Below, piece by piece: positions 1 to 60,288 of a DNA stretch of 60,288 nt (positions within the stretch are counted from its first letter, which is position 1; every line of letters starts with the position of its first letter). Source of the stretch: a virus. The translations under genes and the position numbers were made by a program. Where the stretch lies: IMG/VR virus record IMGVR_UViG_3300035698_029380, positions 1-60,288 of that record; one strand, 5' to 3'. A model generated the notes under the pieces. It searched no databases. It had not been told where the DNA came from and worked only from the letters and a program-made list of their open reading frames with translations.

Positions 1-1296
1 TTAGATGCTTTAATAAAAAATAAATCTTATGGTAATGTTTATTATGCTGGAATAAGTTGGAAAGATTTTGATTATAATAAAGGTCTAGATACTTTAATAA
101 AAAATAAATCTTATGGTATTATTTATCTTGCTGGCTTAGAGTGGAAAAAGTTTGATTATAAAAAAGGATTAAAAGGATTAAAAGAATTAAAAGACAAAGA
201 ATATTATAAAGATGCTTTAAAAGATTGGCCGAAAGGAATAAAAGCAAGTCAAGCAATAAGCAAAAATATAAAAGATACTGCTAAAAAACTTCCTATGAAA
301 AAGCTTAAATTAAAAGAAAGCACTAGAGATTCAGCAGCTAGACAAATTTATAATGATGGAAAAGAACAAAAATCTTTTAACTTTAATAAAGGCTTAGATG
401 ATTTAATAAAAGTAGACAAAGATGGCGGATATATTTGTTATGCTGGAATAGATTGGAAAGAGTTTGATTATAGTAAAGGCTTAGATGCTTTAATAAAAGT
501 AGACAAAGATGGCTATCATATTTATTATGCTGGCAAAAATTGGAAAAAGTTTGATTATGAAAAAGGCTTAGACGCATTAATAAAAAAAGATAGAATGGGT
601 GAATATATTTATATTGCTGGCTTAGAGTGGAAAAGTTTTGATTATGAAAAAGGATTAAATGTATTAAGAACAGAAAAAAATTACATCTGTTATAAAGATG
701 CTTTAAAAGATTGGCCGAAAAGCATAAAACAAAGTCAAGCAATAAGCAAAAATATAAAAGATACTGCTAAAAAACTTCCTATGAAAAAGCTTAAATTAAA
801 AGAAAGTGTTGAAGATTTAACAGCTAAACAAATTTATGATGATGGATGTGATGGAATAAATTTTGATTATAATAAAGGCCTAGATGCTTTAATAAAAGCA
901 GATAAAATAGGTAATTATATTTATGCTGCTGGAAATGATTGGAAAAAGTTTGATATTGAAAAAGGCCTGGATGCATTAATAAAAGTAAACAAAGATGGCT
1001 ATCATATTTATTTTGCTGGCAAATACTGGAAAAAGCTTGATTATAAAAAAGGTTTAGACGCATTAATAAAAGTAGACAAAAATGGTGAATATATTTATCT
1101 TGCTGGAAAAGATTGGAAATCTTTTGATTATGAAAAAGGTTTTAATGCTTTAATAAAATTGAAAAATAGTGCATTAATTTATAGAGCTGGTAGAGATTGG
1201 AAAAAGTTTAATTATGAAAAAGGATTAAATGTATTAAGAATAGAAAAAAATAATATCTGTTATAAATATGCTTTAGAAGATTGGCCTAAGGGAATA
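1..1296 (+). repeat. Tandem ~30-residue coding repeats
   Basis: About a dozen copies of a 29-33 residue repeat (F-D-Y-x-K-G-L-D-A-L-I-K ... Y-I-Y-x-A-G-x-x-W-K-K) are grouped in three arrays, each ending in a diverged copy with DWPKxI and the cleavage-like linker. Copies are similar at the nucleotide level too, for example aaaggcttagatgctttaat, so copy number could change by recombination. The reverse-strand frames here are by-products of the repeats. Confidence 0.8.
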
Positions 1297-2697
1297 GCAG
1301 CAAGCGAAAAAATAAGCAAAAATATAAAAGATACTGCTAAAAAACTTCCTATGAAAACATTGAAGCTAAAAGAAGATGTAGCTGAAAATCTTTTTACAAG
1401 CTGGGGAGACCCACTAGTAAAACTATCAAATTCTTTTTTAGATGAAAAAGAAATAACTTCAAATGAATTTCTTGATTTTGTAGATAAAAATGCGAAAGAG
1501 CTAAAAGAGAAATCTAAATATGGTTTAGGGCAAATGATACATCTTGTTGGAATGAATGCTGATAGAAAGGGGGTGAAATTTGATTATGGTAAAGGACTTG
1601 ATGTATTATTAAAACATGATGAGGATGGACTTAGTATTATTGAAGCAGGAAAAGAAACAGGAGCTGGTAGAATAATAGAAGGTTGGCCAAAATTTAATTA
1701 TAATAAAGCCATGAAAGAAATAACAAAAAGAAATAACAAAAAGCTTTTTGAGTTAGCAAAAAAATATTGGCCTATTGGAATTAAAGAAGCAGAAAAAAAA
1801 TCTAAGCAAATAAAAGATACTTCTAAAAAGCTTCCTATGAAAACATTGAAGCTAAAAGAAAATATTGATATAAAAAAAGCAAGTGAAAGTTTAGTTAAAA
1901 AAGCGCATGACGAAGTTGAAAATTTATATAGAGAGGGGCTAAGAAAAAAATTTCACAAACCGCTTTTTAGAAAAATTGTAGATAGATATATAATAGCAGA
2001 AAAATGGCGCGATAAGTTTGAGTTTTCAGATAAAATTGAAGATGATTGTTATGAGATTTGGAAAACTATTTTAGAAATTGATAGTCTTTTTGGTTTTAAT
2101 ATTACAGACGCAGTGGCAGTTTTAAAAGAAAAAGGAATTGAAAAAGAAACTAGAGACAAATTTAAAAAAACCTGGATTGAGGAAACGGGGATTGGCATAA
2201 GAGATTCTAAAAAAACATCTAAACGCATTAAAGATACTGCTAAAAAACTTCCTATGAAAAAACTAAAGCTAAAAGAAGAATGGGCAAATACAATTAAAAA
2301 TAAAATAGATGTATTCAAAAATCCATCTCAAAAAGAAATAATGAAAGTCGCAAAACATGCTGAAAATGAAGGTTTTGAGTTAGGCTTTAGGTATATAGCG
2401 TTGCCTAATAAAACTCTATATATATTTTCTGGTGCTTTTATTCATGGTGATGTTATTTCAAAGTTGGGAATAAATCCCAGAGGATTTCATATTGGCGGAT
2501 ATGCAAAAAAAGTTAAAGGCGTATGGGAAACAGAAACAATGCATAATATTGAGTTTGGTAATAATAAATTGCTTGAAAAGGTATTAAAACAAGATTGGGG
2601 CTGGCTAAAAAAATATAATATAGAAATTAAAAAAGAATTAGAAAAACAGAAAAAGAAAAAAAAGATTCAAGAGGATATAATTATCGTTAGCGTTTAA
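1..2697 (+). CDS. Repeat polyprotein with prohead-protease-like sites (5' partial)
   Basis: The frame is open from base 1, so the start lies outside the window; 898 residues are visible. The first half is built from ~30-residue repeats of the type FDYxKGLDALIK..DG.YIYxAG..WKK. Five times the chain runs through a linker SKxIKDTAKKLP followed by MKxLKLKE. T4 prohead protease cuts after (L/I)xE, and LKE fits, so cuts are predicted after bases 318, 804, 1374, 1860 and 2280. They would release units of about 162, 190, 162, 140 and 138 residues. Each MKxLKLKE looks like the N-terminal leader of the other putative internal proteins here, as if several were fused. The last unit is a paralog of the protein at 7694-8179. 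Cleavage and packaging are inferred; repeats and sites are seen directly. Confidence 0.85.
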   Translation, partial: LDALIKNKSYGNVYYAGISWKDFDYNKGLDTLIKNKSYGIIYLAGLEWKKFDYKKGLKGLKELKDKEYYKDALKDWPKGIKASQAISKNIKDTAKKLPMKKLKLKESTRDSAARQIYNDGKEQKSFNFNKGLDDLIKVDKDGGYICYAGIDWKEFDYSKGLDALIKVDKDGYHIYYAGKNWKKFDYEKGLDALIKKDRMGEYIYIAGLEWKSFDYEKGLNVLRTEKNYICYKDALKDWPKSIKQSQAISKNIKDTAKKLPMKKLKLKESVEDLTAKQIYDDGCDGINFDYNKGLDALIKADKIGNYIYAAGNDWKKFDIEKGLDALIKVNKDGYHIYFAGKYWKKLDYKKGLDALIKVDKNGEYIYLAGKDWKSFDYEKGFNALIKLKNSALIYRAGRDWKKFNYEKGLNVLRIEKNNICYKYALEDWPKGIAASEKISKNIKDTAKKLPMKTLKLKEDVAENLFTSWGDPLVKLSNSFLDEKEITSNEFLDFVDKNAKELKEKSKYGLGQMIHLVGMNADRKGVKFDYGKGLDVLLKHDEDGLSIIEAGKETGAGRIIEGWPKFNYNKAMKEITKRNNKKLFELAKKYWPIGIKEAEKKSKQIKDTSKKLPMKTLKLKENIDIKKASESLVKKAHDEVENLYREGLRKKFHKPLFRKIVDRYIIAEKWRDKFEFSDKIEDDCYEIWKTILEIDSLFGFNITDAVAVLKEKGIEKETRDKFKKTWIEETGIGIRDSKKTSKRIKDTAKKLPMKKLKLKEEWANTIKNKIDVFKNPSQKEIMKVAKHAENEGFELGFRYIALPNKTLYIFSGAFIHGDVISKLGINPRGFHIGGYAKKVKGVWETETMHNIEFGNNKLLEKVLKQDWGWLKKYNIEIKKELEKQKKKKKIQEDIIIVSV

Positions 2698-3283
2698 TCC
2701 AAGGAGCTATAGTTCTTGTAGATGATACTCTTTGCTGAGCAATAGGCTGAGCATTTTGCGCACTAATTATTCTTTCCTGTAGTTCTGTAGAGCTATAAGC
2801 AACGCGCGGAACAGTAGTCATTTCAGTTGGCTTAATTTTTTCATTTAATGATATAATAAATGGATCTTTACTAAAGGTGTAAGCGATTTTATTTAATGGT
2901 GTAATGCCAGCAGAAACTAGTTTCATATTTAAAAGATTTGTGAAATATACTCTATAACAAGTTTTTATTATATTCATTTTTTGCGATTTAAAAAGTTTAT
3001 ATAGTGTATATCCATCTATTATTTGTCCGCCTCTTTTTACCATATAAAGTAAGTTGCCAAACCACATTTTATCTGAATAACTCATATAATGTAGCTGAAT
3101 TGCATGAGTGTATTTTGGTCCGCTATACATTACAAAAATTTGTGGATTTGGATCATGCTTCCAATTGCTATAGTTACCTTGATATATAGCTCCAAAGGTT
3201 AACATTTTCACCCTGCCAGAAAGAGCAAATCTACTAAATCTAATTTTATTTACAATCCAACTCCAAAATTTAGGTAAAGCCAT
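2687..3283 (-). CDS. Hypothetical protein
   Basis: A 198-residue protein convergent with the polyprotein; the two 3' ends overlap by 11 bp. The middle is rich in aromatics (YTHAIQLHYMSYSDKMWF) and the C-terminal ~45 residues are polar and Gln/Ser-rich. I see no signal peptide, membrane segment or catalytic motif. The gene starts directly after the small gene at 3284-3436, so the two form an operon. The sequence before its ATG, AAAGATAAAATAAATG on the minus strand, resembles the late motif. The late context suggests a virion or assembly role, but I do not recognise the family. Confidence 0.7.
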   Translation of the reverse strand: MALPKFWSWIVNKIRFSRFALSGRVKMLTFGAIYQGNYSNWKHDPNPQIFVMYSGPKYTHAIQLHYMSYSDKMWFGNLLYMVKRGGQIIDGYTLYKLFKSQKMNIIKTCYRVYFTNLLNMKLVSAGITPLNKIAYTFSKDPFIISLNEKIKPTEMTTVPRVAYSSTELQERIISAQNAQPIAQQRVSSTRTIAPWIKR

Positions 3284-3436
3284 TTATTTTATCTTTTTTT
3301 CTTTATTTATTTTTTCAATATTTAAATCAGCTTTAAAGTTTCTAAGTTGAAATAGCCTTTTTTTTGCTACTCTATCTAAAAATCCTTTTTTATTTTTTCT
3401 ATTCCAGTTAGTTCTAGGGATTAAATGCCAAATCAT
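3284..3436 (-). CDS. Small basic protein
   Basis: Fifty residues, very rich in Lys and Arg. I chose the ATG at 3436 because the late motif on the minus strand (3450-3440) begins exactly 14 nt upstream, the same geometry as three plus-strand genes (3471, 34580, 59413). A longer frame would start inside that motif at 3472. It is followed without gap by the 198-residue gene. Function unknown; the charge would suit nucleic-acid binding or head packaging. Confidence 0.55.
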   Translation of the reverse strand: MIWHLIPRTNWNRKNKKGFLDRVAKKRLFQLRNFKADLNIEKINKEKKIK

Positions 3437-3439
3437 ATT

Positions 3440-3467
3440 TTTATCTTTACTTTTTAGTAAAGATAAA
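3440..3467. promoter_or_regulatory. Divergent pair of late-type promoter motifs (palindrome)
   Basis: The plus strand carries GTAAAGATAAA at 3457-3467 and the minus strand the same 11-mer at 3450-3440. Together they form 13-bp perfect inverted arms (3439-3451 and 3456-3468) around TTTT. Each copy starts exactly 14 nt before an ATG: 3471 on the plus strand and 3436 on the minus strand. A bidirectional promoter giving leaderless mRNAs explains this best. A hairpin alone would not explain the single copies elsewhere. Confidence 0.65.
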
Positions 3468-3470
3468 AGC

Positions 3471-3689
3471 ATGTTTTTATCAGAAACAATAAAAAAAGAA
3501 AATGATAGATTTTATATTTATTCTCATAAAACAACAAATAAAAAACTTGGTAAAAAAAATGGTTATGGAACAACCACAGAAGCTGTTGGAGCTCTTTTAG
3601 GATTGACTTCAAGAGGAAAGTTTTATAACTATCCAATCAAAAAAAAGAAAGCTATAATAAAATCATATAAAGAAAGGCATAATTTATGA
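3471..3689 (+). CDS. Small basic hypothetical protein
   Basis: A 72-residue protein starting MFLSETIKKE, with a Gly/Thr-rich centre (KKNGYGTTTEAVGALLG) and a lysine-rich end. The ATG lies 14 nt after the start of the late motif with no ribosome binding site, so the mRNA may be leaderless. Its stop overlaps the ATG of the nucleotidyltransferase-like gene as ATGA. The centre could be a small DNA-binding fold, but I cannot name it. Confidence 0.6.
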   Translation: MFLSETIKKENDRFYIYSHKTTNKKLGKKNGYGTTTEAVGALLGLTSRGKFYNYPIKKKKAIIKSYKERHNL

Positions 3690-4531
3690 TGTCGCTAAAA
3701 GAATATATAAATGAAAGCATATTAGATCCAATACGTCAAAAATTTAGCTCAGATTTGTGGGCAAATGAAATAATAAAAAAATCTGCTAGCGCTCACATAA
3801 TAAAAAAAGCAGAAGCTTGGCTAAAAAGCTACACTAATCAACCAATTAAAAAAATTTTTTTAATTGGAAGCATGGCTGGATTTCAATATAATGACACTAG
3901 TGATATAGATATTAATATAGTTATTCCTATCTCTGATGAAAAATTAAAAGAAATGACAAAGTTTCTTCCTAATGGGCAGTTATTACCAGGAACAAAACAT
4001 CCAGTTAATTATTTTATATCAAATAAAGTAAAACTCGAATGGAAAAAAGCTGGGCCGATTTACGATATGATTGAAAATAAATGGATAACAAAGCCTGGTA
4101 AAGAAGAAAGTAAATCGGTGGTTAGTAATTATCGTGCTGTTATAGAAATAGCAAGATTTTTTATTGCTGGATTGAACTCAGTTATTTCTGAATATGAAAG
4201 AGATGTTGCTGATTATAGAACATATGAAAGCTATTTAGAAGATGCTAAGGATGAGAACAAAGAAGAAATACAAAAATTAATGCAGTTCAAACTACAAGAA
4301 ATTTTAGCTGATGTTGATAGTATTGGCATTGCTGATTATTTAGTTCATTCTCTTCGCAAGACAGCATTTCTTGAAAATAAAACATTTGAGACAAGAATAG
4401 AGATTATCGATAAAACAGCAAATTCATCTATCAATAATTTAATATATAAGTATTTAGAAAAACTAGGATACTTTACCAAAATAATCAATATAAAAAATGA
4501 AGCTAAAAAATGGGAAAAAACGCTAAAATAA
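3686..4531 (+). CDS. Nucleotidyltransferase-like protein with capsid-targeting-like leader
   Basis: 281 residues. After the leader MSLKEYINE|S, which ends in an IxE site like the T4 internal-protein leaders, the protein carries IFLIGSMAGFQYNDTSDIDI at residues ~56-75. This is the GS...SDxD signature of the Pol beta/MNT nucleotidyltransferase superfamily, with both metal-binding aspartates. The rest is mostly helical and charged. It is coupled to the preceding gene by ATGA and shares its late motif. It could nucleotidylate a host or phage target after injection or act in head assembly. Leader and active site are seen; delivery and substrate are inferred. Confidence 0.75.
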   Translation: MMSLKEYINESILDPIRQKFSSDLWANEIIKKSASAHIIKKAEAWLKSYTNQPIKKIFLIGSMAGFQYNDTSDIDINIVIPISDEKLKEMTKFLPNGQLLPGTKHPVNYFISNKVKLEWKKAGPIYDMIENKWITKPGKEESKSVVSNYRAVIEIARFFIAGLNSVISEYERDVADYRTYESYLEDAKDENKEEIQKLMQFKLQEILADVDSIGIADYLVHSLRKTAFLENKTFETRIEIIDKTANSSINNLIYKYLEKLGYFTKIINIKNEAKKWEKTLK

Positions 4532-5211
4532 CAGAATATAAAATTTGCACTGCTTGTAAAAAAGAAAAAGAAGTAAAAAATTTTTATAGAGGCAAAGGGT
4601 GTAAAAATGGAATAATGAGCCAATGTAAAGATTGTAAAGATGAATATAATAAAAAATATAGGGAAAAAAACAAAGAACGTATAAATAAACAGGAAAAAGA
4701 ATATAGGGAAAAAAACAAAGAGAAATATTTAGAATATCATAAACAACGTTATCAGAAAGATAAAAAAAGGATGAAGAAACAAATAATAGAAGCACAAAAA
4801 AAACGATTAAAAAAAGATAAAAAATATTATTTAATTAATAGATTAAGAGCAAATGTAAATCATAGTTTAAAAAATCGCAAACGAGGAGAAAGACTAGAAA
4901 AGGTTTTAGGCTATGGTATTGATGAATTGATGATAAATTTACAGAATACATCGCCTGTTAATTTTTTGTGGAAAGATTATTTGTTAGGAAAATTTCACTT
5001 AGATCACATAATACCAATTTCTGCTTTTATCTTTGACAATCATAAAAATAAAGAATTTAAAAATTGTTATTCTATAAGAAATTTAAGGTTAATTGATTCA
5101 AAAGAAAACATAAAAAAAAGCAATAAAATTGATTGGAAACTTATTGAAGAACATAATTTATATGATATTTTGCCAAAATCTTTAAATTTTACTTGTAAAG
5201 ATAAACATTGA
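4510..5211 (+). CDS. HNH endonuclease, homing-type
   Basis: 233 residues. The N-terminus has two CxxC pairs (CTACKKEK and CKDCKDEY) of a zinc-binding recognition motif, then a long Lys/Glu-rich helix, and the HNH core FHLDHIIPISAF at residues ~160-171 followed by an Asn-rich segment (NCYSIRNLRLI). It overlaps the upstream gene by 22 bp and ends within the promoter of the next gene. The product resembles the free-standing HNH homing endonucleases common in T4-like phages. A paralog at 20682-21245 has lost the catalytic histidines. Confidence 0.85.
   Translation: MGKNAKITEYKICTACKKEKEVKNFYRGKGCKNGIMSQCKDCKDEYNKKYREKNKERINKQEKEYREKNKEKYLEYHKQRYQKDKKRMKKQIIEAQKKRLKKDKKYYLINRLRANVNHSLKNRKRGERLEKVLGYGIDELMINLQNTSPVNFLWKDYLLGKFHLDHIIPISAFIFDNHKNKEFKNCYSIRNLRLIDSKENIKKSNKIDWKLIEEHNLYDILPKSLNFTCKDKH
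5195..5205 (+). promoter_or_regulatory. Late-type promoter motif
   Basis: GTAAAGATAAA lies at the very end of the HNH coding region, 41 nt before the ATG at 5236. The intervening leader holds AGAGAGGT as a ribosome binding site. If transcription starts ~14 nt after the first G, as the leaderless examples imply, the leader is about 27 nt. Confidence 0.6.
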
Positions 5212-5235
5212 CAAGTAAATAGAGAGGTTTAAAAG

Positions 5236-5871
5236 ATGAATCTTAACGATATTTTAGAAGAAGTTAAATACGGCAATGATTATAATGAAATGAAGCTTAT
5301 AGAAGATTTGCTAGAAGATTGTGAAGAAGTTGAAGGTCTTGAAGAAGGCGTTAAATATTTTAAAGTAAGCAAAAGACTAAATAAACTTGCACTTAGATTA
5401 CAATCTAAAGCTAAAGAAGTTCCACAAGCTAAAGCGTTAGTATCTAAAACTAAAGCAGCTGCTAAAAAGTTTGAAGCGCTTGAAAAAGCTTTTACGGCTG
5501 GCTCCATTACTAAAGCTCAAGCTAGAGTTAAATACGATGGAATTAAAAAAGACTATAAAGAAGTCATGTCAGCTCTTAAGAAAAAAGAACTTATGACAGC
5601 CTTAAAAGTTGGTGGAGCTATAGCTATAGTTGCTGGTATCGTAGCGGCAATATTGTTTGGATTAAATCCTTTAGCGGCTCTTGTTGGTGCTAGACATACT
5701 GAAACTGTTCCTCCTGCTGTAAAAGATTTACTAGGAAGAGAAAAAGGGGCTCTTAAAAATGTGTTTGGAAGACCATCTTTAGCTCCTAGTGGTGGAAAAC
5801 TTGATTTAACAAAAGTTTTTGGAAAAGGGCAAATGACTCCAGAAGTATTAAAGCGTCTGGGTATAAAATAA
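5236..5871 (+). CDS. Putative internal head protein with membrane-like segment
   Basis: 211 residues. It begins MNLNDILEE, an ILE site matching the prohead-protease consensus, followed by a strongly acidic stretch to residue ~45 containing a further candidate site (VEGLEE). The remainder is basic and Ala/Lys-rich, with one hydrophobic segment (VGGAIAIVAGIVAAILFGL, residues ~125-144). The acidic propeptide plus basic mature part, the late promoter and the terminator behind it all fit a packaged protein. The membrane segment could mean it acts at the host envelope during DNA entry, but that is speculation. Confidence 0.65.
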   Translation: MNLNDILEEVKYGNDYNEMKLIEDLLEDCEEVEGLEEGVKYFKVSKRLNKLALRLQSKAKEVPQAKALVSKTKAAAKKFEALEKAFTAGSITKAQARVKYDGIKKDYKEVMSALKKKELMTALKVGGAIAIVAGIVAAILFGLNPLAALVGARHTETVPPAVKDLLGREKGALKNVFGRPSLAPSGGKLDLTKVFGKGQMTPEVLKRLGIK

Positions 5872-5876
5872 TAAAT

Positions 5877-5907
5877 AAAAAACCCGTCTTTTGACGGGTT
5901 TTTTTAC
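5877..5907. terminator. Bidirectional rho-independent terminator
   Basis: Stem AACCCGTC/GACGGGTT with a TTTT loop, an A tract on the left and a T tract on the right. It lies between convergent genes ending at 5871 and 5909 and can serve both. Confidence 0.9.
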
Positions 5908-5908
5908 G

Positions 5909-7429
5909 CTATATTAAATTTAATATATCTTCTTTAACAGTTTTTCTACCCTTAAATCTTTCTTGGTCTTTTACAGGCTTATCTACTTTTACACCTTCTA
6001 ATTGTTTGTTAACTTCAGCTATTAATCTAGTTTTTATAGATTCTTTTATATGTTTTCTTCGTTCAGCAAATTTTTCTTTTGATTTTAATAAATCTGTTAA
6101 TTTTTTATATGCTTTTGGCATCATTTCCGCAAACTTTTTTTTAGAATGTTTAAAGGCTTTGACTCTTTTTTCTAAAGCCTGAAGCTCTTTTAGTTCTTCT
6201 CTACTATCTTTTCTCATTATTCCTATTGTTCCAAGAGCAGTAATAGTTGAAATAGCGGCATGACCACCAGATTCTTTAGTTATTATATCCCACGCCCATT
6301 GCTCTCTACGTATTCCAAGGTTTTCTCTGACGTCATTTAATACTTTGTTAGTTATATCTACAAGATTTATTTTTTTTCTAACCTCTTCTGGCAAATCTGG
6401 ATTTAGGGCTATTTGCATCATAGTTCCCCATTCTCTAAGCATGGCTCCATATCTAGTGTTATCTTGTTTTGTTAGTAAAGGACCTAAAAATCTGTTTGGT
6501 TGACCTCTTCCCGCTGCTTTTTGTATTATTACATTCCCTCTTCCCTTAAAATGAGTTGTAGCAGAGCCGGTTTCTTTTTTTATTTGTTCTTTTCTTATTT
6601 CTTGCTTTCTTTCTAAACTTGGAATTGTTTGTAGTTTCTTTCCTTTTTTTCTTAAAATTCCTTTTTTCATTTCTTCTGTAGGCATTTTTTTAAGTATTTC
6701 GTTTACTTTATTCCAATCAGGTTTTTCTTGTGAAATTTCTTTTATTGCTTTAACTTGTTCATTATTTAGTTTTGTATATTTTAATATATTATTGTATAAA
6801 GAAACTAGAGAAGGTTTAGTTTCTTTTATCAAACTTCTTAAGGCTTTTTTGTTAGTTTTTATTAAATCTGATAATAAAGCATCAACAATAGTAACCAATC
6901 TATCCATTCTATTTTTTTCTTTAAAATCTTTTGGCAAATCTAAAACATTTTCTAGCTTTTTATATTTTGCGCTATCCACCATAGATATAGCTTTTACAGT
7001 AGTGGAATCAGCTAATCCTTGTGCATGAGACTGAGATAAATGCTCAGCATCGCTAGCGAACTCTGTTTTACCTATAGATGCGCCTTTTATAGATTTCTTA
7101 ACTCCTTCTGGTGCTTCATGATGGTCACTCCAAAAATCTGGTCTTCTCGCACTATCTGGAATTCTTGCAAAATCGACCAGAGCAACCATTTGTCCTTTTT
7201 TAGCCGCTAGTTTTTTTTCTACTGCAAATTTATTATTACCATATTGTATTCCATCAATATAAATACTATTTGGACTTATTCCTTGTTTTAAAAGTTGTCT
7301 ATAAGTTAAAATGGCAGAAAAAACGCCATCAAGATCTTCATGATGAATTATTTTTGCTGCTTTAGCATTTTTGGGTATTCTTATTCCAGATTCAATTAAT
7401 AAATTTTTTAATATTTCGATTGTTTTCAT
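5909..7429 (-). CDS. DHH-family phosphoesterase-like protein with capsid-targeting-like leader
   Basis: 506 residues. After the leader MKTIEILKNLLIE|S, the N-terminal domain has KIIHHEDLDGVFSA (residues ~26-39), VDFARIPDS (~85-93) and WSDHHEAP (~99-106). These correspond to DHH motifs I-III, with the DxDG and DHH metal ligands. The C-terminal ~300 residues are basic and helical and unlike RecJ or NrnA. DHH proteins hydrolyse short oligonucleotides, pAp or cyclic dinucleotides. It is last in a late minus-strand operon (8897 to 5909). An injected enzyme that degrades nucleotide second messengers is a testable idea, not shown. Confidence 0.75.
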   Translation of the reverse strand: MKTIEILKNLLIESGIRIPKNAKAAKIIHHEDLDGVFSAILTYRQLLKQGISPNSIYIDGIQYGNNKFAVEKKLAAKKGQMVALVDFARIPDSARRPDFWSDHHEAPEGVKKSIKGASIGKTEFASDAEHLSQSHAQGLADSTTVKAISMVDSAKYKKLENVLDLPKDFKEKNRMDRLVTIVDALLSDLIKTNKKALRSLIKETKPSLVSLYNNILKYTKLNNEQVKAIKEISQEKPDWNKVNEILKKMPTEEMKKGILRKKGKKLQTIPSLERKQEIRKEQIKKETGSATTHFKGRGNVIIQKAAGRGQPNRFLGPLLTKQDNTRYGAMLREWGTMMQIALNPDLPEEVRKKINLVDITNKVLNDVRENLGIRREQWAWDIITKESGGHAAISTITALGTIGIMRKDSREELKELQALEKRVKAFKHSKKKFAEMMPKAYKKLTDLLKSKEKFAERRKHIKESIKTRLIAEVNKQLEGVKVDKPVKDQERFKGRKTVKEDILNLI

Positions 7430-7707
7430 TCTTCTACCTTTATATCCGCTCTAATTAATATAGTTGGATAATATATTTTATTTATTGTAGCTCCACCTAC
7501 TTTTTGAAAATCAATAGTAGATTCTTTATTGTTCCATTTTTGAAATCGCACAAAGTTAGATAAAGAAGTTTTCAATACATATTTTTTGCCATTGGTTGCT
7601 TCAAAAGTCATAACTTTTGAGCCATCTTCTTTTTCCATTGTTTTAAATTTTCCACTTATCCCAGCGATTACTTTTTTAGATTCAACCAACTTTTTAAAAT
7701 TCATCAC
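7426..7707 (-). CDS. Small putative internal protein
   Basis: About 93 residues starting MMNFKKLVE|S, with an LVE site. The remainder (GKFKTMEKEDGSKVMTFEA, then FVRFQKWNN) looks like a small beta-rich fold. It overlaps both neighbours in the minus-strand operon. The leader is the only functional clue; no known family recognised. Confidence 0.6.
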   Translation of the reverse strand: MMNFKKLVESKKVIAGISGKFKTMEKEDGSKVMTFEATNGKKYVLKTSLSNFVRFQKWNNKESTIDFQKVGGATINKIYYPTILIRADIKVEE

Positions 7708-8179
7708 CCCACCTTGCTATATTGCGTTTTAGTACTGGCTGAATTCTTTTATTCCACCAAACTGTAAATTCTGGAACATATTTATTAACAAAATTCCAAT
7801 TAGTGTCGGCAGCTTTTTTTATAAATTTTACCATATTTTTATCTTTCGGTTTCTTAAACATTATTTCATTTACTTGCGTATTTATTGGTTTCATGCTTCC
7901 ATCAGATTTTTTTACTATTACTAATAAATGTAATCTAAAATCATTTGGATTAAAGCGGTTGTTTGAAAAGCCTAGTTTTCTTGCTGCATCATTATGACTA
8001 GATGATGGAGTAAAAGCTATAACTTTTTTTCCTTTAGGAACTATAAAAAATCTTATTCCGTCATGTTTTTTTACTTTTTCTAGTTCATTTTTTGTTGGGT
8101 TTTCAAAAACATCTATAGTATATTTTTGTTTTGCCATAAAAGAATCTTTATATTCTTCGAGTATTGTTTTTATATTCAA
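7694..8179 (-). CDS. Putative internal protein, paralog of the polyprotein's last unit
   Basis: 161 residues, leader MNIKTILEE. From residue ~21 it aligns by eye with the final unit of the polyprotein (2281-2697): IDVFENPTKNELEKVKKH against IDVFKNPSQKEIMKVAKH, both then having FR(F/Y)I, ...ARKLG/ISKLG, and near the end NW.FV.KY against DWGWLKKY. The domain therefore occurs both as a free gene and as part of a polyprotein, each behind a cleavage-like site. Its function is unknown. It overlaps neighbours on both sides. Confidence 0.7.
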   Translation of the reverse strand: MNIKTILEEYKDSFMAKQKYTIDVFENPTKNELEKVKKHDGIRFFIVPKGKKVIAFTPSSSHNDAARKLGFSNNRFNPNDFRLHLLVIVKKSDGSMKPINTQVNEIMFKKPKDKNMVKFIKKAADTNWNFVNKYVPEFTVWWNKRIQPVLKRNIARWGDEF

Positions 8180-8592
8180 AGTAAGCTTCCTATTAGTTCA
8201 AAGCGTTCTCTTGAATTAGTTAAAAAATATTTGATTAAGAACTCTTTAGTTATTACAATAACATTATTATCATTAAATGAATAAATAATAAAATTTACTT
8301 TCAAATCTTTTGCTTGTATTTCATAATCTTCTGTATAAAATTCTATAAAATTAAGCAATTTAGATACTTCCAAAGAACGCTCATAAGAAGTTTTGGAAAA
8401 AGTATTATAAATAATCAAAGTATCGTCTTGCAAATTAAAAGAAAGGCCGCTATCAAATTTTTTAATAAATTCTTCTATACTAACCTGTTCTTTCGCAAAA
8501 AAATTGTCTAGCTCTTGCGTTAGCTCTTGCTTAGTTTGAGAAAACAATAATATACTTAAAAACATTAATATAAAAACTATAATTTTTTTCAT
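8176..8592 (-). CDS. Secreted hypothetical protein
   Basis: 138 residues with a clear Sec signal peptide (MKKIIVFILMFLSILLFSQ; no lipobox cysteine), then a mixed alpha/beta part of ~115 residues. It should act in the periplasm or outside the membrane. It sits between a membrane protein gene and the internal-protein genes and overlaps both by a few bases. Spanin-like or superinfection-exclusion roles are possible, but nothing in the sequence decides. Confidence 0.65.
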   Translation of the reverse strand: MKKIIVFILMFLSILLFSQTKQELTQELDNFFAKEQVSIEEFIKKFDSGLSFNLQDDTLIIYNTFSKTSYERSLEVSKLLNFIEFYTEDYEIQAKDLKVNFIIYSFNDNNVIVITKEFLIKYFLTNSRERFELIGSLL

Positions 8593-8897
8593 TTTGTTTT
8601 TATTGAAATTTCATATAAAATTTTTACTATTTCTTCCAATCTACCAACAGCTATTTCTAATCTTTGTGTAGTGCTAGATATATCCCCAATGCTAATAGCA
8701 GTATTTTCTAACTGTTCTTCTTTTGTTTCATCTTTTTCTTGTAAAAGTATTATTTTAGCTTTATTCTCTTGTACTTGCGCCATAGATTCTAAAGCAGAGT
8801 TTCCAAAAAATAAAACTGCGGCAAAAAATATTAATGCCACTATTTCTATTACTATATTTTCTTTTATTTTTTCTATAAGTGATTGCTTCTGTGGCAT
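8589..8897 (-). CDS. Single-pass membrane coiled-coil protein
   Basis: 102 residues: a short cytoplasmic start, one transmembrane segment at residues ~14-32 (IVIEIVALIFFAAVLFFG), then a ~65-residue coiled coil rich in Glu, Lys and Ile. It is first gene of the minus-strand late operon, directly behind the late motif, with ribosome binding site AGAGGT. The shape resembles an inner-membrane spanin or an adaptor for the secreted protein encoded next. This is inferred only from topology. Confidence 0.65.
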   Translation of the reverse strand: MPQKQSLIEKIKENIVIEIVALIFFAAVLFFGNSALESMAQVQENKAKIILLQEKDETKEEQLENTAISIGDISSTTQRLEIAVGRLEEIVKILYEISIKTK

Positions 8898-8912
8898 GTT
8901 TTACCTCTTGGA

Positions 8913-8923
8913 TTTATCTTTAC
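8913..8923 (-). promoter_or_regulatory. Late-type promoter motif
   Basis: GTAAAGATAAA on the minus strand, 26 nt before the ATG at 8897. AGAGGT follows right after the predicted start of transcription. It would drive the six-gene operon 8897 to 5909. Confidence 0.65.
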
Positions 8924-9294
8924 GGCGTATTATATATATTTTTTAAAAAATATAGATTTTTAGCCAAAAAAAAGTATCTCTTACCGCTTATATAAAAGCA
9001 TTAATAGTTATAAGAATAAAAAACTTGTTAAGAATAGAATAAAAAGTTTAAAAATATAATAAAAAATTAATAAAAAACAAAAGTTAAGAAACAAAAACCC
9101 AAAGTAAAAAAAGAAAGCTAAAAAAAAAGCCAACAAGTTAGCCTGAAGCAAAAAAGACTCTTGAACTGACAAGAACTCCCTAAACCGGGGTCTAGGGGGA
9201 TTTAAGCAAAATACAAACATTTATATATATAAAAGCAATACCAAACAAAATCTTATATTTCAGTAAAGCATATATAGAATAAAAGGAGTTTATT
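8924..9294. other. Gene-free region
   Basis: About 370 bp, strongly A-rich on the plus strand, without a convincing gene. A minus-strand frame at 9008-9220 is low-complexity Phe/Leu and has no ribosome binding site. AACTTGTT (near 9024) and AACAAGTT (near 9132) are complementary, and a GC-rich island at 9180-9205 (CCGGGGTCTAGGGGG) stands out, so a small RNA or structured leader cannot be excluded. The right end holds the promoter and ribosome binding site of the next gene. Confidence 0.4.
9263..9273 (+). promoter_or_regulatory. Variant late-type promoter motif
   Basis: GTAAAGCATAT, matching GTAAAGATAAA in the first six positions, lies 32 nt before the ATG at 9295, within the 25-41 nt range of the other late genes. 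AAAAGGAG follows as ribosome binding site. Confidence 0.4.
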
Positions 9295-10185
9295 ATGCCA
9301 GCTAAAAAACAAGTTAAACCAGAAGATCAAATCGATCTTTCTAAAATTAAAAATATAGAGGCTGCCGAAGCTGTTGAACCAGGATTTAGTAATAAAATTA
9401 AATCTTCTAGAAAGGCAAAAAGTTCTAAATTTCAATTTACAGATGCTGAACTTATTCCTATTCCTAGTCGCGGAAGATTATATGAAAACGTTACTGATGA
9501 TCAAGATATTTTAAAAGGATTTATTAAAATGTTTCCTATGACAATTAAGGAAGAGGAAATTCTTTCTACTCCAAGATTTATTAAATCAGGCTCATCAACA
9601 AGAATGATTTTAGAAAGATGCATAGCTTCTGATATGGACGCAAAAGATTTACTTTTGTTTGATAGTAATTTTTTGTTATTTTACCTTCGCAAAATTTCTT
9701 ATGGTGATGAATATAAATTTGAGATTACTTGTTCTAATACTATTTGCGAAAGAAAGTTTACCCATGAAATAAATATTTCAAAACTTGTATTTGAAGATTT
9801 ACCAAAAAATGTAAAAGAGCCTATTGTTATAAAGCTTCCAAAATCTAAATATACAATTAAAGTAATTCTTCCAAGATTATACCATTCAGAAGAAATTTTT
9901 ATGAGAAATCAAAATAGAAAAAGATCGACTTCTGACGAAGATAAAAGAATGGTTGATAATTTAATAGTTACTACTTTAGAAATTTTAGATGATAAAAAAA
10001 ATCAAGTTGATAAATCTGATTGGGAAGAGTTTTTTGAGGCTTTGCCAGGCTTAGATTCTGGACTATTGAGAGAAAAAACTTCTTTTAGTACTGGGGTTGA
10101 TGAATTAAAAGATGTAGTTTGTCCTTATTGTGATGCGAACTACTCTGGTACAATTCCTATAGGGCCAGAATTTTTTCGTTTTTAG
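9295..10185 (+). CDS. T4 gp26-like baseplate protein
   Basis: 296 residues. The order of motifs fits the T4 baseplate (gp26-type) family: IPIPSRGRLY (~residues 53-62), MFPMTIKEEEILSTPRFIKSG (~78-98), DLLLFDSNFLLFYLRKISYG (~118-137), a cysteine-containing segment CSNTICERKF (~146-155) and a C-terminal CPYC. The family takes part in baseplate hub assembly. An acidic/basic N-terminal extension of ~40 residues precedes the core. The next small frame continues in the +1 phase and may be an extension made by frameshifting. Confidence 0.8.
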   Translation: MPAKKQVKPEDQIDLSKIKNIEAAEAVEPGFSNKIKSSRKAKSSKFQFTDAELIPIPSRGRLYENVTDDQDILKGFIKMFPMTIKEEEILSTPRFIKSGSSTRMILERCIASDMDAKDLLLFDSNFLLFYLRKISYGDEYKFEITCSNTICERKFTHEINISKLVFEDLPKNVKEPIVIKLPKSKYTIKVILPRLYHSEEIFMRNQNRKRSTSDEDKRMVDNLIVTTLEILDDKKNQVDKSDWEEFFEALPGLDSGLLREKTSFSTGVDELKDVVCPYCDANYSGTIPIGPEFFRF

Positions 10186-10204
10186 TGAGAAAAACAGGAT
10201 AAAC

Positions 10205-10411
10205 ATTTTTAATAACTTGTTTTTTCTCACCAAATGGGGATTTTCTTACAGCGACTTAACATTAATGCCTTTAGATGAGTTTTATTATTATGTAAAACTT
10301 TATAATAAAAATAAAAACCAGGTGGCTAATGAAGAAGCTATGCAACAAATGCAATCCAACGTTAAAAAACGAGATCCTAAATCAATTGGTATGATTACCC
10401 CTAATAAATAA
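10205..10411 (+). CDS. Small tail/baseplate assembly protein, possible frameshift product
   Basis: The core is LTKWGFSYSDLTLMPLDEFYYYVK, like the short proteins that follow gp26-type genes in many myophages. No ATG precedes this core; the first in frame falls inside it (10260s). AUU at 10205 has AGGA at the right distance, and TTG at 10217 is farther from it. The frame is open back to 10163 and overlaps the end of the gp26-like gene, where runs of T (10171-10176, 10179-10183) could allow a +1 shift. Whether it is made separately or as a fusion is undecided. I place the start at the AUU. Confidence 0.5.
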   Translation: MFNNLFFLTKWGFSYSDLTLMPLDEFYYYVKLYNKNKNQVANEEAMQQMQSNVKKRDPKSIGMITPNK

Positions 10412-10412
10412 T

Positions 10413-10796
10413 TTATCCTATTAGTGTTATTGCTGGCGCTGTTTCTTCTAAAATATAAATATCAGAAATGGCATCAGTTAAAACTTTTGTTCTAACCTTG
10501 CATAAAAGGCTTTCCGTATCTCCAGGTAAAGAAGCATTGCGACGAGCTAGAATATAAGTATCCCCAGCAGATTCTGGGAACAATAGCCAAGAATCTCCAG
10601 TTGAGTTACTAACTATATCTTCAAAATCATATCCAACTTTTCCAGAGTCTCCGCCTTGAGAACCAAAACTATCACCAGCAGTATCTCCATAGCCATAATA
10701 TGCTTCGCTATCGCCATCGTTGTCGGTTACTACATCTCTAACATATTTAATACTTCTGCCATTTTCAAGTTCTATTATAATATAAGCTTTAATCAT
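10413..10796 (-). CDS. GD(S/T)-rich probable structural protein
   Basis: 127 residues with a beta-strand-like pattern and seven Gly-Asp-Ser/Thr triplets. It lies convergent to the baseplate genes. Ribosome binding site AGGGAG and the late motif precede it. The same enrichment appears in the late minus-strand protein 56553-57323, suggesting the two belong to one kind of virion component. No family recognised. Confidence 0.6.
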   Translation of the reverse strand: MIKAYIIIELENGRSIKYVRDVVTDNDGDSEAYYGYGDTAGDSFGSQGGDSGKVGYDFEDIVSNSTGDSWLLFPESAGDTYILARRNASLPGDTESLLCKVRTKVLTDAISDIYILEETAPAITLIG

Positions 10797-10813
10797 TTTC
10801 TTCTCCCTAAAAA

Positions 10814-10840
10814 TTTATCTTTACGAAAGGTAAAGATAAA
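10814..10840. promoter_or_regulatory. Divergent late-type motif pair
   Basis: The minus copy (10824-10814) is 28 nt before the ATG at 10796. A plus copy (10830-10840) mirrors it across GAAAG. The plus copy has no clear gene behind it before the early promoter at 10889, only AAAGGACGG and no start codon nearby. It may be non-coding or part of a palindromic binding site. Confidence 0.55.
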
Positions 10841-10888
10841 TTATATTTAATAAAGGACGGTAAAATTTAAAAAATTTATTAATATAAC

Positions 10889-10917
10889 TTGACAAGAAAC
10901 AACATATATATTATTAT
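10889..10917 (+). promoter_or_regulatory. Early sigma70-type promoter
   Basis: TTGACA (10889-10894), a 17-nt spacer, then TATTAT (10912-10917). The likely start of transcription falls inside the palindrome at 10921-10942. It drives the SSB gene. Confidence 0.75.
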
Positions 10918-10920
10918 AAA

Positions 10921-10942
10921 TATAATCTCTTAAGAGATTATA
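10921..10942. promoter_or_regulatory. 22-bp perfect palindrome at the SSB promoter
   Basis: TATAATCTCTT/AAGAGATTATA overlaps the predicted start of transcription. It could be an operator for a dimeric repressor or a 5' hairpin for autogenous control, as SSB genes of T4-like phages are translationally autoregulated. It lacks the T tract of a terminator. Confidence 0.5.
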
Positions 10943-11030
10943 AAAAAAAATCATGCCGTGCAAAAATGTCCATTAGTCCAAAGCCCAATGGCGTATGACA
11001 AATAAGAAAACACGGCCAAGGAGCATGATC

Positions 11031-11870
11031 ATGACTGAACAAGAAGTCAAAGACATGAAAGCTGTTATGGCAGCTGACAAAACGGGTAACAGAAAATTTT
11101 GGAGCCCGCCATCAAAAGTAGAGGGAACATTCCCAATACGTATTTTACCCCCACTAAAGAAAAATGAAGAAAAAGTTTTTTACTTTTCTCATCAAGCGCA
11201 TTGGTTGGCTGGAAGCTCATATGAGTGTCTAGCTCAAACACTCATGGATAAGAATAGAAAACTTCACGAATCAGAACCCTGTCCAGTTTGCCAGTTTGTA
11301 AAAAAACTTTACGCTACTGCTGAGAGAGATACAGATGAATGGAAGTTGGCGTCTAGTTTAAGAGCAAAAGCTAGATATATTTATCGAGTTGTAGTTAGAA
11401 ATTCTGAAAACTACAAAAACGAAAATGAAGATATTCCTGTATTTTACGAAACGGGTAAAACTATTTTTGATATAATTTATCACGTTATTACAGAAACTAA
11501 GTTTGGGATTATTGTTGATTTAAAAAATGGCAGAGATTTTAATATTGTTAAAAATGGTGTTGGGCGCCAATCTCGATATGATCAATCAATGCCAGAAGCT
11601 GAAATCTCACAAGTTTTTGAAGATGCCCAGAAAATAAAAACTCTTCTTGAAAACGCTACAAAAATGAACTATTCTTCTCTTATTGAATTTACATCTTATA
11701 ATTTTCTTGATAAAGAAATGAAGGAATCTATGGGAATAATACAACAATCTGACAATCAACAAGGACCATTACAAGAGTTTGATAATGCAAAAAAACCCGA
11801 AGAGCCTGCCGAGCTAAAAGAAGAAGGCGGCGATGAAATTGACGAAATTTTAAAAGAGTTTACCGTTTGA
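11031..11870 (+). CDS. gp32-like single-stranded DNA-binding protein
   Basis: About 280 residues from the ATG at 11031, chosen because AAGGAG lies 7 nt upstream. An upstream ATG at 10995 would add a basic stretch (KKTRPRS) that resembles the gp32 LAST motif, so it remains possible. The zinc site is visible: His in SHQAHW, then C in YECLA and the pair CPVC, as in T4 gp32. The C-terminus is acidic (EEGGDEIDEILKEF), the usual partner-binding tail. It coats single strands during replication and recombination and sits just before UvsX. Confidence 0.85.
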   Translation: MTEQEVKDMKAVMAADKTGNRKFWSPPSKVEGTFPIRILPPLKKNEEKVFYFSHQAHWLAGSSYECLAQTLMDKNRKLHESEPCPVCQFVKKLYATAERDTDEWKLASSLRAKARYIYRVVVRNSENYKNENEDIPVFYETGKTIFDIIYHVITETKFGIIVDLKNGRDFNIVKNGVGRQSRYDQSMPEAEISQVFEDAQKIKTLLENATKMNYSSLIEFTSYNFLDKEMKESMGIIQQSDNQQGPLQEFDNAKKPEEPAELKEEGGDEIDEILKEFTV

Positions 11871-11877
11871 AAAATAT

Positions 11878-11901
11878 AAGCCCCGCTTAAGCGGGGCTTA
11901 T
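11878..11901 (+). terminator. GC hairpin between SSB and UvsX
   Basis: A 24-nt perfect palindrome with core AAGCCCCGCTTAAGCGGGGCTT directly after the SSB gene. Only a weak T stretch follows, so it may be a partial terminator, an attenuator or an mRNA-protecting hairpin. Confidence 0.6.
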
Positions 11902-11915
11902 AATTAGGAGAAAAA

Positions 11916-13193
11916 ATGTCAAAAAAGACAATCAGTTTGCCAGTTGAAGAAACTTCTTTTACTGAAATTGATAGAATAATTTCTAAGGAATTTAAAAATT
12001 TAGTTGATTTGTCAAAAGTAGATACAAAAATAAAAATTTGGTTAGATATTGGTGTTTACGCTTTAAATTATATATGCTCAAAAAATCTTTTTGGAGCAAT
12101 TCCGGTTGGAAGAGTTTCAAGCATTGATGGATTGACTGGAACTGCAAAGTCTCTTTTTGTTTCTAGCTTGATGAAAGATCCTCAACTTGATTATATACTT
12201 TTAATTGAAACGGAAGGCGGAGGAAATTCAGCTGAATTGCTGGAATTTGCTGGAGTGGATTTGAAAAAAGTTCGTGTAATAAAAGCTAATACTTTTGAAA
12301 ATTATGAAATAAGTAAAAAAACTTCAAAAATAAAAGAAATTGCTGATAATAAATTTCCTATAACAATCAAGGGATTGAATACCCCTGATAATATTTATAA
12401 GGAGGGAGTTACTAGACTTGTTCGTAGATTTATAAATGCCATAGAGTTTAATAATATATCAAAAAATATTCTTATTGTTATGGATAGTCTTGGAAATATA
12501 AGTTCTGTTAGAGATTTTTCTGGAACTTCTGATATGGGAGCAAAACCAAAAGCTATTAATACTTTTTTTAGGAATTTTGATTTGGCTTTTGAGAGAACAA
12601 ACGTAGCTTTTGTGTTTACAAATAAATTATATGTAAATATAGGAAATCCTTATGAGCCATATAAAGTTTCTGGCGGAACTGGAGTAGAATTCAATCCATC
12701 TCTTTCAATTAGATTATCCGATACAGCTGTACTTGATACAATGGTAGAGAAGGAAATGACAGCAGAGAAGGATAGAAGAAAAACTGCTCTTGGAAGTTCA
12801 ATAAAAAACATTAAGGCTAAAATAACTAAATCAAGATTTGGAACAGAATTCCGCCAAATACCAATCGTTGTAGACATGGCTGTTGGTCCGGCTAAATATT
12901 CTGGATTATTTACATTATGCAGAGATTTTGGAACAATATCAAAAAATGGCTCAATGTATAAAATGGATGGAGTATTTGATAAAGCTTTTTATAAAAAAGA
13001 TTTTATAGATATGATAATAAAAGATGAGGAAAATGTTATAAATAAAATGCAACTAAAACTAGAAGAAGCGGAAAAAAGAATAAAAACTGAAAAATTAGAA
13101 GGCATAAATATAACAGAGATGGTAGAAGAAGAAAGTGAAGAAAAAGATTATGAAGAAATGAAAAAAACTATGATAAAGGAGATGGAGAAATGA
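11916..13193 (+). CDS. uvsX: UvsX/RecA-like recombinase
   Basis: 425 residues. A RecA core is visible: Walker A-like GLTGTAKS (residues ~72-79), LLIETEGGG after it, and Walker B ILIVMDSLG (~190-198), then loop regions rich in Gly/Ser/Thr and VSGGTGVEFNPS. The Ala-Lys-Ser ending of the P-loop departs from GK(T/S), as in T4-like UvsX proteins that have unusual P-loops. The C-terminus is acidic and coiled. It pairs homologous DNA for recombination-dependent replication, with SSB upstream and UvsW downstream. Ribosome binding site TAGGAG. Confidence 0.88.
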   Translation: MSKKTISLPVEETSFTEIDRIISKEFKNLVDLSKVDTKIKIWLDIGVYALNYICSKNLFGAIPVGRVSSIDGLTGTAKSLFVSSLMKDPQLDYILLIETEGGGNSAELLEFAGVDLKKVRVIKANTFENYEISKKTSKIKEIADNKFPITIKGLNTPDNIYKEGVTRLVRRFINAIEFNNISKNILIVMDSLGNISSVRDFSGTSDMGAKPKAINTFFRNFDLAFERTNVAFVFTNKLYVNIGNPYEPYKVSGGTGVEFNPSLSIRLSDTAVLDTMVEKEMTAEKDRRKTALGSSIKNIKAKITKSRFGTEFRQIPIVVDMAVGPAKYSGLFTLCRDFGTISKNGSMYKMDGVFDKAFYKKDFIDMIIKDEENVINKMQLKLEEAEKRIKTEKLEGINITEMVEEESEEKDYEEMKKTMIKEMEK

Positions 13194-13399
13194 TAAATCA
13201 AGATATAGAACAAAAAATGGAAAAACTAGATTTGGAGAGATTAAAAATTGATTGCGCTGAAAAAATTTTAATTGTAACAAAATCGAATGATTTTCTTATC
13301 CCTTCAGAATCGAATGATTTTGTTGGTTCCTCGAATAAACTAGATAGTCTTATTTTTGAAATATTTGAACAATCACTTAAAAATATAAAGGAGCTATAA
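13190..13399 (+). CDS. Small acidic helical protein
   Basis: 69 residues, mostly helical and acidic, with IPSESNDFVGSSNK in the middle. Coupled to UvsX by ATGA and directly followed by the GroES-like gene. The position would suit a recombination accessory such as UvsY, but no similarity is evident and it is half that size. Confidence 0.55.
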   Translation: MINQDIEQKMEKLDLERLKIDCAEKILIVTKSNDFLIPSESNDFVGSSNKLDSLIFEIFEQSLKNIKEL

Positions 13400-13723
13400 A
13401 TGGCACAAATTACAGCAGAAATTTTTTGGGGAAAAGGTTTAAAACCAACTGGAGAATTTATTCTTTTGAAAATGAAAACTGATATAAGATCTCTTGTATC
13501 AAAAGGAGGAATAATTGAGCCAGACGCTGGAAATAAAAAGCGATTTTTAGCTACAGTATTATCTGGTGGCAATAAAGTTAATTTTGATGAGTTAGATTTT
13601 TCTATTGGCGATACAGTTATATTCAATGATTATGATGCAAAGTATCTTGAAGAATATGTAGGCAAAGAGTTGTATCTCATTACTCGTCCAGTATCAGTAA
13701 TGGCTGTTTATGAAATTGAATGA
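13400..13723 (+). CDS. GroES-like co-chaperonin (gp31-type role)
   Basis: 107 residues with the cpn10 pattern: PTGEFILLKMKT (strand 1), SKGGIIEPDAGNKK (residues ~35-48, where the mobile loop and roof lie), ATVLSGGNK, IGDTVIFNDYDAKYL (~75-89) and a final LYLITRPVSVMAVYE. T4 gp31 replaces host GroES so that GroEL can fold the capsid protein; the same job is the natural inference. It overlaps the helicase gene by ATGA. Placement in a recombination operon is unusual. Confidence 0.75.
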   Translation: MAQITAEIFWGKGLKPTGEFILLKMKTDIRSLVSKGGIIEPDAGNKKRFLATVLSGGNKVNFDELDFSIGDTVIFNDYDAKYLEEYVGKELYLITRPVSVMAVYEIE

Positions 13724-15114
13724 AGCTGCATATAGATGACAAAATTGTTGGGATTATTTTTGAAGATAGAGAAGAAAAGAAAATTCTTAAAAATGAGTTT
13801 ACTTATGAAGATAGAAGCATGGTATTTGCTAGAGGAACTTATGATGCTAAGAAAATACGAAAAGTTTGTTTTTTAAAAGATGTAGAAAAATATAGTTATC
13901 TATATTCTGGTTTTTTGCAAGATTTATTATTAACAATAAAAAAATACAAAATACAAGTTTCAGAAATAAAAGATGATAGAACTAAGTTTGTACACCAGAA
14001 AAAGAAGTATTTAGTAGAAGAACTAGAACATTATTTTCCTTTTGATTATAATAAGCATCAAATCAGAGCTTTACAAACAATGCTAAAAATAAATAAAGGC
14101 ATAATAAAAATGCCGACTTCTGCTGGTAAAACTGAGATAATGATAGCTTATGTAAAAGCTACAAGATTACCAACACTAATTCTTGTCAACAGAAAATTTT
14201 TAGCAGATCAAACGCGAAGAAGGTTTATAGATGCTGGAATAGAAGATGTTGGAGTGTGGCATAGCGAGCATAAACAAAATGGAAATAATGTTATGGTTGC
14301 CACTATTGGCTCCGTAAAAAGCGTTTCTGCTTTACACAATTATAAAGCTTTATTTTGTGATGAGGTTCATCATGCTTGCTCTAAAACATTTCAACAATTT
14401 TTAAATATCGCAGGATATTCTGTAAAGTTTGGGCTTTCCGCTACTCCAGATCCTGGCAGGGGTCATAAATATGATTTTGCGCTTATACGGCAATATTTTG
14501 GTAATGTTATAGCAGAAGTTTCCGCTAAAGAGTTAATAGATAATAAAGTAATGGCCCTTCCAAAAATAACATTTGTTCCAGTTGAATGCAGAAGAACAGA
14601 AGTTTGGCAAGCGGCTTATGAACTTGGCATAGTAAAAAATACAGCAAGAAATATGAAAATTTGCGAAATAGTTGAGCATTTTAATATGCCAACGCTTATT
14701 CTTATAAAAGATGTTAAGTATAAGCAAGGCGAAATAATAAAAAAAGTTATTGAAGAAGAAACACATAAAAAAGTAGCTTATATTTTTGGTGGAACTCCAA
14801 CAAAAGAAAGAGAAGAGGTGAGACAATCATTTGAAAATGATGAGTTAGATGTTATAGTTTCTACTAATATATTAAATGAAGGCGTATCAATAAAAGCTAT
14901 AAAAGTTTTAATAAATGCTTCTGGCGGAAAAAGCAAAGTGGAAAATTTACAAAAGTTAGGAAGAGGCGTTAGAATAGCAAAAAATAAAGATGAAGTAATA
15001 ATTATAGATTTTGAAGATAATGGCAATAAATTTACTAAACGGCACTCAGATATAAGAAAAAGATTATACAAAAAAGAAGGGTATAATGAAATCGAAGTTA
15101 GAGACTTGCCGTAA
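13720..15114 (+). CDS. uvsW: UvsW-like SF2 helicase
   Basis: 464 residues. Motifs in order: Q-like HQIRALQTML, motif I MPTSAGKTEIM (residues ~129-139), motif Ia LVNRKFLADQTR, motif II DEVHHA (~211-216), motif III GLSATPDP, motif V STNILNEGVSIKA and motif VI QKLGRGVRIA. It matches T4 UvsW, which remodels branched recombination intermediates and removes R-loops, ending origin-dependent initiation. The N-terminal ~110 residues fit the UvsW substrate-binding domain. Confidence 0.88.
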   Translation: MKLHIDDKIVGIIFEDREEKKILKNEFTYEDRSMVFARGTYDAKKIRKVCFLKDVEKYSYLYSGFLQDLLLTIKKYKIQVSEIKDDRTKFVHQKKKYLVEELEHYFPFDYNKHQIRALQTMLKINKGIIKMPTSAGKTEIMIAYVKATRLPTLILVNRKFLADQTRRRFIDAGIEDVGVWHSEHKQNGNNVMVATIGSVKSVSALHNYKALFCDEVHHACSKTFQQFLNIAGYSVKFGLSATPDPGRGHKYDFALIRQYFGNVIAEVSAKELIDNKVMALPKITFVPVECRRTEVWQAAYELGIVKNTARNMKICEIVEHFNMPTLILIKDVKYKQGEIIKKVIEEETHKKVAYIFGGTPTKEREEVRQSFENDELDVIVSTNILNEGVSIKAIKVLINASGGKSKVENLQKLGRGVRIAKNKDEVIIIDFEDNGNKFTKRHSDIRKRLYKKEGYNEIEVRDLP

Positions 15115-15235
15115 AATTAAAACCTTAGTTCATTTATTTAATTTTATAAATGATAGAACATTAATAAAAGTTATTTTTGTTGATAACAAACATCATATAA
15201 TTGAATACGAGGAAATTCCCTCATTGTCTCTGTAA
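15086..15235 (+). CDS. Microprotein of the K-L-V-x-L-F family
   Basis: 49 residues beginning MKSKLETCRKIKTLVHLFNF, with ribosome binding site GAAGGG inside the end of uvsW. IKTLVHLFN is nearly identical to IKFLVHLFD in the microprotein at 21732. Its stop overlaps the late motif at 15232. Similar tiny proteins recur between replication genes; function unknown. Confidence 0.55.
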   Translation: MKSKLETCRKIKTLVHLFNFINDRTLIKVIFVDNKHHIIEYEEIPSLSL

Positions 15236-15242
15236 AGATAAA
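15232..15242 (+). promoter_or_regulatory. Late-type promoter motif
   Basis: GTAAAGATAAA, 34 nt before the ATG at 15266, with GAGAGAAA as a weak ribosome binding site. It would drive the late operon 15266-19018. Confidence 0.65.
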
Positions 15243-15265
15243 ATAAACTTGAATGAGAGAAATTA

Positions 15266-17143
15266 ATGAGAATAACTGATGTTTTTGCAGAAGAGCTTAT
15301 TTTTGATGAAGATGATGAATGTTTAGTTCTTGAAGAAGGTTCTTTTCCGCTAAGTCCTTTTATTGCTTTCGCAGCTTTTAAAAGAAGTATTTTTAATAAA
15401 CTCAAAAAAACAAAAAGCTTTAGAACTGCTAAAAAAATTTCCAAGCTTCCTATTGAAGCTAAAGCAAAAGCTTTGACGGCAGTAGAAAAAGCCAAAGCAT
15501 CTGTCGGAGCAACAGCTGGAAAGGGCAAAGAAGCTACAGTTTATAAGCTAACTTCGGAACAAATGAAGGTTATGGCCAGCGTTTATTCTAAATATGGGAA
15601 ACAGCTTGTTAATGAAATACTTAAATTTAGAAAAAATATTCTAGCTCCTTACCAATTAATAAAAAGAACAATAAAAAAAGGTGCCAGAATTTCTTCAAAA
15701 GATATTACTGGAATGTCAAGAGAAGAATATGAATCAGCTTTAGAAAGTGGAAGAAAAAAGATTGAATCTCGTGGTGAGAAATTTTTTGGAAAATCAAAAG
15801 AATCTCAAGCTAAGTTAGGCGAAATAAGTGAAAGAATTAAAAACCTTGAAAACCTTAAAAAAGGATTTATTTCTGGAAAGAAACCTGAATATAGCATAGC
15901 AAATAAAGTTTATAGATCTTTTGATGTTGGGGAAGAGGAATTTGGTGGATATTCAAGAGACGAACTAAGAAAAACTTATGATTCTTTAATGTCAACAAGA
16001 AAATCAATTAAAGACGAACTAAAAAGACTGCGCTCTAAAAAATCGTTAACTCCAGAAGATTTTGCTAAGGCTCAAGAACTAATGAAAAAAACAAAAGAGC
16101 TTGAATCTGGAAGAGCGATTGATTTAACAAAAGAAGAACAATTTAAAAAAAGCGGTGGTTTTAATGCGGCTCTGGGTAAATATTTCTTCTCAAGGGAAAT
16201 TTGGAAAGAACTAACTCGCCCGGGTCAGTTAAATGTTTTCAAAAAAACTTATTTGTCTATCATTGATGAAATGTTAGAAAAAGTTCGCGGTCGCAAAGGT
16301 AGCGAATTTACTAAACTAGTTAAAGGAAAAAAAGGCGTTGAATTCACCAATAAAGAAAAAATGATTTGGGCTAAACGTCCTAGTATAAAAGTTTTTTCTG
16401 GAGATATAAAAGATTATTATTTAAAGATTACGCCAGAACAATTTCTTGAAAAACCAATTTCAATGAAACGTTCTCCTAAATTAAGAAAAGCTGAACAACA
16501 AATAGAAAATGAAGTAAAAAGATTTGAAAGAAAGTTAGGAAAGATTATAACAGCCGAAGATTTAGGACGACTAAAAAAATATAGGTTGATTAACAATTTA
16601 ATTACATTTAAAGAACTTGAAACTCCAAAAAAACTTTTTAAAACTAGAGAAGAACTACAGCAAGAAACAAAAAAACTAAAGTCAAGAGAAGATTATTTAC
16701 CGCAAGATGAATTTGTTAGAAGGATTCGTGAAATAGCTACGATAGAATATGACACTATGGCTGAATTAAGAAATGCTAAAATACAGGCTTCCGCTTTAGC
16801 AAGACAAATGAGAGATCAAAATGATGAAGAAGTTGTTGAAAAATATGCTAATATTTTAAAACAAATAAAATTTAGAAGAGACATTTCTTTACAAAAAATT
16901 ATCGGACAAGAAGTAGAGCCAACTGGAATAATAGATATTGATGATATTGAAAAAATAGCAACAAAAATAATGAAATCTGAATACACTAATGTTGATGATC
17001 CAAAACATGATAGCGCAAGACTTGAAAAATTAATAGATCAATATAAAAAATCTGATCCGGAAAACGCTGAAAGAAATTTAGAAGAAATAGGTTTCTTATT
17101 GAAGAGAGTTGAAAGAAAACTTAACATTGCGGTTAAAAAATGA
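15266..17143 (+). CDS. Large basic helical internal-type protein
   Basis: 625 residues. It begins MRITDVFAEE and then a very acidic stretch with LVLEEGS, both possible propeptide ends. The rest is extremely rich in Lys, Arg and Glu helices without recognisable catalytic motifs. Acidic propeptide plus basic body parallels the protein at 5236. Size and charge fit a head-internal or DNA-binding virion protein. The late promoter supports this; the sequence alone does not prove it. Confidence 0.65.
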   Translation: MRITDVFAEELIFDEDDECLVLEEGSFPLSPFIAFAAFKRSIFNKLKKTKSFRTAKKISKLPIEAKAKALTAVEKAKASVGATAGKGKEATVYKLTSEQMKVMASVYSKYGKQLVNEILKFRKNILAPYQLIKRTIKKGARISSKDITGMSREEYESALESGRKKIESRGEKFFGKSKESQAKLGEISERIKNLENLKKGFISGKKPEYSIANKVYRSFDVGEEEFGGYSRDELRKTYDSLMSTRKSIKDELKRLRSKKSLTPEDFAKAQELMKKTKELESGRAIDLTKEEQFKKSGGFNAALGKYFFSREIWKELTRPGQLNVFKKTYLSIIDEMLEKVRGRKGSEFTKLVKGKKGVEFTNKEKMIWAKRPSIKVFSGDIKDYYLKITPEQFLEKPISMKRSPKLRKAEQQIENEVKRFERKLGKIITAEDLGRLKKYRLINNLITFKELETPKKLFKTREELQQETKKLKSREDYLPQDEFVRRIREIATIEYDTMAELRNAKIQASALARQMRDQNDEEVVEKYANILKQIKFRRDISLQKIIGQEVEPTGIIDIDDIEKIATKIMKSEYTNVDDPKHDSARLEKLIDQYKKSDPENAERNLEEIGFLLKRVERKLNIAVKK

Positions 17144-17928
17144 TATATGGGCGAGCTTTTTCACAAACATTAAGAATAAATCAAAATATTTCTAGAATTA
17201 AAGTAAGTAAAAATGATGTTAATCTTACTTTTTTATTAACTCGCGATACTGGAAAAACATATAGAATTGTTTATGTAGTTGGTATTTTAACTAAAGAGCA
17301 AAGATATAATCCTACTTTGGTTTTATCTCCAAGTAAAATTGATATGATTTCTTTGAAAAAAGCTATATTAGCTAATATGTTTTATAGCGACTTAAAATAT
17401 ATGGAACTTATCAAATTTACTCACAAAGCAGCTGAGTTTGATTTTAATGTTGAAAAATGGCTAAAAGATGCCACAGCTAATATTAGACCTAAAACTGAGT
17501 TTTCTAGATTTAGTAAGGTATTTAGATTTAAAGCTAAAGTTCCAATGATGGTTTTAACTACCAACTCTTTTGGATTTAATAATTTTATTATTAGAAAATT
17601 TAAGGAATATATGGATTCAAAACAAAAAGCTGCCAAATGGTTTAAATATTTAATACCGAATGAATTGCGAAAAAAAGTAAGATCTCGTGTTTCAAATATG
17701 TTTGAATATAACTATGACATTCAATGGAATTCTTTAACTTTAACTCTAAAAACAATTTATATATTTGCTTTGATCTATGCTATTGGATTAGTGGCAAAAA
17801 AAATGACTAAATCTGATATATCTGGCGAACACAAGCAAAAGAAATTTGCTAAAAGTGTAAAAGCTAATATAGCAAAGTTTGATAGAAAAAAATGGGAAAA
17901 ATTTATAATGACTGGAAGGATGGTATAA
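17140..17928 (+). CDS. Hypothetical protein with C-terminal membrane segment
   Basis: 262 residues. A beta-rich N-terminal half (VNLTFLLTRDTGKTYRIVYV), a basic middle and one hydrophobic segment near residues ~207-225 (TIYIFALIYAIGLVA), followed by a Lys-rich tail. ATGA overlap with the preceding gene. It lacks the internal-protein leader. Family not recognised. Confidence 0.6.
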   Translation: MIYGRAFSQTLRINQNISRIKVSKNDVNLTFLLTRDTGKTYRIVYVVGILTKEQRYNPTLVLSPSKIDMISLKKAILANMFYSDLKYMELIKFTHKAAEFDFNVEKWLKDATANIRPKTEFSRFSKVFRFKAKVPMMVLTTNSFGFNNFIIRKFKEYMDSKQKAAKWFKYLIPNELRKKVRSRVSNMFEYNYDIQWNSLTLTLKTIYIFALIYAIGLVAKKMTKSDISGEHKQKKFAKSVKANIAKFDRKKWEKFIMTGRMV

Positions 17929-18156
17929 TTGAATTTCTTCGACTGGATTTCAACATTTCCAATATATTTTCAATGGGCGTTTTTGGGAATAGTAATGCTT
18001 TGTATTTTTTTTATTGTATTTAAAAGAAATATAGAATTTGGCAAATTTAGCATGCGCAAACCAAAGGCAAAGCCTAGGCATCGAATAGCAAAGCCTAAAC
18101 CAATTCCTACAAAAAAAATATCTAAATCTAAAAAACTACCGAGTAAAAAGAAATGA
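17929..18156 (+). CDS. Small membrane protein with basic tail
   Basis: 75 residues from a TTG start immediately after the previous stop. One transmembrane segment at residues ~12-30 (FQWAFLGIVMLCIFFIVF), then a tail of Lys-Pro-Arg repeats (KPKAKPRHR, KPKPIPTKK). Topology suggests a membrane anchor with a nucleic-acid- or phospholipid-binding tail. It overlaps the kinase-like gene by ATGA. Confidence 0.55.
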   Translation: MNFFDWISTFPIYFQWAFLGIVMLCIFFIVFKRNIEFGKFSMRKPKAKPRHRIAKPKPIPTKKISKSKKLPSKKK

Positions 18157-18821
18157 AATTTAAGCAATTAACAGAAGGCATTCATGATAAATGGCTTTTC
18201 AAGGCTATATTTTTGATAGGCGGACCTGGTTCCGGAAAAAATTTTATTCAAAAGAAACTTCTTTATAATTTTAGAAATCTTGATCCAGATAAAATTAGAG
18301 AGTTTTTATATAAAAAAAGAAAAATCCCAATGGATCATAGTAAGCAAACTGGAGAACAGAAGCGGCAAAGATTTGGTGATATAGATAAAGCAGCTTATGA
18401 AAAAACAAAAAAAATAGAAAAAAGTTCTTTAGCTGGAAGATTACCCGCTGCTATGAATAGAACTGGTAGAAACTATGAAGCAACTAAAAATATGAAAGAA
18501 CAACTTGAAACTCTTGGATATGAAGTAAAAGCAATTTTTGTAAAAACTGGATTGGAAAAAGCTCAAGAAAGAAATTTAGCTCGTAAAAGAAAGCTAGAGC
18601 CAAAAATAGTTAAAAAAATTCATAGCGATGTTGGGAAAAATATGGAAAAATTTAGATCGCTGTTTGGCAATAATTTTTATACTATAGACAATACAAAACA
18701 TTTTTCAGAAACAAGAGCGGAAGCAGAAACATTATGGAAAAAAATAGCTAGATGGATGAATTGGCCAGTAAATAATGATGCTGCTAATAAATGGAGAGAA
18801 GAACAAGGAATAAGAAAATGA
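18153..18821 (+). CDS. P-loop kinase-like protein with capsid-targeting-like leader
   Basis: 222 residues. The leader MKFKQLTE|G ends in an LTE site. The P-loop IFLIGGPGSGKNF follows at residues ~20-32, then LDPDKIREFL and a KTGLEKAQERNLARKRK segment resembling the lid of polynucleotide/zeta-toxin-type kinases. Such enzymes phosphorylate nucleotides, nucleic acid ends or UDP-sugars. With the leader it may be packaged and delivered at infection. Substrate unknown. Confidence 0.75.
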   Translation: MKFKQLTEGIHDKWLFKAIFLIGGPGSGKNFIQKKLLYNFRNLDPDKIREFLYKKRKIPMDHSKQTGEQKRQRFGDIDKAAYEKTKKIEKSSLAGRLPAAMNRTGRNYEATKNMKEQLETLGYEVKAIFVKTGLEKAQERNLARKRKLEPKIVKKIHSDVGKNMEKFRSLFGNNFYTIDNTKHFSETRAEAETLWKKIARWMNWPVNNDAANKWREEQGIRK

Positions 18822-19018
18822 AATTAAAAAATTTAATTGAAACAGATTCTGGAAAATCAAATAATTTATTAAATATGTCTTCATTAATGAAATATTTTAA
18901 AAATAAAGGTTTTTCTGAAGAAGAAGCAAAAGATAAAGCAGAAAGAGCTATGGCAAAATTTGAAACAATGATAGGAAACATGGCGGCTTTTAAAAAAGGA
19001 AAGCTTGACAAAAAATAA
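18818..19018 (+). CDS. Small putative internal protein
   Basis: 66 residues, leader MKLKNLIE|T, then a helical domain FKNKGFSEEEAKDKAERAMAK that looks like a small UBA-like or packaging motif. The start overlaps the kinase stop as ATGA. Its last codons (LDKK) contain the -35 box of the Hsp20 promoter. Confidence 0.6.
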   Translation: MKLKNLIETDSGKSNNLLNMSSLMKYFKNKGFSEEEAKDKAERAMAKFETMIGNMAAFKKGKLDKK

Positions 19019-19033
19019 AAAACAATGTAATAT
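19005..19033 (+). promoter_or_regulatory. Early sigma70-type promoter
   Basis: TTGACA (19005-19010), 17-nt spacer, TAATAT (19028-19033). The -35 box lies inside the end of the upstream gene. Drives the Hsp20 gene with a leader of ~75 nt. Confidence 0.75.
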
Positions 19034-19115
19034 TATATATGGATGAATCGGAGAGACGTCCAAACAAAAATCGCTCTGTATAGAGGATTTATAAATAATA
19101 TAGGAGGTTGCCAAT

Positions 19116-19562
19116 ATGGGGCCTAGAGAAGAAACAATAGATTTTGGAGCTAACGTTTTTAATCTATTTGAAGGTATGTTTAATAATATTGAAGAATGGT
19201 GGGATTCTAATCCTTATAAACCGCTTTATTCTTGTCCTTCTTATCCACCAGTAGATATTTTTGTAAAAAAAAATAAAGATTTAGTTTTTAAATTTGCTGT
19301 TGCTGGATATGAAGAAAGTGCCATAAATCTTAATTTTATTGATGATTATATGATTGTAAAGATTGAAAAAGAAGAAGAAAATAAAAAACATTATTTGTGG
19401 AGGGGAATAAGACATTCTAAAGTAGAAGAACGTTATTATGTTCCTTCTTCAAAATATAAAGAATATGATGCTGAAGCCAAACTAAAAGGCGGAATCTTGA
19501 CAGTAATGATTCCAGCTAAGGAAGAAATTAAACCTAAAGCTATAAAGATAACTATAAGCTAA
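19116..19562 (+). CDS. Small heat shock protein (Hsp20)
   Basis: 148 residues with an alpha-crystallin domain: PPVDIFVKKN (residues ~44-53), FKFAVAGYEE, the I-K-E-E-E-E stretch, LWRGIRHSKVEERYYVP (~90-106) and the closing GGILTVMIPAKEE with the L-x-V/I-x-I motif. Such ATP-independent chaperones hold unfolding proteins. T4-like and cyanophages carry similar genes. Strong ribosome binding site AGGAGGT. Confidence 0.88.
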   Translation: MGPREETIDFGANVFNLFEGMFNNIEEWWDSNPYKPLYSCPSYPPVDIFVKKNKDLVFKFAVAGYEESAINLNFIDDYMIVKIEKEEENKKHYLWRGIRHSKVEERYYVPSSKYKEYDAEAKLKGGILTVMIPAKEEIKPKAIKITIS

Positions 19563-19591
19563 AATAAATAAGACGACCCCCTTTTTTATAT

Positions 19592-19616
19592 AGGCGCCTT
19601 AATTGGCGCCTTTTTT
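19592..19616 (+). terminator. Rho-independent terminator
   Basis: Stem AGGCGCC/GGCGCCT with an AATT-type loop, followed by six T. Ends the Hsp20 transcript. Confidence 0.88.
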
Positions 19617-19622
19617 ATGCAT

Positions 19623-19648
19623 AAAAAAGGCTCTAGTTGCCTAGAGCC
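19623..19648 (-). terminator. Rho-independent terminator for minus-strand genes
   Basis: Stem GGCTCTAG/CTAGAGCC with a TTGC loop and an A tract on its left, which is a T tract on the minus strand. Ends transcripts from 19700-20571. A second hairpin, GCCGCTA/TAGCGGC (19667-19688), lies beside it. Confidence 0.85.
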
Positions 19649-19699
19649 TGCCGAAATATAATAATCGCCGCTACTTTTACATAGCGGCTATTTTAGAAT

Positions 19700-20008
19700 T
19701 TATACTTTTTTAAAAGGCTCTAACTTGAACGTAGCTGTATAAAGATAATCTGGACTTCCTTTTTCTGATAAAAGTTTTAATTTTTTAAAAACATCAAATC
19801 CAAAAAACTTTTTAGCATTTTGCTTGACATCTTTAATAGAATTGCCCATATTGCCAGAATGTTCAACTTTAAGTTTATTTTTACTTATTTTAAAATTTGT
19901 CAAACCAAAAGATTTATGTTTTGATTGATTAACAATCGCTCTTGCCGTATCTGAATCAACAGATTCAACAAGAATGTTTTTTTCCAAAAATTCTTTTAAG
20001 CTTATCAT
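19700..20008 (-). CDS. Small putative internal protein
   Basis: 102 residues beginning MISLKEFLEKNILVE|S, with an LVE site and the same shape as other leaders here. The remainder is a compact alpha/beta fold (FGLTNFKISKNKLKVEHSGN, FFGFDVFKKLKLL). It lies downstream of the tail tube gene on the same strand. No family recognised. Confidence 0.6.
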   Translation of the reverse strand: MISLKEFLEKNILVESVDSDTARAIVNQSKHKSFGLTNFKISKNKLKVEHSGNMGNSIKDVKQNAKKFFGFDVFKKLKLLSEKGSPDYLYTATFKLEPFKKV

Positions 20009-20031
20009 TTATTTTCCTATTTTAAAAATAT

Positions 20032-20571
20032 TTATATTGTGCTCGGTGTTGTATCTACATCAACACCTTTAATTGCATAATCATATCTAAATGTTACGTT
20101 TACTTCAGCAGGCCCTTCATCATCAGCACTTAAATCATTCCAGGCTATGTTCATTGGCCAAATATAAAATAAGTTCCATATTTGAACAACTCCACCAGCT
20201 GGATCCAGCATGGCTAATGTTCCTGATGTTGAATATTCAATTTTAAATCCCATTGCGCCAGTTACTGGCGAATATACTTTTTGATTCCAGTTCCACAAGA
20301 TTTCTGATACTCCACCGGCTCCTTGAATATAATCATAAAAGCTCATTGGCATTTCTGTCCATGTTGGTTTTCCAGCATGGTAAAATCTTTCATTTAGTCT
20401 TTGTATTTCTGTAGCAGCATATGCAATTGATGGTCTTGCACATGTGTGAGCGCAAAAAGTCAAGTTTGATACATTTCCACCGCCAGGAATAGTAGTGAAG
20501 CTCATGACCCATCTATTTTTCCTTAAAGGTTCAAGTGTAGATGATTGGCTACTTGATATTACTGTTGCCAT
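20032..20571 (-). CDS. Tail tube protein, T4 gp19-like
   Basis: 179 residues. Typical gp19-family features: RKNRWVMSFTTIPGG near the start, FCAHTCARPSIAYAATEIQRLNE (residues ~39-61), the loop HAGKPTWTEMPMSFYDYI (~66-83), ILWNWNQKVY, and a closing beta strand VNVTFRYDYAI. Hexamers of this protein stack into the inner tube of a contractile tail, which identifies the phage as a myovirus. Ribosome binding site AAGGAG. Confidence 0.9.
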   Translation of the reverse strand: MATVISSSQSSTLEPLRKNRWVMSFTTIPGGGNVSNLTFCAHTCARPSIAYAATEIQRLNERFYHAGKPTWTEMPMSFYDYIQGAGGVSEILWNWNQKVYSPVTGAMGFKIEYSTSGTLAMLDPAGGVVQIWNLFYIWPMNIAWNDLSADDEGPAEVNVTFRYDYAIKGVDVDTTPSTI

Positions 20572-20600
20572 ATATTTTTCTCCTTATTTGTTATTTGTTA

Positions 20601-20611
20601 TTATCTTTTTG
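20601..20611 (-). promoter_or_regulatory. Variant late-type promoter motif
   Basis: CAAAAAGATAA on the minus strand, 40 nt before the tail tube ATG. This is close to GTAAAGATAAA and at a spacing like the other structural gene (57362 to 57323). Weak on its own. Confidence 0.4.
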
Positions 20612-20681
20612 TTATCGTTTAGTTTTGGCAAAATCAAAGAAGGCGCTGACTAACTTTTGTCCTTTTTGTAAAGTTATGTAT

Positions 20682-21245
20682 ATGAAAAAATGTATAAAGT
20701 GTAATAAGTCAAAAGATTATTCTTGTTTTCATATAGATTCTAATAAAAAAGATGGACATAAAAATGTTTGTAAAAAATGCAGAAGTAAGAAAAAATTTAG
20801 AGTAAGGTTATCAAGCAGTAGAAAAAGATTTGATAAAAATATAAATACATCTATTTATCGCGCAATAAAAAACAGCAAACATGGAAGAGCATGGGAACGC
20901 TTATTGGGATATACATTAAAAGAACTAAAAAATCATCTTGAAAAGCAATTTACAGCAAATATGAATTGGAAAAATTATGGTTTTGTTTGGCGAATAGATA
21001 AAATATTGCCTAGATCAATTTTTAAGTATAGCAACGTAAATAATAATGAGTTTAAAAAATGTTGGTCATTAAAAAATTCAAGACCATTATTAAAAATAGA
21101 ATGTATAAAAAAACGTGATAAAGTTATTTGGAATCTAGTTGATGAATATCATTTATATGATATACTTCCACTTGGACTTATTATTATAGATGAAGGAGGG
21201 ATAAATGCTCAGTCTATTCAAGAAAAAAAAGAAAGTCGAACATAA
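20682..21245 (+). CDS. Degenerate HNH endonuclease paralog
   Basis: About 187 residues from MKKCIKC; the frame is open farther upstream but that part antisenses the tail tube promoter. Zinc-binding CIKC and CKKC pairs, then RAWERLLGYTLKELKNHL and WNLVDEYHLYDILPLGL, match the HNH protein at 4510-5211. The catalytic FHLDHIIP of that protein reads VWRIDKILP here, so both histidines are gone and nuclease activity is unlikely. It is either decaying or kept for DNA binding. It overlaps the next gene by 41 bp. Confidence 0.7.
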   Translation: MKKCIKCNKSKDYSCFHIDSNKKDGHKNVCKKCRSKKKFRVRLSSSRKRFDKNINTSIYRAIKNSKHGRAWERLLGYTLKELKNHLEKQFTANMNWKNYGFVWRIDKILPRSIFKYSNVNNNEFKKCWSLKNSRPLLKIECIKKRDKVIWNLVDEYHLYDILPLGLIIIDEGGINAQSIQEKKESRT

Positions 21246-21492
21246 ACAAATGGAATATAAATTAGATACGGCTGTAAAAAGATTTTCTGCGAAGTTAGAA
21301 AATAAAAAAAAATTTGATGAAAAATTGTACGAAAATATTCTTCGCAAAAGCATAGCTTATAATAAAAAAGAAATTCTCGGCGATATGATAAAACAAATTC
21401 AAGTTTTCGATGATTATGATGAAGAGGAAGCTAATTTTAATTACATTCCATTTCTTCAAAAGTTAAAGCAAGTGAAACTTGACAAACAATAA
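21205..21492 (+). CDS. Hypothetical charged protein
   Basis: 95 residues, Lys- and Glu-rich, helical, starting MLSLFKKKKKVEHK with ribosome binding site GGAGGG. It ends KLDKQ, where the codons form TTGACA. Precedes the gp47/gp46 block. No family recognised. Confidence 0.6.
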   Translation: MLSLFKKKKKVEHKQMEYKLDTAVKRFSAKLENKKKFDEKLYENILRKSIAYNKKEILGDMIKQIQVFDDYDEEEANFNYIPFLQKLKQVKLDKQ

Positions 21493-21508
21493 AAAAAAGG
21501 ATAAACTA

Positions 21509-21739
21509 ATGTTAGAAAAATTAGCAAATATTCAGCATGATATATGGGCGCATTGGATGAAATATATGTTTTCAGTTTGCGTTCAATCTCAAAATGATGA
21601 AGGTGTTATTATTCCAGAGGATAAAGTTATTAGATGGAAAAAACAAATCAATACTATTTATAATGATTTGAGCGAAAGTGAAAAAGAAAGCGATAGACAA
21701 GTAATAAAAGAATTTTTAGGGTTTTTGTTAGATGAATAA
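21509..21739 (+). CDS. Hypothetical protein
   Basis: 76 residues from an ATG with AAGGAT 7 nt upstream. Contains IWAHWMKYMFSVCVQ, GVIIPEDKVIRWKKQINTIY and an acidic C-terminus. Conserved-looking small phage proteins of this kind exist, but I cannot assign one. It overlaps the next microprotein by 8 bp. Confidence 0.6.
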   Translation: MLEKLANIQHDIWAHWMKYMFSVCVQSQNDEGVIIPEDKVIRWKKQINTIYNDLSESEKESDRQVIKEFLGFLLDE

Positions 21740-21875
21740 AAAAATAAAGTTTCTTGTTCATTTATTTGATAATCTTAGCATTTTTGATATGTCAAGACAG
21801 TTTTCTTTAGAAACAAGTATTAAAATAATTGATTTTAATTTTGTAGAATGTCTTTTGCATAGGGAAGATAAATGA
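21732..21875 (+). CDS. Microprotein of the K-L-V-x-L-F family
   Basis: 47 residues, MNKKIKFLVHLFDNL at the start, overlapping both neighbours (ATGA with gp47). IKFLVHLFD matches IKTLVHLFN at 15086. Part of a family of tiny genes lying between replication genes. Confidence 0.55.
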   Translation: MNKKIKFLVHLFDNLSIFDMSRQFSLETSIKIIDFNFVECLLHREDK

Positions 21876-22870
21876 AAATATTGCTTACAAGCGATTTGCA
21901 TATAAAAAAAGGAATTTTTGTAGATATAGGAATAGAGTATTTAAACTATATTTCTAGTTATTGTAAAGAAAATGAAATAGATAAGATTTATTTTCTTGGT
22001 GATATGTTTGAAAAATCTTCTAAAATTTATAATGAAGCTTTTATTCCAGTTCATAAAAAGTTTAGTCAAATGAGTAAAGATTTGTTTTTAACGTTTATTT
22101 TAGGCAATCATGATATTTATTCAATTGATAGAAATGATTCTATTGTTGAATCTTTTGAACCATTTGGAAAAATAATAAAAGAAAGCGAAGTTGAAAGCAG
22201 GGAAGGAAAATTAGAATATTCTTTATCTTATACAAAAAATGAGGGAGATATTTTAGAGCCAGAAGAGGACATTACTTCATTTTTATTTACTCATTTAGCT
22301 ATAGCTGATTTTACATTTGATAACAACTATCATGTAAATGAAAAAATTGCTTTTAGGAGAGAGTTATTTTCTGGATATAAATTTGTTTTCTCTGGGCATT
22401 TTCATAAACATCAAGTAAAAAATAATATTATTTTTATTGGAAGCCCCTATCAATTAAATATTAATGAAGCTAATACTGCTAAAGGTTTTGTTGTATTAGA
22501 TACCGATAGAGAGGAGTGGAAATTTATTGAGTATAAAGGTGCGCCAGAATTTTTAAAAATTTCTATAAATGATATAAAAAATTTAGAAAATATAAATTTT
22601 AAAAATAAATTCGTTCGTATAAAAATAGATAAAAAGATAGACGAATTTTTAAAATTGAAATATATATTATATGAAAAGGGAGCATTAGATGTTGTTCCAG
22701 ATTTTGAAAGTATCATAGAAAAAATTGAAGTTCCTGAAAATGTTAATGATGTTGATATGTCTATGTCAATGCAAGATATTATTTATACTTATATTAAAAA
22801 TATTGATAACGAAAAAATAGACAATAAAAAATTAATAAAAATATTTGATAAGATTTCTAAAGAAGTATGA
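21872..22870 (+). CDS. gp47/SbcD-like nuclease subunit
   Basis: 332 residues. All calcineurin-like phosphoesterase motifs are present: LTSDLHI (residues ~4-10), FLGDMFE (~41-47), LGNHDIY (~77-83), TH (~136), and SGHFHKH (~168-174). It pairs with gp46/SbcC to process DNA ends for recombination. The partner gene follows after three microprotein genes. Confidence 0.9.
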   Translation: MKILLTSDLHIKKGIFVDIGIEYLNYISSYCKENEIDKIYFLGDMFEKSSKIYNEAFIPVHKKFSQMSKDLFLTFILGNHDIYSIDRNDSIVESFEPFGKIIKESEVESREGKLEYSLSYTKNEGDILEPEEDITSFLFTHLAIADFTFDNNYHVNEKIAFRRELFSGYKFVFSGHFHKHQVKNNIIFIGSPYQLNINEANTAKGFVVLDTDREEWKFIEYKGAPEFLKISINDIKNLENINFKNKFVRIKIDKKIDEFLKLKYILYEKGALDVVPDFESIIEKIEVPENVNDVDMSMSMQDIIYTYIKNIDNEKIDNKKLIKIFDKISKEV

Positions 22871-23043
22871 CAAAAATAATAAAACATAGGATACCAGCTT
22901 TAATTGAACTTTTTAAAAATTGCTTAGTTCATACAGTTCGCATTGGTGTTGATGATGGATTTATTACAGTTCATCCATCTGGAGAAATATATAAAACTAG
23001 AAGTCTTATTAAAAGAAAACCTCTTAGCTTAAAGGATAAATAA
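22867..23043 (+). CDS. Microprotein of the K-L-V-x-L-F family
   Basis: 58 residues: MTKIIKHRIPALIELFKNC, then GVDDGFITVHPSGEIY, which looks like a small beta hairpin. ATGA overlap with gp47. Same short N-terminal helix pattern as the others. Function unknown. Confidence 0.55.
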   Translation: MTKIIKHRIPALIELFKNCLVHTVRIGVDDGFITVHPSGEIYKTRSLIKRKPLSLKDK

Positions 23044-23044
23044 A

Positions 23045-23257
23045 TTGTTTTTTAAAGTAAGTCTTAATAAAAAAAATAAAATAAAATTTTTGTCTAGGCT
23101 GTTTTTTTTAAATAATGATTATAATTTAATGCGAATACCAATTTATCATACTTTTTTTAACACTTTTGGTCTAGTTATTTTTCCATATAATATGTCGGTG
23201 CATGATACTAATGATGATGAAATGTCGCCTACTTATAGATGGGGAAAAAAATGTTAG
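23045..23257 (+). CDS. Microprotein with TTG start
   Basis: 70 residues from a TTG with AGGA 6 nt upstream. NKIKFLSRLFFLNN fits the family pattern. The rest is aromatic-rich. It overlaps the next small gene by 7 bp. Confidence 0.45.
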   Translation: MFFKVSLNKKNKIKFLSRLFFLNNDYNLMRIPIYHTFFNTFGLVIFPYNMSVHDTNDDEMSPTYRWGKKC

Positions 23258-23412
23258 ATAAAATAAGTAATTTAGTAAAAATATTTGCAACAGATTATAC
23301 AAGTATAGGATTTAATATAAAAATAAATAAAAAATACAATTTATTTGTTATCAGGTATGGTAAAATAATATCACTTTATTATCCATTAAAAGAATGCTTT
23401 AGGAGGTTTTAA
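23251..23412 (+). CDS. Microprotein of the K-L-V-x-L-F family
   Basis: 53 residues, MLDKISNLVKIFATDY, then short beta-like stretches. Its last codons, AGG AGG, form the ribosome binding site of gp46, so the two are tightly arranged. Confidence 0.5.
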   Translation: MLDKISNLVKIFATDYTSIGFNIKINKKYNLFVIRYGKIISLYYPLKECFRRF

Positions 23413-23416
23413 ATAA

Positions 23417-25582
23417 ATGATATTTAACTATATAAAATGGAAAAATTTTAAATCTTATGGTGATTATTACACTAGGGTAGATTTTAACAATAAAAGCATT
23501 CGATTAATGATTGGCCAGAATGGTAATGGCAAAACAACTATGATAGATGCTATTCTTTGGTGCTTATATGGGAAAAGTTTGGCCCCTATTGATGAAGTTA
23601 TTAATAGAACTACAAAAAAAGATTGCGAAGCTGAAATGAGTTTTTCTGAAAAAAATATTGAATATATTATTACTAGATATAGAAATCATAGCGAACATGG
23701 CAATAAATTATTTTTATATAAAAATAAAGAAAATATTACATTAAGAAATATGTTAGATACTCAAAATAGAATACATGAAATTATACAAATACCATATCAT
23801 GCTATAGTTTCTTCTATGGTATTTTCTTCAGAAATTTATACTTCTTTTTTAAGATCTAGAGGTGGCGATAGATTAAAAATTTTTGATGGAGTTTTAAACT
23901 TAAAGCCAATTTCTATTTATTATGAAGCTATAAAAAAAGAAAGAAAATTTATTCAAGATAATTTTAATGAAGAAAATAATAAAAAAGCAAAGGCGGAAAG
24001 TGTTTTAGAAGCTTTAAATCAAAATTTAACAAACTATAAAGAAAAAATAAAAAAGACCTTAGAAGATTTAAAGAAAAAACGTGAAGAGTTAAATGTAGAA
24101 GAAAAAGATTTGGAGGTTAGATTATTTTCATTATGTAAAATTAACCATACTGAGGAAATAGATAAAAATAAAGAATATAAAGAAATAACCGAACATAATA
24201 ATAAAATAAATGAAGAAATAACAAAAGAAAAAAATAATTTGATAAATGTTAATTTGATTATTGAAAATTATAATAAAACAAAAGAAGAATTAGATGTAAT
24301 CGATGAAATAGATATAGTTTCAGAATTACAAAAAATCGATAACTATAACGAAACTTTTAATAAAAATACAGAAATAGATAACAAAATACTAGCATTACAA
24401 AATAAAATTATTGTTGTTCAACATGAACAAAATCGTATAGAAAAAATAAAAGAAGAATTAAACAAATTATTTATCAATATAAATGAAATAAAAAATAATA
24501 TAGATATTTGTCCAACCTGCAAACAAGAGGTAGATGTATCAATAAACCATGGCATAATTCAAGAAAAGGAAGAAGAAATAGCTGAGTTAGCGGTTGAGCA
24601 AAAAAAATTATTAAATGACATTAAACTATCAAAAAAAAGTAATGATGTTATTAATTCAGAAATAGAAAAGATTTTACCATTAAAAGAAGTTTTGCCAGAA
24701 AGCTCTAAATATGAAGAAAATTATTTAAAAGGTCTTGAGGGCAAAGCCAGTATATTAGATAAAAAACAAATAGTATTATCTCAAGAAATAAAAGAAAAAG
24801 AAGCTTTTAATGAAAACATTAATAATAGAATAAAATTTTTACAAAAGAAGATTATAGAAAAAGATGTAGAAAAATCAAGTTTTGCTGATGATTTTTTAAA
24901 TGATTTAAAGAACCAAATAGAAAGTTCAGAAGAAAGATTAATAGAAATAAAAAATGAAAAAAATTTAATAAATGAAAAGGCTAAAAGTTCTTATGATAGA
25001 AAATTTATTGATGACATTTTGAGTAAAACTGAAAAACTAGAAAAAGCTATTATTGAAGTAAAGAAAGAAATAAAAAAAGTCGAAGATAATGATTTTCATT
25101 ATGGTATTTTACAAAACTTGCTTTCAAATAGAGAAGGTGGAATAAAAAGATTTATTATAGATAAAATGATAAATTTGTTTAATGATAAAATTAATTTTTA
25201 TTTACCTTTATTTTTTAACGATGAAATAAAAATAAGATTTAATAAGGATTTAAATGAAAAAATAACTATAAACAAATCTATTGTTGATTTTAATTCATTT
25301 TCATCTGGAGAAAAAACAAGATTAGATCTTGCTATAGCTTTTTCTTTATTTATTTTGGTTAAAACTTTCTTTTCTGCTTCTATAAATCTTTTAATATTTG
25401 ATGAAATCTTGGATATGAACTTAGATCAGATTGGTGTAAAATCTGTTCTTGATATAATCAATAACTTTTCAAAAGATAATTCTGTAATAGTTATATCGCA
25501 TCGCGAAGAATATAAAGAAAATTTCATTAATCAAATAACAGCAGAAAAAAAAGATGGATTTTCATACTTATTTGCAAAATAG
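23417..25582 (+). CDS. gp46/SbcC-like recombination ATPase
   Basis: 721 residues. N-terminal Walker A GQNGNGKTT (residues ~34-42), two long coiled-coil arms, a zinc hook CPTCKQ at residues ~366-371 between them, and at the C-terminus the ABC signature FSSGEKTRLDLAIA (~635-648) and Walker B NLLIFDEILD (~661-670). It forms the SbcCD/Mre11-Rad50-like end-processing complex with gp47, feeding UvsX. Confidence 0.9.
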   Translation: MIFNYIKWKNFKSYGDYYTRVDFNNKSIRLMIGQNGNGKTTMIDAILWCLYGKSLAPIDEVINRTTKKDCEAEMSFSEKNIEYIITRYRNHSEHGNKLFLYKNKENITLRNMLDTQNRIHEIIQIPYHAIVSSMVFSSEIYTSFLRSRGGDRLKIFDGVLNLKPISIYYEAIKKERKFIQDNFNEENNKKAKAESVLEALNQNLTNYKEKIKKTLEDLKKKREELNVEEKDLEVRLFSLCKINHTEEIDKNKEYKEITEHNNKINEEITKEKNNLINVNLIIENYNKTKEELDVIDEIDIVSELQKIDNYNETFNKNTEIDNKILALQNKIIVVQHEQNRIEKIKEELNKLFININEIKNNIDICPTCKQEVDVSINHGIIQEKEEEIAELAVEQKKLLNDIKLSKKSNDVINSEIEKILPLKEVLPESSKYEENYLKGLEGKASILDKKQIVLSQEIKEKEAFNENINNRIKFLQKKIIEKDVEKSSFADDFLNDLKNQIESSEERLIEIKNEKNLINEKAKSSYDRKFIDDILSKTEKLEKAIIEVKKEIKKVEDNDFHYGILQNLLSNREGGIKRFIIDKMINLFNDKINFYLPLFFNDEIKIRFNKDLNEKITINKSIVDFNSFSSGEKTRLDLAIAFSLFILVKTFFSASINLLIFDEILDMNLDQIGVKSVLDIINNFSKDNSVIVISHREEYKENFINQITAEKKDGFSYLFAK

Positions 25583-25591
25583 GAAAAGATA

Positions 25592-25972
25592 ATGAATATG
25601 ACAAACAAAGCTTTAAAACATATTTATAGAAAAATGGCCATGATGAATTATTATGATACGTTTGGCACTATTATAATGAAAAACGGAATGGCTTTTCGCA
25701 TTACAAAATTGTTTGAATACTTTAGAGAATCTTGGAATGATTATAGATTAGCTAAAATGGCCGGAGATACGGAAAAAATAAAAGAAATTTTAGCTGAAAC
25801 TGGTGGAATTGTTTCAAATGGCGAAATTGATTTGGATTTGGATGAAATAGCAGCAGCTGTTTCTGATTATAAAATGATAAAAGGCATTAGTAAGGATTTT
25901 GTTTCTTTTGATGGAATAGAAGAAATGTTAGAGTCTATCGATGGGGAAGAATTTGGCGGAGACAGTAATTAA
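25592..25972 (+). CDS. Hypothetical acidic protein
   Basis: 126 residues, helical, with a basic aromatic N-terminus (LKHIYRKMAMMNYYDTF) and an acidic C-terminus (MLESIDGEEFGGDS). Convergent and overlapping by 4 bp with the minus-strand late gene. Last gene of the gp47/gp46 block. Not recognised. Confidence 0.6.
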   Translation: MNMTNKALKHIYRKMAMMNYYDTFGTIIMKNGMAFRITKLFEYFRESWNDYRLAKMAGDTEKIKEILAETGGIVSNGEIDLDLDEIAAAVSDYKMIKGISKDFVSFDGIEEMLESIDGEEFGGDSN

Positions 25973-27267
25973 ATTTTAGAGATTTTAACTTTTGGAGATG
26001 GAAGCCGCAATGGTTCTTTTTTTGCGCTTATAAATTTCTTTTGAAGTTTTTTTCGTTTTTCTTCATCTTGAATTCTTTTTCTTTCTTTTGGCGACAAGGT
26101 TTTTATTTTATTCACCATTTTTGAAAATCCGTCAGTTTTTTCTTTTGGCGCTTTTTGTTCGGGAACTTTTTCGCCTTTGCCTTTTGCTTCTGCTTTTGAG
26201 ATTACTTTTTCAAACGCTTGACCAGCTTTTTCTTTTCCGTATTCTTTTGCTTTTTTATATGTGGCTGAACCTTTTTCTTTCATTTGTTCCCATTTAGATT
26301 TTGCTAGTTGAGCTGTTGGAGATGCTTTTATTTTTTCGCTTGCTCTTTGAGATACGCCTTTTATTTTTTCAATGGTTCCTTTTCCAGTTTCTTGTATTCT
26401 TCCTTTTAGTATATTTAAGGCACTTGGAGATGCTAATCTAATTGATCTAAAAAACGCTTTTGACGCTTCTGTTTCTGCTGAATGTAATCTGTCTTGAGCT
26501 GTGCTTGGCATTTCTCTTGCTTTTCTTGCAAGAGTATCCATAGTTTTACTGAATTTTCTTAAGTATCTTTCAATTTGCCCAACCTTAAATTTTGATGCTT
26601 CTTCGTTCAGTTCTTCGCTTTCAATCATTGTCATTAGTTCGGCAACTGGTATATCGAACTTGTTAGCAAATTTTTCCATTGTTTCTTTTTTCATAGTATT
26701 TATTTTTTGCACGATTAAGCTAACGGAAAGTTTTTTACTTTCTTTTGGTTCTGGTTTTTCAATTTTTTCTGGCTCGGCTTCTTCAGGTTCTTCGTCTTCG
26801 GGCTCTTCGATTTCGTCTGGCTTCGCTGCCGGTGCTTCTGTAGGAGTTTCTGCGGATGGCTCGGTTATTTCTTTTTCTGGATTGGCAATTTTATGTTTTT
26901 TTCTAAAAAGTTTTTGTGCTTGTTTAAGAAGTTTTTCATCATCTTCCGTTCTTGTTATTAAATCAATTCCGTTCTTTTTTAAAACGTCAATTGCCTGTTG
27001 CTTTACTTTATAGTTTTTTTTGCTTGCTCCAAGTTTTTTAAATATATGAATGGCTAATAATGTATTCTCTAGTTCTTTTTTTGAAACATCTTCGCCACTT
27101 TTAATTTTTGAAATCACATCTTTTGCTATTGGTGTTCCATAAGCGCCTAAAAATACTTTAGCTTGCTTATAGTTTGAAGTTATAGCTTTTTCTCGTCTTT
27201 TATTGGTAAAGTCATAAGCTTCACTTATTAGCTCTTTTTTTATAAAGTCTATGTCAAGTTTTTTCAT
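25969..27267 (-). CDS. Putative precursor of a basic internal head protein
   Basis: 432 residues. Leader MKKLDIDFIKKELISE|A, a helical domain to ~residue 130, a Pro/Glu linker (PEDEEPEEAEPEKIEKPEP) and then IESEELNE|E, a second candidate cleavage site (~residues 215-222). After it comes a very basic Lys/Ala-rich C-terminal half (SKWEQMKEKGSATYKKAKEY). Separation of an acidic from a basic part by an LxE site suggests processing to a DNA-binding peptide inside the head. Inferred from composition and sites. Confidence 0.65.
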   Translation of the reverse strand: MKKLDIDFIKKELISEAYDFTNKRREKAITSNYKQAKVFLGAYGTPIAKDVISKIKSGEDVSKKELENTLLAIHIFKKLGASKKNYKVKQQAIDVLKKNGIDLITRTEDDEKLLKQAQKLFRKKHKIANPEKEITEPSAETPTEAPAAKPDEIEEPEDEEPEEAEPEKIEKPEPKESKKLSVSLIVQKINTMKKETMEKFANKFDIPVAELMTMIESEELNEEASKFKVGQIERYLRKFSKTMDTLARKAREMPSTAQDRLHSAETEASKAFFRSIRLASPSALNILKGRIQETGKGTIEKIKGVSQRASEKIKASPTAQLAKSKWEQMKEKGSATYKKAKEYGKEKAGQAFEKVISKAEAKGKGEKVPEQKAPKEKTDGFSKMVNKIKTLSPKERKRIQDEEKRKKLQKKFISAKKEPLRLPSPKVKISKI

Positions 27268-27268
27268 A

Positions 27269-27532
27269 TTAGTTTTCCATTTGAAAATATTTTTTTAAAA
27301 TTTTTAAAGCTTCTTCTAAAAGTTTTAGCGATCGTTCTCCACCTGTTATTCTTTTTTGTCTTTTTTGTTTAAAGTGTGAAAGTCTTATATTTCCTTTAAG
27401 TTTTTCTGGTCTTTTAATATCTAGCTTTTCTCTAAGAATTCTACTTTTTAGTGATTTAACAACTTCTTCAAGTTTATCAACTTCGCTTATAAAAACAAAT
27501 CCTTCAAGTATTTGTTTTTTTAAAGTTTTCAT
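27269..27532 (-). CDS. Small putative internal protein
   Basis: 87 residues, leader MKTLKKQILE|G. The remainder is strongly basic (KRPEKLKGNIRLSHFKQKRQ). First gene behind the late motif, directly followed by the 432-residue precursor. Ribosome binding site AAGGAT. Probably a packaged DNA-binding protein. Confidence 0.6.
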   Translation of the reverse strand: MKTLKKQILEGFVFISEVDKLEEVVKSLKSRILREKLDIKRPEKLKGNIRLSHFKQKRQKRITGGERSLKLLEEALKILKKYFQMEN

Positions 27533-27546
27533 AAATTATCCTTTTT

Positions 27547-27557
27547 TTTATCTTTAC
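27547..27557 (-). promoter_or_regulatory. Late-type promoter motif
   Basis: GTAAAGATAAA on the minus strand, 25 nt before the ATG at 27532, with AAGGAT right after the predicted start of transcription. It lies back to back with the early promoter of the rightward gene. Confidence 0.65.
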
Positions 27558-27568
27558 GTTGAAAAAGC

Positions 27569-27597
27569 TTGACAAAAAATAGAAAATATTTTATTAT
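27569..27597 (+). promoter_or_regulatory. Early sigma70-type promoter
   Basis: TTGACA (27569-27574), 17-nt spacer, TATTAT (27592-27597); ribosome binding site AAAGGAGAG follows. Drives the 253-residue gene and probably the RNA locus beyond it. Confidence 0.8.
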
Positions 27598-27626
27598 AAG
27601 AAAGTGATAAAAAAAGGAGAGAAAAA

Positions 27627-28388
27627 ATGGAAAAAAATCAACTACATCAACTATTAGCGGTTGAAAATGATAGGAGAACAAAAGCTGGTCGAATAGCTGT
27701 TGAAGCTATTAATACTTTTCAAAAAAAGTCAGAGCATTTTGATGGTATCGTAAAGGTGTATACCCCTTACGATGAAGAAAAAGGAGCAAAAATCCCTGCA
27801 GAAATCAAGGAAGTTGTTACGACCGTGTCAGATAAAATAAATTATACTCAAAAAGCAATGATAGTTGGAATAGATGCTCAGCTAAGCAAAGAAGAAACTA
27901 ATGGTAGCGGAACAGCTAAAGCAGAACTAAAAGTCGGTGAAATTTCTTTTGGAGAGCTTTCAGCTACTTCACTTTTGGCATTAGAAACTCAGCTTATCAA
28001 AGTTAGAGATGTGTATAAATCTATTCCAACCTTAGACCCAACTAAATCTTGGGAACCATCTAAAATAGATGGAAAAAATATTTATACATCTAAATCGGAT
28101 GTTAAATATAGAACTGAAAAATTACATACGCCTTTGGTATTATCCGAAGCAACAAAAGAACACCCTGCGCAAGTTCAAATAATCTCTACTGATAAGCAAG
28201 TTGGTAAATACGAAACAACTTATAAATCAGGAAAGATTACACCAACTCAAAAATCAGAACTTCTTGGAAAAGTTGATACTTTAATAGATAAAGTAAAAAG
28301 AGCAAGAGCTAAAGCTAATAGAGTAGAGGTGGTAAAAGCCAAGGTTGGCAAAAAGATTTTTGATTATATAAATGGAGAAATATTATAA
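27627..28388 (+). CDS. Conserved phage protein (DUF7873-like, tentative)
   Basis: 253 residues. It opens MEKNQLHQLLAVENDRRTKA and later has SKSDVKYRTEK followed by PLVLSEATKEHPAQVQIIS (residues ~170-188) and KSELLGKVDTLIDKVKRARAKAN. From memory this layout matches a family widespread in actinobacteria and their phages, now a numbered DUF; a profile search is needed. No catalytic residues are obvious. It has a strong early promoter and is directly followed by the tRNA-like RNA locus, so a link between protein and RNA is possible. Function unknown. Confidence 0.6.
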   Translation: MEKNQLHQLLAVENDRRTKAGRIAVEAINTFQKKSEHFDGIVKVYTPYDEEKGAKIPAEIKEVVTTVSDKINYTQKAMIVGIDAQLSKEETNGSGTAKAELKVGEISFGELSATSLLALETQLIKVRDVYKSIPTLDPTKSWEPSKIDGKNIYTSKSDVKYRTEKLHTPLVLSEATKEHPAQVQIISTDKQVGKYETTYKSGKITPTQKSELLGKVDTLIDKVKRARAKANRVEVVKAKVGKKIFDYINGEIL

Positions 28389-28396
28389 AAAATAGA

Positions 28397-28768
28397 GCTA
28401 GTCTAAGTTTTAGACTTAGCATAAAGTAGGCGACCAAAGATATCGCCTACAATAAGCTTCAGCGTTTCGACTCTGTAGCTTTAAAAGAAGTCTTTTGAAC
28501 TGAAAAGATTGAGTACATAACTTCTAATGCTTTCGGGCAAAACAAGCTTGTGCGCCGGTTCGAGCCCGGCGGGGGCCTCTGAAACTTTTTGAAAAAGAGG
28601 TTTGAGAGGCCCCCTAGCTCAGTGGCAGAGCAAAGTGATTAGTATAAAATAGAAGGGTATGGAAAAATATTCAAGGGGAAAGAGCAATTATATCAATGAA
28701 TGCTGAAAACCGGCGTTTACTAATAATTTGGGGGAGGTGCATAGTGGTAGGCATTCTCCCCTTTTTTT
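28397..28768 (+). ncRNA. Structured RNA with circularly permuted tRNA-like domain
   Basis: No protein gene fits here. In order there is a T arm (GCCGG-TTCGAGC-CCGGC, 28554-28570), a 3' acceptor strand GGGGGCC (28571-28577, extended to GGGGGCCTC), a 26-nt hairpin loop, a 5' acceptor strand GAGGCCCCC (28606-28614), TA, and a D arm (GCTC-AGTGGCA-GAGC, 28617-28631). No anticodon arm is present; instead AAAGtgATTAG (28632-28642) pairs with CTAATgCTTT (28524-28533), and TTCAGCGTTT (28458-28467) pairs with GAATGCTGAA (28698-28707). Upstream hairpins include GTAGGCGA/TCGCCTAC. Bacterial Y RNAs (YrlA) have this permuted layout; a permuted tmRNA is the alternative. Confidence 0.7.
28730..28768 (+). terminator. 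Rho-independent terminator of the RNA locus
   Basis: GGGGAG pairs with CTCCCC around a tRNA D-arm-like loop (GTGCATAGTGGTAGGCA), followed by seven T. Defines the 3' end of the structured RNA. Confidence 0.8.
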
Positions 28769-28769
28769 A

Positions 28770-28798
28770 TTGACAAAAAATAAAAATAATGAGATAAT
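28770..28798 (+). promoter_or_regulatory. Early promoter placing +1 near an ATG
   Basis: TTGACA (28770-28775), 17-nt spacer, GATAAT (28793-28798). The ATG at 28804 begins 6 nt after the -10 box, so the mRNA should be leaderless or nearly so. Confidence 0.65.
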
Positions 28799-28803
28799 AT
28801 AAT

Positions 28804-29010
28804 ATGTTTAAAATAGATTTTGATTTTTTAATGAATGTCTATGTGTGGTATTTAAAAATACTTGTTGCAATTCTTTCTTTAGCATTTTTTGTAGTTGGCG
28901 TTCTTTGTTTTTTTAATAAAGAATTTATAGCTGGTGGTATATTTGTTATAGTTATATTTTTCACTCTTATTGTACCAGCAAATTTTATTATTTTTTCTAA
29001 AGAAGATTAA
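28804..29010 (+). CDS. Small protein with two membrane segments
   Basis: 68 residues with two hydrophobic helices (ILVAILSLAFFVVGVLCFF, residues ~20-38, and IAGGIFVIVIFFTLIVPANF, ~44-63) joined by a short loop. Probably an inner-membrane hairpin; holin-like size, but an early promoter argues against lysis timing. Expected to be translated from a leaderless mRNA. Ends just before the DnaE N-terminal gene. Confidence 0.6.
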   Translation: MFKIDFDFLMNVYVWYLKILVAILSLAFFVVGVLCFFNKEFIAGGIFVIVIFFTLIVPANFIIFSKED

Positions 29011-29011
29011 T

Positions 29012-30277
29012 ATGTTCGTTCAATTGCATACTCACACGCATATAGGTTCTCGTCTCGATGCTGTAGCTTCGCCAGAAGATTATGTAAAAAAAGCCGTTGA
29101 ATATAATCATCCAGCTCTTGCGATTACTGATCATGGCAGATTGAATGGAATTTATGAACATCAAAAACAGTGTCTAAAATATGGAATAAAGCCTATTCTT
29201 GGTGTTGAAATGTATTTAGTTGATGAGCTTGAAGAAATAGAAAAAAAAGGCAAAAAAGAAAAGCGAATAAGAACAAAAAATTATCATATAGTTTTATTAG
29301 CCAGCAACAAAATTGGCTATGAAAATTTACTTTATTTAAACTATCTTTCAATGAAAGATACTTCTCATTTTTATTATAATCCAAGAATTTTACAAAAAGA
29401 ACTATTTGAGCATTCAGAAGGGTTAGTTGTTGGAACAGCTTGTTTAGCAAATCCATTTATTTCACTATATAGAAAAGAAAAAATTCATGAAAGCGTCGAA
29501 TTATATAAAAAATATTTAGATGTTTTTGGAAAAAACTTTTATACAGAAATACAATTAAATGAATTAACAAGGCCAATAGATAATTTACAAAAAGGGCAAC
29601 AAAGTTCTAATGACTTTATGATAAAAATGGCCAATAAATTTGGGGTTCCAGTAGTTCTTACTGGTGATGTTCATTATCTTGAAAAGGGGCAAGATAAACT
29701 ACAAACATTATCGATTGCTATAAGAGATAAATCTACAATCGATAATTTATCATTTCAACTTGAAAGTAAAGAACTATATTATCACGATATAAAAGATTAT
29801 ATTGAGTTCAATGATAGATGGAATTACGGATATAAAAAAGAAGATATAATTTCATGGTGCCATAATTCTATTGATGTAGCAAATAAATGTAGTTATACGA
29901 TTCCCTCAAGAGCGAAACTTCATATTCCAAAAACATCTAGAAATGATGATAGCAAACTTATTATAAAAGCAAAAGAAGGTCTAGAAAAAAAATTCGATAA
30001 AGTTCCAGCCGAATATAAAAAAAGATTAGAACATGAATTAGAAGTAATTATTAGAAAAGGTTTTAGTAGTTATTGTCTTATTTTAGAAGATATTTATAGT
30101 TTTGTAGAAGAAAAGCAAATTTATAAAGGCCCAGCTAGAGGGAGTGGAGCAGGAAGCCTTGTTTTATATTCATTGGGAATAACTACAATAGATCCTATAA
30201 AATATGGCTTATTGTTTGAAAGATTTTTATCTCAAGCACGCTCACCAGATTTAGTAGTAGATTATTTTGAAGAATGA
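29012..30277 (+). CDS. DNA polymerase III alpha, fragment 1: PHP and palm start
   Basis: 421 residues from MFVQLHTHTH. The PHP domain keeps its metal ligands: LHTHTHIGS (residues ~4-12), ITDHGRLNG (~41-49), LGVEMYL and TGDVHYLEKG, so PHP proofreading activity is plausible. It continues into the palm (FSSYCLILEDIYSF, KGPARGSGAGSLVLYSLGIT, LLFERFLSQARSPD) and stops exactly where the first catalytic Asp pair normally lies; the last residues PDLVVDY resemble that motif but lack the DxD. The chain resumes in the gene at 30461. Confidence 0.88.
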   Translation: MFVQLHTHTHIGSRLDAVASPEDYVKKAVEYNHPALAITDHGRLNGIYEHQKQCLKYGIKPILGVEMYLVDELEEIEKKGKKEKRIRTKNYHIVLLASNKIGYENLLYLNYLSMKDTSHFYYNPRILQKELFEHSEGLVVGTACLANPFISLYRKEKIHESVELYKKYLDVFGKNFYTEIQLNELTRPIDNLQKGQQSSNDFMIKMANKFGVPVVLTGDVHYLEKGQDKLQTLSIAIRDKSTIDNLSFQLESKELYYHDIKDYIEFNDRWNYGYKKEDIISWCHNSIDVANKCSYTIPSRAKLHIPKTSRNDDSKLIIKAKEGLEKKFDKVPAEYKKRLEHELEVIIRKGFSSYCLILEDIYSFVEEKQIYKGPARGSGAGSLVLYSLGITTIDPIKYGLLFERFLSQARSPDLVVDYFEE

Positions 30278-30287
30278 AGTTTAATAA

Positions 30288-30464
30288 ATGATTAGCTATA
30301 AAAGATTTAAAGAAAATAAAAAGGTTGGAATACTTATACAAATATTTAAAAATTCGTCAACATATTGGATAATAGAAATAATGTTAAAACATAATACTTT
30401 TTATAAATGGGTCAATAGAAATAAGTTACGAACACAGTGGGTAAAAAGAAATTTAGGATTATGA
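30288..30464 (+). CDS. Microprotein inside the split polymerase
   Basis: 58 residues: MISYKRFKENKKVGILIQIFKNSS, Trp- and Lys-rich after that. VGILIQIFKN fits the recurrent N-terminal helix. Overlaps the ATG of polymerase fragment 2 as ATGA, so translation is probably coupled. Confidence 0.55.
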   Translation: MISYKRFKENKKVGILIQIFKNSSTYWIIEIMLKHNTFYKWVNRNKLRTQWVKRNLGL

Positions 30465-31321
30465 AAACTTATAGAGAACTAAAAAAGCATTGCGATGAAC
30501 AAATAAAGCAATATCCTCAGTATGAAAAAATATACCGTAAAGAAATAATAATGGCTAAACGTTATTACGATAATGGTAGAAATCTTTATGAAGAATTAAA
30601 TAATAAAAAAATAAAAAATAACTATGTAATACCATTTTTATTAGGAATAACAAATAAAGTTAAAGATGAGGATTTGAAAACTTGTTTTGTTTCTAAGGGT
30701 AGTAGTGGCGGAATTGATGTCGATACAGATTTTTCAAGTGCAGGAAAGGAAATGATACAAGAATATCTTATACTAAAATATGGTGAAGATAGAGTTATTC
30801 ATGTTGGAACTTTTACTAAGTTAGGCCCATCTTCCGCTGCGAAAGATTTGCTTAGAATTTATAAAGTTGATTATGGGCGATCAAATGAATTTACAAAAGT
30901 ATTAGAAAAAAATCTAACTTGGGAACAAAATGTAGAAAATTTAAAAGAAAATTTTCAAGAGCAATATAAATTTTATGAGCAAAATAAAAGTGTTTTAGAA
31001 ATGGTTCCTTATTTTATAAATAAAACAAGACAAGCCGGAAAACATGCTGGTGGAATTGTCATATCTGATGAGCCGATTTATAAATTAATACCAGTAGATA
31101 GAGTTAGTGGAGAAATGTGTACGGCATTTCCTGAAAGTGGACAAGAGCAAGTTTTAGATGAGTTTGGTATTGTAAAGTTTGATATTTTGGGAATTTCTAT
31201 AATGGATGTTATTAGAGAAACCGTAAATATGATTGAGGAAAAATTATTTTTAATAGAAGAAGATAATGTATTTAAGGTCGTGCCAGAATCTTACATTAAT
31301 AAAGAAATAGAGAAATTATGA
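30461..31321 (+). CDS. DNA polymerase III alpha, fragment 2: catalytic palm
   Basis: 286 residues from the ATG at 30461, chosen for the ATGA overlap; a GTG at 30437 is the alternative. Residues ~1-80 have no counterpart that I recognise in usual DnaE. Then IDVDTDFSSAGKEMIQEYLI with the catalytic DxD at ~86-90, YGEDRVIHVGTF, KTRQAGKHAGGIVIS (~188-202) and GIVKFDILGI with the third catalytic Asp at ~241. All three metal-binding aspartates therefore sit in this piece. It ends before the fingers domain. Confidence 0.85.
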   Translation: MKTYRELKKHCDEQIKQYPQYEKIYRKEIIMAKRYYDNGRNLYEELNNKKIKNNYVIPFLLGITNKVKDEDLKTCFVSKGSSGGIDVDTDFSSAGKEMIQEYLILKYGEDRVIHVGTFTKLGPSSAAKDLLRIYKVDYGRSNEFTKVLEKNLTWEQNVENLKENFQEQYKFYEQNKSVLEMVPYFINKTRQAGKHAGGIVISDEPIYKLIPVDRVSGEMCTAFPESGQEQVLDEFGIVKFDILGISIMDVIRETVNMIEEKLFLIEEDNVFKVVPESYINKEIEKL

Positions 31322-31342
31322 GAGTAAAAAAGAGAGGAAAAA

Positions 31343-31552
31343 ATGCTAACGCAAAAACAAATAGATATAATAGTTAAAGAAAAATTTATTGATATGCAGG
31401 CTTCTATTAATGCTATAGAGACTCAAATACTTGAAGCTGGCGATGAAATGAATAAACAACTTATTTCTTTTCATGTTGGAAAGATTTTTAATGATTATAA
31501 AATAATTACTTCTTTTTTAGGAACATTTAAAGAAGAGCTTGACAAGGAATAA
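31343..31552 (+). CDS. Small helical protein inside the split polymerase
   Basis: 69 residues, two or three helices (KQIDIIVKEKFIDMQASINAIETQILEAGDEM), with ribosome binding site AGAGAGG. It ends EELDKE, whose codons carry the -35 box of the sigma gene promoter. No family recognised. Confidence 0.6.
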   Translation: MLTQKQIDIIVKEKFIDMQASINAIETQILEAGDEMNKQLISFHVGKIFNDYKIITSFLGTFKEELDKE

Positions 31553-31567
31553 TATATATTCTATAAT
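31539..31567 (+). promoter_or_regulatory. Early consensus promoter for the sigma gene
   Basis: TTGACA (31539-31544), 17-nt spacer, TATAAT (31562-31567): both boxes perfect. Ribosome binding site AGAGGT and a TTG start follow. Confidence 0.85.
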
Positions 31568-31588
31568 AATATAATAGAGGTATATTAT

Positions 31589-31975
31589 TTGCTGAACGTT
31601 AATAAAGAAGAACTTAAAAATAAGTTTATAGAAGAAGATTGGGATTATGTATTTGACAAAGCTGAAAAAATTTCTGATTTTATAATTTCTAGAAGATTTA
31701 AAATTTATGATTTACATATAAAAGAAGATATAAGACAAGAATGTTTGGTAAATTTTTGGACTAAAATACAGGCTGGGAAATGTGATCCAGAAAGAAATGT
31801 TTTTGCTTTTATATGGCAAAATTCAACTTATCGAATACTTGAAATTCTTAGAAAAGAAAACAATAGAAAAAGAATAGCCAAATTTATGTCTTTTGAAGCT
31901 GAAGATTATATAGTGTTTAAAAAAGGAATAGGAGAAAAATATGTTCCTTCCCATTTACAAGAGCTCTGGGTATAA
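31589..31975 (+). CDS. Region-2-only sigma factor (gp55-like)
   Basis: 128 residues from a TTG with AGAGGT upstream. The central part DLHIKEDIRQECLVNFWTKIQ (residues ~47-67), then DPERNVFAFIWQNSTYRILEILRKENNRKR (~74-103), is sigma70 region 2.1-2.4: core-binding helix and -10 recognition/melting. There is no region 4, so -35 contact must be absent or supplied by a partner. T4 gp55 is likewise a minimal late sigma that reads only a -10 element. Strong consensus promoter in front. The GTAAAGATAAA motif is a natural candidate target (inference). Confidence 0.75.
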   Translation: MLNVNKEELKNKFIEEDWDYVFDKAEKISDFIISRRFKIYDLHIKEDIRQECLVNFWTKIQAGKCDPERNVFAFIWQNSTYRILEILRKENNRKRIAKFMSFEAEDYIVFKKGIGEKYVPSHLQELWV

Positions 31976-32105
31976 AAAGGTTTTAAATTTGATTGAGCTT
32001 TTCTCAAATAAAACTTATGTTTATTTTTCACTTTTTTATAAAAAGAAAAAAAGACCTGCTTTTTTTAAACGAATTAAATGGCCTAGACCTGGACCTAGAA
32101 AATGA
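31941..32105 (+). CDS. Microprotein inside the split polymerase
   Basis: 54 residues: MFLPIYKSSGYKKVLNLIELFSNK, followed by a basic Pro/Arg-rich tail (RIKWPRPGPRK). AGGAG upstream, 35-bp overlap with the sigma gene, ATGA overlap with polymerase fragment 3. VLNLIELFSN fits the recurrent family helix. Confidence 0.55.
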   Translation: MFLPIYKSSGYKKVLNLIELFSNKTYVYFSLFYKKKKRPAFFKRIKWPRPGPRK

Positions 32106-33604
32106 TAAAAGTAATAAAAGAAATAACAAAGCAAGAGTTCAAAGAACATTTATATCACATAGATATAAACGATCCTTTGTTATATAAAGAACTAGAAAAT
32201 TCCAATATGATTGGAATTTTTCAACTTACTGGAAATACAGCTAAAAGATTAGTCAAAGATATACACCCAAACAATTTTGATGAAGTTAATGCGGTAAATG
32301 CCATGGCTCGTCCAGGTCCAATTGAAAATGCTTCTATTTATGAAAAAAGAAAAAATGGCGCTCCTTCTCCATATCCAGAAATAGTAAATGAAATTTTAAA
32401 AGACACTTATCATGTAATAATTTTTCAGGAAGAAATTATGGAAATTTTTCATAAGGTTGGTGGTTTTGCGCTGGAAGAAGCTGATGAAGTTCGTGGATTA
32501 ATGAAAAAGCTCGGGAAAGTGGAAAAAAATCCAGAAGATTTGAAAAAGTGGAAGAAAGTTGTAAAAAAATTTACTAACGGAGCAATGAAAAATAATATAG
32601 ATGAAGCTATGGCTAAAAAAATAGCTGATGATCTTATTTCTTTTTCATCTTATAGTTTTAATTTATCTCATTCTACATCTTATACTTATATAGCTATGAT
32701 GACAATATACTTATCTGTGTATTTTCGCAAGTATTTTTATTCTTCATTTGCTTCTCAAGAAGATGATAAAAAACTTATTGGAGTATTAAATTCAATAAAA
32801 TCCCAAGGGTTTGAAGTGCTTCAACCAGATGTAAATAAATCGAGTATTTATTTTAAGCCAACAACACAAAATCAAATCTTATTCCCTTTATCTAAAATAA
32901 AGAATATTAGCGATCGTTCCGCCGTTATGATAATGGAAAATGCTCCTTATTCAGATTTTTTTGATTTTATAATAAAAACAAGAAGTAGGATAATAACTAG
33001 TGCTGTTATTAAAGCGCTTATTTCTGCTGGAACTTTTGATTGGCTTGACAAGAATAGAAAAAAAATGTTATTTATATTTAATAAATTTTGGGAAAATAAA
33101 AAAAGCATAAAAATAGAAGAAAAATTATTAGCAATTTATAAGGCAATTGTTGAAGAGGCTGATAGAATACCAGGGCTAGAAACTAACACAGGCGATTTGA
33201 TAGAGTATGAAAAAGAATGTTATGGATTTAATTTTTTCACAACCTTGTTTACAAAAAATAAAACAGATGCCTTTGTCGAAATGTCTAAAAGAAAATTAAT
33301 TAATTTAGGATTTTATAATGTATCGGAAGTTAGTAAAAAAACTCCAGTTGTAGTAAGTTCAACTAGATCTTTTAATGATAAAAATGGCAATGAAATGGCT
33401 TTTATAGAAATTCAAGATATGTTTGGGAGCAAAGAAAAAATACCAATTTTTAGTTCTTATTATAAAGTTATTGGAAATGATATTGTTTCTAATAAGATGT
33501 ATCTAATGAATTTATTTAAAAGCGAGGATGGAAAAATAATGTTTGGCCAGAGCGGTTGGATTGATAACGCTTTTAAAATAAAAAGGTTTATTAGAGAAGC
33601 ATGA
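32102..33604 (+). CDS. DNA polymerase III alpha, fragment 3: fingers, HhH, OB
   Basis: 500 residues. It picks up the DnaE chain at DPLLYKELENSNMIGIFQLT (residues ~23-42), then VNAMARPGPIE (~67-77), YHVIIFQEEIMEIF, EEADEVRGLMKK and SFNLSHSTSYTYIAM of the fingers, the HhH region (ISAGTFDWLDK) and an OB-fold part (MAFIEIQDMFGSKEKIPIF). No catalytic aspartate is needed here. With fragments 1 and 2 it gives a complete C-family polymerase of about 1,200 residues, to be assembled non-covalently unless some joining occurs. Confidence 0.88.
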   Translation: MIKVIKEITKQEFKEHLYHIDINDPLLYKELENSNMIGIFQLTGNTAKRLVKDIHPNNFDEVNAVNAMARPGPIENASIYEKRKNGAPSPYPEIVNEILKDTYHVIIFQEEIMEIFHKVGGFALEEADEVRGLMKKLGKVEKNPEDLKKWKKVVKKFTNGAMKNNIDEAMAKKIADDLISFSSYSFNLSHSTSYTYIAMMTIYLSVYFRKYFYSSFASQEDDKKLIGVLNSIKSQGFEVLQPDVNKSSIYFKPTTQNQILFPLSKIKNISDRSAVMIMENAPYSDFFDFIIKTRSRIITSAVIKALISAGTFDWLDKNRKKMLFIFNKFWENKKSIKIEEKLLAIYKAIVEEADRIPGLETNTGDLIEYEKECYGFNFFTTLFTKNKTDAFVEMSKRKLINLGFYNVSEVSKKTPVVVSSTRSFNDKNGNEMAFIEIQDMFGSKEKIPIFSSYYKVIGNDIVSNKMYLMNLFKSEDGKIMFGQSGWIDNAFKIKRFIREA

Positions 33605-34566
33605 ACTATATTGGCAGCAAACTATCTTTATTAAATTTTTTAGATGATAAAATAAAACAATCTATTGGTGATATATCAAGTAAAGTATTTTGTGATTTAT
33701 TTGCAGGAACTGGAATAGTTGGACATTTTTTTAAAAATAAGGTAGCAAAAGTAATATCTAATGATATGGAATATTATAGTTATGTTTTAAATAGAAATTT
33801 AATTCAAAATAATATAAAAATTGATTTTAATTTTCAAGAACTAAATCAATTAAAAAATGTAAATGGATTTATCTACAATAACTATTCTTCTGCTGGTAAT
33901 AGAAATTATTATACAGAATATAATGCCAGTAAGATAGACGCAATAAGAATAAATATAGAAAAATATAGGGATAATGAAAATTTATTTTTTTATTTATTAG
34001 CCTCATTATTAGAAAGTTCAGATAAAATAGCTAATACGACTTCTGTTTATGGAGCTTTTTTAAAGAAAGTAAAAAAAACAGCTTTAAAAGAAATGATTGT
34101 TGTTCCAAGCGTTTTTAAAGAAAGCGAAAATAATAATATAGTTTATAGGGATGATGCCAATAGTTTAATAAAAAAAATAAGTGGAGATATTCTTTATTTA
34201 GATCCGCCATATAATGCAAGACAATATGGAGCTAACTATCATTTGTTAAATACAATAGCGGAATATAAAGAGTTTATGCCACGTGGCAAAACAGGACTTC
34301 CAGATTATAATAAATCTTTATATTGTAAAAAATCTACAATAAAAGATGTTTTAAAAGATTTAATAAGAAATGCTAACTTTAAGTTTATATTTTTATCATA
34401 TAATAATGAAGGATTAATTAATGGTGAAAATATAAAAAATATTTTTAAAAAATATGGAAAGTATGATTTATTTGAAATAAAACATAAGAGGTATAAAGCG
34501 GATAATAATAGAAATTATAAATTTTTCTCTACTATTGAAAGTCTTCATTTTTTAGAAAAAAAATAG
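33601..34566 (+). CDS. DNA N6-adenine methyltransferase (D12/Dam class)
   Basis: 321 residues with MNYIGSK at the start (SAM pocket), DLFAGTGIVG (residues ~31-40), ISNDMEYYSY and the catalytic LYLDPPYNARQYG (~199-211). This alpha-class order is typical of Dam/D12 methylases. It overlaps polymerase fragment 3 by ATGA. Protection of phage DNA from restriction is the usual role. Confidence 0.85.
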   Translation: MNYIGSKLSLLNFLDDKIKQSIGDISSKVFCDLFAGTGIVGHFFKNKVAKVISNDMEYYSYVLNRNLIQNNIKIDFNFQELNQLKNVNGFIYNNYSSAGNRNYYTEYNASKIDAIRINIEKYRDNENLFFYLLASLLESSDKIANTTSVYGAFLKKVKKTALKEMIVVPSVFKESENNNIVYRDDANSLIKKISGDILYLDPPYNARQYGANYHLLNTIAEYKEFMPRGKTGLPDYNKSLYCKKSTIKDVLKDLIRNANFKFIFLSYNNEGLINGENIKNIFKKYGKYDLFEIKHKRYKADNNRNYKFFSTIESLHFLEKK

Positions 34567-34576
34567 TAAAGATAAA
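34566..34576 (+). promoter_or_regulatory. Late-type promoter motif, leaderless arrangement
   Basis: GTAAAGATAAA overlaps the methylase stop codon and starts exactly 14 nt before the ATG at 34580. There is no room for a ribosome binding site. Confidence 0.65.
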
Positions 34577-34579
34577 AAT

Positions 34580-35746
34580 ATGAAAATTAGAACTTATATT
34601 GAGCTATTGAATGAAACGTCAGTAGCTACTATTGCCGCACCTGCACCAGCACCCGTTTCTTCAAAATCTTTTCTTTCTGATAAACAAGTTGAATTAAATA
34701 AAAAACATAAAATTTCTATATTTTTTAAAAAATTTCAATTAAACTTATTGGGGGTTTTAAAGGAATTTATTTCTGCTAATAAAAATCTTTTTGAAGGTAG
34801 AAATGATATAAAGTTAATAATTTTAGCTTCAGCGATATTTGTTCCAAAAGATTTTAAAGTATTAAAAATAACATCGGAAAATAAAGAAAAACTTATTAAA
34901 TATTTGATTAGTAAAAAAAGTATAATAAAATTAAAGAAGGAAGCAAGTTTTTCTAACCATATCAATAAGGCTATTGATATAGTTTTTAAAAAAAATATTT
35001 TGAATGACTTAGTTGCTGGAAATTTACGAATAACTTATAATAATATAATCAATAAAGTAAAAGAAGAAGTAATCGATTTTGCCGATAATTTAAATCATTC
35101 AGATGAAAGAAGCCTTAAAACAAATATAGAAAAAAGAATAGTTGAATCTTTATCAATAAAAATGATAGCTCCAAATACTTCTACTGAACCAAAAGTAAAA
35201 AATGGAACACATTATATTTCACATCCTAATGGTGTTGGAAAATTTCCAGATTTTATTTTTTACTTTGGAACTATTTTGAATGATGATGCAAAAAAAATTA
35301 TGAAAGATTTTAATATAAAAACATCAAAAGTTTTTGTTGAATCTAAGGCATCTGGAAGAATAGTAGGAAAACAAACAAGTCCAGAAAGATTTAAGAAAGA
35401 TTTAAATGATGATGATTTATTTACAAAATTAACATCTATAAAAATAGGGGGAAGTGGCCCAGAATTTAATGGAAAAGAAATGAAAAAAATGTTGGAGGTT
35501 TCTGATATTGATTTGTCTATTCCGGTGATTTATTTAAATTTATTGGGTAAAACAAAAAAAACTTTTGCTAAATCTTTGAATATGAAAATTAAAGATAATG
35601 AAATTTTTCAATCAAAACGTAACTCTCCTGGACAAATAGGTTTTTTTAAAGATGGTAAAAAAGTATTTGGATTTGAGATTGGTAGTGTAGCTTATAAAAA
35701 AGGATTGTTTAAGGAAGGGGTTAAAAGATATGCTAAAATTCAATAA
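34580..35746 (+). CDS. Putative internal protein with PD-(D/E)xK-like motif
   Basis: 388 residues, leader MKIRTYIELLNE|T followed by an Ala/Pro-rich stretch (ATIAAPAPAPVSS). In the C-terminal half, GKFPDFIFYFG (residues ~224-234) and KVFVESKASGR (~253-263) have the spacing and hydrophobic flanks of a PD-(D/E)xK nuclease core. The remainder is helical and basic. If packaged it could be an injected nuclease; T4 also delivers internal proteins that affect host DNA and restriction. The nuclease call rests on the motif only. Confidence 0.6.
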   Translation: MKIRTYIELLNETSVATIAAPAPAPVSSKSFLSDKQVELNKKHKISIFFKKFQLNLLGVLKEFISANKNLFEGRNDIKLIILASAIFVPKDFKVLKITSENKEKLIKYLISKKSIIKLKKEASFSNHINKAIDIVFKKNILNDLVAGNLRITYNNIINKVKEEVIDFADNLNHSDERSLKTNIEKRIVESLSIKMIAPNTSTEPKVKNGTHYISHPNGVGKFPDFIFYFGTILNDDAKKIMKDFNIKTSKVFVESKASGRIVGKQTSPERFKKDLNDDDLFTKLTSIKIGGSGPEFNGKEMKKMLEVSDIDLSIPVIYLNLLGKTKKTFAKSLNMKIKDNEIFQSKRNSPGQIGFFKDGKKVFGFEIGSVAYKKGLFKEGVKRYAKIQ

Positions 35747-36125
35747 ACCAATAAGAACAAAAGATGGGCAAGAGGTTGTTCCATTTCTTATGGAAGGAAA
35801 AAAAGTTTATTGTTTTGATGGCGCCAAAAACACTGTAATAAAATATTTATCTGATTTTGATTTTCTTCCAAAAATGAAAGAAAAGAAAATAGTGTCGGTT
35901 ATAACAACAGCAGAAGCTACTGATGAATTGCATGAAGTAAAATCTATTGTTGAAGAGAAAAAAATTATTCCAGTAAAAGAAGTCAAAGCTGAGCCTGAGC
36001 CAGAGCCAGTAAAAGAAGTTAAAATAGAACCAGAGCCAGAGTTGGAGCCAATACCTGATCCAGCATTAGATCCGGTTCTTGATGATGAGAATTATTTTGG
36101 AAATAATGATGAGAATTATATATAG
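35730..36125 (+). CDS. Acidic Pro-Glu repeat protein
   Basis: 131 residues. A short folded start (MLKFNKPIRTKDGQEVVPFL), then a low-complexity tail with EPEPEP blocks and a final acidic DDENYFGNNDENYI. It overlaps the preceding gene by 17 bp. Possibly a head-core or scaffold-type acidic protein, by composition and operon position only. Confidence 0.6.
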   Translation: MLKFNKPIRTKDGQEVVPFLMEGKKVYCFDGAKNTVIKYLSDFDFLPKMKEKKIVSVITTAEATDELHEVKSIVEEKKIIPVKEVKAEPEPEPVKEVKIEPEPELEPIPDPALDPVLDDENYFGNNDENYI

Positions 36126-36134
36126 GAGAATAAT

Positions 36135-36416
36135 ATGAAAATGATACAAATATTAAAAGAGGTTTTTGATATAAATTTATTTAAACGCAACATAGCAAAT
36201 GCCATGTCTACAATAAAAAGTGAAATGGATAATGTTCACGTTAATATGGCCGAAGCAGATAAAAAAGTAAAAGATAAAGAAGAGGAAAATGAAAACCTAA
36301 AAAAAAATATTCAATCTCTAAACGCAAGATTAAAAACTTCTATAACCCCTAAAGCTCCAATCGCTCAAAATACTGTTGGAACCACTAAAACTATTGGTGG
36401 AGAACAATCGCAGTAA
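36135..36416 (+). CDS. Coiled-coil protein with capsid-targeting-like leader
   Basis: 93 residues: MKMIQILKE|V, then a coiled coil (KVKDKEEENENLKKNIQSL) and a Thr/Pro/Gly-rich tail. Ribosome binding site TAGGAG. Last gene of the late operon that starts at 34580. Function unknown; a prohead core component would fit. Confidence 0.6.
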   Translation: MKMIQILKEVFDINLFKRNIANAMSTIKSEMDNVHVNMAEADKKVKDKEEENENLKKNIQSLNARLKTSITPKAPIAQNTVGTTKTIGGEQSQ

Positions 36417-36418
36417 AC

Positions 36419-36447
36419 TTGACAAAGAATAAAAAAAGTATTATATT
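36419..36447 (+). promoter_or_regulatory. Early sigma70-type promoter
   Basis: TTGACA (36419-36424), 17-nt spacer, TATATT (36442-36447), separating the late operon from the following early genes. Confidence 0.75.
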
Positions 36448-36464
36448 TCTTACAAGGAGTAAAC

Positions 36465-36659
36465 TTGAATAATTGTTGCAAAAATTGTCCACATAGAAAA
36501 ATTTCTAGTGAACTCAAGGTTGAATTTAATAAGTTAGTAAATAATGTATTTTATGAGTGTCCGCTAAATGATAAAAGAATTTTTGGTTGCACTATAAAAC
36601 ATATGAATATTGATTGGGCTAGTTTTGAGGAATATTTAAAAGAAAATGTTTCAGGATAA
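36465..36659 (+). CDS. Small cysteine-rich protein
   Basis: 64 residues from a TTG with AAGGAG upstream. NNCCKNCPHRK at the start, and ECPLNDKRIFGC further on, make a likely zinc site. Overlaps the next gene by 14 bp. No family recognised. Confidence 0.55.
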   Translation: MNNCCKNCPHRKISSELKVEFNKLVNNVFYECPLNDKRIFGCTIKHMNIDWASFEEYLKENVSG

Positions 36660-37230
36660 AGAAGTTATTGTTTTAGCTAAATGCTTTTTACAAGAATACC
36701 GCAAAAAACGTCCATATTGTACTTTAAATGTTTTAAAAAAAAATCACTGGAAATACTTTGAACAAACTATTAATAATTTTGCTAGCGATCCTAAGTGGAA
36801 TGCTAGAGTTTTTGTTTTAAGTTTATTTGAAGAAAGAGATATTTATCCACCAATGCTTCCAAGTAAAAAATCTTGGGAAACGTATTTAGAATATAAGCAT
36901 AGGTTTGTTTATCGCGATAATACAAAAGATTTAGCTAATTCTTTGTTGAATACTTACAAAAAAATAAAAGAATGGAGTAAAAAGAATGGGTTTGATTATA
37001 TAAACTATGAGGCGTTTTTTAAAGATAAAAAAAATCATTTTTTTATAAAAAGAGGGATGTTTGAAACGTATTTATTTACGATATGTAAAAGTTTTAGAAA
37101 ATGGTATAATGAACTTGAAGATAAATCATTTTTGCCAGAAATTCAGTTTATATCAAGGCGAGCTATGATTTTTCAAAATAAAAAAATTTTAAAAAAAATG
37201 AAGCAAATTCTTGGAGAAGAGTTTGAATGA
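36646..37230 (+). CDS. Hypothetical protein
   Basis: 194 residues, Lys/Phe/Tyr-rich and helical (LPSKKSWETYLEYKHRF, KRGMFETYLFTICKSFRKWY). Coupled to the UDG gene by ATGA. A DNA-replication accessory is suggested only by position; I do not recognise it. Confidence 0.6.
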   Translation: MFQDKEVIVLAKCFLQEYRKKRPYCTLNVLKKNHWKYFEQTINNFASDPKWNARVFVLSLFEERDIYPPMLPSKKSWETYLEYKHRFVYRDNTKDLANSLLNTYKKIKEWSKKNGFDYINYEAFFKDKKNHFFIKRGMFETYLFTICKSFRKWYNELEDKSFLPEIQFISRRAMIFQNKKILKKMKQILGEEFE

Positions 37231-37733
37231 ATAAAATAAACTTTTGTGATAAATGTAATCTTTGTGATAATGGCAAACTGGTTTGGGGTGAAGGAAATCT
37301 CAACGCAGATTTATTTTTTATAGGCGAAGCTCCGGGTGCAGACGAAGCGGAAGTAGGAAAGCCATTTGTTGGCCGATGCGGAAAATATTTTACAACTTTA
37401 TTAAGTGAATGTGAAATTGACCGCAAAGATATTTATATTTCCAATATAGTTAAACATCGCCCACCAGACAATAGAGCACCGTTTTTTGACGAAATACAAG
37501 CTTGTCAGCAATATCTAATTGAAGAAATACGCGAAGTAAAACCAAAATTGATTATAACTCTTGGTAAAACTTCTGGTAATTGGTGGAACCGCTATCATCC
37601 TTTTATTATCAATACATATTATCCGGCAAGAAAATGGCTTCCATTGTATCATCCAAGTTATTTATTGAGACGTAGAAAAACAGAACCAGATAAATGGAAA
37701 AAAGCATTGTTGGATACAATAGAGGAGATATAA
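37227..37733 (+). CDS. Uracil-DNA glycosylase, family 4-like
   Basis: 168 residues. Family features: N-terminal CDKCNLC, WGEGNLNADLFFIGEAPGADE (residues ~20-40), GKPFVGRCGKYF (~44-55), YISNIVKHRPPDNRAP and the C-terminal YHPSYLLRR (~145-153). The family holds a 4Fe-4S cluster; the Cys normally in KCRPP is His here (KHRPP), while CxxC and the Cys in QACQQYL remain, and an extra Cys (CNLC) is present. It removes uracil from DNA. Operon with exonuclease and polymerase-type genes. Confidence 0.85.
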   Translation: MNKINFCDKCNLCDNGKLVWGEGNLNADLFFIGEAPGADEAEVGKPFVGRCGKYFTTLLSECEIDRKDIYISNIVKHRPPDNRAPFFDEIQACQQYLIEEIREVKPKLIITLGKTSGNWWNRYHPFIINTYYPARKWLPLYHPSYLLRRRKTEPDKWKKALLDTIEEI

Positions 37734-37734
37734 G

Positions 37735-37953
37735 ATGAAAATTTTAAAAAAAGAAAAAATTACTGATGTTTATGTTTTTCCAGGAGATACTCTTAGTTTA
37801 ATATATAAACAAAACGGAAAAGAAAAAGTAGTTATATTAAATCATGAAATAACAGAGAAAGCTCATTATGATACTGCGATTATTTTTGAACTAGAAAATG
37901 GCGAACTTGGATTAAGGTATGGACTTGGCGGAGCATTTGGAAAAGAAGAATAG
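37735..37953 (+). CDS. Small hypothetical protein
   Basis: 72 residues with a beta-sheet pattern (DVYVFPGDTLSLIYKQNGKEKVV) and a glycine-rich end (LGLRYGLGGAFG). Starts 1 bp after the UDG stop. Not recognised. Confidence 0.6.
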   Translation: MKILKKEKITDVYVFPGDTLSLIYKQNGKEKVVILNHEITEKAHYDTAIIFELENGELGLRYGLGGAFGKEE

Positions 37954-37961
37954 GAGATAGC

Positions 37962-38087
37962 ATGAGTAAAGAAATTTTTAAAAAATTTTTAAAAATCAAA
38001 TCCAAAAAAACAGTAAAAGCTAAAATAAATAAAAGCATAAAACATAGAAAAATAGCGCCAGGGCATCCAAATCAAGGAAGGCGATAA
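37962..38087 (+). CDS. Very small basic protein
   Basis: 41 residues, nearly half Lys or Arg (MSKEIFKKFLKIKSKK). Ribosome binding site TAGGAGAT. It shares one base with the next ATG. Probably binds nucleic acid. Confidence 0.5.
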   Translation: MSKEIFKKFLKIKSKKTVKAKINKSIKHRKIAPGHPNQGRR

Positions 38088-38212
38088 TGAAATGCCCGCA
38101 TTGCAAAAAACAAATGATAATAACTGAAAAATTATCAAAAGTTATTTCTTATAAGTGCCTGCATTGCGGCACTATAATGAGTAGAATGACAGAAAGTTGG
38201 CAAAAAAAATGA
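38087..38212 (+). CDS. Small zinc-ribbon protein
   Basis: 41 residues: CPHCKK near the start and CLHCGT further on form a classical two-knuckle zinc ribbon. Overlaps the exonuclease ATG as ATGA. Confidence 0.65.
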   Translation: MKCPHCKKQMIITEKLSKVISYKCLHCGTIMSRMTESWQKK

Positions 38213-39069
38213 AAGTACTTGTAGATATGATGAACATATTTTTTATTTCTTTTTACGCAGCCAAAATACAAATAAAAAAAGAACAAAATAGAGATGAATT
38301 TTTAAAAGAAGATATTCCCTTTTTTTTACATTTTTTATTAAATAAAATGAACTATATTTTTTCTGAGTTTGGAGTTTTAGATATTTGTTGGGATGGAAAA
38401 AACTCATTAGAGTGGCGACGCTCCATTTTTCCAGATTATAAAAGAAATCGAGACAAAACTAAAGGCGATATATCTTATAAGAATGTAATGTCATCTATTC
38501 CAAAAGTAGTTGAAGCTTTAAGCCATTATCCATGCAGGCAAATTGAAGTTGAAAATGCTGAAGCTGATGATATTATTTTTTCTTTATCTAAAAAATATGC
38601 CGAAGAAGAAGTTTTGATAATCTCTAGTGATGGAGATTTGTCGCAAACTATAAATTATTTTGGAAAAAAAATAAGTCAATTTCATCCTATAAAAAAAATA
38701 TATTATGAGCCATCTAAATATATATTAGAAGAAAAAGCAATTGTTGGTGATATTTCTGATAACATTCCTGGATTATTTAGAATAGGAATAAAAACTTTTG
38801 AAAAAATGATAGCTGATAAATCTGCTTGGAATAAAGTAATAGCAAAAGGAAATAATAAAAATATTTATGAAAGTTTTTTAAATATAATTGATTTAAGAAA
38901 GTTTCCATTTTCTCAACTTATACTTGACAAAGAAAAAACAATTGAGTATAATAAATTTCAGCCAGATGAAATAGAATTATTTTTATGGGATAATAAACTT
39001 AAAGATTTACTTCACCGATGGACTAAAATAAAAAACAATATTTGGGAACGAATAAGTGAAAATAGATAA
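38209..39069 (+). CDS. FEN-type 5'-3' exonuclease (T4 RNase H-like)
   Basis: 286 residues from the ATG at 38209, chosen for the ATGA overlap. Acidic residues of the family are visible: LVDMMN (residues ~3-8), CWDGKNSLEWRRSIFPDYKRNR (~60-81), ENAEADDIIF (~119-128), ISSDGDLSQ (~143-151) and VGDISDNIPGLFRIGIKT (~186-203, helix-hairpin-helix with K). It removes RNA primers and flaps during lagging-strand synthesis. It contains a perfect early promoter near its end. Confidence 0.88.
   Translation: MKVLVDMMNIFFISFYAAKIQIKKEQNRDEFLKEDIPFFLHFLLNKMNYIFSEFGVLDICWDGKNSLEWRRSIFPDYKRNRDKTKGDISYKNVMSSIPKVVEALSHYPCRQIEVENAEADDIIFSLSKKYAEEEVLIISSDGDLSQTINYFGKKISQFHPIKKIYYEPSKYILEEKAIVGDISDNIPGLFRIGIKTFEKMIADKSAWNKVIAKGNNKNIYESFLNIIDLRKFPFSQLILDKEKTIEYNKFQPDEIELFLWDNKLKDLLHRWTKIKNNIWERISENR
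38924..38952 (+). promoter_or_regulatory. Perfect sigma70 promoter inside the exonuclease gene
   Basis: TTGACA (38924-38929), 17-nt spacer, TATAAT (38947-38952). It would transcribe the small genes from 39056 on, including the tubulin-like gene. Confidence 0.6.
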
Positions 39070-39358
39070 ATTTTTTAAAGATTTAGTAGAATTTAAAGAA
39101 GGACTTAAGCCATTCAAATGGGAGGGAACTTTAGAAGATGGTGCTAATTGGACTGCTCAATGTATTATAAGAAATGAAAATAAAGAAAAGAAAAGATTTA
39201 AAGAAATAGAAATTTATGTAAAAAATATCACGGCTATTCAAAAGTTTTATTTTGAAACAGAAAAAACTAATGAAAATATTGATAGGAAATATTTACAAAG
39301 TTTATTTGATTACGTTATTTTTAAAAATGAAAATTATGTGCATAGGTGGTGGAAATGA
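39056..39358 (+). CDS. Hypothetical protein
   Basis: 100 residues from a GTG overlapping the exonuclease stop. KPFKWEGTLEDGANWTAQC and FKEIEIYVKN suggest a beta-rich fold. Coupled to the next gene by ATGA. Not recognised. Confidence 0.6.
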   Translation: MKIDKFFKDLVEFKEGLKPFKWEGTLEDGANWTAQCIIRNENKEKKRFKEIEIYVKNITAIQKFYFETEKTNENIDRKYLQSLFDYVIFKNENYVHRWWK

Positions 39359-39651
39359 TAAAAACAGTTTGGAAATATAAAATTCCAATTGCAGATGAAT
39401 TTGAAATAGAAATGCCAGCATTTTCAAAAATTTTAAGTTTTCAATCTCAAGGAAATGATTTATGCTTATGGGCTTTAGTTTTTCCAGAACTAGAAAAAAT
39501 AAAAGAAAAATTTATTTTAAGAGGAACCGGGCATCTTATTGATTGTGATTTAGATTTAGATTATATTGGTTCAGTTCAAATAAAAGTTTATGAAACTCTA
39601 ATATTTCATTTATTTAAGGAAAAGCATCAAAAGGAAAAACATGAAAAATAA
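39355..39651 (+). CDS. Conserved small phage protein (DUF7352-like, tentative)
   Basis: 98 residues from the ATG at 39355, which overlaps the previous stop as ATGA. The pattern TVWKYKIPIADEFEIEMPAF, then KILSFQSQGNDLCLWALV and FILRGTGHLID matches from memory a widespread small phage family (numbered DUF). Function unknown in that family. Confidence 0.65.
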   Translation: MIKTVWKYKIPIADEFEIEMPAFSKILSFQSQGNDLCLWALVFPELEKIKEKFILRGTGHLIDCDLDLDYIGSVQIKVYETLIFHLFKEKHQKEKHEK

Positions 39652-39862
39652 ATTGCCGCCACAAACAAAAAAGCCGTTGTTAAAACCTTTTCCCCCTTCT
39701 GGATATATAATAAGAGAGGACGAAAATCCAAAAAGTAAAAAAGCAAGACTTAGAAATCATCAAGTTTTTTTAAATGATTTAGCAGGGCATATAGAAAAAG
39801 AATATAGAATTTTTGATAATTTACCACGTAAATTGCGAGAAATAGCAAAGGATATAATATGA
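39641..39862 (+). CDS. Small basic hypothetical protein
   Basis: 73 residues with a Pro/Lys-rich start (NKLPPQTKKPLLKPFPPSG) and a helical end (NLPRKLREIAKDII). Overlaps both neighbours. Not recognised. Confidence 0.55.
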   Translation: MKNKLPPQTKKPLLKPFPPSGYIIREDENPKSKKARLRNHQVFLNDLAGHIEKEYRIFDNLPRKLREIAKDII

Positions 39863-40110
39863 AAATAACAGTAGGCGGAACAATGGGATTTAAAATACAA
39901 GGAAAGCAATATGAAAGTATTGACGCTTCTTCTGTATTTACAATAGAAAAAGAATTTGATGATGATACTTCTTTTGACATAATAGAAAAATTAACTGAAA
40001 AAACTACAAAAGCTCTTGAACGTGATTCTACAAATAAGCTGAAAGCAGCTACAGAACAATATAAAGGAAAAGTAAAAAAAATCAAAGAGATGTTTCACGA
40101 AGGATACTAA
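39859..40110 (+). CDS. Small protein directly before the tubulin-like gene
   Basis: 83 residues: MKITVGGTMGFKIQGKQYES, acidic centre, basic C-terminal helix (KAATEQYKGKVKKIKEMF). It abuts the tubulin-like gene without gap. Plasmid and phage TubZ systems carry a small DNA-binding TubR next to tubZ; this protein has no evident HTH, so the parallel is positional only. Confidence 0.55.
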   Translation: MKITVGGTMGFKIQGKQYESIDASSVFTIEKEFDDDTSFDIIEKLTEKTTKALERDSTNKLKAATEQYKGKVKKIKEMFHEGY

Positions 40111-41139
40111 ATGACAACAATCGGCACAGGTAATACAGGAATGATTTTGGCTTCAGCTTTTACCAAAAAGCCAATATTATTTTCCACCGCTCATCAAGAC
40201 ACAATAAATTTTTCTAGTTTTGATGTTAATACTTTTTCAGAAGACGGAGCGGGAAAACGATTTAGAACAGGAGCTAAAATTTGGGAAAATAATTTTGAAA
40301 GAATAGAAGAAATACTCGATAATGTTAGAAATGAAAAAGTTGTAATATTTTCTTCTTTTGGTGGAGGTTCTGGTAGTTCTTCGCTAAACCCGATATCAAG
40401 AATTTTAATAAACAATAATAACAAAGTTCTTATTGTTGGCATTATGCCATATAAAAAAGAAATCAATCCCCCTTTAGCAAATTCAGTTCAAGCATTAAAT
40501 AGTTTAATGCCACTTATTTCTAAAGTTTCTGTATTTATTTTTGATAATGAAAAACTTAGAAAAGAGCAAGAAAATAATTGGGAAAATATTGATGGATATA
40601 TTATTAAAAAAACCGACTATTTAATAAACTTGCTTAAAAAATATAGTTCAGATGATTACTCTCCGCTAACTATAGATCAATCAGAACTTGATAGCGTTAT
40701 TTTTGGCGGTGGTTTTGTAGATTTGTCCGACACATTTCTTGAGGAAGGTTTGCCTAAATTTGAATATGGCAAACTAGACAAAACAACTAAAAATTGTCTT
40801 ATTTCGATGTATGTTGATTACAATATAAAAGGAAAAAGCAGAATAAATAAATATCAAGATATTTTTACTCCGGTGATGGATAGAATTTCTAGTAGAGTAT
40901 CAAACGCTAGATTTATTCCTGGAATATTAAGAGCTAAAGTTGTTTTTTCTAACTCTGAAAATAAAAAAATAAAGGATAGAGCATATATAACAATAGTTAG
41001 CGGATTAAATATAAATCATTATCTTAAAAAAATTGAAAGAGTTAGAGATTTAGCTATGAAAAAAGCTATGATTTTTGCAGAAAATTATTCTGGTTCTAAA
41101 TTTATAGATAAAAAGGAAAACAAGATTCTTGATATATGA
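40111..41139 (+). CDS. Tubulin/FtsZ-superfamily GTPase (phage TubZ/PhuZ-like)
   Basis: 342 residues. GTP-binding features: GTGNTG (residues 5-10) as T1, and the tubulin signature as GGGSGS (84-89), preceded by hydrophobic VVIFSSF. LANSVQALNSL (122-132) and FIFDNEKL match the nucleotide-contact helix and Asn. The synergy loop reads TIDQSELD (187-194), keeping Asp189 and an acidic residue at 192 for GTP hydrolysis across the interface. Filaments of such proteins position phage DNA or nuclei (PhuZ) or segregate plasmids (TubZ). Which role applies is open. Confidence 0.8.
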   Translation: MTTIGTGNTGMILASAFTKKPILFSTAHQDTINFSSFDVNTFSEDGAGKRFRTGAKIWENNFERIEEILDNVRNEKVVIFSSFGGGSGSSSLNPISRILINNNNKVLIVGIMPYKKEINPPLANSVQALNSLMPLISKVSVFIFDNEKLRKEQENNWENIDGYIIKKTDYLINLLKKYSSDDYSPLTIDQSELDSVIFGGGFVDLSDTFLEEGLPKFEYGKLDKTTKNCLISMYVDYNIKGKSRINKYQDIFTPVMDRISSRVSNARFIPGILRAKVVFSNSENKKIKDRAYITIVSGLNINHYLKKIERVRDLAMKKAMIFAENYSGSKFIDKKENKILDI

Positions 41140-42170
41140 GTAAAAAGAAAAGAAAAAAACGTCCATTAATTAGACAAAAGCAACAAAGAGTTATGCAGCA
41201 ACCTTCCAAAAGGTTAGATCCAAAAGATATTATGAAAGATCCCTATTTTAAAAAATGGCTTCCTACATGGCATCATAATGTAGTAGAAAATTGTCCACAA
41301 ATAAAAGAAGATTTTCAAGTGGATGAAAATTGGGTTTCTCACAATAATATTTGCATCTCTTCTCAAATAAATGTAAATAAAAATAAACCAGCAATTATTA
41401 TTGGCTCTGGGCCTAGTTTAGATAGGGCGTTACCATTTTTAAAAAATTGGAATGGCGCTATTTTTGCCGCTACATCAAATGCTTTATCATTAGTAAAACA
41501 TGAAAGAGATCCTGATTATATAAATGCTTTTGATTCTCATTGGGGATTATTTGCTCATGTTGAAGGATATGAATGGAAAAATACAACACTTTTAACTCAT
41601 CCATATGCTGAACCAAAAACTATAAAATGGTGGAAGTGGAATAAATATTATTATCGAAGATATTATGTAGGACTTGAGTTTTCAGAAGTTATATTGCCAC
41701 TTTTATTTCCCTGGATAAAAATAGGAATAAGAGTTACGGGGTGTGTTGTAAATAGCAATTATTCTATTGCTTCTTTTTGGGGATTTAATCCTATATTTTT
41801 GGTTGGGGTAGATTTTGGATGGAAAAATGATGATTATCATCATTCTATGTATTATAGATTAACTAATGGAGAATGGGAAGAGAAGCCACCAAGAAATCCA
41901 TCAACATGGCCAGAAGAAGATAGAAAAAAAATAATTCAATATGGCGATGCAAAAACTAAGGCTGTTGACATAGGATTTAAAAATGATTTATTACGCTTGT
42001 GGGGCAATAATCCCTCCAATCTTATCGATTGCTCAGATGGTGTAATAAATGAATTGCCAAAAGCTAATATTGAAGAAGTTATAAAAAAACAGGGAATGGG
42101 TTTTGAAAGTTCGTTCAAAACTAAAAGCGAAAGAGCATTTATACTAAATAAATATTTTGGTAAAAAATGA
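41136..42170 (+). CDS. DUF115/Maf-like glycan protein
   Basis: 344 residues. A basic N-terminus (KKKRKKRPLIRQKQQR) precedes AIIIGSGPSLDRALPFL (residues ~87-103), the nucleotide-binding motif of the DUF115/MptE-like family, and FLVGVDFGWKNDDYHHS (~213-229). In Campylobacter and Aeromonas related Maf proteins attach nonulosonic acids to flagellin. With NeuB- and SpsF-like genes nearby, sugar transfer to a virion or host protein is plausible. ATGA overlap with the tubulin-like gene. Confidence 0.7.
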   Translation: MSKKKRKKRPLIRQKQQRVMQQPSKRLDPKDIMKDPYFKKWLPTWHHNVVENCPQIKEDFQVDENWVSHNNICISSQINVNKNKPAIIIGSGPSLDRALPFLKNWNGAIFAATSNALSLVKHERDPDYINAFDSHWGLFAHVEGYEWKNTTLLTHPYAEPKTIKWWKWNKYYYRRYYVGLEFSEVILPLLFPWIKIGIRVTGCVVNSNYSIASFWGFNPIFLVGVDFGWKNDDYHHSMYYRLTNGEWEEKPPRNPSTWPEEDRKKIIQYGDAKTKAVDIGFKNDLLRLWGNNPSNLIDCSDGVINELPKANIEEVIKKQGMGFESSFKTKSERAFILNKYFGKK

Positions 42171-42940
42171 AAACATCAAAATTAGTTTCAATAGTAATGA
42201 CAACATTCAATAATATTGATTTCACAATGGCATCAATATGGGCAATAAGAAAGCATTATCCAGAAATAAGAATAATTCTTGCTGATGGTGGCAGTAATTT
42301 TGCTTCTTTGAAGGTTTTTTTAGAATACGCTAGTAAATTTAACTATGAGTTTACACAGGTTTATAAAGGATGCACGGAAGAATGTAGAAATACGGCTTTT
42401 ACTTTAGTTCATACTCCATTTACAATTTTTATGGATAATGATACAAAAGTGTTATCTAACAACGCTATTGAGATATTGTTAGATGTTATGTCCGATGAAA
42501 AAGTAGCTCAAACTGGCGCTTATGGAGTTAAAGTTGTAGATTGGAAAAAAAGAAAAGCTTATGTTGGTACAGATTTCATTGATAATATGGAACTAGACGC
42601 TTCGCCTTGTACTTTTGGATTACACAGAAGTTCTGCTTATAAACAAGTTGGCGGAATGCCAAAGGAAAGTTTTTACGAAAATCCTTTAAAGGTAGAAAAA
42701 AAGCTATCTGGTTATGGTGGAGATCTTAGCATATCAAAATACTACAAGCTTAATGGATGGAAAATTGTTTCTCCAAATCAAAGAGTTCCCGTGCTTCACT
42801 GGGGACAAGCTCATCGATGGTTTGAAGAAAGTAGCGAAGATAAAAATATAGTTGAAGACTGGGACTATCAAATTTTTAATCATATTAGATGTAATCCATT
42901 GAATAACTGGAAAGAAATGGAATATGGGAAGCGTAAATAG
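42167..42940 (+). CDS. Family 2 glycosyltransferase
   Basis: 257 residues with SIVMTTFNN (residues ~8-16), RIILADGGS and the metal-binding FMDNDTKV (~87-94), then SGYGGDLSISKYY near the acceptor site and HWGQAHRWF. A GT-A fold enzyme using a nucleotide sugar. No membrane segments. Start overlaps the preceding stop by ATGA. Confidence 0.85.
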   Translation: MKTSKLVSIVMTTFNNIDFTMASIWAIRKHYPEIRIILADGGSNFASLKVFLEYASKFNYEFTQVYKGCTEECRNTAFTLVHTPFTIFMDNDTKVLSNNAIEILLDVMSDEKVAQTGAYGVKVVDWKKRKAYVGTDFIDNMELDASPCTFGLHRSSAYKQVGGMPKESFYENPLKVEKKLSGYGGDLSISKYYKLNGWKIVSPNQRVPVLHWGQAHRWFEESSEDKNIVEDWDYQIFNHIRCNPLNNWKEMEYGKRK

Positions 42941-44261
42941 ATTTTTAAGAAAATCGCCTGGATTTATAAAAAAAATAATTTATTCAACGGTTCCATTTGC
43001 TTATCGTTATGGACCAACATATAAAAAATATGAAAAGTTTTTGCTTCAATCAGAAAAAAAACCATTAGCAGAAATAAAAAAATATCAAATAAATAAACTA
43101 AATGAAGTTTTATGGAATGCTTATAACAATACAAAGTTTTATAAAAATATTTTTTTAGAAAGAAATATAACTCCAGATGATATAAATAGTATCGAAGATT
43201 TAAAAAAGCTACCTATATTGACAAAACAAATAGTTAAGAAAAATGCTCATTTAATAATAAATGATAAAATAAAGAAAACACGTATTTTAAAAACAAGTGG
43301 TTCTACTGGCGAGCAACTAATAATAAAGGTTAGTAAAAAATCTTTTGAAAAAGAAGCGGCTTTTGTTGAACGCTCTTATAGAAGTCATGGCTCTAGCTTG
43401 TATCATAAAAAAACTATATGGCTTCGTAGATATTGTCCAGTGGGCAATGAACCATTTTATTATGAAGATAAGGAACTAAATAGATTATATTTATCGGCAT
43501 ATCATTTATCAAAACATACTATACGTGATTATGTTGATATAATAAATGAATATAAAGCTGAAACAATTTCAGCTTATCCTTCATCAATTTATATTTTAGC
43601 TTTATTGATGAAAGATACAAATTTATTATTAAAATATATTAAATCAGCTCATACTTCATCAGAGCTTTTACCAGAAAAATGGAGAAAAGAAATAGAGGAT
43701 ATTTTATTTATTTTTGTTAGAGACCATTACGGAATGATGGAGCATATTAGTTTTTTTCATAAATGTTTATATTCAAAAGCTTATCATGAAAATCTTGAAT
43801 ATGGAGTTACAGAAGTTATTAACAATAATATTGTATCAACTGGCTTTATAAATGAAGCGATGCCACTAATACGATATAAAATGAATGATGTTGCTATTTT
43901 AAATAAAAATATAAAGAAATGCCCTTGCGGAAGTAATTTGCCATTGACAATAAAAGAAATACAAGGTAGAATTGGTGACATATTTAAAACAAAGGGTGGT
44001 AATTTAATTCCACCAGTAAACTTTTACACTGGTTTTGGAAAAACTATTGGCTTGAATATGTTTAAACTAGTTCAGCATGATTATAAAAATATTGAAATAT
44101 TTGTTGTTCCAAATAGTGATTATTCAATCAATACTGAAAAAGATATAAAAAAAATAATAATAGATAGAATGGGAGATGTAAAAATTAATTATAAAGTCGT
44201 AGATGAAATAAATAGAAGTGAAAAAACAGGAAAAATAAGATGCATGGAGTGTAGAATATGA
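42924..44261 (+). CDS. CapK/PaaK-like adenylate-forming enzyme
   Basis: 445 residues. LKTSGSTGEQLIIK (residues ~116-129) is the AMP-binding P-loop, DHYGMMEHISF (~269-279) the A5-like motif and PLIRYKMND (~313-321) the A7/A8 region. CapK-type proteins occur in capsule and O-antigen clusters and may activate acids for attachment to sugars. Cys-rich segment KKCPCGSN near 331 could bind a metal. Overlaps neighbours on both sides. Confidence 0.78.
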   Translation: MGSVNRFLRKSPGFIKKIIYSTVPFAYRYGPTYKKYEKFLLQSEKKPLAEIKKYQINKLNEVLWNAYNNTKFYKNIFLERNITPDDINSIEDLKKLPILTKQIVKKNAHLIINDKIKKTRILKTSGSTGEQLIIKVSKKSFEKEAAFVERSYRSHGSSLYHKKTIWLRRYCPVGNEPFYYEDKELNRLYLSAYHLSKHTIRDYVDIINEYKAETISAYPSSIYILALLMKDTNLLLKYIKSAHTSSELLPEKWRKEIEDILFIFVRDHYGMMEHISFFHKCLYSKAYHENLEYGVTEVINNNIVSTGFINEAMPLIRYKMNDVAILNKNIKKCPCGSNLPLTIKEIQGRIGDIFKTKGGNLIPPVNFYTGFGKTIGLNMFKLVQHDYKNIEIFVVPNSDYSINTEKDIKKIIIDRMGDVKINYKVVDEINRSEKTGKIRCMECRI

Positions 44262-45505
44262 AAATAGGATTTATAGGTTTAGGAAATTTAGGAATGCCAA
44301 TGGCATTAGCGTTTAGTTTAAAAGGACATGATGTTATCGGATACGATCTAAATCCAGATAGAATGAATATAAATTTATTTAAAGAAAAAGAGGTTGGGCC
44401 AGCTTATGAGCCAAGCATAAAGCCATTTTTACAAAAAAGTAATATGCAGTTTGTAAAAAGTATGGACGAAGTATTAAAAAAAAGTGAAATAGTTTTTGTT
44501 ACTGTCCAAACCCCAAATGAAATGGGATATGGTGATGGTACTAGACCCCTTTCTAAAAAAAGACAAAATTATAATTTAGTTCCTTTGACCAATTGTTTAA
44601 ATTCTATTTTAAGAAAAGAAACCAACGCAGTGATAGTAATAGTTTCTACTGTTTTGCCAGGAACTATTAAAGAACTATTTGTAGAAAATTTTAATATAGC
44701 TGGTATAAAATTAGTTCATAATCCAATGTTTTGTGCTATGGGAACAGTATTGCCAGATTTATATAACCCTGAATTTATATTATTGGGTGGAGAAGATAAA
44801 GAAGCAGTTAATAAAGTTGGATTATTTTATCATACAATAAATAATTCTTTTATTTTTAAAACTAATTTTGAAAATGCTGAAATGATAAAAACTTGTTATA
44901 ATGGCTTTGTAACAATGAAAATAAATTATGCTAATACTTTGATGGAAATGGCCCATAAATTGCCTGGTTGCGATGTAGATGAAGTTGTTGATTGTTTGTC
45001 ATTAGCAAGAAAAAGATTAATAAGTACTGCTTATTTGCGTGGTGGAATGGGAGATGGTGGAGGCTGCCATCCAAAAGAAAATTCATCTTTATCGTGGTTA
45101 GCACAAAAATTAAATCTTTCTTTTGATTGGTTTGAAATGAATATGATGTGTCGGCAGAAACAAACAAAATGGTTAGCTAGCATTATAGAAAAAGCTATTT
45201 ATAATTATGGTAAAAAAGTCATTTTGCTCGGATTAGCTTTTAAGCCAGAAACTAATTTAGTTGATGGAAGTCCAGCATTATTATTAAAATATATGTTAGA
45301 AAAGCATGGACATAAAATAGAAGCTTACGATCCATTAATTGACGATAAAATGCCCGACTTAGATAATAAAATTTGTTTTATTTCAACGAAACATAAAGCG
45401 TTTCAAGGAATAAATTTTCCAGATAGTTCAATAGTAATAGATCCGTGGAGATATATTGCTAAAACTTGTGGTGCTGGGGAGGTTATACAAATTGGTAAAG
45501 ATTAA
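44258..45505 (+). CDS. UDP-glucose/GDP-mannose dehydrogenase-family enzyme
   Basis: 415 residues. Rossmann motif GFIGLGNLGMPMA (residues ~4-16), VTVQTPNE, STVLPGT, the catalytic region CYNGFVTMKINYANTL (~214-229, Lys and Asn) and GGGCHPKENS (~266-275) with the catalytic Cys. The C-terminal third is the second Rossmann domain (VILLGLAFKPETN). It oxidises a nucleotide sugar to the uronate. Residues after the Cys (HPKEN rather than FPKD) differ from most members. Confidence 0.82.
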   Translation: MKIGFIGLGNLGMPMALAFSLKGHDVIGYDLNPDRMNINLFKEKEVGPAYEPSIKPFLQKSNMQFVKSMDEVLKKSEIVFVTVQTPNEMGYGDGTRPLSKKRQNYNLVPLTNCLNSILRKETNAVIVIVSTVLPGTIKELFVENFNIAGIKLVHNPMFCAMGTVLPDLYNPEFILLGGEDKEAVNKVGLFYHTINNSFIFKTNFENAEMIKTCYNGFVTMKINYANTLMEMAHKLPGCDVDEVVDCLSLARKRLISTAYLRGGMGDGGGCHPKENSSLSWLAQKLNLSFDWFEMNMMCRQKQTKWLASIIEKAIYNYGKKVILLGLAFKPETNLVDGSPALLLKYMLEKHGHKIEAYDPLIDDKMPDLDNKICFISTKHKAFQGINFPDSSIVIDPWRYIAKTCGAGEVIQIGKD

Positions 45506-46229
45506 GAAACCTCATTATTTAATGGCTCAAGTGCCGCTATTTAATGACAATAGAAATGAAGAAATATATGATGGAGATACTTATTACGGTTCAGAAAATA
45601 GTTTATCTGCTCCTTTAACAGATAATGCTGTAATGGATTTTAAACAGGCTGGCATTTATAATAATTTATTAAAAAATATAAATTTTCTAGAAATAGGCTC
45701 TGGAATGGGAGGGGTGTTAAGAAATTTATCTTATTTTGGTAAAGGCCATTATGCTGGAATAGAGCCAGTTCATAAAGCTGCTATTTATTCTAATAGATTT
45801 GTAGCTAATGATTATAACTGTAAAATTTATCATCAAAGTTTAGAAAAATCTGATTTTAATAGTGATTCTTTTGATTTTGTATTTTCTTTTCATACCATAG
45901 AACATCTTGATGATCCGACTATTTTACTAGAAAAATCTTATAAATGGCTAAAAAAAGATGGCAAAATGTTGTTGGGGTGCCCTAACTTTAGTGGTTTAAT
46001 TCCTAGATTAAAACCGCTTCAATGGAGAGCTAGAAATAAATATCATAAGTGGCTTATAGGAACAAAAGAACTATTTCCGCTATTAGAAGATTATGGATTT
46101 AAAGTAGAAAAATATTTTACTTATGGTGGATTTCCAGCTCCTAGAACTTTTTTTCAAAGCATGGCAAATAAATTGTTTAAAATAATAAATATGGGAGATG
46201 CTTTGTTTTTAGTGGCTTCAAAAAAATGA
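45492..46229 (+). CDS. SAM-dependent methyltransferase
   Basis: About 245 residues. I chose the TTG at 45492 because GGGGAGG lies ~10 nt upstream; an ATG at 45522 is the alternative. Motif I FLEIGSGMGGVLRNL, motif II around DFVFSFHTIEHLDDP and the following LLGCPNFSGLIPR are typical of class I type-11 methyltransferases in sugar clusters. Substrate probably a sugar or lipid-linked glycan. Confidence 0.75.
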   Translation: MVKIKKPHYLMAQVPLFNDNRNEEIYDGDTYYGSENSLSAPLTDNAVMDFKQAGIYNNLLKNINFLEIGSGMGGVLRNLSYFGKGHYAGIEPVHKAAIYSNRFVANDYNCKIYHQSLEKSDFNSDSFDFVFSFHTIEHLDDPTILLEKSYKWLKKDGKMLLGCPNFSGLIPRLKPLQWRARNKYHKWLIGTKELFPLLEDYGFKVEKYFTYGGFPAPRTFFQSMANKLFKIINMGDALFLVASKK

Positions 46230-47434
46230 TTAATGTTTTATTGATTAAATTGAAAGAGCCTCATGCTCCAACTCAAAAAACTACGATAGTTCCACCAATA
46301 GGATTGTGGAGTATTAGAGCAAATATTCAAAAATTTGCCAATACTGATATATGCGATATGCATATTGGGCAAAATTTAAATTTAAATAAAAAATACGATT
46401 ATATTGGCATTTCTTGTCAATTTAGTATTCAACACAAAGAATATATTAATGTTGTAAAAACAATAATCCAAAAACAACCAGAAGCTTTTGTTGTTGCTGG
46501 CGGAATTCATGCTGCTAACATTTTTAAACCAGCTGGGGTTAAATCTGTTTGTAATGGCGGTGGAGAAATTTTTTTTCATAATTTATTGAATAAAAAAATG
46601 GAAAAGATGGTTCATCCTATATTTAGTAATGAAGAAATAGAACTTTATTGGAAAGAAGATAAGCCGCATGATTTAAGCTCTAAGTCATCAAAGTGGATAA
46701 CAATAGAAACTTCAAGAGGGTGTTATCGTAAATGTGGTTTTTGCGGAGTTACTGATTATTGGGGAAAATATAATGCTTTTGAAACTTCCTGGATTGATGA
46801 TTATTTACGCTATTTAGTTGAAGAACATGGTATAGAAGAACTATTTATTGAGGATGATAACTTTGCTTATAATCAAGATAGATTTGTTGAAATACTTGAA
46901 CTATTCAAAAAATATAATTTATCTTGGAGCACTCCAAATGGTATAGAGATTAATACTATTTCAAAACATTTAAAAAAACTAAAAGAATCTGGTTGCTGGA
47001 GAGTGTGTCTTCCATTTGAAACTGGTTCTCCTAAAACCGCTAAACTAATGCGATTGGGAAACAAATGGGTTAATTTTGCTATTGCTGAAGAAACTGTTGA
47101 AATTCTAAATGATGAAGGTATTGAAACTTGTGGATTTTTTATTATAGGTTATCCAGGGGAAACTCTCGAAGACATGTTTTTAACATTAAAATATGCTAAT
47201 CTTTTACCTTTAAAAGACAGACATATTTATATTGCCACTCCATATCCAGGAACAGAGTTGTATAGAATGTGTCAAGAGAAAAATTATTTAACTACTGACG
47301 GAGAAGAACTATTTGAAAGTTTATTGTATTCAAAGGCATTTATTACGACAGATGAATTTACTAATAAAGAAGTTGAAGAAATTAAGCGTATAGATCGAGA
47401 AAAAGCCATAAAAAGATTGACAAGAAAGAAATAA
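46226..47434 (+). CDS. B12-binding-type radical SAM protein
   Basis: 402 residues. The N-terminal ~140 residues look like a cobalamin-binding Rossmann domain (YIGISCQFSIQH, VVAGGIHAAN), followed by TSRGCYRKCGFCG (residues ~161-173), the CxxxCxxC cluster motif, EELFIEDDNF, the GIETCGFFIIGYPGET strand and ATPYPGTELY. Class B radical SAM enzymes methylate unreactive carbons, often in sugar or antibiotic pathways. Coupled to the methyltransferase by ATGA. Confidence 0.82.
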   Translation: MINVLLIKLKEPHAPTQKTTIVPPIGLWSIRANIQKFANTDICDMHIGQNLNLNKKYDYIGISCQFSIQHKEYINVVKTIIQKQPEAFVVAGGIHAANIFKPAGVKSVCNGGGEIFFHNLLNKKMEKMVHPIFSNEEIELYWKEDKPHDLSSKSSKWITIETSRGCYRKCGFCGVTDYWGKYNAFETSWIDDYLRYLVEEHGIEELFIEDDNFAYNQDRFVEILELFKKYNLSWSTPNGIEINTISKHLKKLKESGCWRVCLPFETGSPKTAKLMRLGNKWVNFAIAEETVEILNDEGIETCGFFIIGYPGETLEDMFLTLKYANLLPLKDRHIYIATPYPGTELYRMCQEKNYLTTDGEELFESLLYSKAFITTDEFTNKEVEEIKRIDREKAIKRLTRKK

Positions 47435-47445
47435 AAAAGTATAAT
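47417..47445 (+). promoter_or_regulatory. Early consensus promoter placing +1 at the ATG
   Basis: TTGACA (47417-47422), 17-nt spacer, TATAAT (47440-47445). The ATG at 47452 starts 7 nt beyond the -10 box, so the mRNA is expected to be leaderless. Confidence 0.8.
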
Positions 47446-47451
47446 CTAGTT

Positions 47452-47694
47452 ATGAGAAAAAAAAGATTAAAAAAAGATTTTCCTAAAAGACATAAGGCTT
47501 TTCTAGCTTTAAGAAAAATGAAAAATACCACTAGAGAGATTATATCAAAAAGTGGTAGCTCCATTTTATTAAATTTAGATAAACGTTTTATTCTACAAAA
47601 GCCATATAAAAATCAAGAATATGCAAGAGAAATGTTGCGTTATTTGAATAAACAAATAAAAGAAGAGGAGAAAGAAAGTGATAGATCCGAATGA
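47452..47694 (+). CDS. Small basic protein, probably leaderless
   Basis: 80 residues, Lys/Arg-rich (MRKKRLKKDFPKRHKAFLALRK) with an acidic end. It sits right at the predicted +1. Overlaps the next gene by 17 bp. Likely nucleic-acid-binding; no family recognised. Confidence 0.6.
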   Translation: MRKKRLKKDFPKRHKAFLALRKMKNTTREIISKSGSSILLNLDKRFILQKPYKNQEYAREMLRYLNKQIKEEEKESDRSE

Positions 47695-47917
47695 TAAAAA
47701 AAGGATAAAGGAAATTTTTAGTGAGTTTTTAGACTTGTCTGAAAATAGAGGCGAAACAACTAAAGAAATAAACACTCTTAAAAAAGAAGCATCTTCTATT
47801 TTAGATGTTAAGTCACCGATAGTGACTAAGTTGTTTAGTTATTTAAAAAAGCTAATGGAAGAAGGGACTGACGAACTATCTGATTTGAAATATTTAGCAG
47901 ATGAAATCAACGACTAA
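47678..47917 (+). CDS. Small helical protein, weakly DsbA-like
   Basis: 79 residues from a GTG with GAGGAG upstream. The pattern ETTKEINTLKKEASSILDVKS followed by FSYLKKLMEEG is faintly like T4 DsbA, a small double-strand-binding protein of late transcription. The likeness is too short to rely on. Confidence 0.5.
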   Translation: MIDPNDKKRIKEIFSEFLDLSENRGETTKEINTLKKEASSILDVKSPIVTKLFSYLKKLMEEGTDELSDLKYLADEIND

Positions 47918-47920
47918 TCG

Positions 47921-47931
47921 GTAAAGATAAA
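47921..47931 (+). promoter_or_regulatory. Late-type promoter motif
   Basis: GTAAAGATAAA, 29 nt before the ATG at 47950. The ribosome binding site CGGAGGC begins right at the predicted +1. Confidence 0.65.
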
Positions 47932-47949
47932 AGTCGGAGGCTAAAAAAA

Positions 47950-48303
47950 ATGAGTAAGCAAGATGTTAAAGAAAATCTTTTGGAATGGTATGAAAACTTA
48001 GACCCTGCTTCAGTTCAAGTTAGACAAAATCCAGATGACGATAGAGAAGAACAACCAGAAGAAAAGCCAGAAGAAAGTCCTGAGAAAGCTGTAGATAAAA
48101 TAGAAAAAAGTGCGGATTTGCATAAAGCTTCGGTTTTAACCAGGGCTTTAGACAACAAGCTTTCTTTATTGTCTGGCGTATTTGATGGTTATGAAAATGA
48201 AGACAAAAAAGATAAAATAAAAAAAGAAATAAAAGAAATCATTAAAAGAATTGAAAAAATCATAACAGAAGGATTTGATGGAGTCAGCGATAACGCAAAA
48301 TAA
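47950..48303 (+). CDS. Acidic late protein, prohead-core-like
   Basis: 117 residues: MSKQDVKENLLE|W, a short stretch to ~25, an acidic run (PDDDREEQPEEKPEESPEK), then a charged helix. Small, acidic, helical late proteins with an LxE site near the start resemble the T4 core proteins gp67/gp68. The assignment is by analogy only. Confidence 0.6.
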   Translation: MSKQDVKENLLEWYENLDPASVQVRQNPDDDREEQPEEKPEESPEKAVDKIEKSADLHKASVLTRALDNKLSLLSGVFDGYENEDKKDKIKKEIKEIIKRIEKIITEGFDGVSDNAK

Positions 48304-48439
48304 GCTAGATAAAATAATTGATTTATTAGAAAAGCAACTAGCTATTCAAAATCAGTTATTAAAGTTTTGGAAGCAATATGGACAAGAATACGAAGAACAG
48401 ATTAATTCCGATAATTCAGTAAATACAAATCCAGTGTAA
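48278..48439 (+). CDS. Small coiled-coil protein
   Basis: 53 residues from an ATG with GAAGGA upstream, overlapping the previous gene by 26 bp. KLDKIIDLLEKQLAIQNQLLKF is a coiled coil; the end is polar. It precedes the terminator. Unknown function. Confidence 0.55.
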   Translation: MESAITQNKLDKIIDLLEKQLAIQNQLLKFWKQYGQEYEEQINSDNSVNTNPV

Positions 48440-48450
48440 ATTTTTAGTTC

Positions 48451-48485
48451 AATCCATACATATATAAATATGTATGGATTTTTTA
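48451..48485 (+). terminator. Rho-independent terminator
   Basis: Stem ATCCATACATA/TATGTATGGAT around TATAAA, followed by six T. Separates the late pair from the next sugar gene. Confidence 0.8.
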
Positions 48486-48500
48486 TGCCTGGAGGATTTT

Positions 48501-49595
48501 ATGAACTTTAATGAACTTTTAAATAAAAAGCCGGTTAAAATAAATTTAAAAGAATGTTTATCTTATGTAAAAAATAAAAGAGTTTTAATAACTGGAGCTG
48601 GTGGAAGCATAGGTAGCGAAATATCTAAGCAAATGCTTTATGGAGGAGCCGAAAGATTATATTTACTTGGGCATGGCGAAAATAGCATTTATAAAATACA
48701 GCAAGAACTTAACAGGCTTAAATCAAATGGAATAGGAATAGGTTCTAAGATTGTTCCAATAATAGGCGAAATACAAGATAGAGATTATATTTATTTTTTA
48801 ATGGAAAGGCTACATACAGATGTAGTTTTTCATACAGCGGCTCACAAGCATGTTCCACTAATGGAAGAAAATGCAGTTGAAGCTATAAAAAATAATGTTT
48901 TTGGAACAAAAAATATGATTGATGCATCAAAAGATAATGGTGTTTTAAAGTTTCTCTTAATATCAACCGATAAAGCTGTTGATCCGATTTGTATTTATGG
49001 AGCTTCAAAATTTTTAGCAGAAGCTTTAGTTTTAAAAGAAAGAAAAAGTCATAAATTTTTAGCAGTAAGATTTGGTAATGTTATTGGCACAATGGGAAGT
49101 GTTTTACCATTTTTTAAAAAACAAATTTTAGATGAATTGAATGTTCCGGTAACTGATATTAAAGCTACAAGATTTTTTATGTCAAAAGAAGAAGCTGTTT
49201 CTCTTATATTAGAAGTTGGAAAAATAGGGATCGGCGGTGAAATTTATATTTTAGAAATGGGTGAGCCGGAAAATATATTTAATATAGCCAAAAAAATGAT
49301 TAAATATTATAATAAAAATAATAACATTGTTTTTACTAAGTTAAGGGCTGGTGAAAAACTAACTGAAAAATTATGGAGTGATAATGAAATAGCGGAAAAA
49401 ACAAATTATTCAAAAATATTAAAGTTGACAAAAAAGAATATTGTTGATAATATTGATGATATAATAATAGATCTTAAACCAATTTGTTTTTTTGATAGAG
49501 ATTTTCCGCATTTTTATAGAAATAAAAAAGAACTTAGCAAAGTGTTGAAAAAAATTGTGCCAACACTAAAATTAATGGAAGGGAATGAGTATTAA
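48501..49595 (+). CDS. CapD/PseB-like nucleotide-sugar 4,6-dehydratase
   Basis: 364 residues from the ATG at 48501 with CTGGAGG upstream. Extended SDR features: RVLITGAGGSIGSE (residues ~24-37), VVFHTAAHKHVPLME (~98-112), LISTDKAVDP (~142-151), YGASK (~155-159) and VRFGNVIGTMGSV. Sequence is of the short CapD/FlaA1/PseB type acting on UDP-GlcNAc, the first step toward pseudaminic-type or deoxyamino sugars. Fits with the NeuB-like synthase 600 bp downstream. Confidence 0.82.
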   Translation: MNFNELLNKKPVKINLKECLSYVKNKRVLITGAGGSIGSEISKQMLYGGAERLYLLGHGENSIYKIQQELNRLKSNGIGIGSKIVPIIGEIQDRDYIYFLMERLHTDVVFHTAAHKHVPLMEENAVEAIKNNVFGTKNMIDASKDNGVLKFLLISTDKAVDPICIYGASKFLAEALVLKERKSHKFLAVRFGNVIGTMGSVLPFFKKQILDELNVPVTDIKATRFFMSKEEAVSLILEVGKIGIGGEIYILEMGEPENIFNIAKKMIKYYNKNNNIVFTKLRAGEKLTEKLWSDNEIAEKTNYSKILKLTKKNIVDNIDDIIIDLKPICFFDRDFPHFYRNKKELSKVLKKIVPTLKLMEGNEY

Positions 49596-50206
49596 TGCAA
49601 AAAAATATTATAGCGGTTATGTTAGTCGCTCTTTTTTTTATTTTATTGCTGATTTTATCAGTAGCTGCTTTTTCTCAACCAAAAATAGTTAATAAGATTG
49701 AGCGTGTAAATATTCCAATGTATCATTTTTTAACAAGCGAAGAAATAAACTTTATAATAGACGATAAAAAAAATTTTTTTATAGAAAAATACGGGGAATA
49801 TATTGGGAATATAGAGGTGGCAGAAGCTATAATAACAAAATCCTTACAGCTAGAAATACCAATAAATAAAGCTTTTGCTCTTGCCAAAGCTGAAAGTCGA
49901 TTAAATCCAAAAGCCATCAATAAAAATAAATATTCAATTGATTATGGCTTATTTCAGCTTAATAGCAGAAGTTTTCCAAATGTAGATTATTTTAACATAA
50001 AAGAAAATGTAAAATATGGATTGTCTTATTTTAGAGAAAAGTATTATATCTATAAAAGTTATGAAGTTGCGCTGTTGGCTTATAATGCCGGCAATATTAA
50101 AAATTTGGGCGAAATGACAATAAAACATTTAAGCAACTATTTAGTTTATGAAGAAGAATTTAATAAATTTTTTATTTTAATATTAGATGAGGAAAATAAT
50201 GGTTGA
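49595..50206 (+). CDS. Lytic transglycosylase with N-terminal anchor
   Basis: 203 residues. A hydrophobic N-terminus (IIAVMLVALFFILLLILSVAA, residues ~5-25) is a signal anchor or SAR segment. The SLT core is clear: KAFALAKAESRLNPKAIN (catalytic Glu at ~100), SIDYGLFQLNSRSF and EVALLAYNAGNI. It cleaves peptidoglycan, as endolysin or for DNA entry. No late motif before it; it lies inside the sugar gene cluster. Confidence 0.85.
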   Translation: MQKNIIAVMLVALFFILLLILSVAAFSQPKIVNKIERVNIPMYHFLTSEEINFIIDDKKNFFIEKYGEYIGNIEVAEAIITKSLQLEIPINKAFALAKAESRLNPKAINKNKYSIDYGLFQLNSRSFPNVDYFNIKENVKYGLSYFREKYYIYKSYEVALLAYNAGNIKNLGEMTIKHLSNYLVYEEEFNKFFILILDEENNG

Positions 50207-51227
50207 AATAACACTTGGTAAAAAAGTAATAAAGAAAGATGGAAAAGATTTTTATATTATAGCAGAGATAGGAACAAACTATTTAGAGTGGGCGCATTAT
50301 AAATCTATTTCCAATATGGAAGCAGCAAAATTTTTAATAGCTGCGGCCGCTTTAAATGGAGCAGATGCTGCTAAGTTTCAAATATATGATGTAGATAAAT
50401 TAATTTCAAAGAATGCATTAAAGCATGAAGGAAAAAGCAACCAGCTTAGTTATGATAATTATTTTGAACTTATGGATTATTGTAAAGAAAAAAATATTGA
50501 TTTTGCGGCAAGCCTTTTTGACGAAGAAGCTGTAAGTACTTTTGGCTCTTATTTAGATTATTTTAAAATTGCTTCACCAGATATAATTTGTGAAAAACTT
50601 ATAAAAAAAATAGCTTTATATGAAAAGCCAGTTCTTATATCTACTGGAGCTGCTACTTTTCAAGAAATAACACAAGCTACTAAGTGGATGGCATTGCAAC
50701 AAAATTTTGATTCTTGTGTTATGCATTGTGTGTCTGCTTATCCTACTCCAAAAGAAAATACAAATTTAGGAGCTATAAAAAAACTACACAAAGTTTTGCC
50801 TTATGTTATTGGATATTCTGATCATTGTAAGTTTGATTTGGGTGTTTTATCTGCAGCTTATTTACTTGGAGCAAGAGTTATAGAAAAACATTTCACTTTG
50901 GGAGATAGCTGGTTTGAATCTGGCGATCATCCGCATTCAATGACGACATATCAGTTATCTTTATTATGTAAAGAGTTAAAAAGTTTAAGTGAAACGTTAT
51001 ATAATCCTATAGATGGATATTTACCGATAGAAGAAAATATTAGAAAATATGCTCGTAGAAGTGCCGTAGCAAAAACTTTTATTTGTGCTGGACAAGTAAT
51101 AACAGATAATTTAATATCATTTTTAAGACCAGGAACTGGTATAACTAACATCAAAGACGTTATAGGAAAAGTAGCCAAAAATAATATAAAAAAAGGTTAT
51201 ATTATTAGAAGAAATGAGATTAGTTAA
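50199..51227 (+). CDS. NeuB/SpsE-like sialic-acid-type synthase
   Basis: 342 residues from the ATG at 50199 (AGGA upstream). IIAEIGTNYLEW (residues ~20-31), GADAAKFQIYDVD (~54-66), KIASPDIICE, PVLISTGA, CVSAYPTPKENTNL (~181-194), GYSDH (~208-212) and VIEKHFTLGD (~230-239), then a C-terminal SAF/antifreeze-like domain (RRSAVAKT, RPGTGI). It condenses PEP with an amino sugar to a nonulosonate. Full length, all main motifs present. Confidence 0.9.
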   Translation: MVEITLGKKVIKKDGKDFYIIAEIGTNYLEWAHYKSISNMEAAKFLIAAAALNGADAAKFQIYDVDKLISKNALKHEGKSNQLSYDNYFELMDYCKEKNIDFAASLFDEEAVSTFGSYLDYFKIASPDIICEKLIKKIALYEKPVLISTGAATFQEITQATKWMALQQNFDSCVMHCVSAYPTPKENTNLGAIKKLHKVLPYVIGYSDHCKFDLGVLSAAYLLGARVIEKHFTLGDSWFESGDHPHSMTTYQLSLLCKELKSLSETLYNPIDGYLPIEENIRKYARRSAVAKTFICAGQVITDNLISFLRPGTGITNIKDVIGKVAKNNIKKGYIIRRNEIS

Positions 51228-51639
51228 ATTTATTATTTCTGTAAAGTTTTACCGCCGCAAAAATAAAGTTTTTCAACACTTTATTTATAATGGAGATAAA
51301 AAGGATTTAAAATATATTAAATCCCCGCAATATTCATTATTTAATAATTTTAGAAAAAGAACACAAAAGCAAGCATTATCGTCTTATAGCGAATATGAGT
51401 TTTTAAATATTGTAGAAGAAAATGATAGATTAATTTTTAAGTTTATTGCCAAAAAAAAACAAAAACTAGTACCTTATTATTTTGTTGTTTCTAGTTTTGC
51501 TCCACCTTTTCCTGGGTGCATTTATTGCAAATACAAGAAAATATTAAATGATGTTTTTTTTTATTGCGATTTTAAACAAAAAACTTTTTCAAAAAATTTG
51601 AAAAGTTGTAGATTTTTTAAACAAAGAGAGGAAGAATGA
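51214..51639 (+). CDS. Hypothetical cysteine-containing protein
   Basis: 141 residues, basic and aromatic, with four late cysteines (CIYCKYKK, FYCDF, KSCRFF) that may bind zinc. Overlaps the NeuB-like gene by 14 bp and the next by ATGA. Not recognised. Confidence 0.6.
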   Translation: MRLVKFIISVKFYRRKNKVFQHFIYNGDKKDLKYIKSPQYSLFNNFRKRTQKQALSSYSEYEFLNIVEENDRLIFKFIAKKKQKLVPYYFVVSSFAPPFPGCIYCKYKKILNDVFFYCDFKQKTFSKNLKSCRFFKQREEE

Positions 51640-52190
51640 AACCATTACTTTTTATAGATATGGATGAGGTAATAGTAAATTATTACGAACAATATGCAAA
51701 ATATGTAAAAGCAATGACAGGAGTTTGTTTTAAATATAAGCTAGAAAATCTAAAAGATTATTCAGGCGTTTTTTGGCTTAAAGAATATTTTTCAGAAGAA
51801 GAGTCAAGGCAAATAAATCAAGAAATATTTGATAACATGAGATTTTGGACCACCATGCCCGCAATTTCAAACGCTATTGAAACTATGGAGAAACTCAATA
51901 ATGAATATAATATTTATATTTCTACTTCTGCTTTTGCTTCCAATAGCGATAGCTGCATTTTAGGAAAAAAAGAGTGGGTAAAAAAATATTTGCCGTTTAT
52001 TGATTTAGCTAAACTTATTTATTGCCACCATAAACATTTATTATGTGGAGATTATATTATAGATGATTTGCCACATGCGATTGTAGGCTTTACTGGAAAA
52101 ATTATTATAATGGATTATCCATATAATAGATTTTTTGAGGCCGATTACAGAGCAAAAAATTGGAAAGAGATTGGAGATATTTTATTATGA
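51636..52190 (+). CDS. 5'(3')-deoxyribonucleotidase-like HAD phosphatase
   Basis: 184 residues. FIDMDEVIV (residues ~6-14) holds the HAD nucleophile and acid, IYISTSAF (~92-99) motif II, KKEWVKKY the Lys, and YIIDDLPHA (~134-142) motif IV. The size and order fit the NT5C-type family, which dephosphorylates dNMPs or, in sugar clusters, sugar phosphates. A role in the nonulosonate pathway is possible since that pathway needs a phosphatase. Confidence 0.78.
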   Translation: MKPLLFIDMDEVIVNYYEQYAKYVKAMTGVCFKYKLENLKDYSGVFWLKEYFSEEESRQINQEIFDNMRFWTTMPAISNAIETMEKLNNEYNIYISTSAFASNSDSCILGKKEWVKKYLPFIDLAKLIYCHHKHLLCGDYIIDDLPHAIVGFTGKIIIMDYPYNRFFEADYRAKNWKEIGDILL

Positions 52191-52870
52191 AAACTGCTGT
52201 ATTACTTCAAGCAAGAATAAACTCTCAGCGATTAGCTAGAAAAATTTTATTGCCTTTAAGTGGGCTAAGCGTAATTGAGCACTGTATGGTAAATTTGAGA
52301 AACATAGAGGTTAACCATCATATTTTATTATGCGATTATTATAGTTATAGAACACTTGAGCCATACGCAGAAAAGCAGGGATTTGAAATATTTTGTGGAC
52401 CTACGAATGATGTATTAAAAAGATTTGCTATGGCAGTTAGATATTTTAAAATAGATATGGTTATAAGAGCTACTGCTGATAATCCTTTGGTTTCAAGCGA
52501 AATAGCAAATGAGCTAGTAAGTATTTACAAAAAAGAAAAAGTAGATTATTCTGTTTATCATGATGTTCCAAAAGGAGTTTCTGTTGATGTTTTTAATGGA
52601 GAACTAATTTTAGAAGTAGATAGCGAAGTTGATAAAGATGATATATTTGATAGAGAACATGTTGCTTATAAATATATACGTGAAAATGATTGGCGATTTG
52701 ACATAAAAGACAACCCGGCTCCAGAAAAATGGCATGCTCCTGATCTAAAAGTATCAATAGATACATTGGAAGAATACAACTTTGTTCAAAATATTTTTAC
52801 TGATTTATATGAAGAAGAAGAACTTTCTGTTGAAGAAATAATAAAATGGTATAAAAGTGAAAAAAATTAA
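52187..52870 (+). CDS. SpsF-like cytidylyltransferase
   Basis: 227 residues from the ATG overlapping the previous stop. LLQARINSQRLARKILLPLSG (residues ~5-25) is the nucleotide-binding signature, then GPTNDVLKRFAMAV, VIRATADNPLVSSE (~99-112) and VSIDTLEEY. SpsF follows SpsE (NeuB-like) in Bacillus spore-polysaccharide operons and activates sugars with CTP. The pair here suggests CMP-activation of the NeuB-like product. Confidence 0.82.
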   Translation: MKTAVLLQARINSQRLARKILLPLSGLSVIEHCMVNLRNIEVNHHILLCDYYSYRTLEPYAEKQGFEIFCGPTNDVLKRFAMAVRYFKIDMVIRATADNPLVSSEIANELVSIYKKEKVDYSVYHDVPKGVSVDVFNGELILEVDSEVDKDDIFDREHVAYKYIRENDWRFDIKDNPAPEKWHAPDLKVSIDTLEEYNFVQNIFTDLYEEEELSVEEIIKWYKSEKN

Positions 52871-53015
52871 AATACTGGCAAAAATTTTTAACTCAAAAAA
52901 TATAGAAAAATATAGAGGATTAGATTTTGTTTTAGATAGTAAAGAAAAAATATTTGTTAGAGGATATTTTCCTCAATATGGTTTAAAAGCTGTTACTATT
53001 TATACTCTTATATGA
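52857..53015 (+). CDS. Microprotein, copy 1 of a duplicated pair
   Basis: 52 residues from a GTG: MKKIKILAKIFNSKNIEKYR, GLDFVLDSKEKIF. Its paralog is at 53079-53225 (ILILIKIFN..DTEKYRGLRFNL). Its end lies in the 64-bp direct repeat. Confidence 0.55.
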   Translation: MKKIKILAKIFNSKNIEKYRGLDFVLDSKEKIFVRGYFPQYGLKAVTIYTLI

Positions 53016-53086
53016 ACAATCTTTTAAAAGTTGCTACTACTTATAGTTCTTATTTAAATTTTAGCAATAGATTAAAGCATGAATAA
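53012..53086 (+). CDS. Possible 24-residue peptide
   Basis: An ATGA-coupled frame, MNNLLKVATTYSSYLNF and a few more residues, inside the first repeat copy, whose stop overlaps the next ATG. May be only a by-product of the duplication. Confidence 0.3.
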   Translation: MNNLLKVATTYSSYLNFSNRLKHE

Positions 53087-53225
53087 AAAAATATTAATCT
53101 TAATAAAAATTTTTAACTTAATCGATACTGAAAAATACAGAGGACTACGATTTAATTTAAGCAGGAGAGAAAAACTATTTATACTCTTATATGAACAATC
53201 TTTTAAAAGTTGCTACTACTTATAG
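53079..53225 (+). CDS. Microprotein, copy 2 of a duplicated pair
   Basis: 48 residues: MNKKILILIKIFNLIDTEKY, RGLRFNLSRREKLF. Diverged copy of the 52857 gene with the second 64-bp repeat forming its C-terminus in another frame. Confidence 0.55.
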   Translation: MNKKILILIKIFNLIDTEKYRGLRFNLSRREKLFILLYEQSFKSCYYL

Positions 53226-53240
53226 TTCTTATTTAAAGAT

Positions 53241-54209
53241 ATGAAATTTAAAATACCAAAATCAATAATAGTTTCATTTATAAAATCTCACTTTGATAAT
53301 GTAAAAGAAACTTCTACTGGCGAAATAAGAGTGAATACTCCATTTGACAATGACAGCAAATTTCACCTTTACATTAATCCAGTAAAAGGAGTTGTAAAAG
53401 ATTTCAAAACTGGATACGGAGGTGATTTTGTTTCATTTGTTTCAGATTTTCTTGACATAAATAAACAAGAAGTTTTATCATACCTTATAAAAGAATATGG
53501 AAAGAATAATGAAATTATAGAAAACAAAATAGAGGTTTTTTCAAAGTTAGAGCTGCCTGGCGGAATAAACTTTTTTTCAATAAAAAAAGATGGATTAATA
53601 AGAAATATAGCTTATGGCTATTTAGTAGATAGAAAAATACCAAAAAAAAATATACAAGAGCTTGGATATATTTTTGAGCCTAGTAGTGAATACCACAACA
53701 CTATATTTATTCCTTTTTATGAAAATAATGAGATAGTATATTTCACCACAAGAGATTTTACAGGAAGGAACTATAAACGATACAATAACCCTCATGATGT
53801 AGATTCAAAACAATTTATTTATAATGTTGACAAAATGAAAGAAGGCGGGAATGTTTTTATTTTTGAGGGTGTTTTTGATGCCATGATGCTCGAAAATCAA
53901 ATAGGAACATCAATGTTATCTTCTGATCTAGGCAAAGAACAAGTTGTAAAAATTTTAGATACCGCTCCAAAAAATATTGTGTTTGTTCCTGATAATGATG
54001 AAGCTGGCAGGAAATCTTTAAGAAAGAATGTTAAGTTGTTATTAAGATATTTACCGCAATCGCTAAATTTATCGGTATTGATTTATAATATTGTAAATGG
54101 AAAAGATTTTGGAGAAACTGGCAAACATTATATTGATATAAATAAATGCAAAGTGTGGAAAGATGTTTCTATTGATGAAGAAAAATTTAGAAGAAAAGAA
54201 ATAATATGA
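53241..54209 (+). CDS. DnaG-like primase lacking the zinc site
   Basis: 322 residues. The N-terminal region keeps the CHC2-domain shape (FHLYINPVKGVVKDF, GYGGDFVSFVSDFL at residues ~47-61) but has no cysteines. The TOPRIM domain is present: VFIFEGVFDAMML (Glu, ~206-218), SSDLGKEQ and IVFVPDNDEAGRKSL (DxD, ~245-259). It should make primers for the lagging strand; without the zinc ribbon template recognition must differ. No helicase domain is attached. Confidence 0.8.
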   Translation: MKFKIPKSIIVSFIKSHFDNVKETSTGEIRVNTPFDNDSKFHLYINPVKGVVKDFKTGYGGDFVSFVSDFLDINKQEVLSYLIKEYGKNNEIIENKIEVFSKLELPGGINFFSIKKDGLIRNIAYGYLVDRKIPKKNIQELGYIFEPSSEYHNTIFIPFYENNEIVYFTTRDFTGRNYKRYNNPHDVDSKQFIYNVDKMKEGGNVFIFEGVFDAMMLENQIGTSMLSSDLGKEQVVKILDTAPKNIVFVPDNDEAGRKSLRKNVKLLLRYLPQSLNLSVLIYNIVNGKDFGETGKHYIDINKCKVWKDVSIDEEKFRRKEII

Positions 54210-55090
54210 CAAATAAATTAATACATGGAAAAGCAGAAATAATAATGCCAAGATTGCCAGATAACTGCATTGATTTAACAATAACTTCTCCTCCTTATTC
54301 TAATATGAGAAGCTACAAAGGAAAAGTAAAGAAGGAAATAAGTTATAGTGGCTATTCTTTTCCTTTTGAAGAAATAGCGCAGCAATTATATAGAATAACT
54401 AAAAATGGTGGCGTTGTTGTATGGGTAGTAAATGACCAATATATAGATGGAGGGAGAGATTTAACATCTTTTAGACAAGCTTTATTTTTTCAAAAGCTTG
54501 GCTTTTTGATGCATGATTGTATGATTTATCATAAAAATGGTGCAGCTTTTCCTTCACAAAATAGGTATTATCAAGTATATGAATACATGTTTGTTTTATC
54601 AAAAGGAAAGCCAAAAACTATAAACTTGTTCAAGGATAAACCAAATAGATGGGCAGGACATCAAACTTTTGGCACGCCTTCAAAAAGAAAATATAATGGC
54701 GAGTTGGAAAAAATAGAAAAGTTCAAAGTAAGTGATTTTGGAATAAGATATAATGTATGGTATATTGCTAATGGTAGTGGCTACTCAACAAAAGATAAAA
54801 TAGCATATAAGCATCCAGCTATATTTCCAGAAAATTTAGCAGAAGATCATATATTATCATGGAGTAATGAAGGTGATATAGTTTTGGATCCCATGTGTGG
54901 CAGCGGGACAACTTGTAAAATGGCATATATGAATAACAGAAAGTTTATTGGTATTGATATAAATAAAGAATATATAGAAATAAGCAACGAGAGAGTTTTG
55001 GCAACTGCACCTTATGATAATCCAAAACTGAAAAATCTTATTTGTAAATATAAAAATGGCAAAATAATAAAAGAAAGGAAAATAATATGA
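54206..55090 (+). CDS. Beta-class DNA methyltransferase
   Basis: 294 residues. TSPPYSNMRSY (motif IV, residues ~28-38) comes first and LDPMCGSGTTCKMAY (motif I, ~227-241) late, followed by FIGIDINKEYIEIS. This order marks the beta class (N4-cytosine or N6-adenine). No restriction partner is adjacent. Coupled to primase and ATP-grasp genes by ATGA. Confidence 0.88.
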   Translation: MTNKLIHGKAEIIMPRLPDNCIDLTITSPPYSNMRSYKGKVKKEISYSGYSFPFEEIAQQLYRITKNGGVVVWVVNDQYIDGGRDLTSFRQALFFQKLGFLMHDCMIYHKNGAAFPSQNRYYQVYEYMFVLSKGKPKTINLFKDKPNRWAGHQTFGTPSKRKYNGELEKIEKFKVSDFGIRYNVWYIANGSGYSTKDKIAYKHPAIFPENLAEDHILSWSNEGDIVLDPMCGSGTTCKMAYMNNRKFIGIDINKEYIEISNERVLATAPYDNPKLKNLICKYKNGKIIKERKII

Positions 55091-56529
55091 AAACTATTTT
55101 AGTTGTTGGTGGTGGCATATTTCAATTTCCACTTATAAACATAGCTCAAGCAAAAGGATGGAAGGCAGTTTGCATTGATGGAGATGCACAATGTATTGGC
55201 TCGATCGCTGCTGATCATTTTGAAAATGTTGATTTAAAAGATATAAAAGGTGCTTTAGCTGTTGGGAGAAAATATAAAATTGATGGAGCGTTAACTGCTG
55301 GCACAGATTTTTCAACTACGGTAGCTTATATTACGGATAATATGGGATTGCCTGGTGTTTCTTATGGTGTAGCTGTAAAATGTACTAACAAATATGAAAT
55401 GAGAAAAATTTTTCAAGAGAACAATATTCCATCACCACTGTTTGCAAAGTTTGGCGCAAGCCAATATGAAAAATTTTGTAAAGCAATTGAAACAATAAAA
55501 CTTCCTTGTGTCATAAAACCAGTTGACAGTATGGGAGCAAGGGGAGTAAGAAAAATTAATAACTTTGATAATTTAGAAAAAGCTTTTTATTCTTCAATAA
55601 AATATTCAAAAAATCGCGAAGTGATAGTAGAAGAATTTATGGAAGGGCCTGAATATAGTGTTGATAGTATTTTCATAGACGGAAAATTAAAATTTATTTC
55701 TATTGCAGATAGACATATTTATTTTTCTCCTTATTTTGTTGAGCTCGGCCATACCGTTCCAGCAAATATTTCTAATGAACAAAAAAATAATTTAATAGAA
55801 GTTTTTACTAAAGCTGTGAAATCTCTTGGAATAAAAACTGGACAAGCAAAAGGTGATATAAAAATAACTAAAGATGGAGTAAAAATAGGAGAAATAGCTG
55901 CACGAATGTCTGGTAGTTTTAACTCTGGCTGGACTGTCCCTTTTGCTACTGGAATAAATATACACAAGGCTGCATTGATGATGGCGGTTGGCGAAGATCC
56001 TGGCGATTTATCTTATGATTGGAATGATCAAAAAGGAGCAGCTGAAAGAACCATCATTTCAATACCAGGAAAAATAAAAAGGATTTATGGAATAAATGAT
56101 GCTAAAAATACTAATGGAAATGAAGTAGTTTATTTTTGGAGTAAGGAAGGAGACGAAGTAGATTTTCCAATAAACAATATGGGCAAATGCGGATGTGTTG
56201 TAAATAAATTATATAATAGGCCAATGGCTTCAATAATGGCTAATGTGGCCAGGAAAAAAATATTTATTCGCCTTGAACCAAATAATAAAAAGACAGAAGA
56301 TTTTTTATTTGATAGAGATAATTTAAAGTTTATTAACGTCTTTAGAGAAAATTCAGTTGATTATTATGGTAAAAATGTGGAAGATGCGCTAGAAAAAGTT
56401 TCTGAGATTACTGGAATGGTTTCGCACGAACTTTTGGAAGTAAAAAATTTTTGGAGATGCTTTTTAAAGGGCGGAATACAAGGTGGAGTTTATTTAATAG
56501 ATAGCATGAAAAAAGGACTACAAAAGTAG
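55087..56529 (+). CDS. ATP-grasp carboxylate-amine ligase
   Basis: 480 residues. N-terminal Rossmann-like VVGGGIFQFPLIN, then the ATP-grasp core: LPCVIKPVDSMGARGV (residues ~138-153), VIVEEFMEGPEYSVD (~179-193), KGDIKI and KIGEIAARMSGSF (~267-279). A ~160-residue C-terminal extension contains GKCGCVVNK. Related enzymes sit in nonulosonate and capsule clusters and join a carboxylate to an amine. Last gene of the sugar-rich block. Confidence 0.8.
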   Translation: MKTILVVGGGIFQFPLINIAQAKGWKAVCIDGDAQCIGSIAADHFENVDLKDIKGALAVGRKYKIDGALTAGTDFSTTVAYITDNMGLPGVSYGVAVKCTNKYEMRKIFQENNIPSPLFAKFGASQYEKFCKAIETIKLPCVIKPVDSMGARGVRKINNFDNLEKAFYSSIKYSKNREVIVEEFMEGPEYSVDSIFIDGKLKFISIADRHIYFSPYFVELGHTVPANISNEQKNNLIEVFTKAVKSLGIKTGQAKGDIKITKDGVKIGEIAARMSGSFNSGWTVPFATGINIHKAALMMAVGEDPGDLSYDWNDQKGAAERTIISIPGKIKRIYGINDAKNTNGNEVVYFWSKEGDEVDFPINNMGKCGCVVNKLYNRPMASIMANVARKKIFIRLEPNNKKTEDFLFDRDNLKFINVFRENSVDYYGKNVEDALEKVSEITGMVSHELLEVKNFWRCFLKGGIQGGVYLIDSMKKGLQK

Positions 56530-56544
56530 TCCTTATTTTTTTTA
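56512..56544. terminator. Bidirectional rho-independent terminator
   Basis: Stem AAGGACTAC/GTAGTCCTT with an AAAA loop, A tract left and T tract right, between convergent genes. Confidence 0.88.
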
Positions 56545-56552
56545 AATAAAAT

Positions 56553-57323
56553 TTATTCTTGACCCATCACGTAATATTTTATTCCGTGATCATCAGTAAC
56601 ATCACCAAGAGTATCGCCAGTTACACTTACTCTAGCATATTTTTGTAGATTGGTTGTTATTTCTTGAGATGCTAGTTCTGCTACTCCTGTTCCATTTGCC
56701 GGTATAGCTGTTATCGTATCTCCATGAAACCAGTGAGTTCCATCTAAAGAACTTTGTAAAGACCAAATAAAAGTATCAGTAATATCAGATAAATCGTCAG
56801 CTGTCATAAATACGGTTACTTTACTTGGTGAGTTGATTGTGATTGCAGTGCCACCAACAACAGTTCCAGCAGAATCTCCTGCTACTTTAAAGCTATCGCC
56901 CATGCTGTCGCCATAAAATACTCTTTTTGATTCTGGATCACTTTCTTGGAATTCAATTTGAACATCGACTGCATGACCAGCACTTAAAGTTCCAGCACTA
57001 TCGCTAACTATGTCTATTCTAACTCTTGGTGCGAATGGAATGTTGAAAGTTTGAACAGTTGCTGATATTGTATCTCCAACTCTTATTTGATCCCAACTGG
57101 TTCCTTCATCAAAAGAAACATAAGTTTTTAGAACTACCGTATCTCCAAGATATGTAGTGTCTCCTGAAAAGTAAACAACTTTTGCTGCGCCCCATCCAGA
57201 TTGTTCAAATGGATAAAGTACTTCACCAGCTATAGTAGTGCTAACTCCTAAAGCTGCTGTAATTGCTATTACGTCACTTCCTGTATAAATTTTACTTCTT
57301 GCTCCTACGCCTGCCATTGGCAT
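56553..57323 (-). CDS. GD(S/T)-rich structural protein
   Basis: 256 residues, beta-rich with Ig-like features (TISATVQTFNIPFAPRVRID, KVTVFMTADDL, LQSSLDGTHWFHGDT). Nine Gly-Asp-Ser/Thr triplets are scattered through it, as in the protein at 10413-10796. Strong ribosome binding site AGGAGGAGG and the late motif precede it. Probably a head decoration or tail surface protein. Confidence 0.65.
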   Translation of the reverse strand: MPMAGVGARSKIYTGSDVIAITAALGVSTTIAGEVLYPFEQSGWGAAKVVYFSGDTTYLGDTVVLKTYVSFDEGTSWDQIRVGDTISATVQTFNIPFAPRVRIDIVSDSAGTLSAGHAVDVQIEFQESDPESKRVFYGDSMGDSFKVAGDSAGTVVGGTAITINSPSKVTVFMTADDLSDITDTFIWSLQSSLDGTHWFHGDTITAIPANGTGVAELASQEITTNLQKYARVSVTGDTLGDVTDDHGIKYYVMGQE

Positions 57324-57351
57324 ATCCTCCTCCTATAAATACTTAATTTAT

Positions 57352-57362
57352 ATTATCTTTAC
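57352..57362 (-). promoter_or_regulatory. Late-type promoter motif
   Basis: GTAAAGATAAT on the minus strand, 39 nt before the ATG at 57323, with AGGAGGAGG in the leader. Confidence 0.6.
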
Positions 57363-57435
57363 AAAAAGATAAAAAATATGATTTTTTTTCTATATAAAAC
57401 TATATTATTACATATATAAATATGTGGAGTTTGTT

Positions 57436-57603
57436 ATGAATAATGATGAAAAAAGCATTTTAGTAAGTGAAGTTGTTCATAAACAACTAAAACTTTATAG
57501 TAAAAAAACTGGCATAAAAATGAAGGTTTTGACCGAGACGGCTATTATGAGATATCTTAGAAGAATAAAAGTAATGGATGGCGATGAGGAGCTAACAGAA
57601 TGA
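57436..57603 (+). CDS. Ribbon-helix-helix-like regulator
   Basis: 55 residues. A short strand (KSILVSEVV), then HKQLKLYSKKTGIKMKVLTE and TAIMRYLRRI, fits the CopG/Arc fold of small dimeric repressors. GTGGAG serves as ribosome binding site. ATGA overlap with the next gene. A phage transcription regulator is the likely role. Confidence 0.6.
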   Translation: MNNDEKSILVSEVVHKQLKLYSKKTGIKMKVLTETAIMRYLRRIKVMDGDEELTE

Positions 57604-57857
57604 TTTATGGAATGTCGTTACATACAAAAAAAATTATAGATAAGGATATTTCTGTTTTTAGAGTTCCTGGCGGATGGATATATAACTGTCTTGGCTCACT
57701 TACTTTTGTTCCCCTTAGTAATGAATTTGCCAAAAGTGCTAAAGAATATATTGAAGAACTTCCAGATTTTGAAGCAGATTATGGCTTTTCATCAAAAAAA
57801 GCTAGGAAACCTAAACCCCCCGAAAGTCATTATGTTACAGAAGGAAAACGAAGATGA
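57600..57857 (+). CDS. Small hypothetical protein
   Basis: 85 residues: VFRVPGGWIYNCLGSLTFVP near residues 20-39, then a charged Pro/Lys tail. Overlaps both neighbours by ATGA. The first part resembles short conserved phage proteins, but I cannot name one. Confidence 0.6.
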   Translation: MIYGMSLHTKKIIDKDISVFRVPGGWIYNCLGSLTFVPLSNEFAKSAKEYIEELPDFEADYGFSSKKARKPKPPESHYVTEGKRR

Positions 57858-58384
57858 AACTTATTGAAAGTGAAGATATTGAAAATGTAGAAAGTGCTAC
57901 TGTAATAGAAGAAGATATTACAGAAATAAAAGAACAGTCAAAAAAAATGATAGAACTTTGCGTTGAAAAGGGAGGAGCGGGGTTATCTGCGGTTCAAGTT
58001 GGCATTTACAAAAAGTTTTTTATATGGCCAATAAGCGATCTTGCTTATCAAATAGCAATAAATCCTCAATATATTTCAAACGGTCATAAAAAAATAAATA
58101 CTATTGAAGGATGTCTTTCTTATCCTGATACCCATTGGTTTATGAAAAGATTGAAACAGGTAAGAGCCATTTATTATACAATAGGACAGGATGATAAGTT
58201 GCTAAAAATAACTAAAAATTTAAGAGGGGAAGCGGCAATAATCTATCAACATGAAACCGATCACGGTTTTGGTAAAACGGTTAAAACTGATGGCGAGCTT
58301 TTAGAAGAAAATAAAGAAAGCGATACTTTTTCAAGTGATAATCTTTATGATCAGGAAAATAATGAAAATAAACTCAAAGAATAA
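57854..58384 (+). CDS. def: Peptide deformylase
   Basis: 176 residues. All three motifs are intact: GAGLSAVQ (41-48; GxGxAxxQ), EGCLS (85-89) with the metal Cys, and HETDH (133-137). The enzyme removes the formyl group from nascent proteins. Phage versions are known from cyanophages and vibriophages. Acidic C-terminal tail of ~30 residues is extra. Confidence 0.92.
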   Translation: MKLIESEDIENVESATVIEEDITEIKEQSKKMIELCVEKGGAGLSAVQVGIYKKFFIWPISDLAYQIAINPQYISNGHKKINTIEGCLSYPDTHWFMKRLKQVRAIYYTIGQDDKLLKITKNLRGEAAIIYQHETDHGFGKTVKTDGELLEENKESDTFSSDNLYDQENNENKLKE

Positions 58385-58835
58385 AGGAAATCGCGGTGAG
58401 TTAGAACTTGTAAAAATACTTGAAAAAAAGTTTGGCGATGGCAGATTTAAAAGAACGCCAAGTTCTGGAAGTTATGTCGGCGGCCAAAATCAGGAGTTAG
58501 CTGAAAACTTATCTATGGAAGCTAAGATTGTTTTAGTTAGCGATATAATAACTCCAATAGATTTTCGTTTTATTATAGAACATAAGTTTATAAAACAAGC
58601 AAGTTTTTGGGATTTATTTAATGAAGGTTCCGATTTAAATTCATGGATAGAACAATCTACTTATGATGCTAAGTTTGTAAATAAGCAACCGATGATTGTT
58701 GTAAAATATAACAGAAAAAAAAGAATAGTTTATATAAAAGATTGTTTAGGTGATTATATTTTTGAATATAGAGGCTGGCATTGTTATTGGCTGGAAAATT
58801 TATTAAAAATGCCGGAAGAGTTTTTTTATGAATAG
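58362..58835 (+). CDS. Nuclease-like protein (resolvase/VRR type, tentative)
   Basis: 157 residues from the ATG at 58362 (AGGA upstream); a GTG at 58335 is the alternative. The start SKNKGNRGELELVKILEKKF, then SSGSYVGGQNQ and FIIEHKFIKQ, resembles small PD-(D/E)xK nucleases of the Holliday-junction type (Glu in GELE, E-x-K as IEHK). Ends WHCYWLENLL. Moderately supported. Confidence 0.55.
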   Translation: MKINSKNKGNRGELELVKILEKKFGDGRFKRTPSSGSYVGGQNQELAENLSMEAKIVLVSDIITPIDFRFIIEHKFIKQASFWDLFNEGSDLNSWIEQSTYDAKFVNKQPMIVVKYNRKKRIVYIKDCLGDYIFEYRGWHCYWLENLLKMPEEFFYE

Positions 58836-58844
58836 GAGGATTAT

Positions 58845-59027
58845 ATGTTTGAGTTTCAAAGAGCGCGCGAAACGATGAGTAAAATACTAAAAAGAGATGA
58901 TGATTTATATTATGGATATCAAAGTAATATAGCAATGCTTTTGCATGATAGATATGGCATTACCGATTATACTTCTCGCAATAACGCTGCAAGGGATATT
59001 ATAGAGTTAGTGTTTCATTCAAAGTAA
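58845..59027 (+). CDS. Small hypothetical protein
   Basis: 60 residues, helical (FQRARETMSKILKRDDDLYYGYQ at the start), with strong ribosome binding site AGGAGGA. Directly abuts the next gene. Not recognised. Confidence 0.6.
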   Translation: MFEFQRARETMSKILKRDDDLYYGYQSNIAMLLHDRYGITDYTSRNNAARDIIELVFHSK

Positions 59028-59393
59028 ATGAATAAGTGGCAGAAAGAAAAAATAGAATCATTAAAAGGAATATTACCTTCAGGAAATAGATCCGGATATT
59101 CAGATGCAGAGATATTTCCATGGCTAATAATTATTAATGCAATACCTGAAATTTATACAACTCAGAGTTGCTGGGGGCATTTGGATGGCGATCTAAAGCA
59201 AGATGGAGATTTTCCAGGAAAAGGAATTTTATGGATAAGATTTCAAAATGATATTATTCCAACATCTTGTCCTATAGAACATAAAGTTTTATTAAATAGG
59301 GAACGATTTCCAGTTTTAGAAGTTTGTTGGAATTACAAAGATGTTTCCAGCCTTAATTTGCTTATTTCGTGGTTGTCAGATATTTATTTGTAA
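59028..59393 (+). CDS. Hypothetical protein with SCWGH motif
   Basis: 121 residues. PEIYTTQSCWGHLDGD (residues ~41-56) and ILWIRFQND look like a metal or nucleotide site, and CPIEHK and CWNYKD follow. Similar short phage proteins with TxxSCxGH exist, function unknown to me. Confidence 0.55.
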   Translation: MNKWQKEKIESLKGILPSGNRSGYSDAEIFPWLIIINAIPEIYTTQSCWGHLDGDLKQDGDFPGKGILWIRFQNDIIPTSCPIEHKVLLNRERFPVLEVCWNYKDVSSLNLLISWLSDIYL

Positions 59394-59398
59394 TGAAA

Positions 59399-59409
59399 GT
59401 AAAGATAAA
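59399..59409 (+). promoter_or_regulatory. Late-type promoter motif, leaderless arrangement
   Basis: GTAAAGATAAA starts exactly 14 nt before the ATG at 59413; no ribosome binding site is possible between them. Confidence 0.65.
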
Positions 59410-59412
59410 ATT

Positions 59413-59988
59413 ATGAAACGTTCGTTGTCAAACTATTTACTAGAAGTGCGCTTAGGGAAATCTCCAGAAATAGAAGATTTATTTAATGCTGCTCTTGGAC
59501 AAATTTTTTCAAAAAAGTATTTACAAAAAATAGAAAATATAATACGAAAAAGAATAAAAATAAAAGAAGTAAAAATGAAACCAGGCGCGGTAGCTTTTAA
59601 TACCGGCAATACTATTTTTATTAGTAAAGATGAGTTCCCAAAAATAAAAAAAGATAAACAAATAAATTATTTGCTTCATGAGTTTATTCATATATTACAA
59701 AGAAAGAAAGCATTTTTTATTTTTAGTAGATTCAAGGATTTGAATAATCTTACTAAAAAGCTTGTTCCAATAGTAGATAAACATGCAACAAATTTATCTG
59801 TTTTTTTAACTGGCAAAAATGTAAATCTTGGCCCTGGCAAATCTCATGAGATTTTAGCATATTTATTAACAAATAGTATAAAATGGAATGCTATATCTTC
59901 AGAAGGAAAAATGGCTTTTATTCAAGAGCTAAAAAGATCTGGATTATTTAATCTAGATAGTAAAATATGGAGGATATTTTTAAAATGA
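59413..59988 (+). CDS. HExxH metallopeptidase-like protein with capsid-targeting-like leader
   Basis: 191 residues from the ATG at 59413. Leader MKRSLSNYLLE|V, then NTIFISKDEFPKIKK and the zinc motif LLHEFIHILQRKK (residues ~94-106; HExxH). A downstream KSHEILAYLLT (~143-153) could supply the third ligand, as in gluzincin-like folds. If delivered with the DNA it may cleave a host protein; virion or wall processing are alternatives. Motif and leader are seen, the role is inferred. Confidence 0.72.
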   Translation: MKRSLSNYLLEVRLGKSPEIEDLFNAALGQIFSKKYLQKIENIIRKRIKIKEVKMKPGAVAFNTGNTIFISKDEFPKIKKDKQINYLLHEFIHILQRKKAFFIFSRFKDLNNLTKKLVPIVDKHATNLSVFLTGKNVNLGPGKSHEILAYLLTNSIKWNAISSEGKMAFIQELKRSGLFNLDSKIWRIFLK

Positions 59989-60182
59989 AAATAAGAAAAT
60001 TTTTAAAAGAATCGATGACTGATGATGTTTTAGTAAAAAAGTTTGAGAAGTATTTGACCGATAGCGTTAATGAAAAAGTAAAATTATATATATCTTGTGC
60101 TTCTTTTTATGAGGGTAATAATCTCAAGGATAATCAGATAAAGCATTTACGATCTTTACGATATAAAGTATCTAAAAAATGA
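59985..60182 (+). CDS. Small putative internal protein
   Basis: 65 residues, leader MKIRKFLKE|S, then an acidic/basic helical part (LVKKFEKYLTDSVNEKVKLY). ATGA overlap with the metallopeptidase-like gene. No family recognised. Confidence 0.6.
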   Translation: MKIRKFLKESMTDDVLVKKFEKYLTDSVNEKVKLYISCASFYEGNNLKDNQIKHLRSLRYKVSKK

Positions 60183-60288
60183 AAATAAAAGATTTTCTAA
60201 ACGAAGATATAGAAATAATAAAGCAATGGATAAGCAAGAACTATAATGAAATGAAAGTAGCTGAATTGCTTGATGATGAAATACTAAA
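60179..60288 (+). CDS. Putative internal protein (3' partial)
   Basis: Starts MKIKDFLNE|D as ATGA with the previous gene and runs off the window after 36 residues (DIEIIKQWISKNYNEMKVAE). The third leader-bearing gene in a row; the block continues beyond the window. Confidence 0.6.
   Translation, partial: MKIKDFLNEDIEIIKQWISKNYNEMKVAELLDDEIL

What the first reader, a model, noticed from the sequence alone, without database searches (positions are those of the whole stretch)
28397..28768. Circularly permuted tRNA-like RNA in a phage, with a Y-RNA or permuted-tmRNA layout
T arm, 3' acceptor strand, hairpin, 5' acceptor strand and D arm occur in that order, with a 9-bp acceptor (GGGGGCCTC/GAGGCCCCC), a perfect T loop (TTCGAGC) and a D loop with GG. 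Instead of an anticodon arm there is a long helix (CTAATgCTTT with AAAGtgATTAG) and beyond it a 10-bp helix joining 28458-28467 to 28698-28707, then a terminator. YrlA-type bacterial Y RNAs present a tRNA-like module in this permuted order; permuted tmRNA precursors do too. No Ro60/TROVE gene is visible here, and no convincing tag peptide was found.
Basis: partly seen in the sequence, partly recalled or inferred. Interest (0 to 1): 0.88.

Follow-up and report, generated by a model that had tools for sequence, protein, structure and literature searches.

The report
Phage RNA with inside-out tRNA module
Just after a gene of unknown function (DUF7873), this phage encodes a roughly 370-letter RNA with a tRNA-shaped part written in the wrong order; the same gene-plus-RNA pair recurs in phages and bacterial chromosomes of many phyla and matches no RNA family I could find, so it looks like an undescribed RNA-protein system.

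Summary
The permuted tRNA-like module is real: T arm 28554-28570, 3' acceptor 28571-28577, hairpin loop, 5' acceptor 28608-28614, D arm 28617-28631. Shuffled 60-kb controls never give one as good. It is not a tmRNA, and I do not file it as a YrlA/Ro60 Y RNA. The decisive clue is the gene directly upstream, 27627-28388, which is Pfam DUF7873. In 103 phage-derived DUF7873 loci (the window included, a few near-duplicates), 87 have one or two such modules within 700 nt downstream on the same strand (antisense 0/103, shuffles 0-1/103). In 77 loci from bacterial and archaeal genomes, 54 do (antisense 0, upstream 0). The RNA also has a compensated helix P1, UNAR repeats with a 6-nt period, a conserved block (best of 120,526 positions in the window), an anticodon-stem-like helix and a terminator. 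Many relatives carry two modules at a fixed spacing; 54 of 125 modules encode NCCA after the acceptor. Rfam has no family for it, I found no paper on it, and the protein's confident predicted fold matches nothing solved. Best reading: an undescribed two-part RNP, DUF7873 plus an RNA with permuted tRNA modules, working somewhat like Ro60-Y RNA. Its function is unproven; tRNA mimicry or scaffolding is inferred.

The parts
27569..27597 (+). Promoter-like site TTGACA-17-TATTAT upstream of the gene-RNA unit
   Evidence: 11 of 12 consensus matches; a consensus match only
27627..28388 (+). DUF7873 protein gene (253 aa), proposed partner of the RNA
   Evidence: PF25283 E 3.3e-71; RNA modules lie downstream of this gene in most homologous loci; AlphaFold mean pLDDT 93.8; no fold match at E <= 1e-3
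28392..28397 (+). P1 helix, 5' strand (ATAGAG), pairs with 28471-28476
   Evidence: in relatives the helix keeps pairing through compensatory changes, e.g. TTGGGT/ACCCAA, AGGACT/AGTCCT, ATGGAAC/GTTCCAT, CAGAGC/GCTCTG
28399..28423 (+). Repeats TNAR with a 6-nt period (TCTAAG TTTTAG ACTTAG ...), possible protein-binding array
   Evidence: runs of 3 or more in 45 of 87 loci against about 0.9 of 87 shuffled; window run of 4
28426..28450 (+). Local hairpin GTAGGCGA/TCGCCTAC
28458..28483 (+). Conserved block TTCAGCGTTTCGACTCTGTAGCTTTA, including the 3' strand of P1 (28471-28476)
   Evidence: a weight matrix built without the window scores this site 26.6, next best 14.8, rank 1 of 120,526 positions
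28545..28549 (+). Anticodon-stem-like helix, 3' strand (AGCTT), pairs with 28633-28637 (4 of 5)
   Evidence: not used by the module detector
28550..28553 (+). 4-nt variable-loop equivalent GTGC
28554..28570 (+). T arm, 5 bp with loop TTCGAGC
28571..28577 (+). 3' acceptor strand GGGGGCC; TCTG follows, a tetranucleotide recurrent in the family (9 of 64 modules of this type)
28578..28607 (+). Loop joining the acceptor strands, itself a hairpin that lengthens the acceptor stem
28608..28614 (+). 5' acceptor strand GGCCCCC, followed by TA
28617..28631 (+). D arm GCTC-AGTGGCA-GAGC
28633..28637 (+). Anticodon-stem-like helix, 5' strand (AAGTG)
28730..28768 (+). Terminator hairpin with T run; apex AGTGGTAG
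   Evidence: -16.7 kcal/mol, z -2.8; terminator hairpins of similar build end the RNAs of relatives

Best explanation
The window holds a phage copy of a widespread two-part locus: a DUF7873 protein gene and, directly downstream on the same strand, a structured RNA of about 370 nt ending in a terminator. The RNA holds one circularly permuted tRNA cloverleaf (two in many relatives) whose anticodon stem opens into the rest of the RNA instead of carrying an anticodon. Shown here by sequence comparison: the conserved linkage, the permuted cloverleaf, helix P1, the 6-nt-period repeats, the conserved block and the encoded CCA in many relatives. Inferred: DUF7873 binds the RNA, most likely through the repeats and the conserved block, to form an RNP. 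Inferred: the cloverleaf is recognised by tRNA enzymes (RNase P, 3'-end and CCA enzymes, TruB/Dus-type modifiers), which in relatives with an NCCA end may cut the acceptor loop and leave a two- or three-piece RNA. In the window the stem is closed by a long hairpin and probably stays uncut. Inferred, weakest: the particle acts as a tRNA mimic, either a scaffold that brings a tRNA-binding enzyme to other RNAs or a decoy for tRNA-attacking or tRNA-sensing factors, as proposed for Ro60-YrlA. My estimates: conserved RNA family 0.95; RNP with DUF7873 about 0.6; acceptor processing in CCA-bearing relatives about 0.45; tRNA-mimic scaffold or decoy about 0.3.
For: Gene: PF25283 E 3e-71. Linkage: 87 of 103 phage-derived DUF7873 loci have the module within 700 nt downstream (antisense 0/103, shuffles 0-1/103, the gene itself 0/103, upstream 3/73, far downstream 3/79). 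In 77 loci from the genome collection 54 have it (antisense 0, upstream 0); at least 332 stretches there encode DUF7873. Two-module loci: 38, of which 26 have a fixed spacing of 134-149 nt, mostly 141-145. Structure not used in detection: anticodon-stem-like helix 3.33 of 5 pairs against 2.07 +/- 0.13 when strands are reassigned, and 2.51 against 1.82 +/- 0.12 for the other module type. P1 is 75% paired against 59 +/- 2.7% (maximum 69% of 1000 reassignments), slid registers 34-45%, at 47% mean identity. Repeats 45/87 against about 0.9/87. Conserved block rank 1 of 120,526. NCCA in 54 of 125 modules. No other gene family recurs beside the locus except an antisense ORF over DUF7873. No Rfam match at the gathering score in 18 loci apart from nearby tRNAs and one separate tmRNA.
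Against: No expression or binding data exist. Sixteen of 103 phage-derived and 23 of 77 genome-collection loci lack a detected module; several Cytophagales relatives, the closest to the window protein, have other genes or unrelated sequence there, so the protein may sometimes act without the RNA. The encoded CCA is absent in the window, and its long acceptor hairpin argues against processing there. The predicted fold gives no RNA-binding clue. The acceptor pairing counts are partly selected by the detector. A broader P1 search with a simple anchor was only weakly above its control, 3.71 against 3.35 +/- 0.16.
Confidence: 0.6

Rival explanations
1. It is a YrlA-type bacterial Y RNA whose partner is Ro60/TROVE, supplied by the missing part of the phage or by the host.
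For: Best Rfam match in the region is YrlA, 30.4 bits, E 3.1e-6 for the record. The permuted layout is the same. Phages do carry TROVE with YrlA-like RNAs: all 41 YrlA-like records score on the model and 19 have TROVE.
Against: Score far below the gathering score of 69. DUF7873 modules in general score about 20-49 bits on YrlA, so the match reflects the shared tRNA fold. No TROVE in the record. AATGCT near the T arm in only 4 of 119 modules. Only 3 of 42 searched records, the window included, have DUF7873, and one (G019) has both systems at separate places.
Confidence: 0.1
2. It is a permuted, two-piece tmRNA.
For: Same order of acceptor, loop and D side; CCA encoded in many relatives.
Against: No tmRNA match in the record. 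G3:U70 in 2 of 125 modules. A real D stem. Two modules in one RNA. A separate normal tmRNA in Gordonia phage Phendrix and in contigs L161 and L191. No tag frame seen.
Confidence: 0.02
3. It is a permuted tRNA gene that is cut and ligated into a working tRNA.
For: Nearly complete permuted cloverleaf including a short anticodon-stem-like helix; permuted tRNA genes exist elsewhere, discussed with bulge-helix-bulge processing in PMC3978253.
Against: No anticodon loop seen at the junction; two modules at fixed spacing inside a larger conserved RNA with P1, repeats and block; ordinary tRNAs sit beside it in many loci.
Confidence: 0.04
4. It is a cis-acting 3' untranslated region that controls stability or level of the DUF7873 message, for example by the protein binding its own mRNA.
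For: The RNA lies in the same probable transcript, between the upstream promoter-like site and the terminator; no other recurrent gene.
Against: The size, double cloverleaf and long-range conservation are more than a simple regulatory site needs; some relatives keep an ordinary tRNA inside the same unit.
Confidence: 0.2
5. Decayed tandem tRNA genes or chance.
For: Phage tRNA clusters put T arms before D arms; a tRNA lies within 3 kb in 50 of 103 loci.
Against: Acceptor strands pair perfectly and covary; antisense and shuffle controls are near zero; ARAGORN finds no tRNA in the window.
Confidence: 0.01

Closest known systems
YrlA-type bacterial Y RNAs with Ro60/Rsr (Rfam RF02553, Pfam TROVE)
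   Same: Non-coding RNA with a permuted tRNA-like module, encoded beside its protein gene, in bacteria and phages; may act as scaffold or decoy (published ideas: PMC7790460, PMC12282133).
   Different: Partner gene here is DUF7873, unrelated to TROVE by sequence; the RNA is longer, often has two modules, 6-nt-period repeats, helix P1 and its own conserved block; no conserved YrlA-like AATGCT motif.
Permuted two-piece tmRNA (Rfam tmRNA clan)
   Same: Acceptor halves in permuted order joined by a removable loop; CCA often encoded.
   Different: Real D arm, no G3:U70, no tag frame, protein partner gene, two modules in one RNA.
Circularly permuted tRNA genes of algae and archaea (reviewed in PMC3978253)
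   Same: Permuted order of tRNA halves.
   Different: No anticodon and no sign of re-ligation; the module is embedded in a larger conserved RNA.

Membership tests
YrlA / bacterial Y RNA (RF02553) | Score at or above the curated gathering score (69 bits) | tested here: not met
   30.4 bits
YrlA / bacterial Y RNA (RF02553) | Encoded with Ro60/TROVE | tested here: not met
   No PF05731 match and no match to a phage Ro60 profile in the record, which may be incomplete; DUF7873 is adjacent instead
YrlA / bacterial Y RNA (RF02553) | Permuted tRNA-like module | tested here: met
YrlA / bacterial Y RNA (RF02553) | Ro60-binding stem of the model with its AUGCU element | tested here: inconclusive
   AATGCT and a CTTCTA/TAGAAG stem align in the window, but AATGCT occurs in only 4 of 119 family modules
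YrlA / bacterial Y RNA (RF02553) | Binding to Ro60 | not testable with these tools
   Needs biochemistry
tmRNA | Match to tmRNA covariance models, standard or permuted | tested here: not met
tmRNA | G3:U70 alanine identity pair | tested here: not met
   Window pair 3:70 is C-G; 2 of 125 family modules have G:U
tmRNA | Tag reading frame | tested here: not met
   No frame ending in a typical tag seen by eye in 28632-28768
DUF7873-linked RNA (family described here) | Downstream of DUF7873 on the same strand | tested here: met
DUF7873-linked RNA (family described here) | Permuted cloverleaf with short-loop D arm | tested here: met
DUF7873-linked RNA (family described here) | P1, 6-nt-period repeats and conserved block | tested here: met
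   P1 6 of 8 pairs, run of 4, block rank 1
DUF7873-linked RNA (family described here) | Expressed as RNA and bound by DUF7873 | not testable with these tools
   Needs RNA-seq and binding assays

The most novel reading that the evidence does not exclude
DUF7873 and its RNA form a previously unknown class of ribonucleoprotein, unrelated by sequence to Ro60-Y RNA, shared by phages and bacteria of many phyla, in which one or two inside-out tRNAs are built into a protein-bound RNA and, where CCA is encoded, are cut by the cell's own tRNA enzymes into a multi-piece RNA that manipulates tRNA metabolism.
Probability: 0.4. Interest if true: 0.93.

Novelty: categorically new. Interest (0 to 1): 0.86.

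Why it matters
If right, this is a widespread RNA-protein system (at least 332 stretches in a genome collection, plus many phages) that Rfam has not catalogued and for which I found no paper. It would be a second, apparently independent case of a permuted tRNA module tied to a dedicated protein gene, and would make testable why cells and phages build inside-out tRNAs: scaffold, decoy or processing signal. It also gives DUF7873 its first functional lead. Caveat: the paper library held open-licence PMC papers and no preprints, so a published description could have been missed.

Tried and rejected
Rfam at gathering score: nothing in the window. ARAGORN: no tRNA or tmRNA. An exact pattern of the D side, and a back-translated scan with DUF7873 or DnaE alone, found no relatives. 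blastn of the RNA region against phages: none. A YrlA-style pattern scan found 102 stretches, about half tandem tRNAs and half real YrlA-like RNAs; useful as contrast, not as relatives. Ro60 profile: no hit in the window. An early profile mixed in two wrong-strand ORFs, so I used the rebuilt alignment A1 instead. Fold search of DUF7873: no solved relative; one BFVD entry, A0A7M1RW91 of a crAss-like phage, has probability 1.00 but E 0.06, so only a lead. Neighbour clustering: no third partner. A simple automatic P1 search was too loosely anchored. Literature: no paper on DUF7873 or on a permuted tRNA-like RNA of this kind in the held library.

Full report
WHAT IS THERE. The window is an IMG/VR virus record of 60,288 bp, 28% G+C, with T4-type baseplate, DnaE-type polymerase, SbcC and DnaB-like genes. 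At 28554-28631 a T arm, 3' acceptor strand, capped hairpin, 5' acceptor strand and D arm stand in permuted order. My detector finds no other such module on either strand, and 20 shuffled copies of the window never gave one of the same quality. The region 28397-28768 folds at z = -5.4 and ends in a terminator hairpin with a T run.

The permuted layout is right. The 10-bp long-range helix is not supported: its arms fold locally and its 5' arm is part of a conserved sequence block. tmRNA is excluded. The YrlA model gives 30.4 bits, far below its gathering score of 69.

CONTRAST WITH YrlA. A pattern scan found real YrlA-like RNAs in many phage contigs, and 19 of 41 such records carry TROVE/Ro60. 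The window carries no TROVE, even with a profile built from phage Ro60 proteins. Large phage contigs with YrlA-like RNAs but neither TROVE nor DUF7873 also exist.

THE KEY. The gene that ends just before the RNA (27627-28388) is DUF7873 (PF25283, E 3e-71). In GenBank phages of Rhizobium, Arthrobacter, Gordonia, Rhodococcus, Vibrio and Klebsiella the unannotated stretch after DUF7873 holds the same kind of module. In 103 phage-derived loci (IMG/VR and GenBank, a few near-duplicates, the window counted once) 87 have one or two modules within 700 nt; antisense 0, shuffles 0-1, the gene itself 0, upstream 3/73, far downstream 3/79. Relaxing the detector adds a few more.

NOT ONLY PHAGES. At least 332 stretches in the one-genome-per-species collection encode DUF7873. 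Of the 80 best, 77 had enough downstream sequence and 54 have the module; antisense 0, upstream 0. Neighbours of the loci sampled are ordinary chromosomal genes such as EF-Tu, an aminotransferase and transporters. The best identities to the window protein, 48-53%, are in Cytophagales and Saprospiraceae, so the phage's host is probably a member of Bacteroidota (inference).

ANATOMY OF THE FAMILY. Of 125 modules, 54 have NCCA right after the 3' acceptor strand and only 2 have G3:U70; two-module RNAs keep a fixed spacing, mostly 141-145 nt once the first loop is removed. A 4-5 bp anticodon-stem-like helix, not used by the detector, exceeds its control by about 10 and 6 standard deviations in the two module types. 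In an alignment of 21 single-module RNAs at 47% mean identity, helix P1 is 75% paired against 59 +/- 2.7% for reassigned strands, and the acceptor, T and D stems are 99-100% paired; acceptor pairing is partly selected by the detector. A cruder P1 search over more loci was only weakly above control. After the stop codon comes a run of TNAR repeats with a 6-nt period, 45/87 loci with three or more against about 0.9 expected; the window has four. The window's copy of the conserved block is the best of 120,526 positions for a matrix built without the window; that matrix used an alignment made with the window in it, a mild bias, but the margin to the next site is 12 units. Some relatives hold an ordinary tRNA between the core and the terminator.

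THE PROTEIN. AlphaFold gives a confident model (mean pLDDT 93.8) with no significant match in PDB or BFVD. No other gene family recurs at these loci.

MECHANISM. Shown: a conserved gene-RNA pair and a conserved RNA architecture. Inferred: DUF7873 binds the RNA through the periodic repeats and block; tRNA enzymes recognise the cloverleaf; CCA-bearing members may be cut into pieces; the particle mimics tRNA as scaffold or decoy. The last idea is borrowed from proposals for YrlA (PMC7790460, read). In the window the long acceptor hairpin and the lack of CCA suggest the RNA stays in one piece.

COMPARISON AND NOVELTY. It works most like Ro60-Y RNA but does not meet that family's tests. No Rfam family matches the RNA in the window or in 18 relatives' loci, and no paper in the held library describes it. 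I call it categorically new, with the caveat that preprints and most subscription journals were not searched.

Noticed in passing
window 29012-33604: The DnaE-type polymerase lies in three ORFs (29012-30277, 30437-31321, 32102-33604); the second gap holds a 128-aa ORF (31589-31975) with no Pfam match, and no Rfam intron matches the region.
   Followed up: partly
L272, L276, L278, L260 and several phage loci (L137, L202, L206, L208, L212): An ordinary tRNA sits between the DUF7873 RNA core and its terminator, apparently inside the same transcription unit.
   Followed up: partly
L006, L016, L024, L087 (IMG/VR phage contigs): Arrays of several small Y-RNA-like hairpins with a shared GTTACTTC-type motif lie next to TROVE genes in phages.
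   Followed up: partly
records G001, G005, G007, G009, G011, G026 (loci L002, L009, L012, L014, L020, L056): Large phage contigs carry tandem YrlA-like RNAs but no TROVE and no DUF7873; their partner, if any, is unknown.
   Followed up: partly
window 28730-28768: The terminator hairpin has a D-arm-like apex (TGCATAGTGGTAGGCA); other family members have AGGATAG, AAGGCTAG or GGATATG at the apex, possibly a conserved element.
   Followed up: no
window 28770-28798: A strong promoter-like site, TTGACA-17-GATAAT, directly follows the terminator and probably drives the polymerase operon.
   Followed up: no
window 40111-41139: A weak match to the PhuZ tubulin family (phrog_4733, E 3e-5).
   Followed up: no
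Prevotella Lak phages (L134 and relatives): Divergent DUF7873 homologues (about 25% identity) occur in Lak megaphages; no permuted module was detected downstream in L134.
   Followed up: partly
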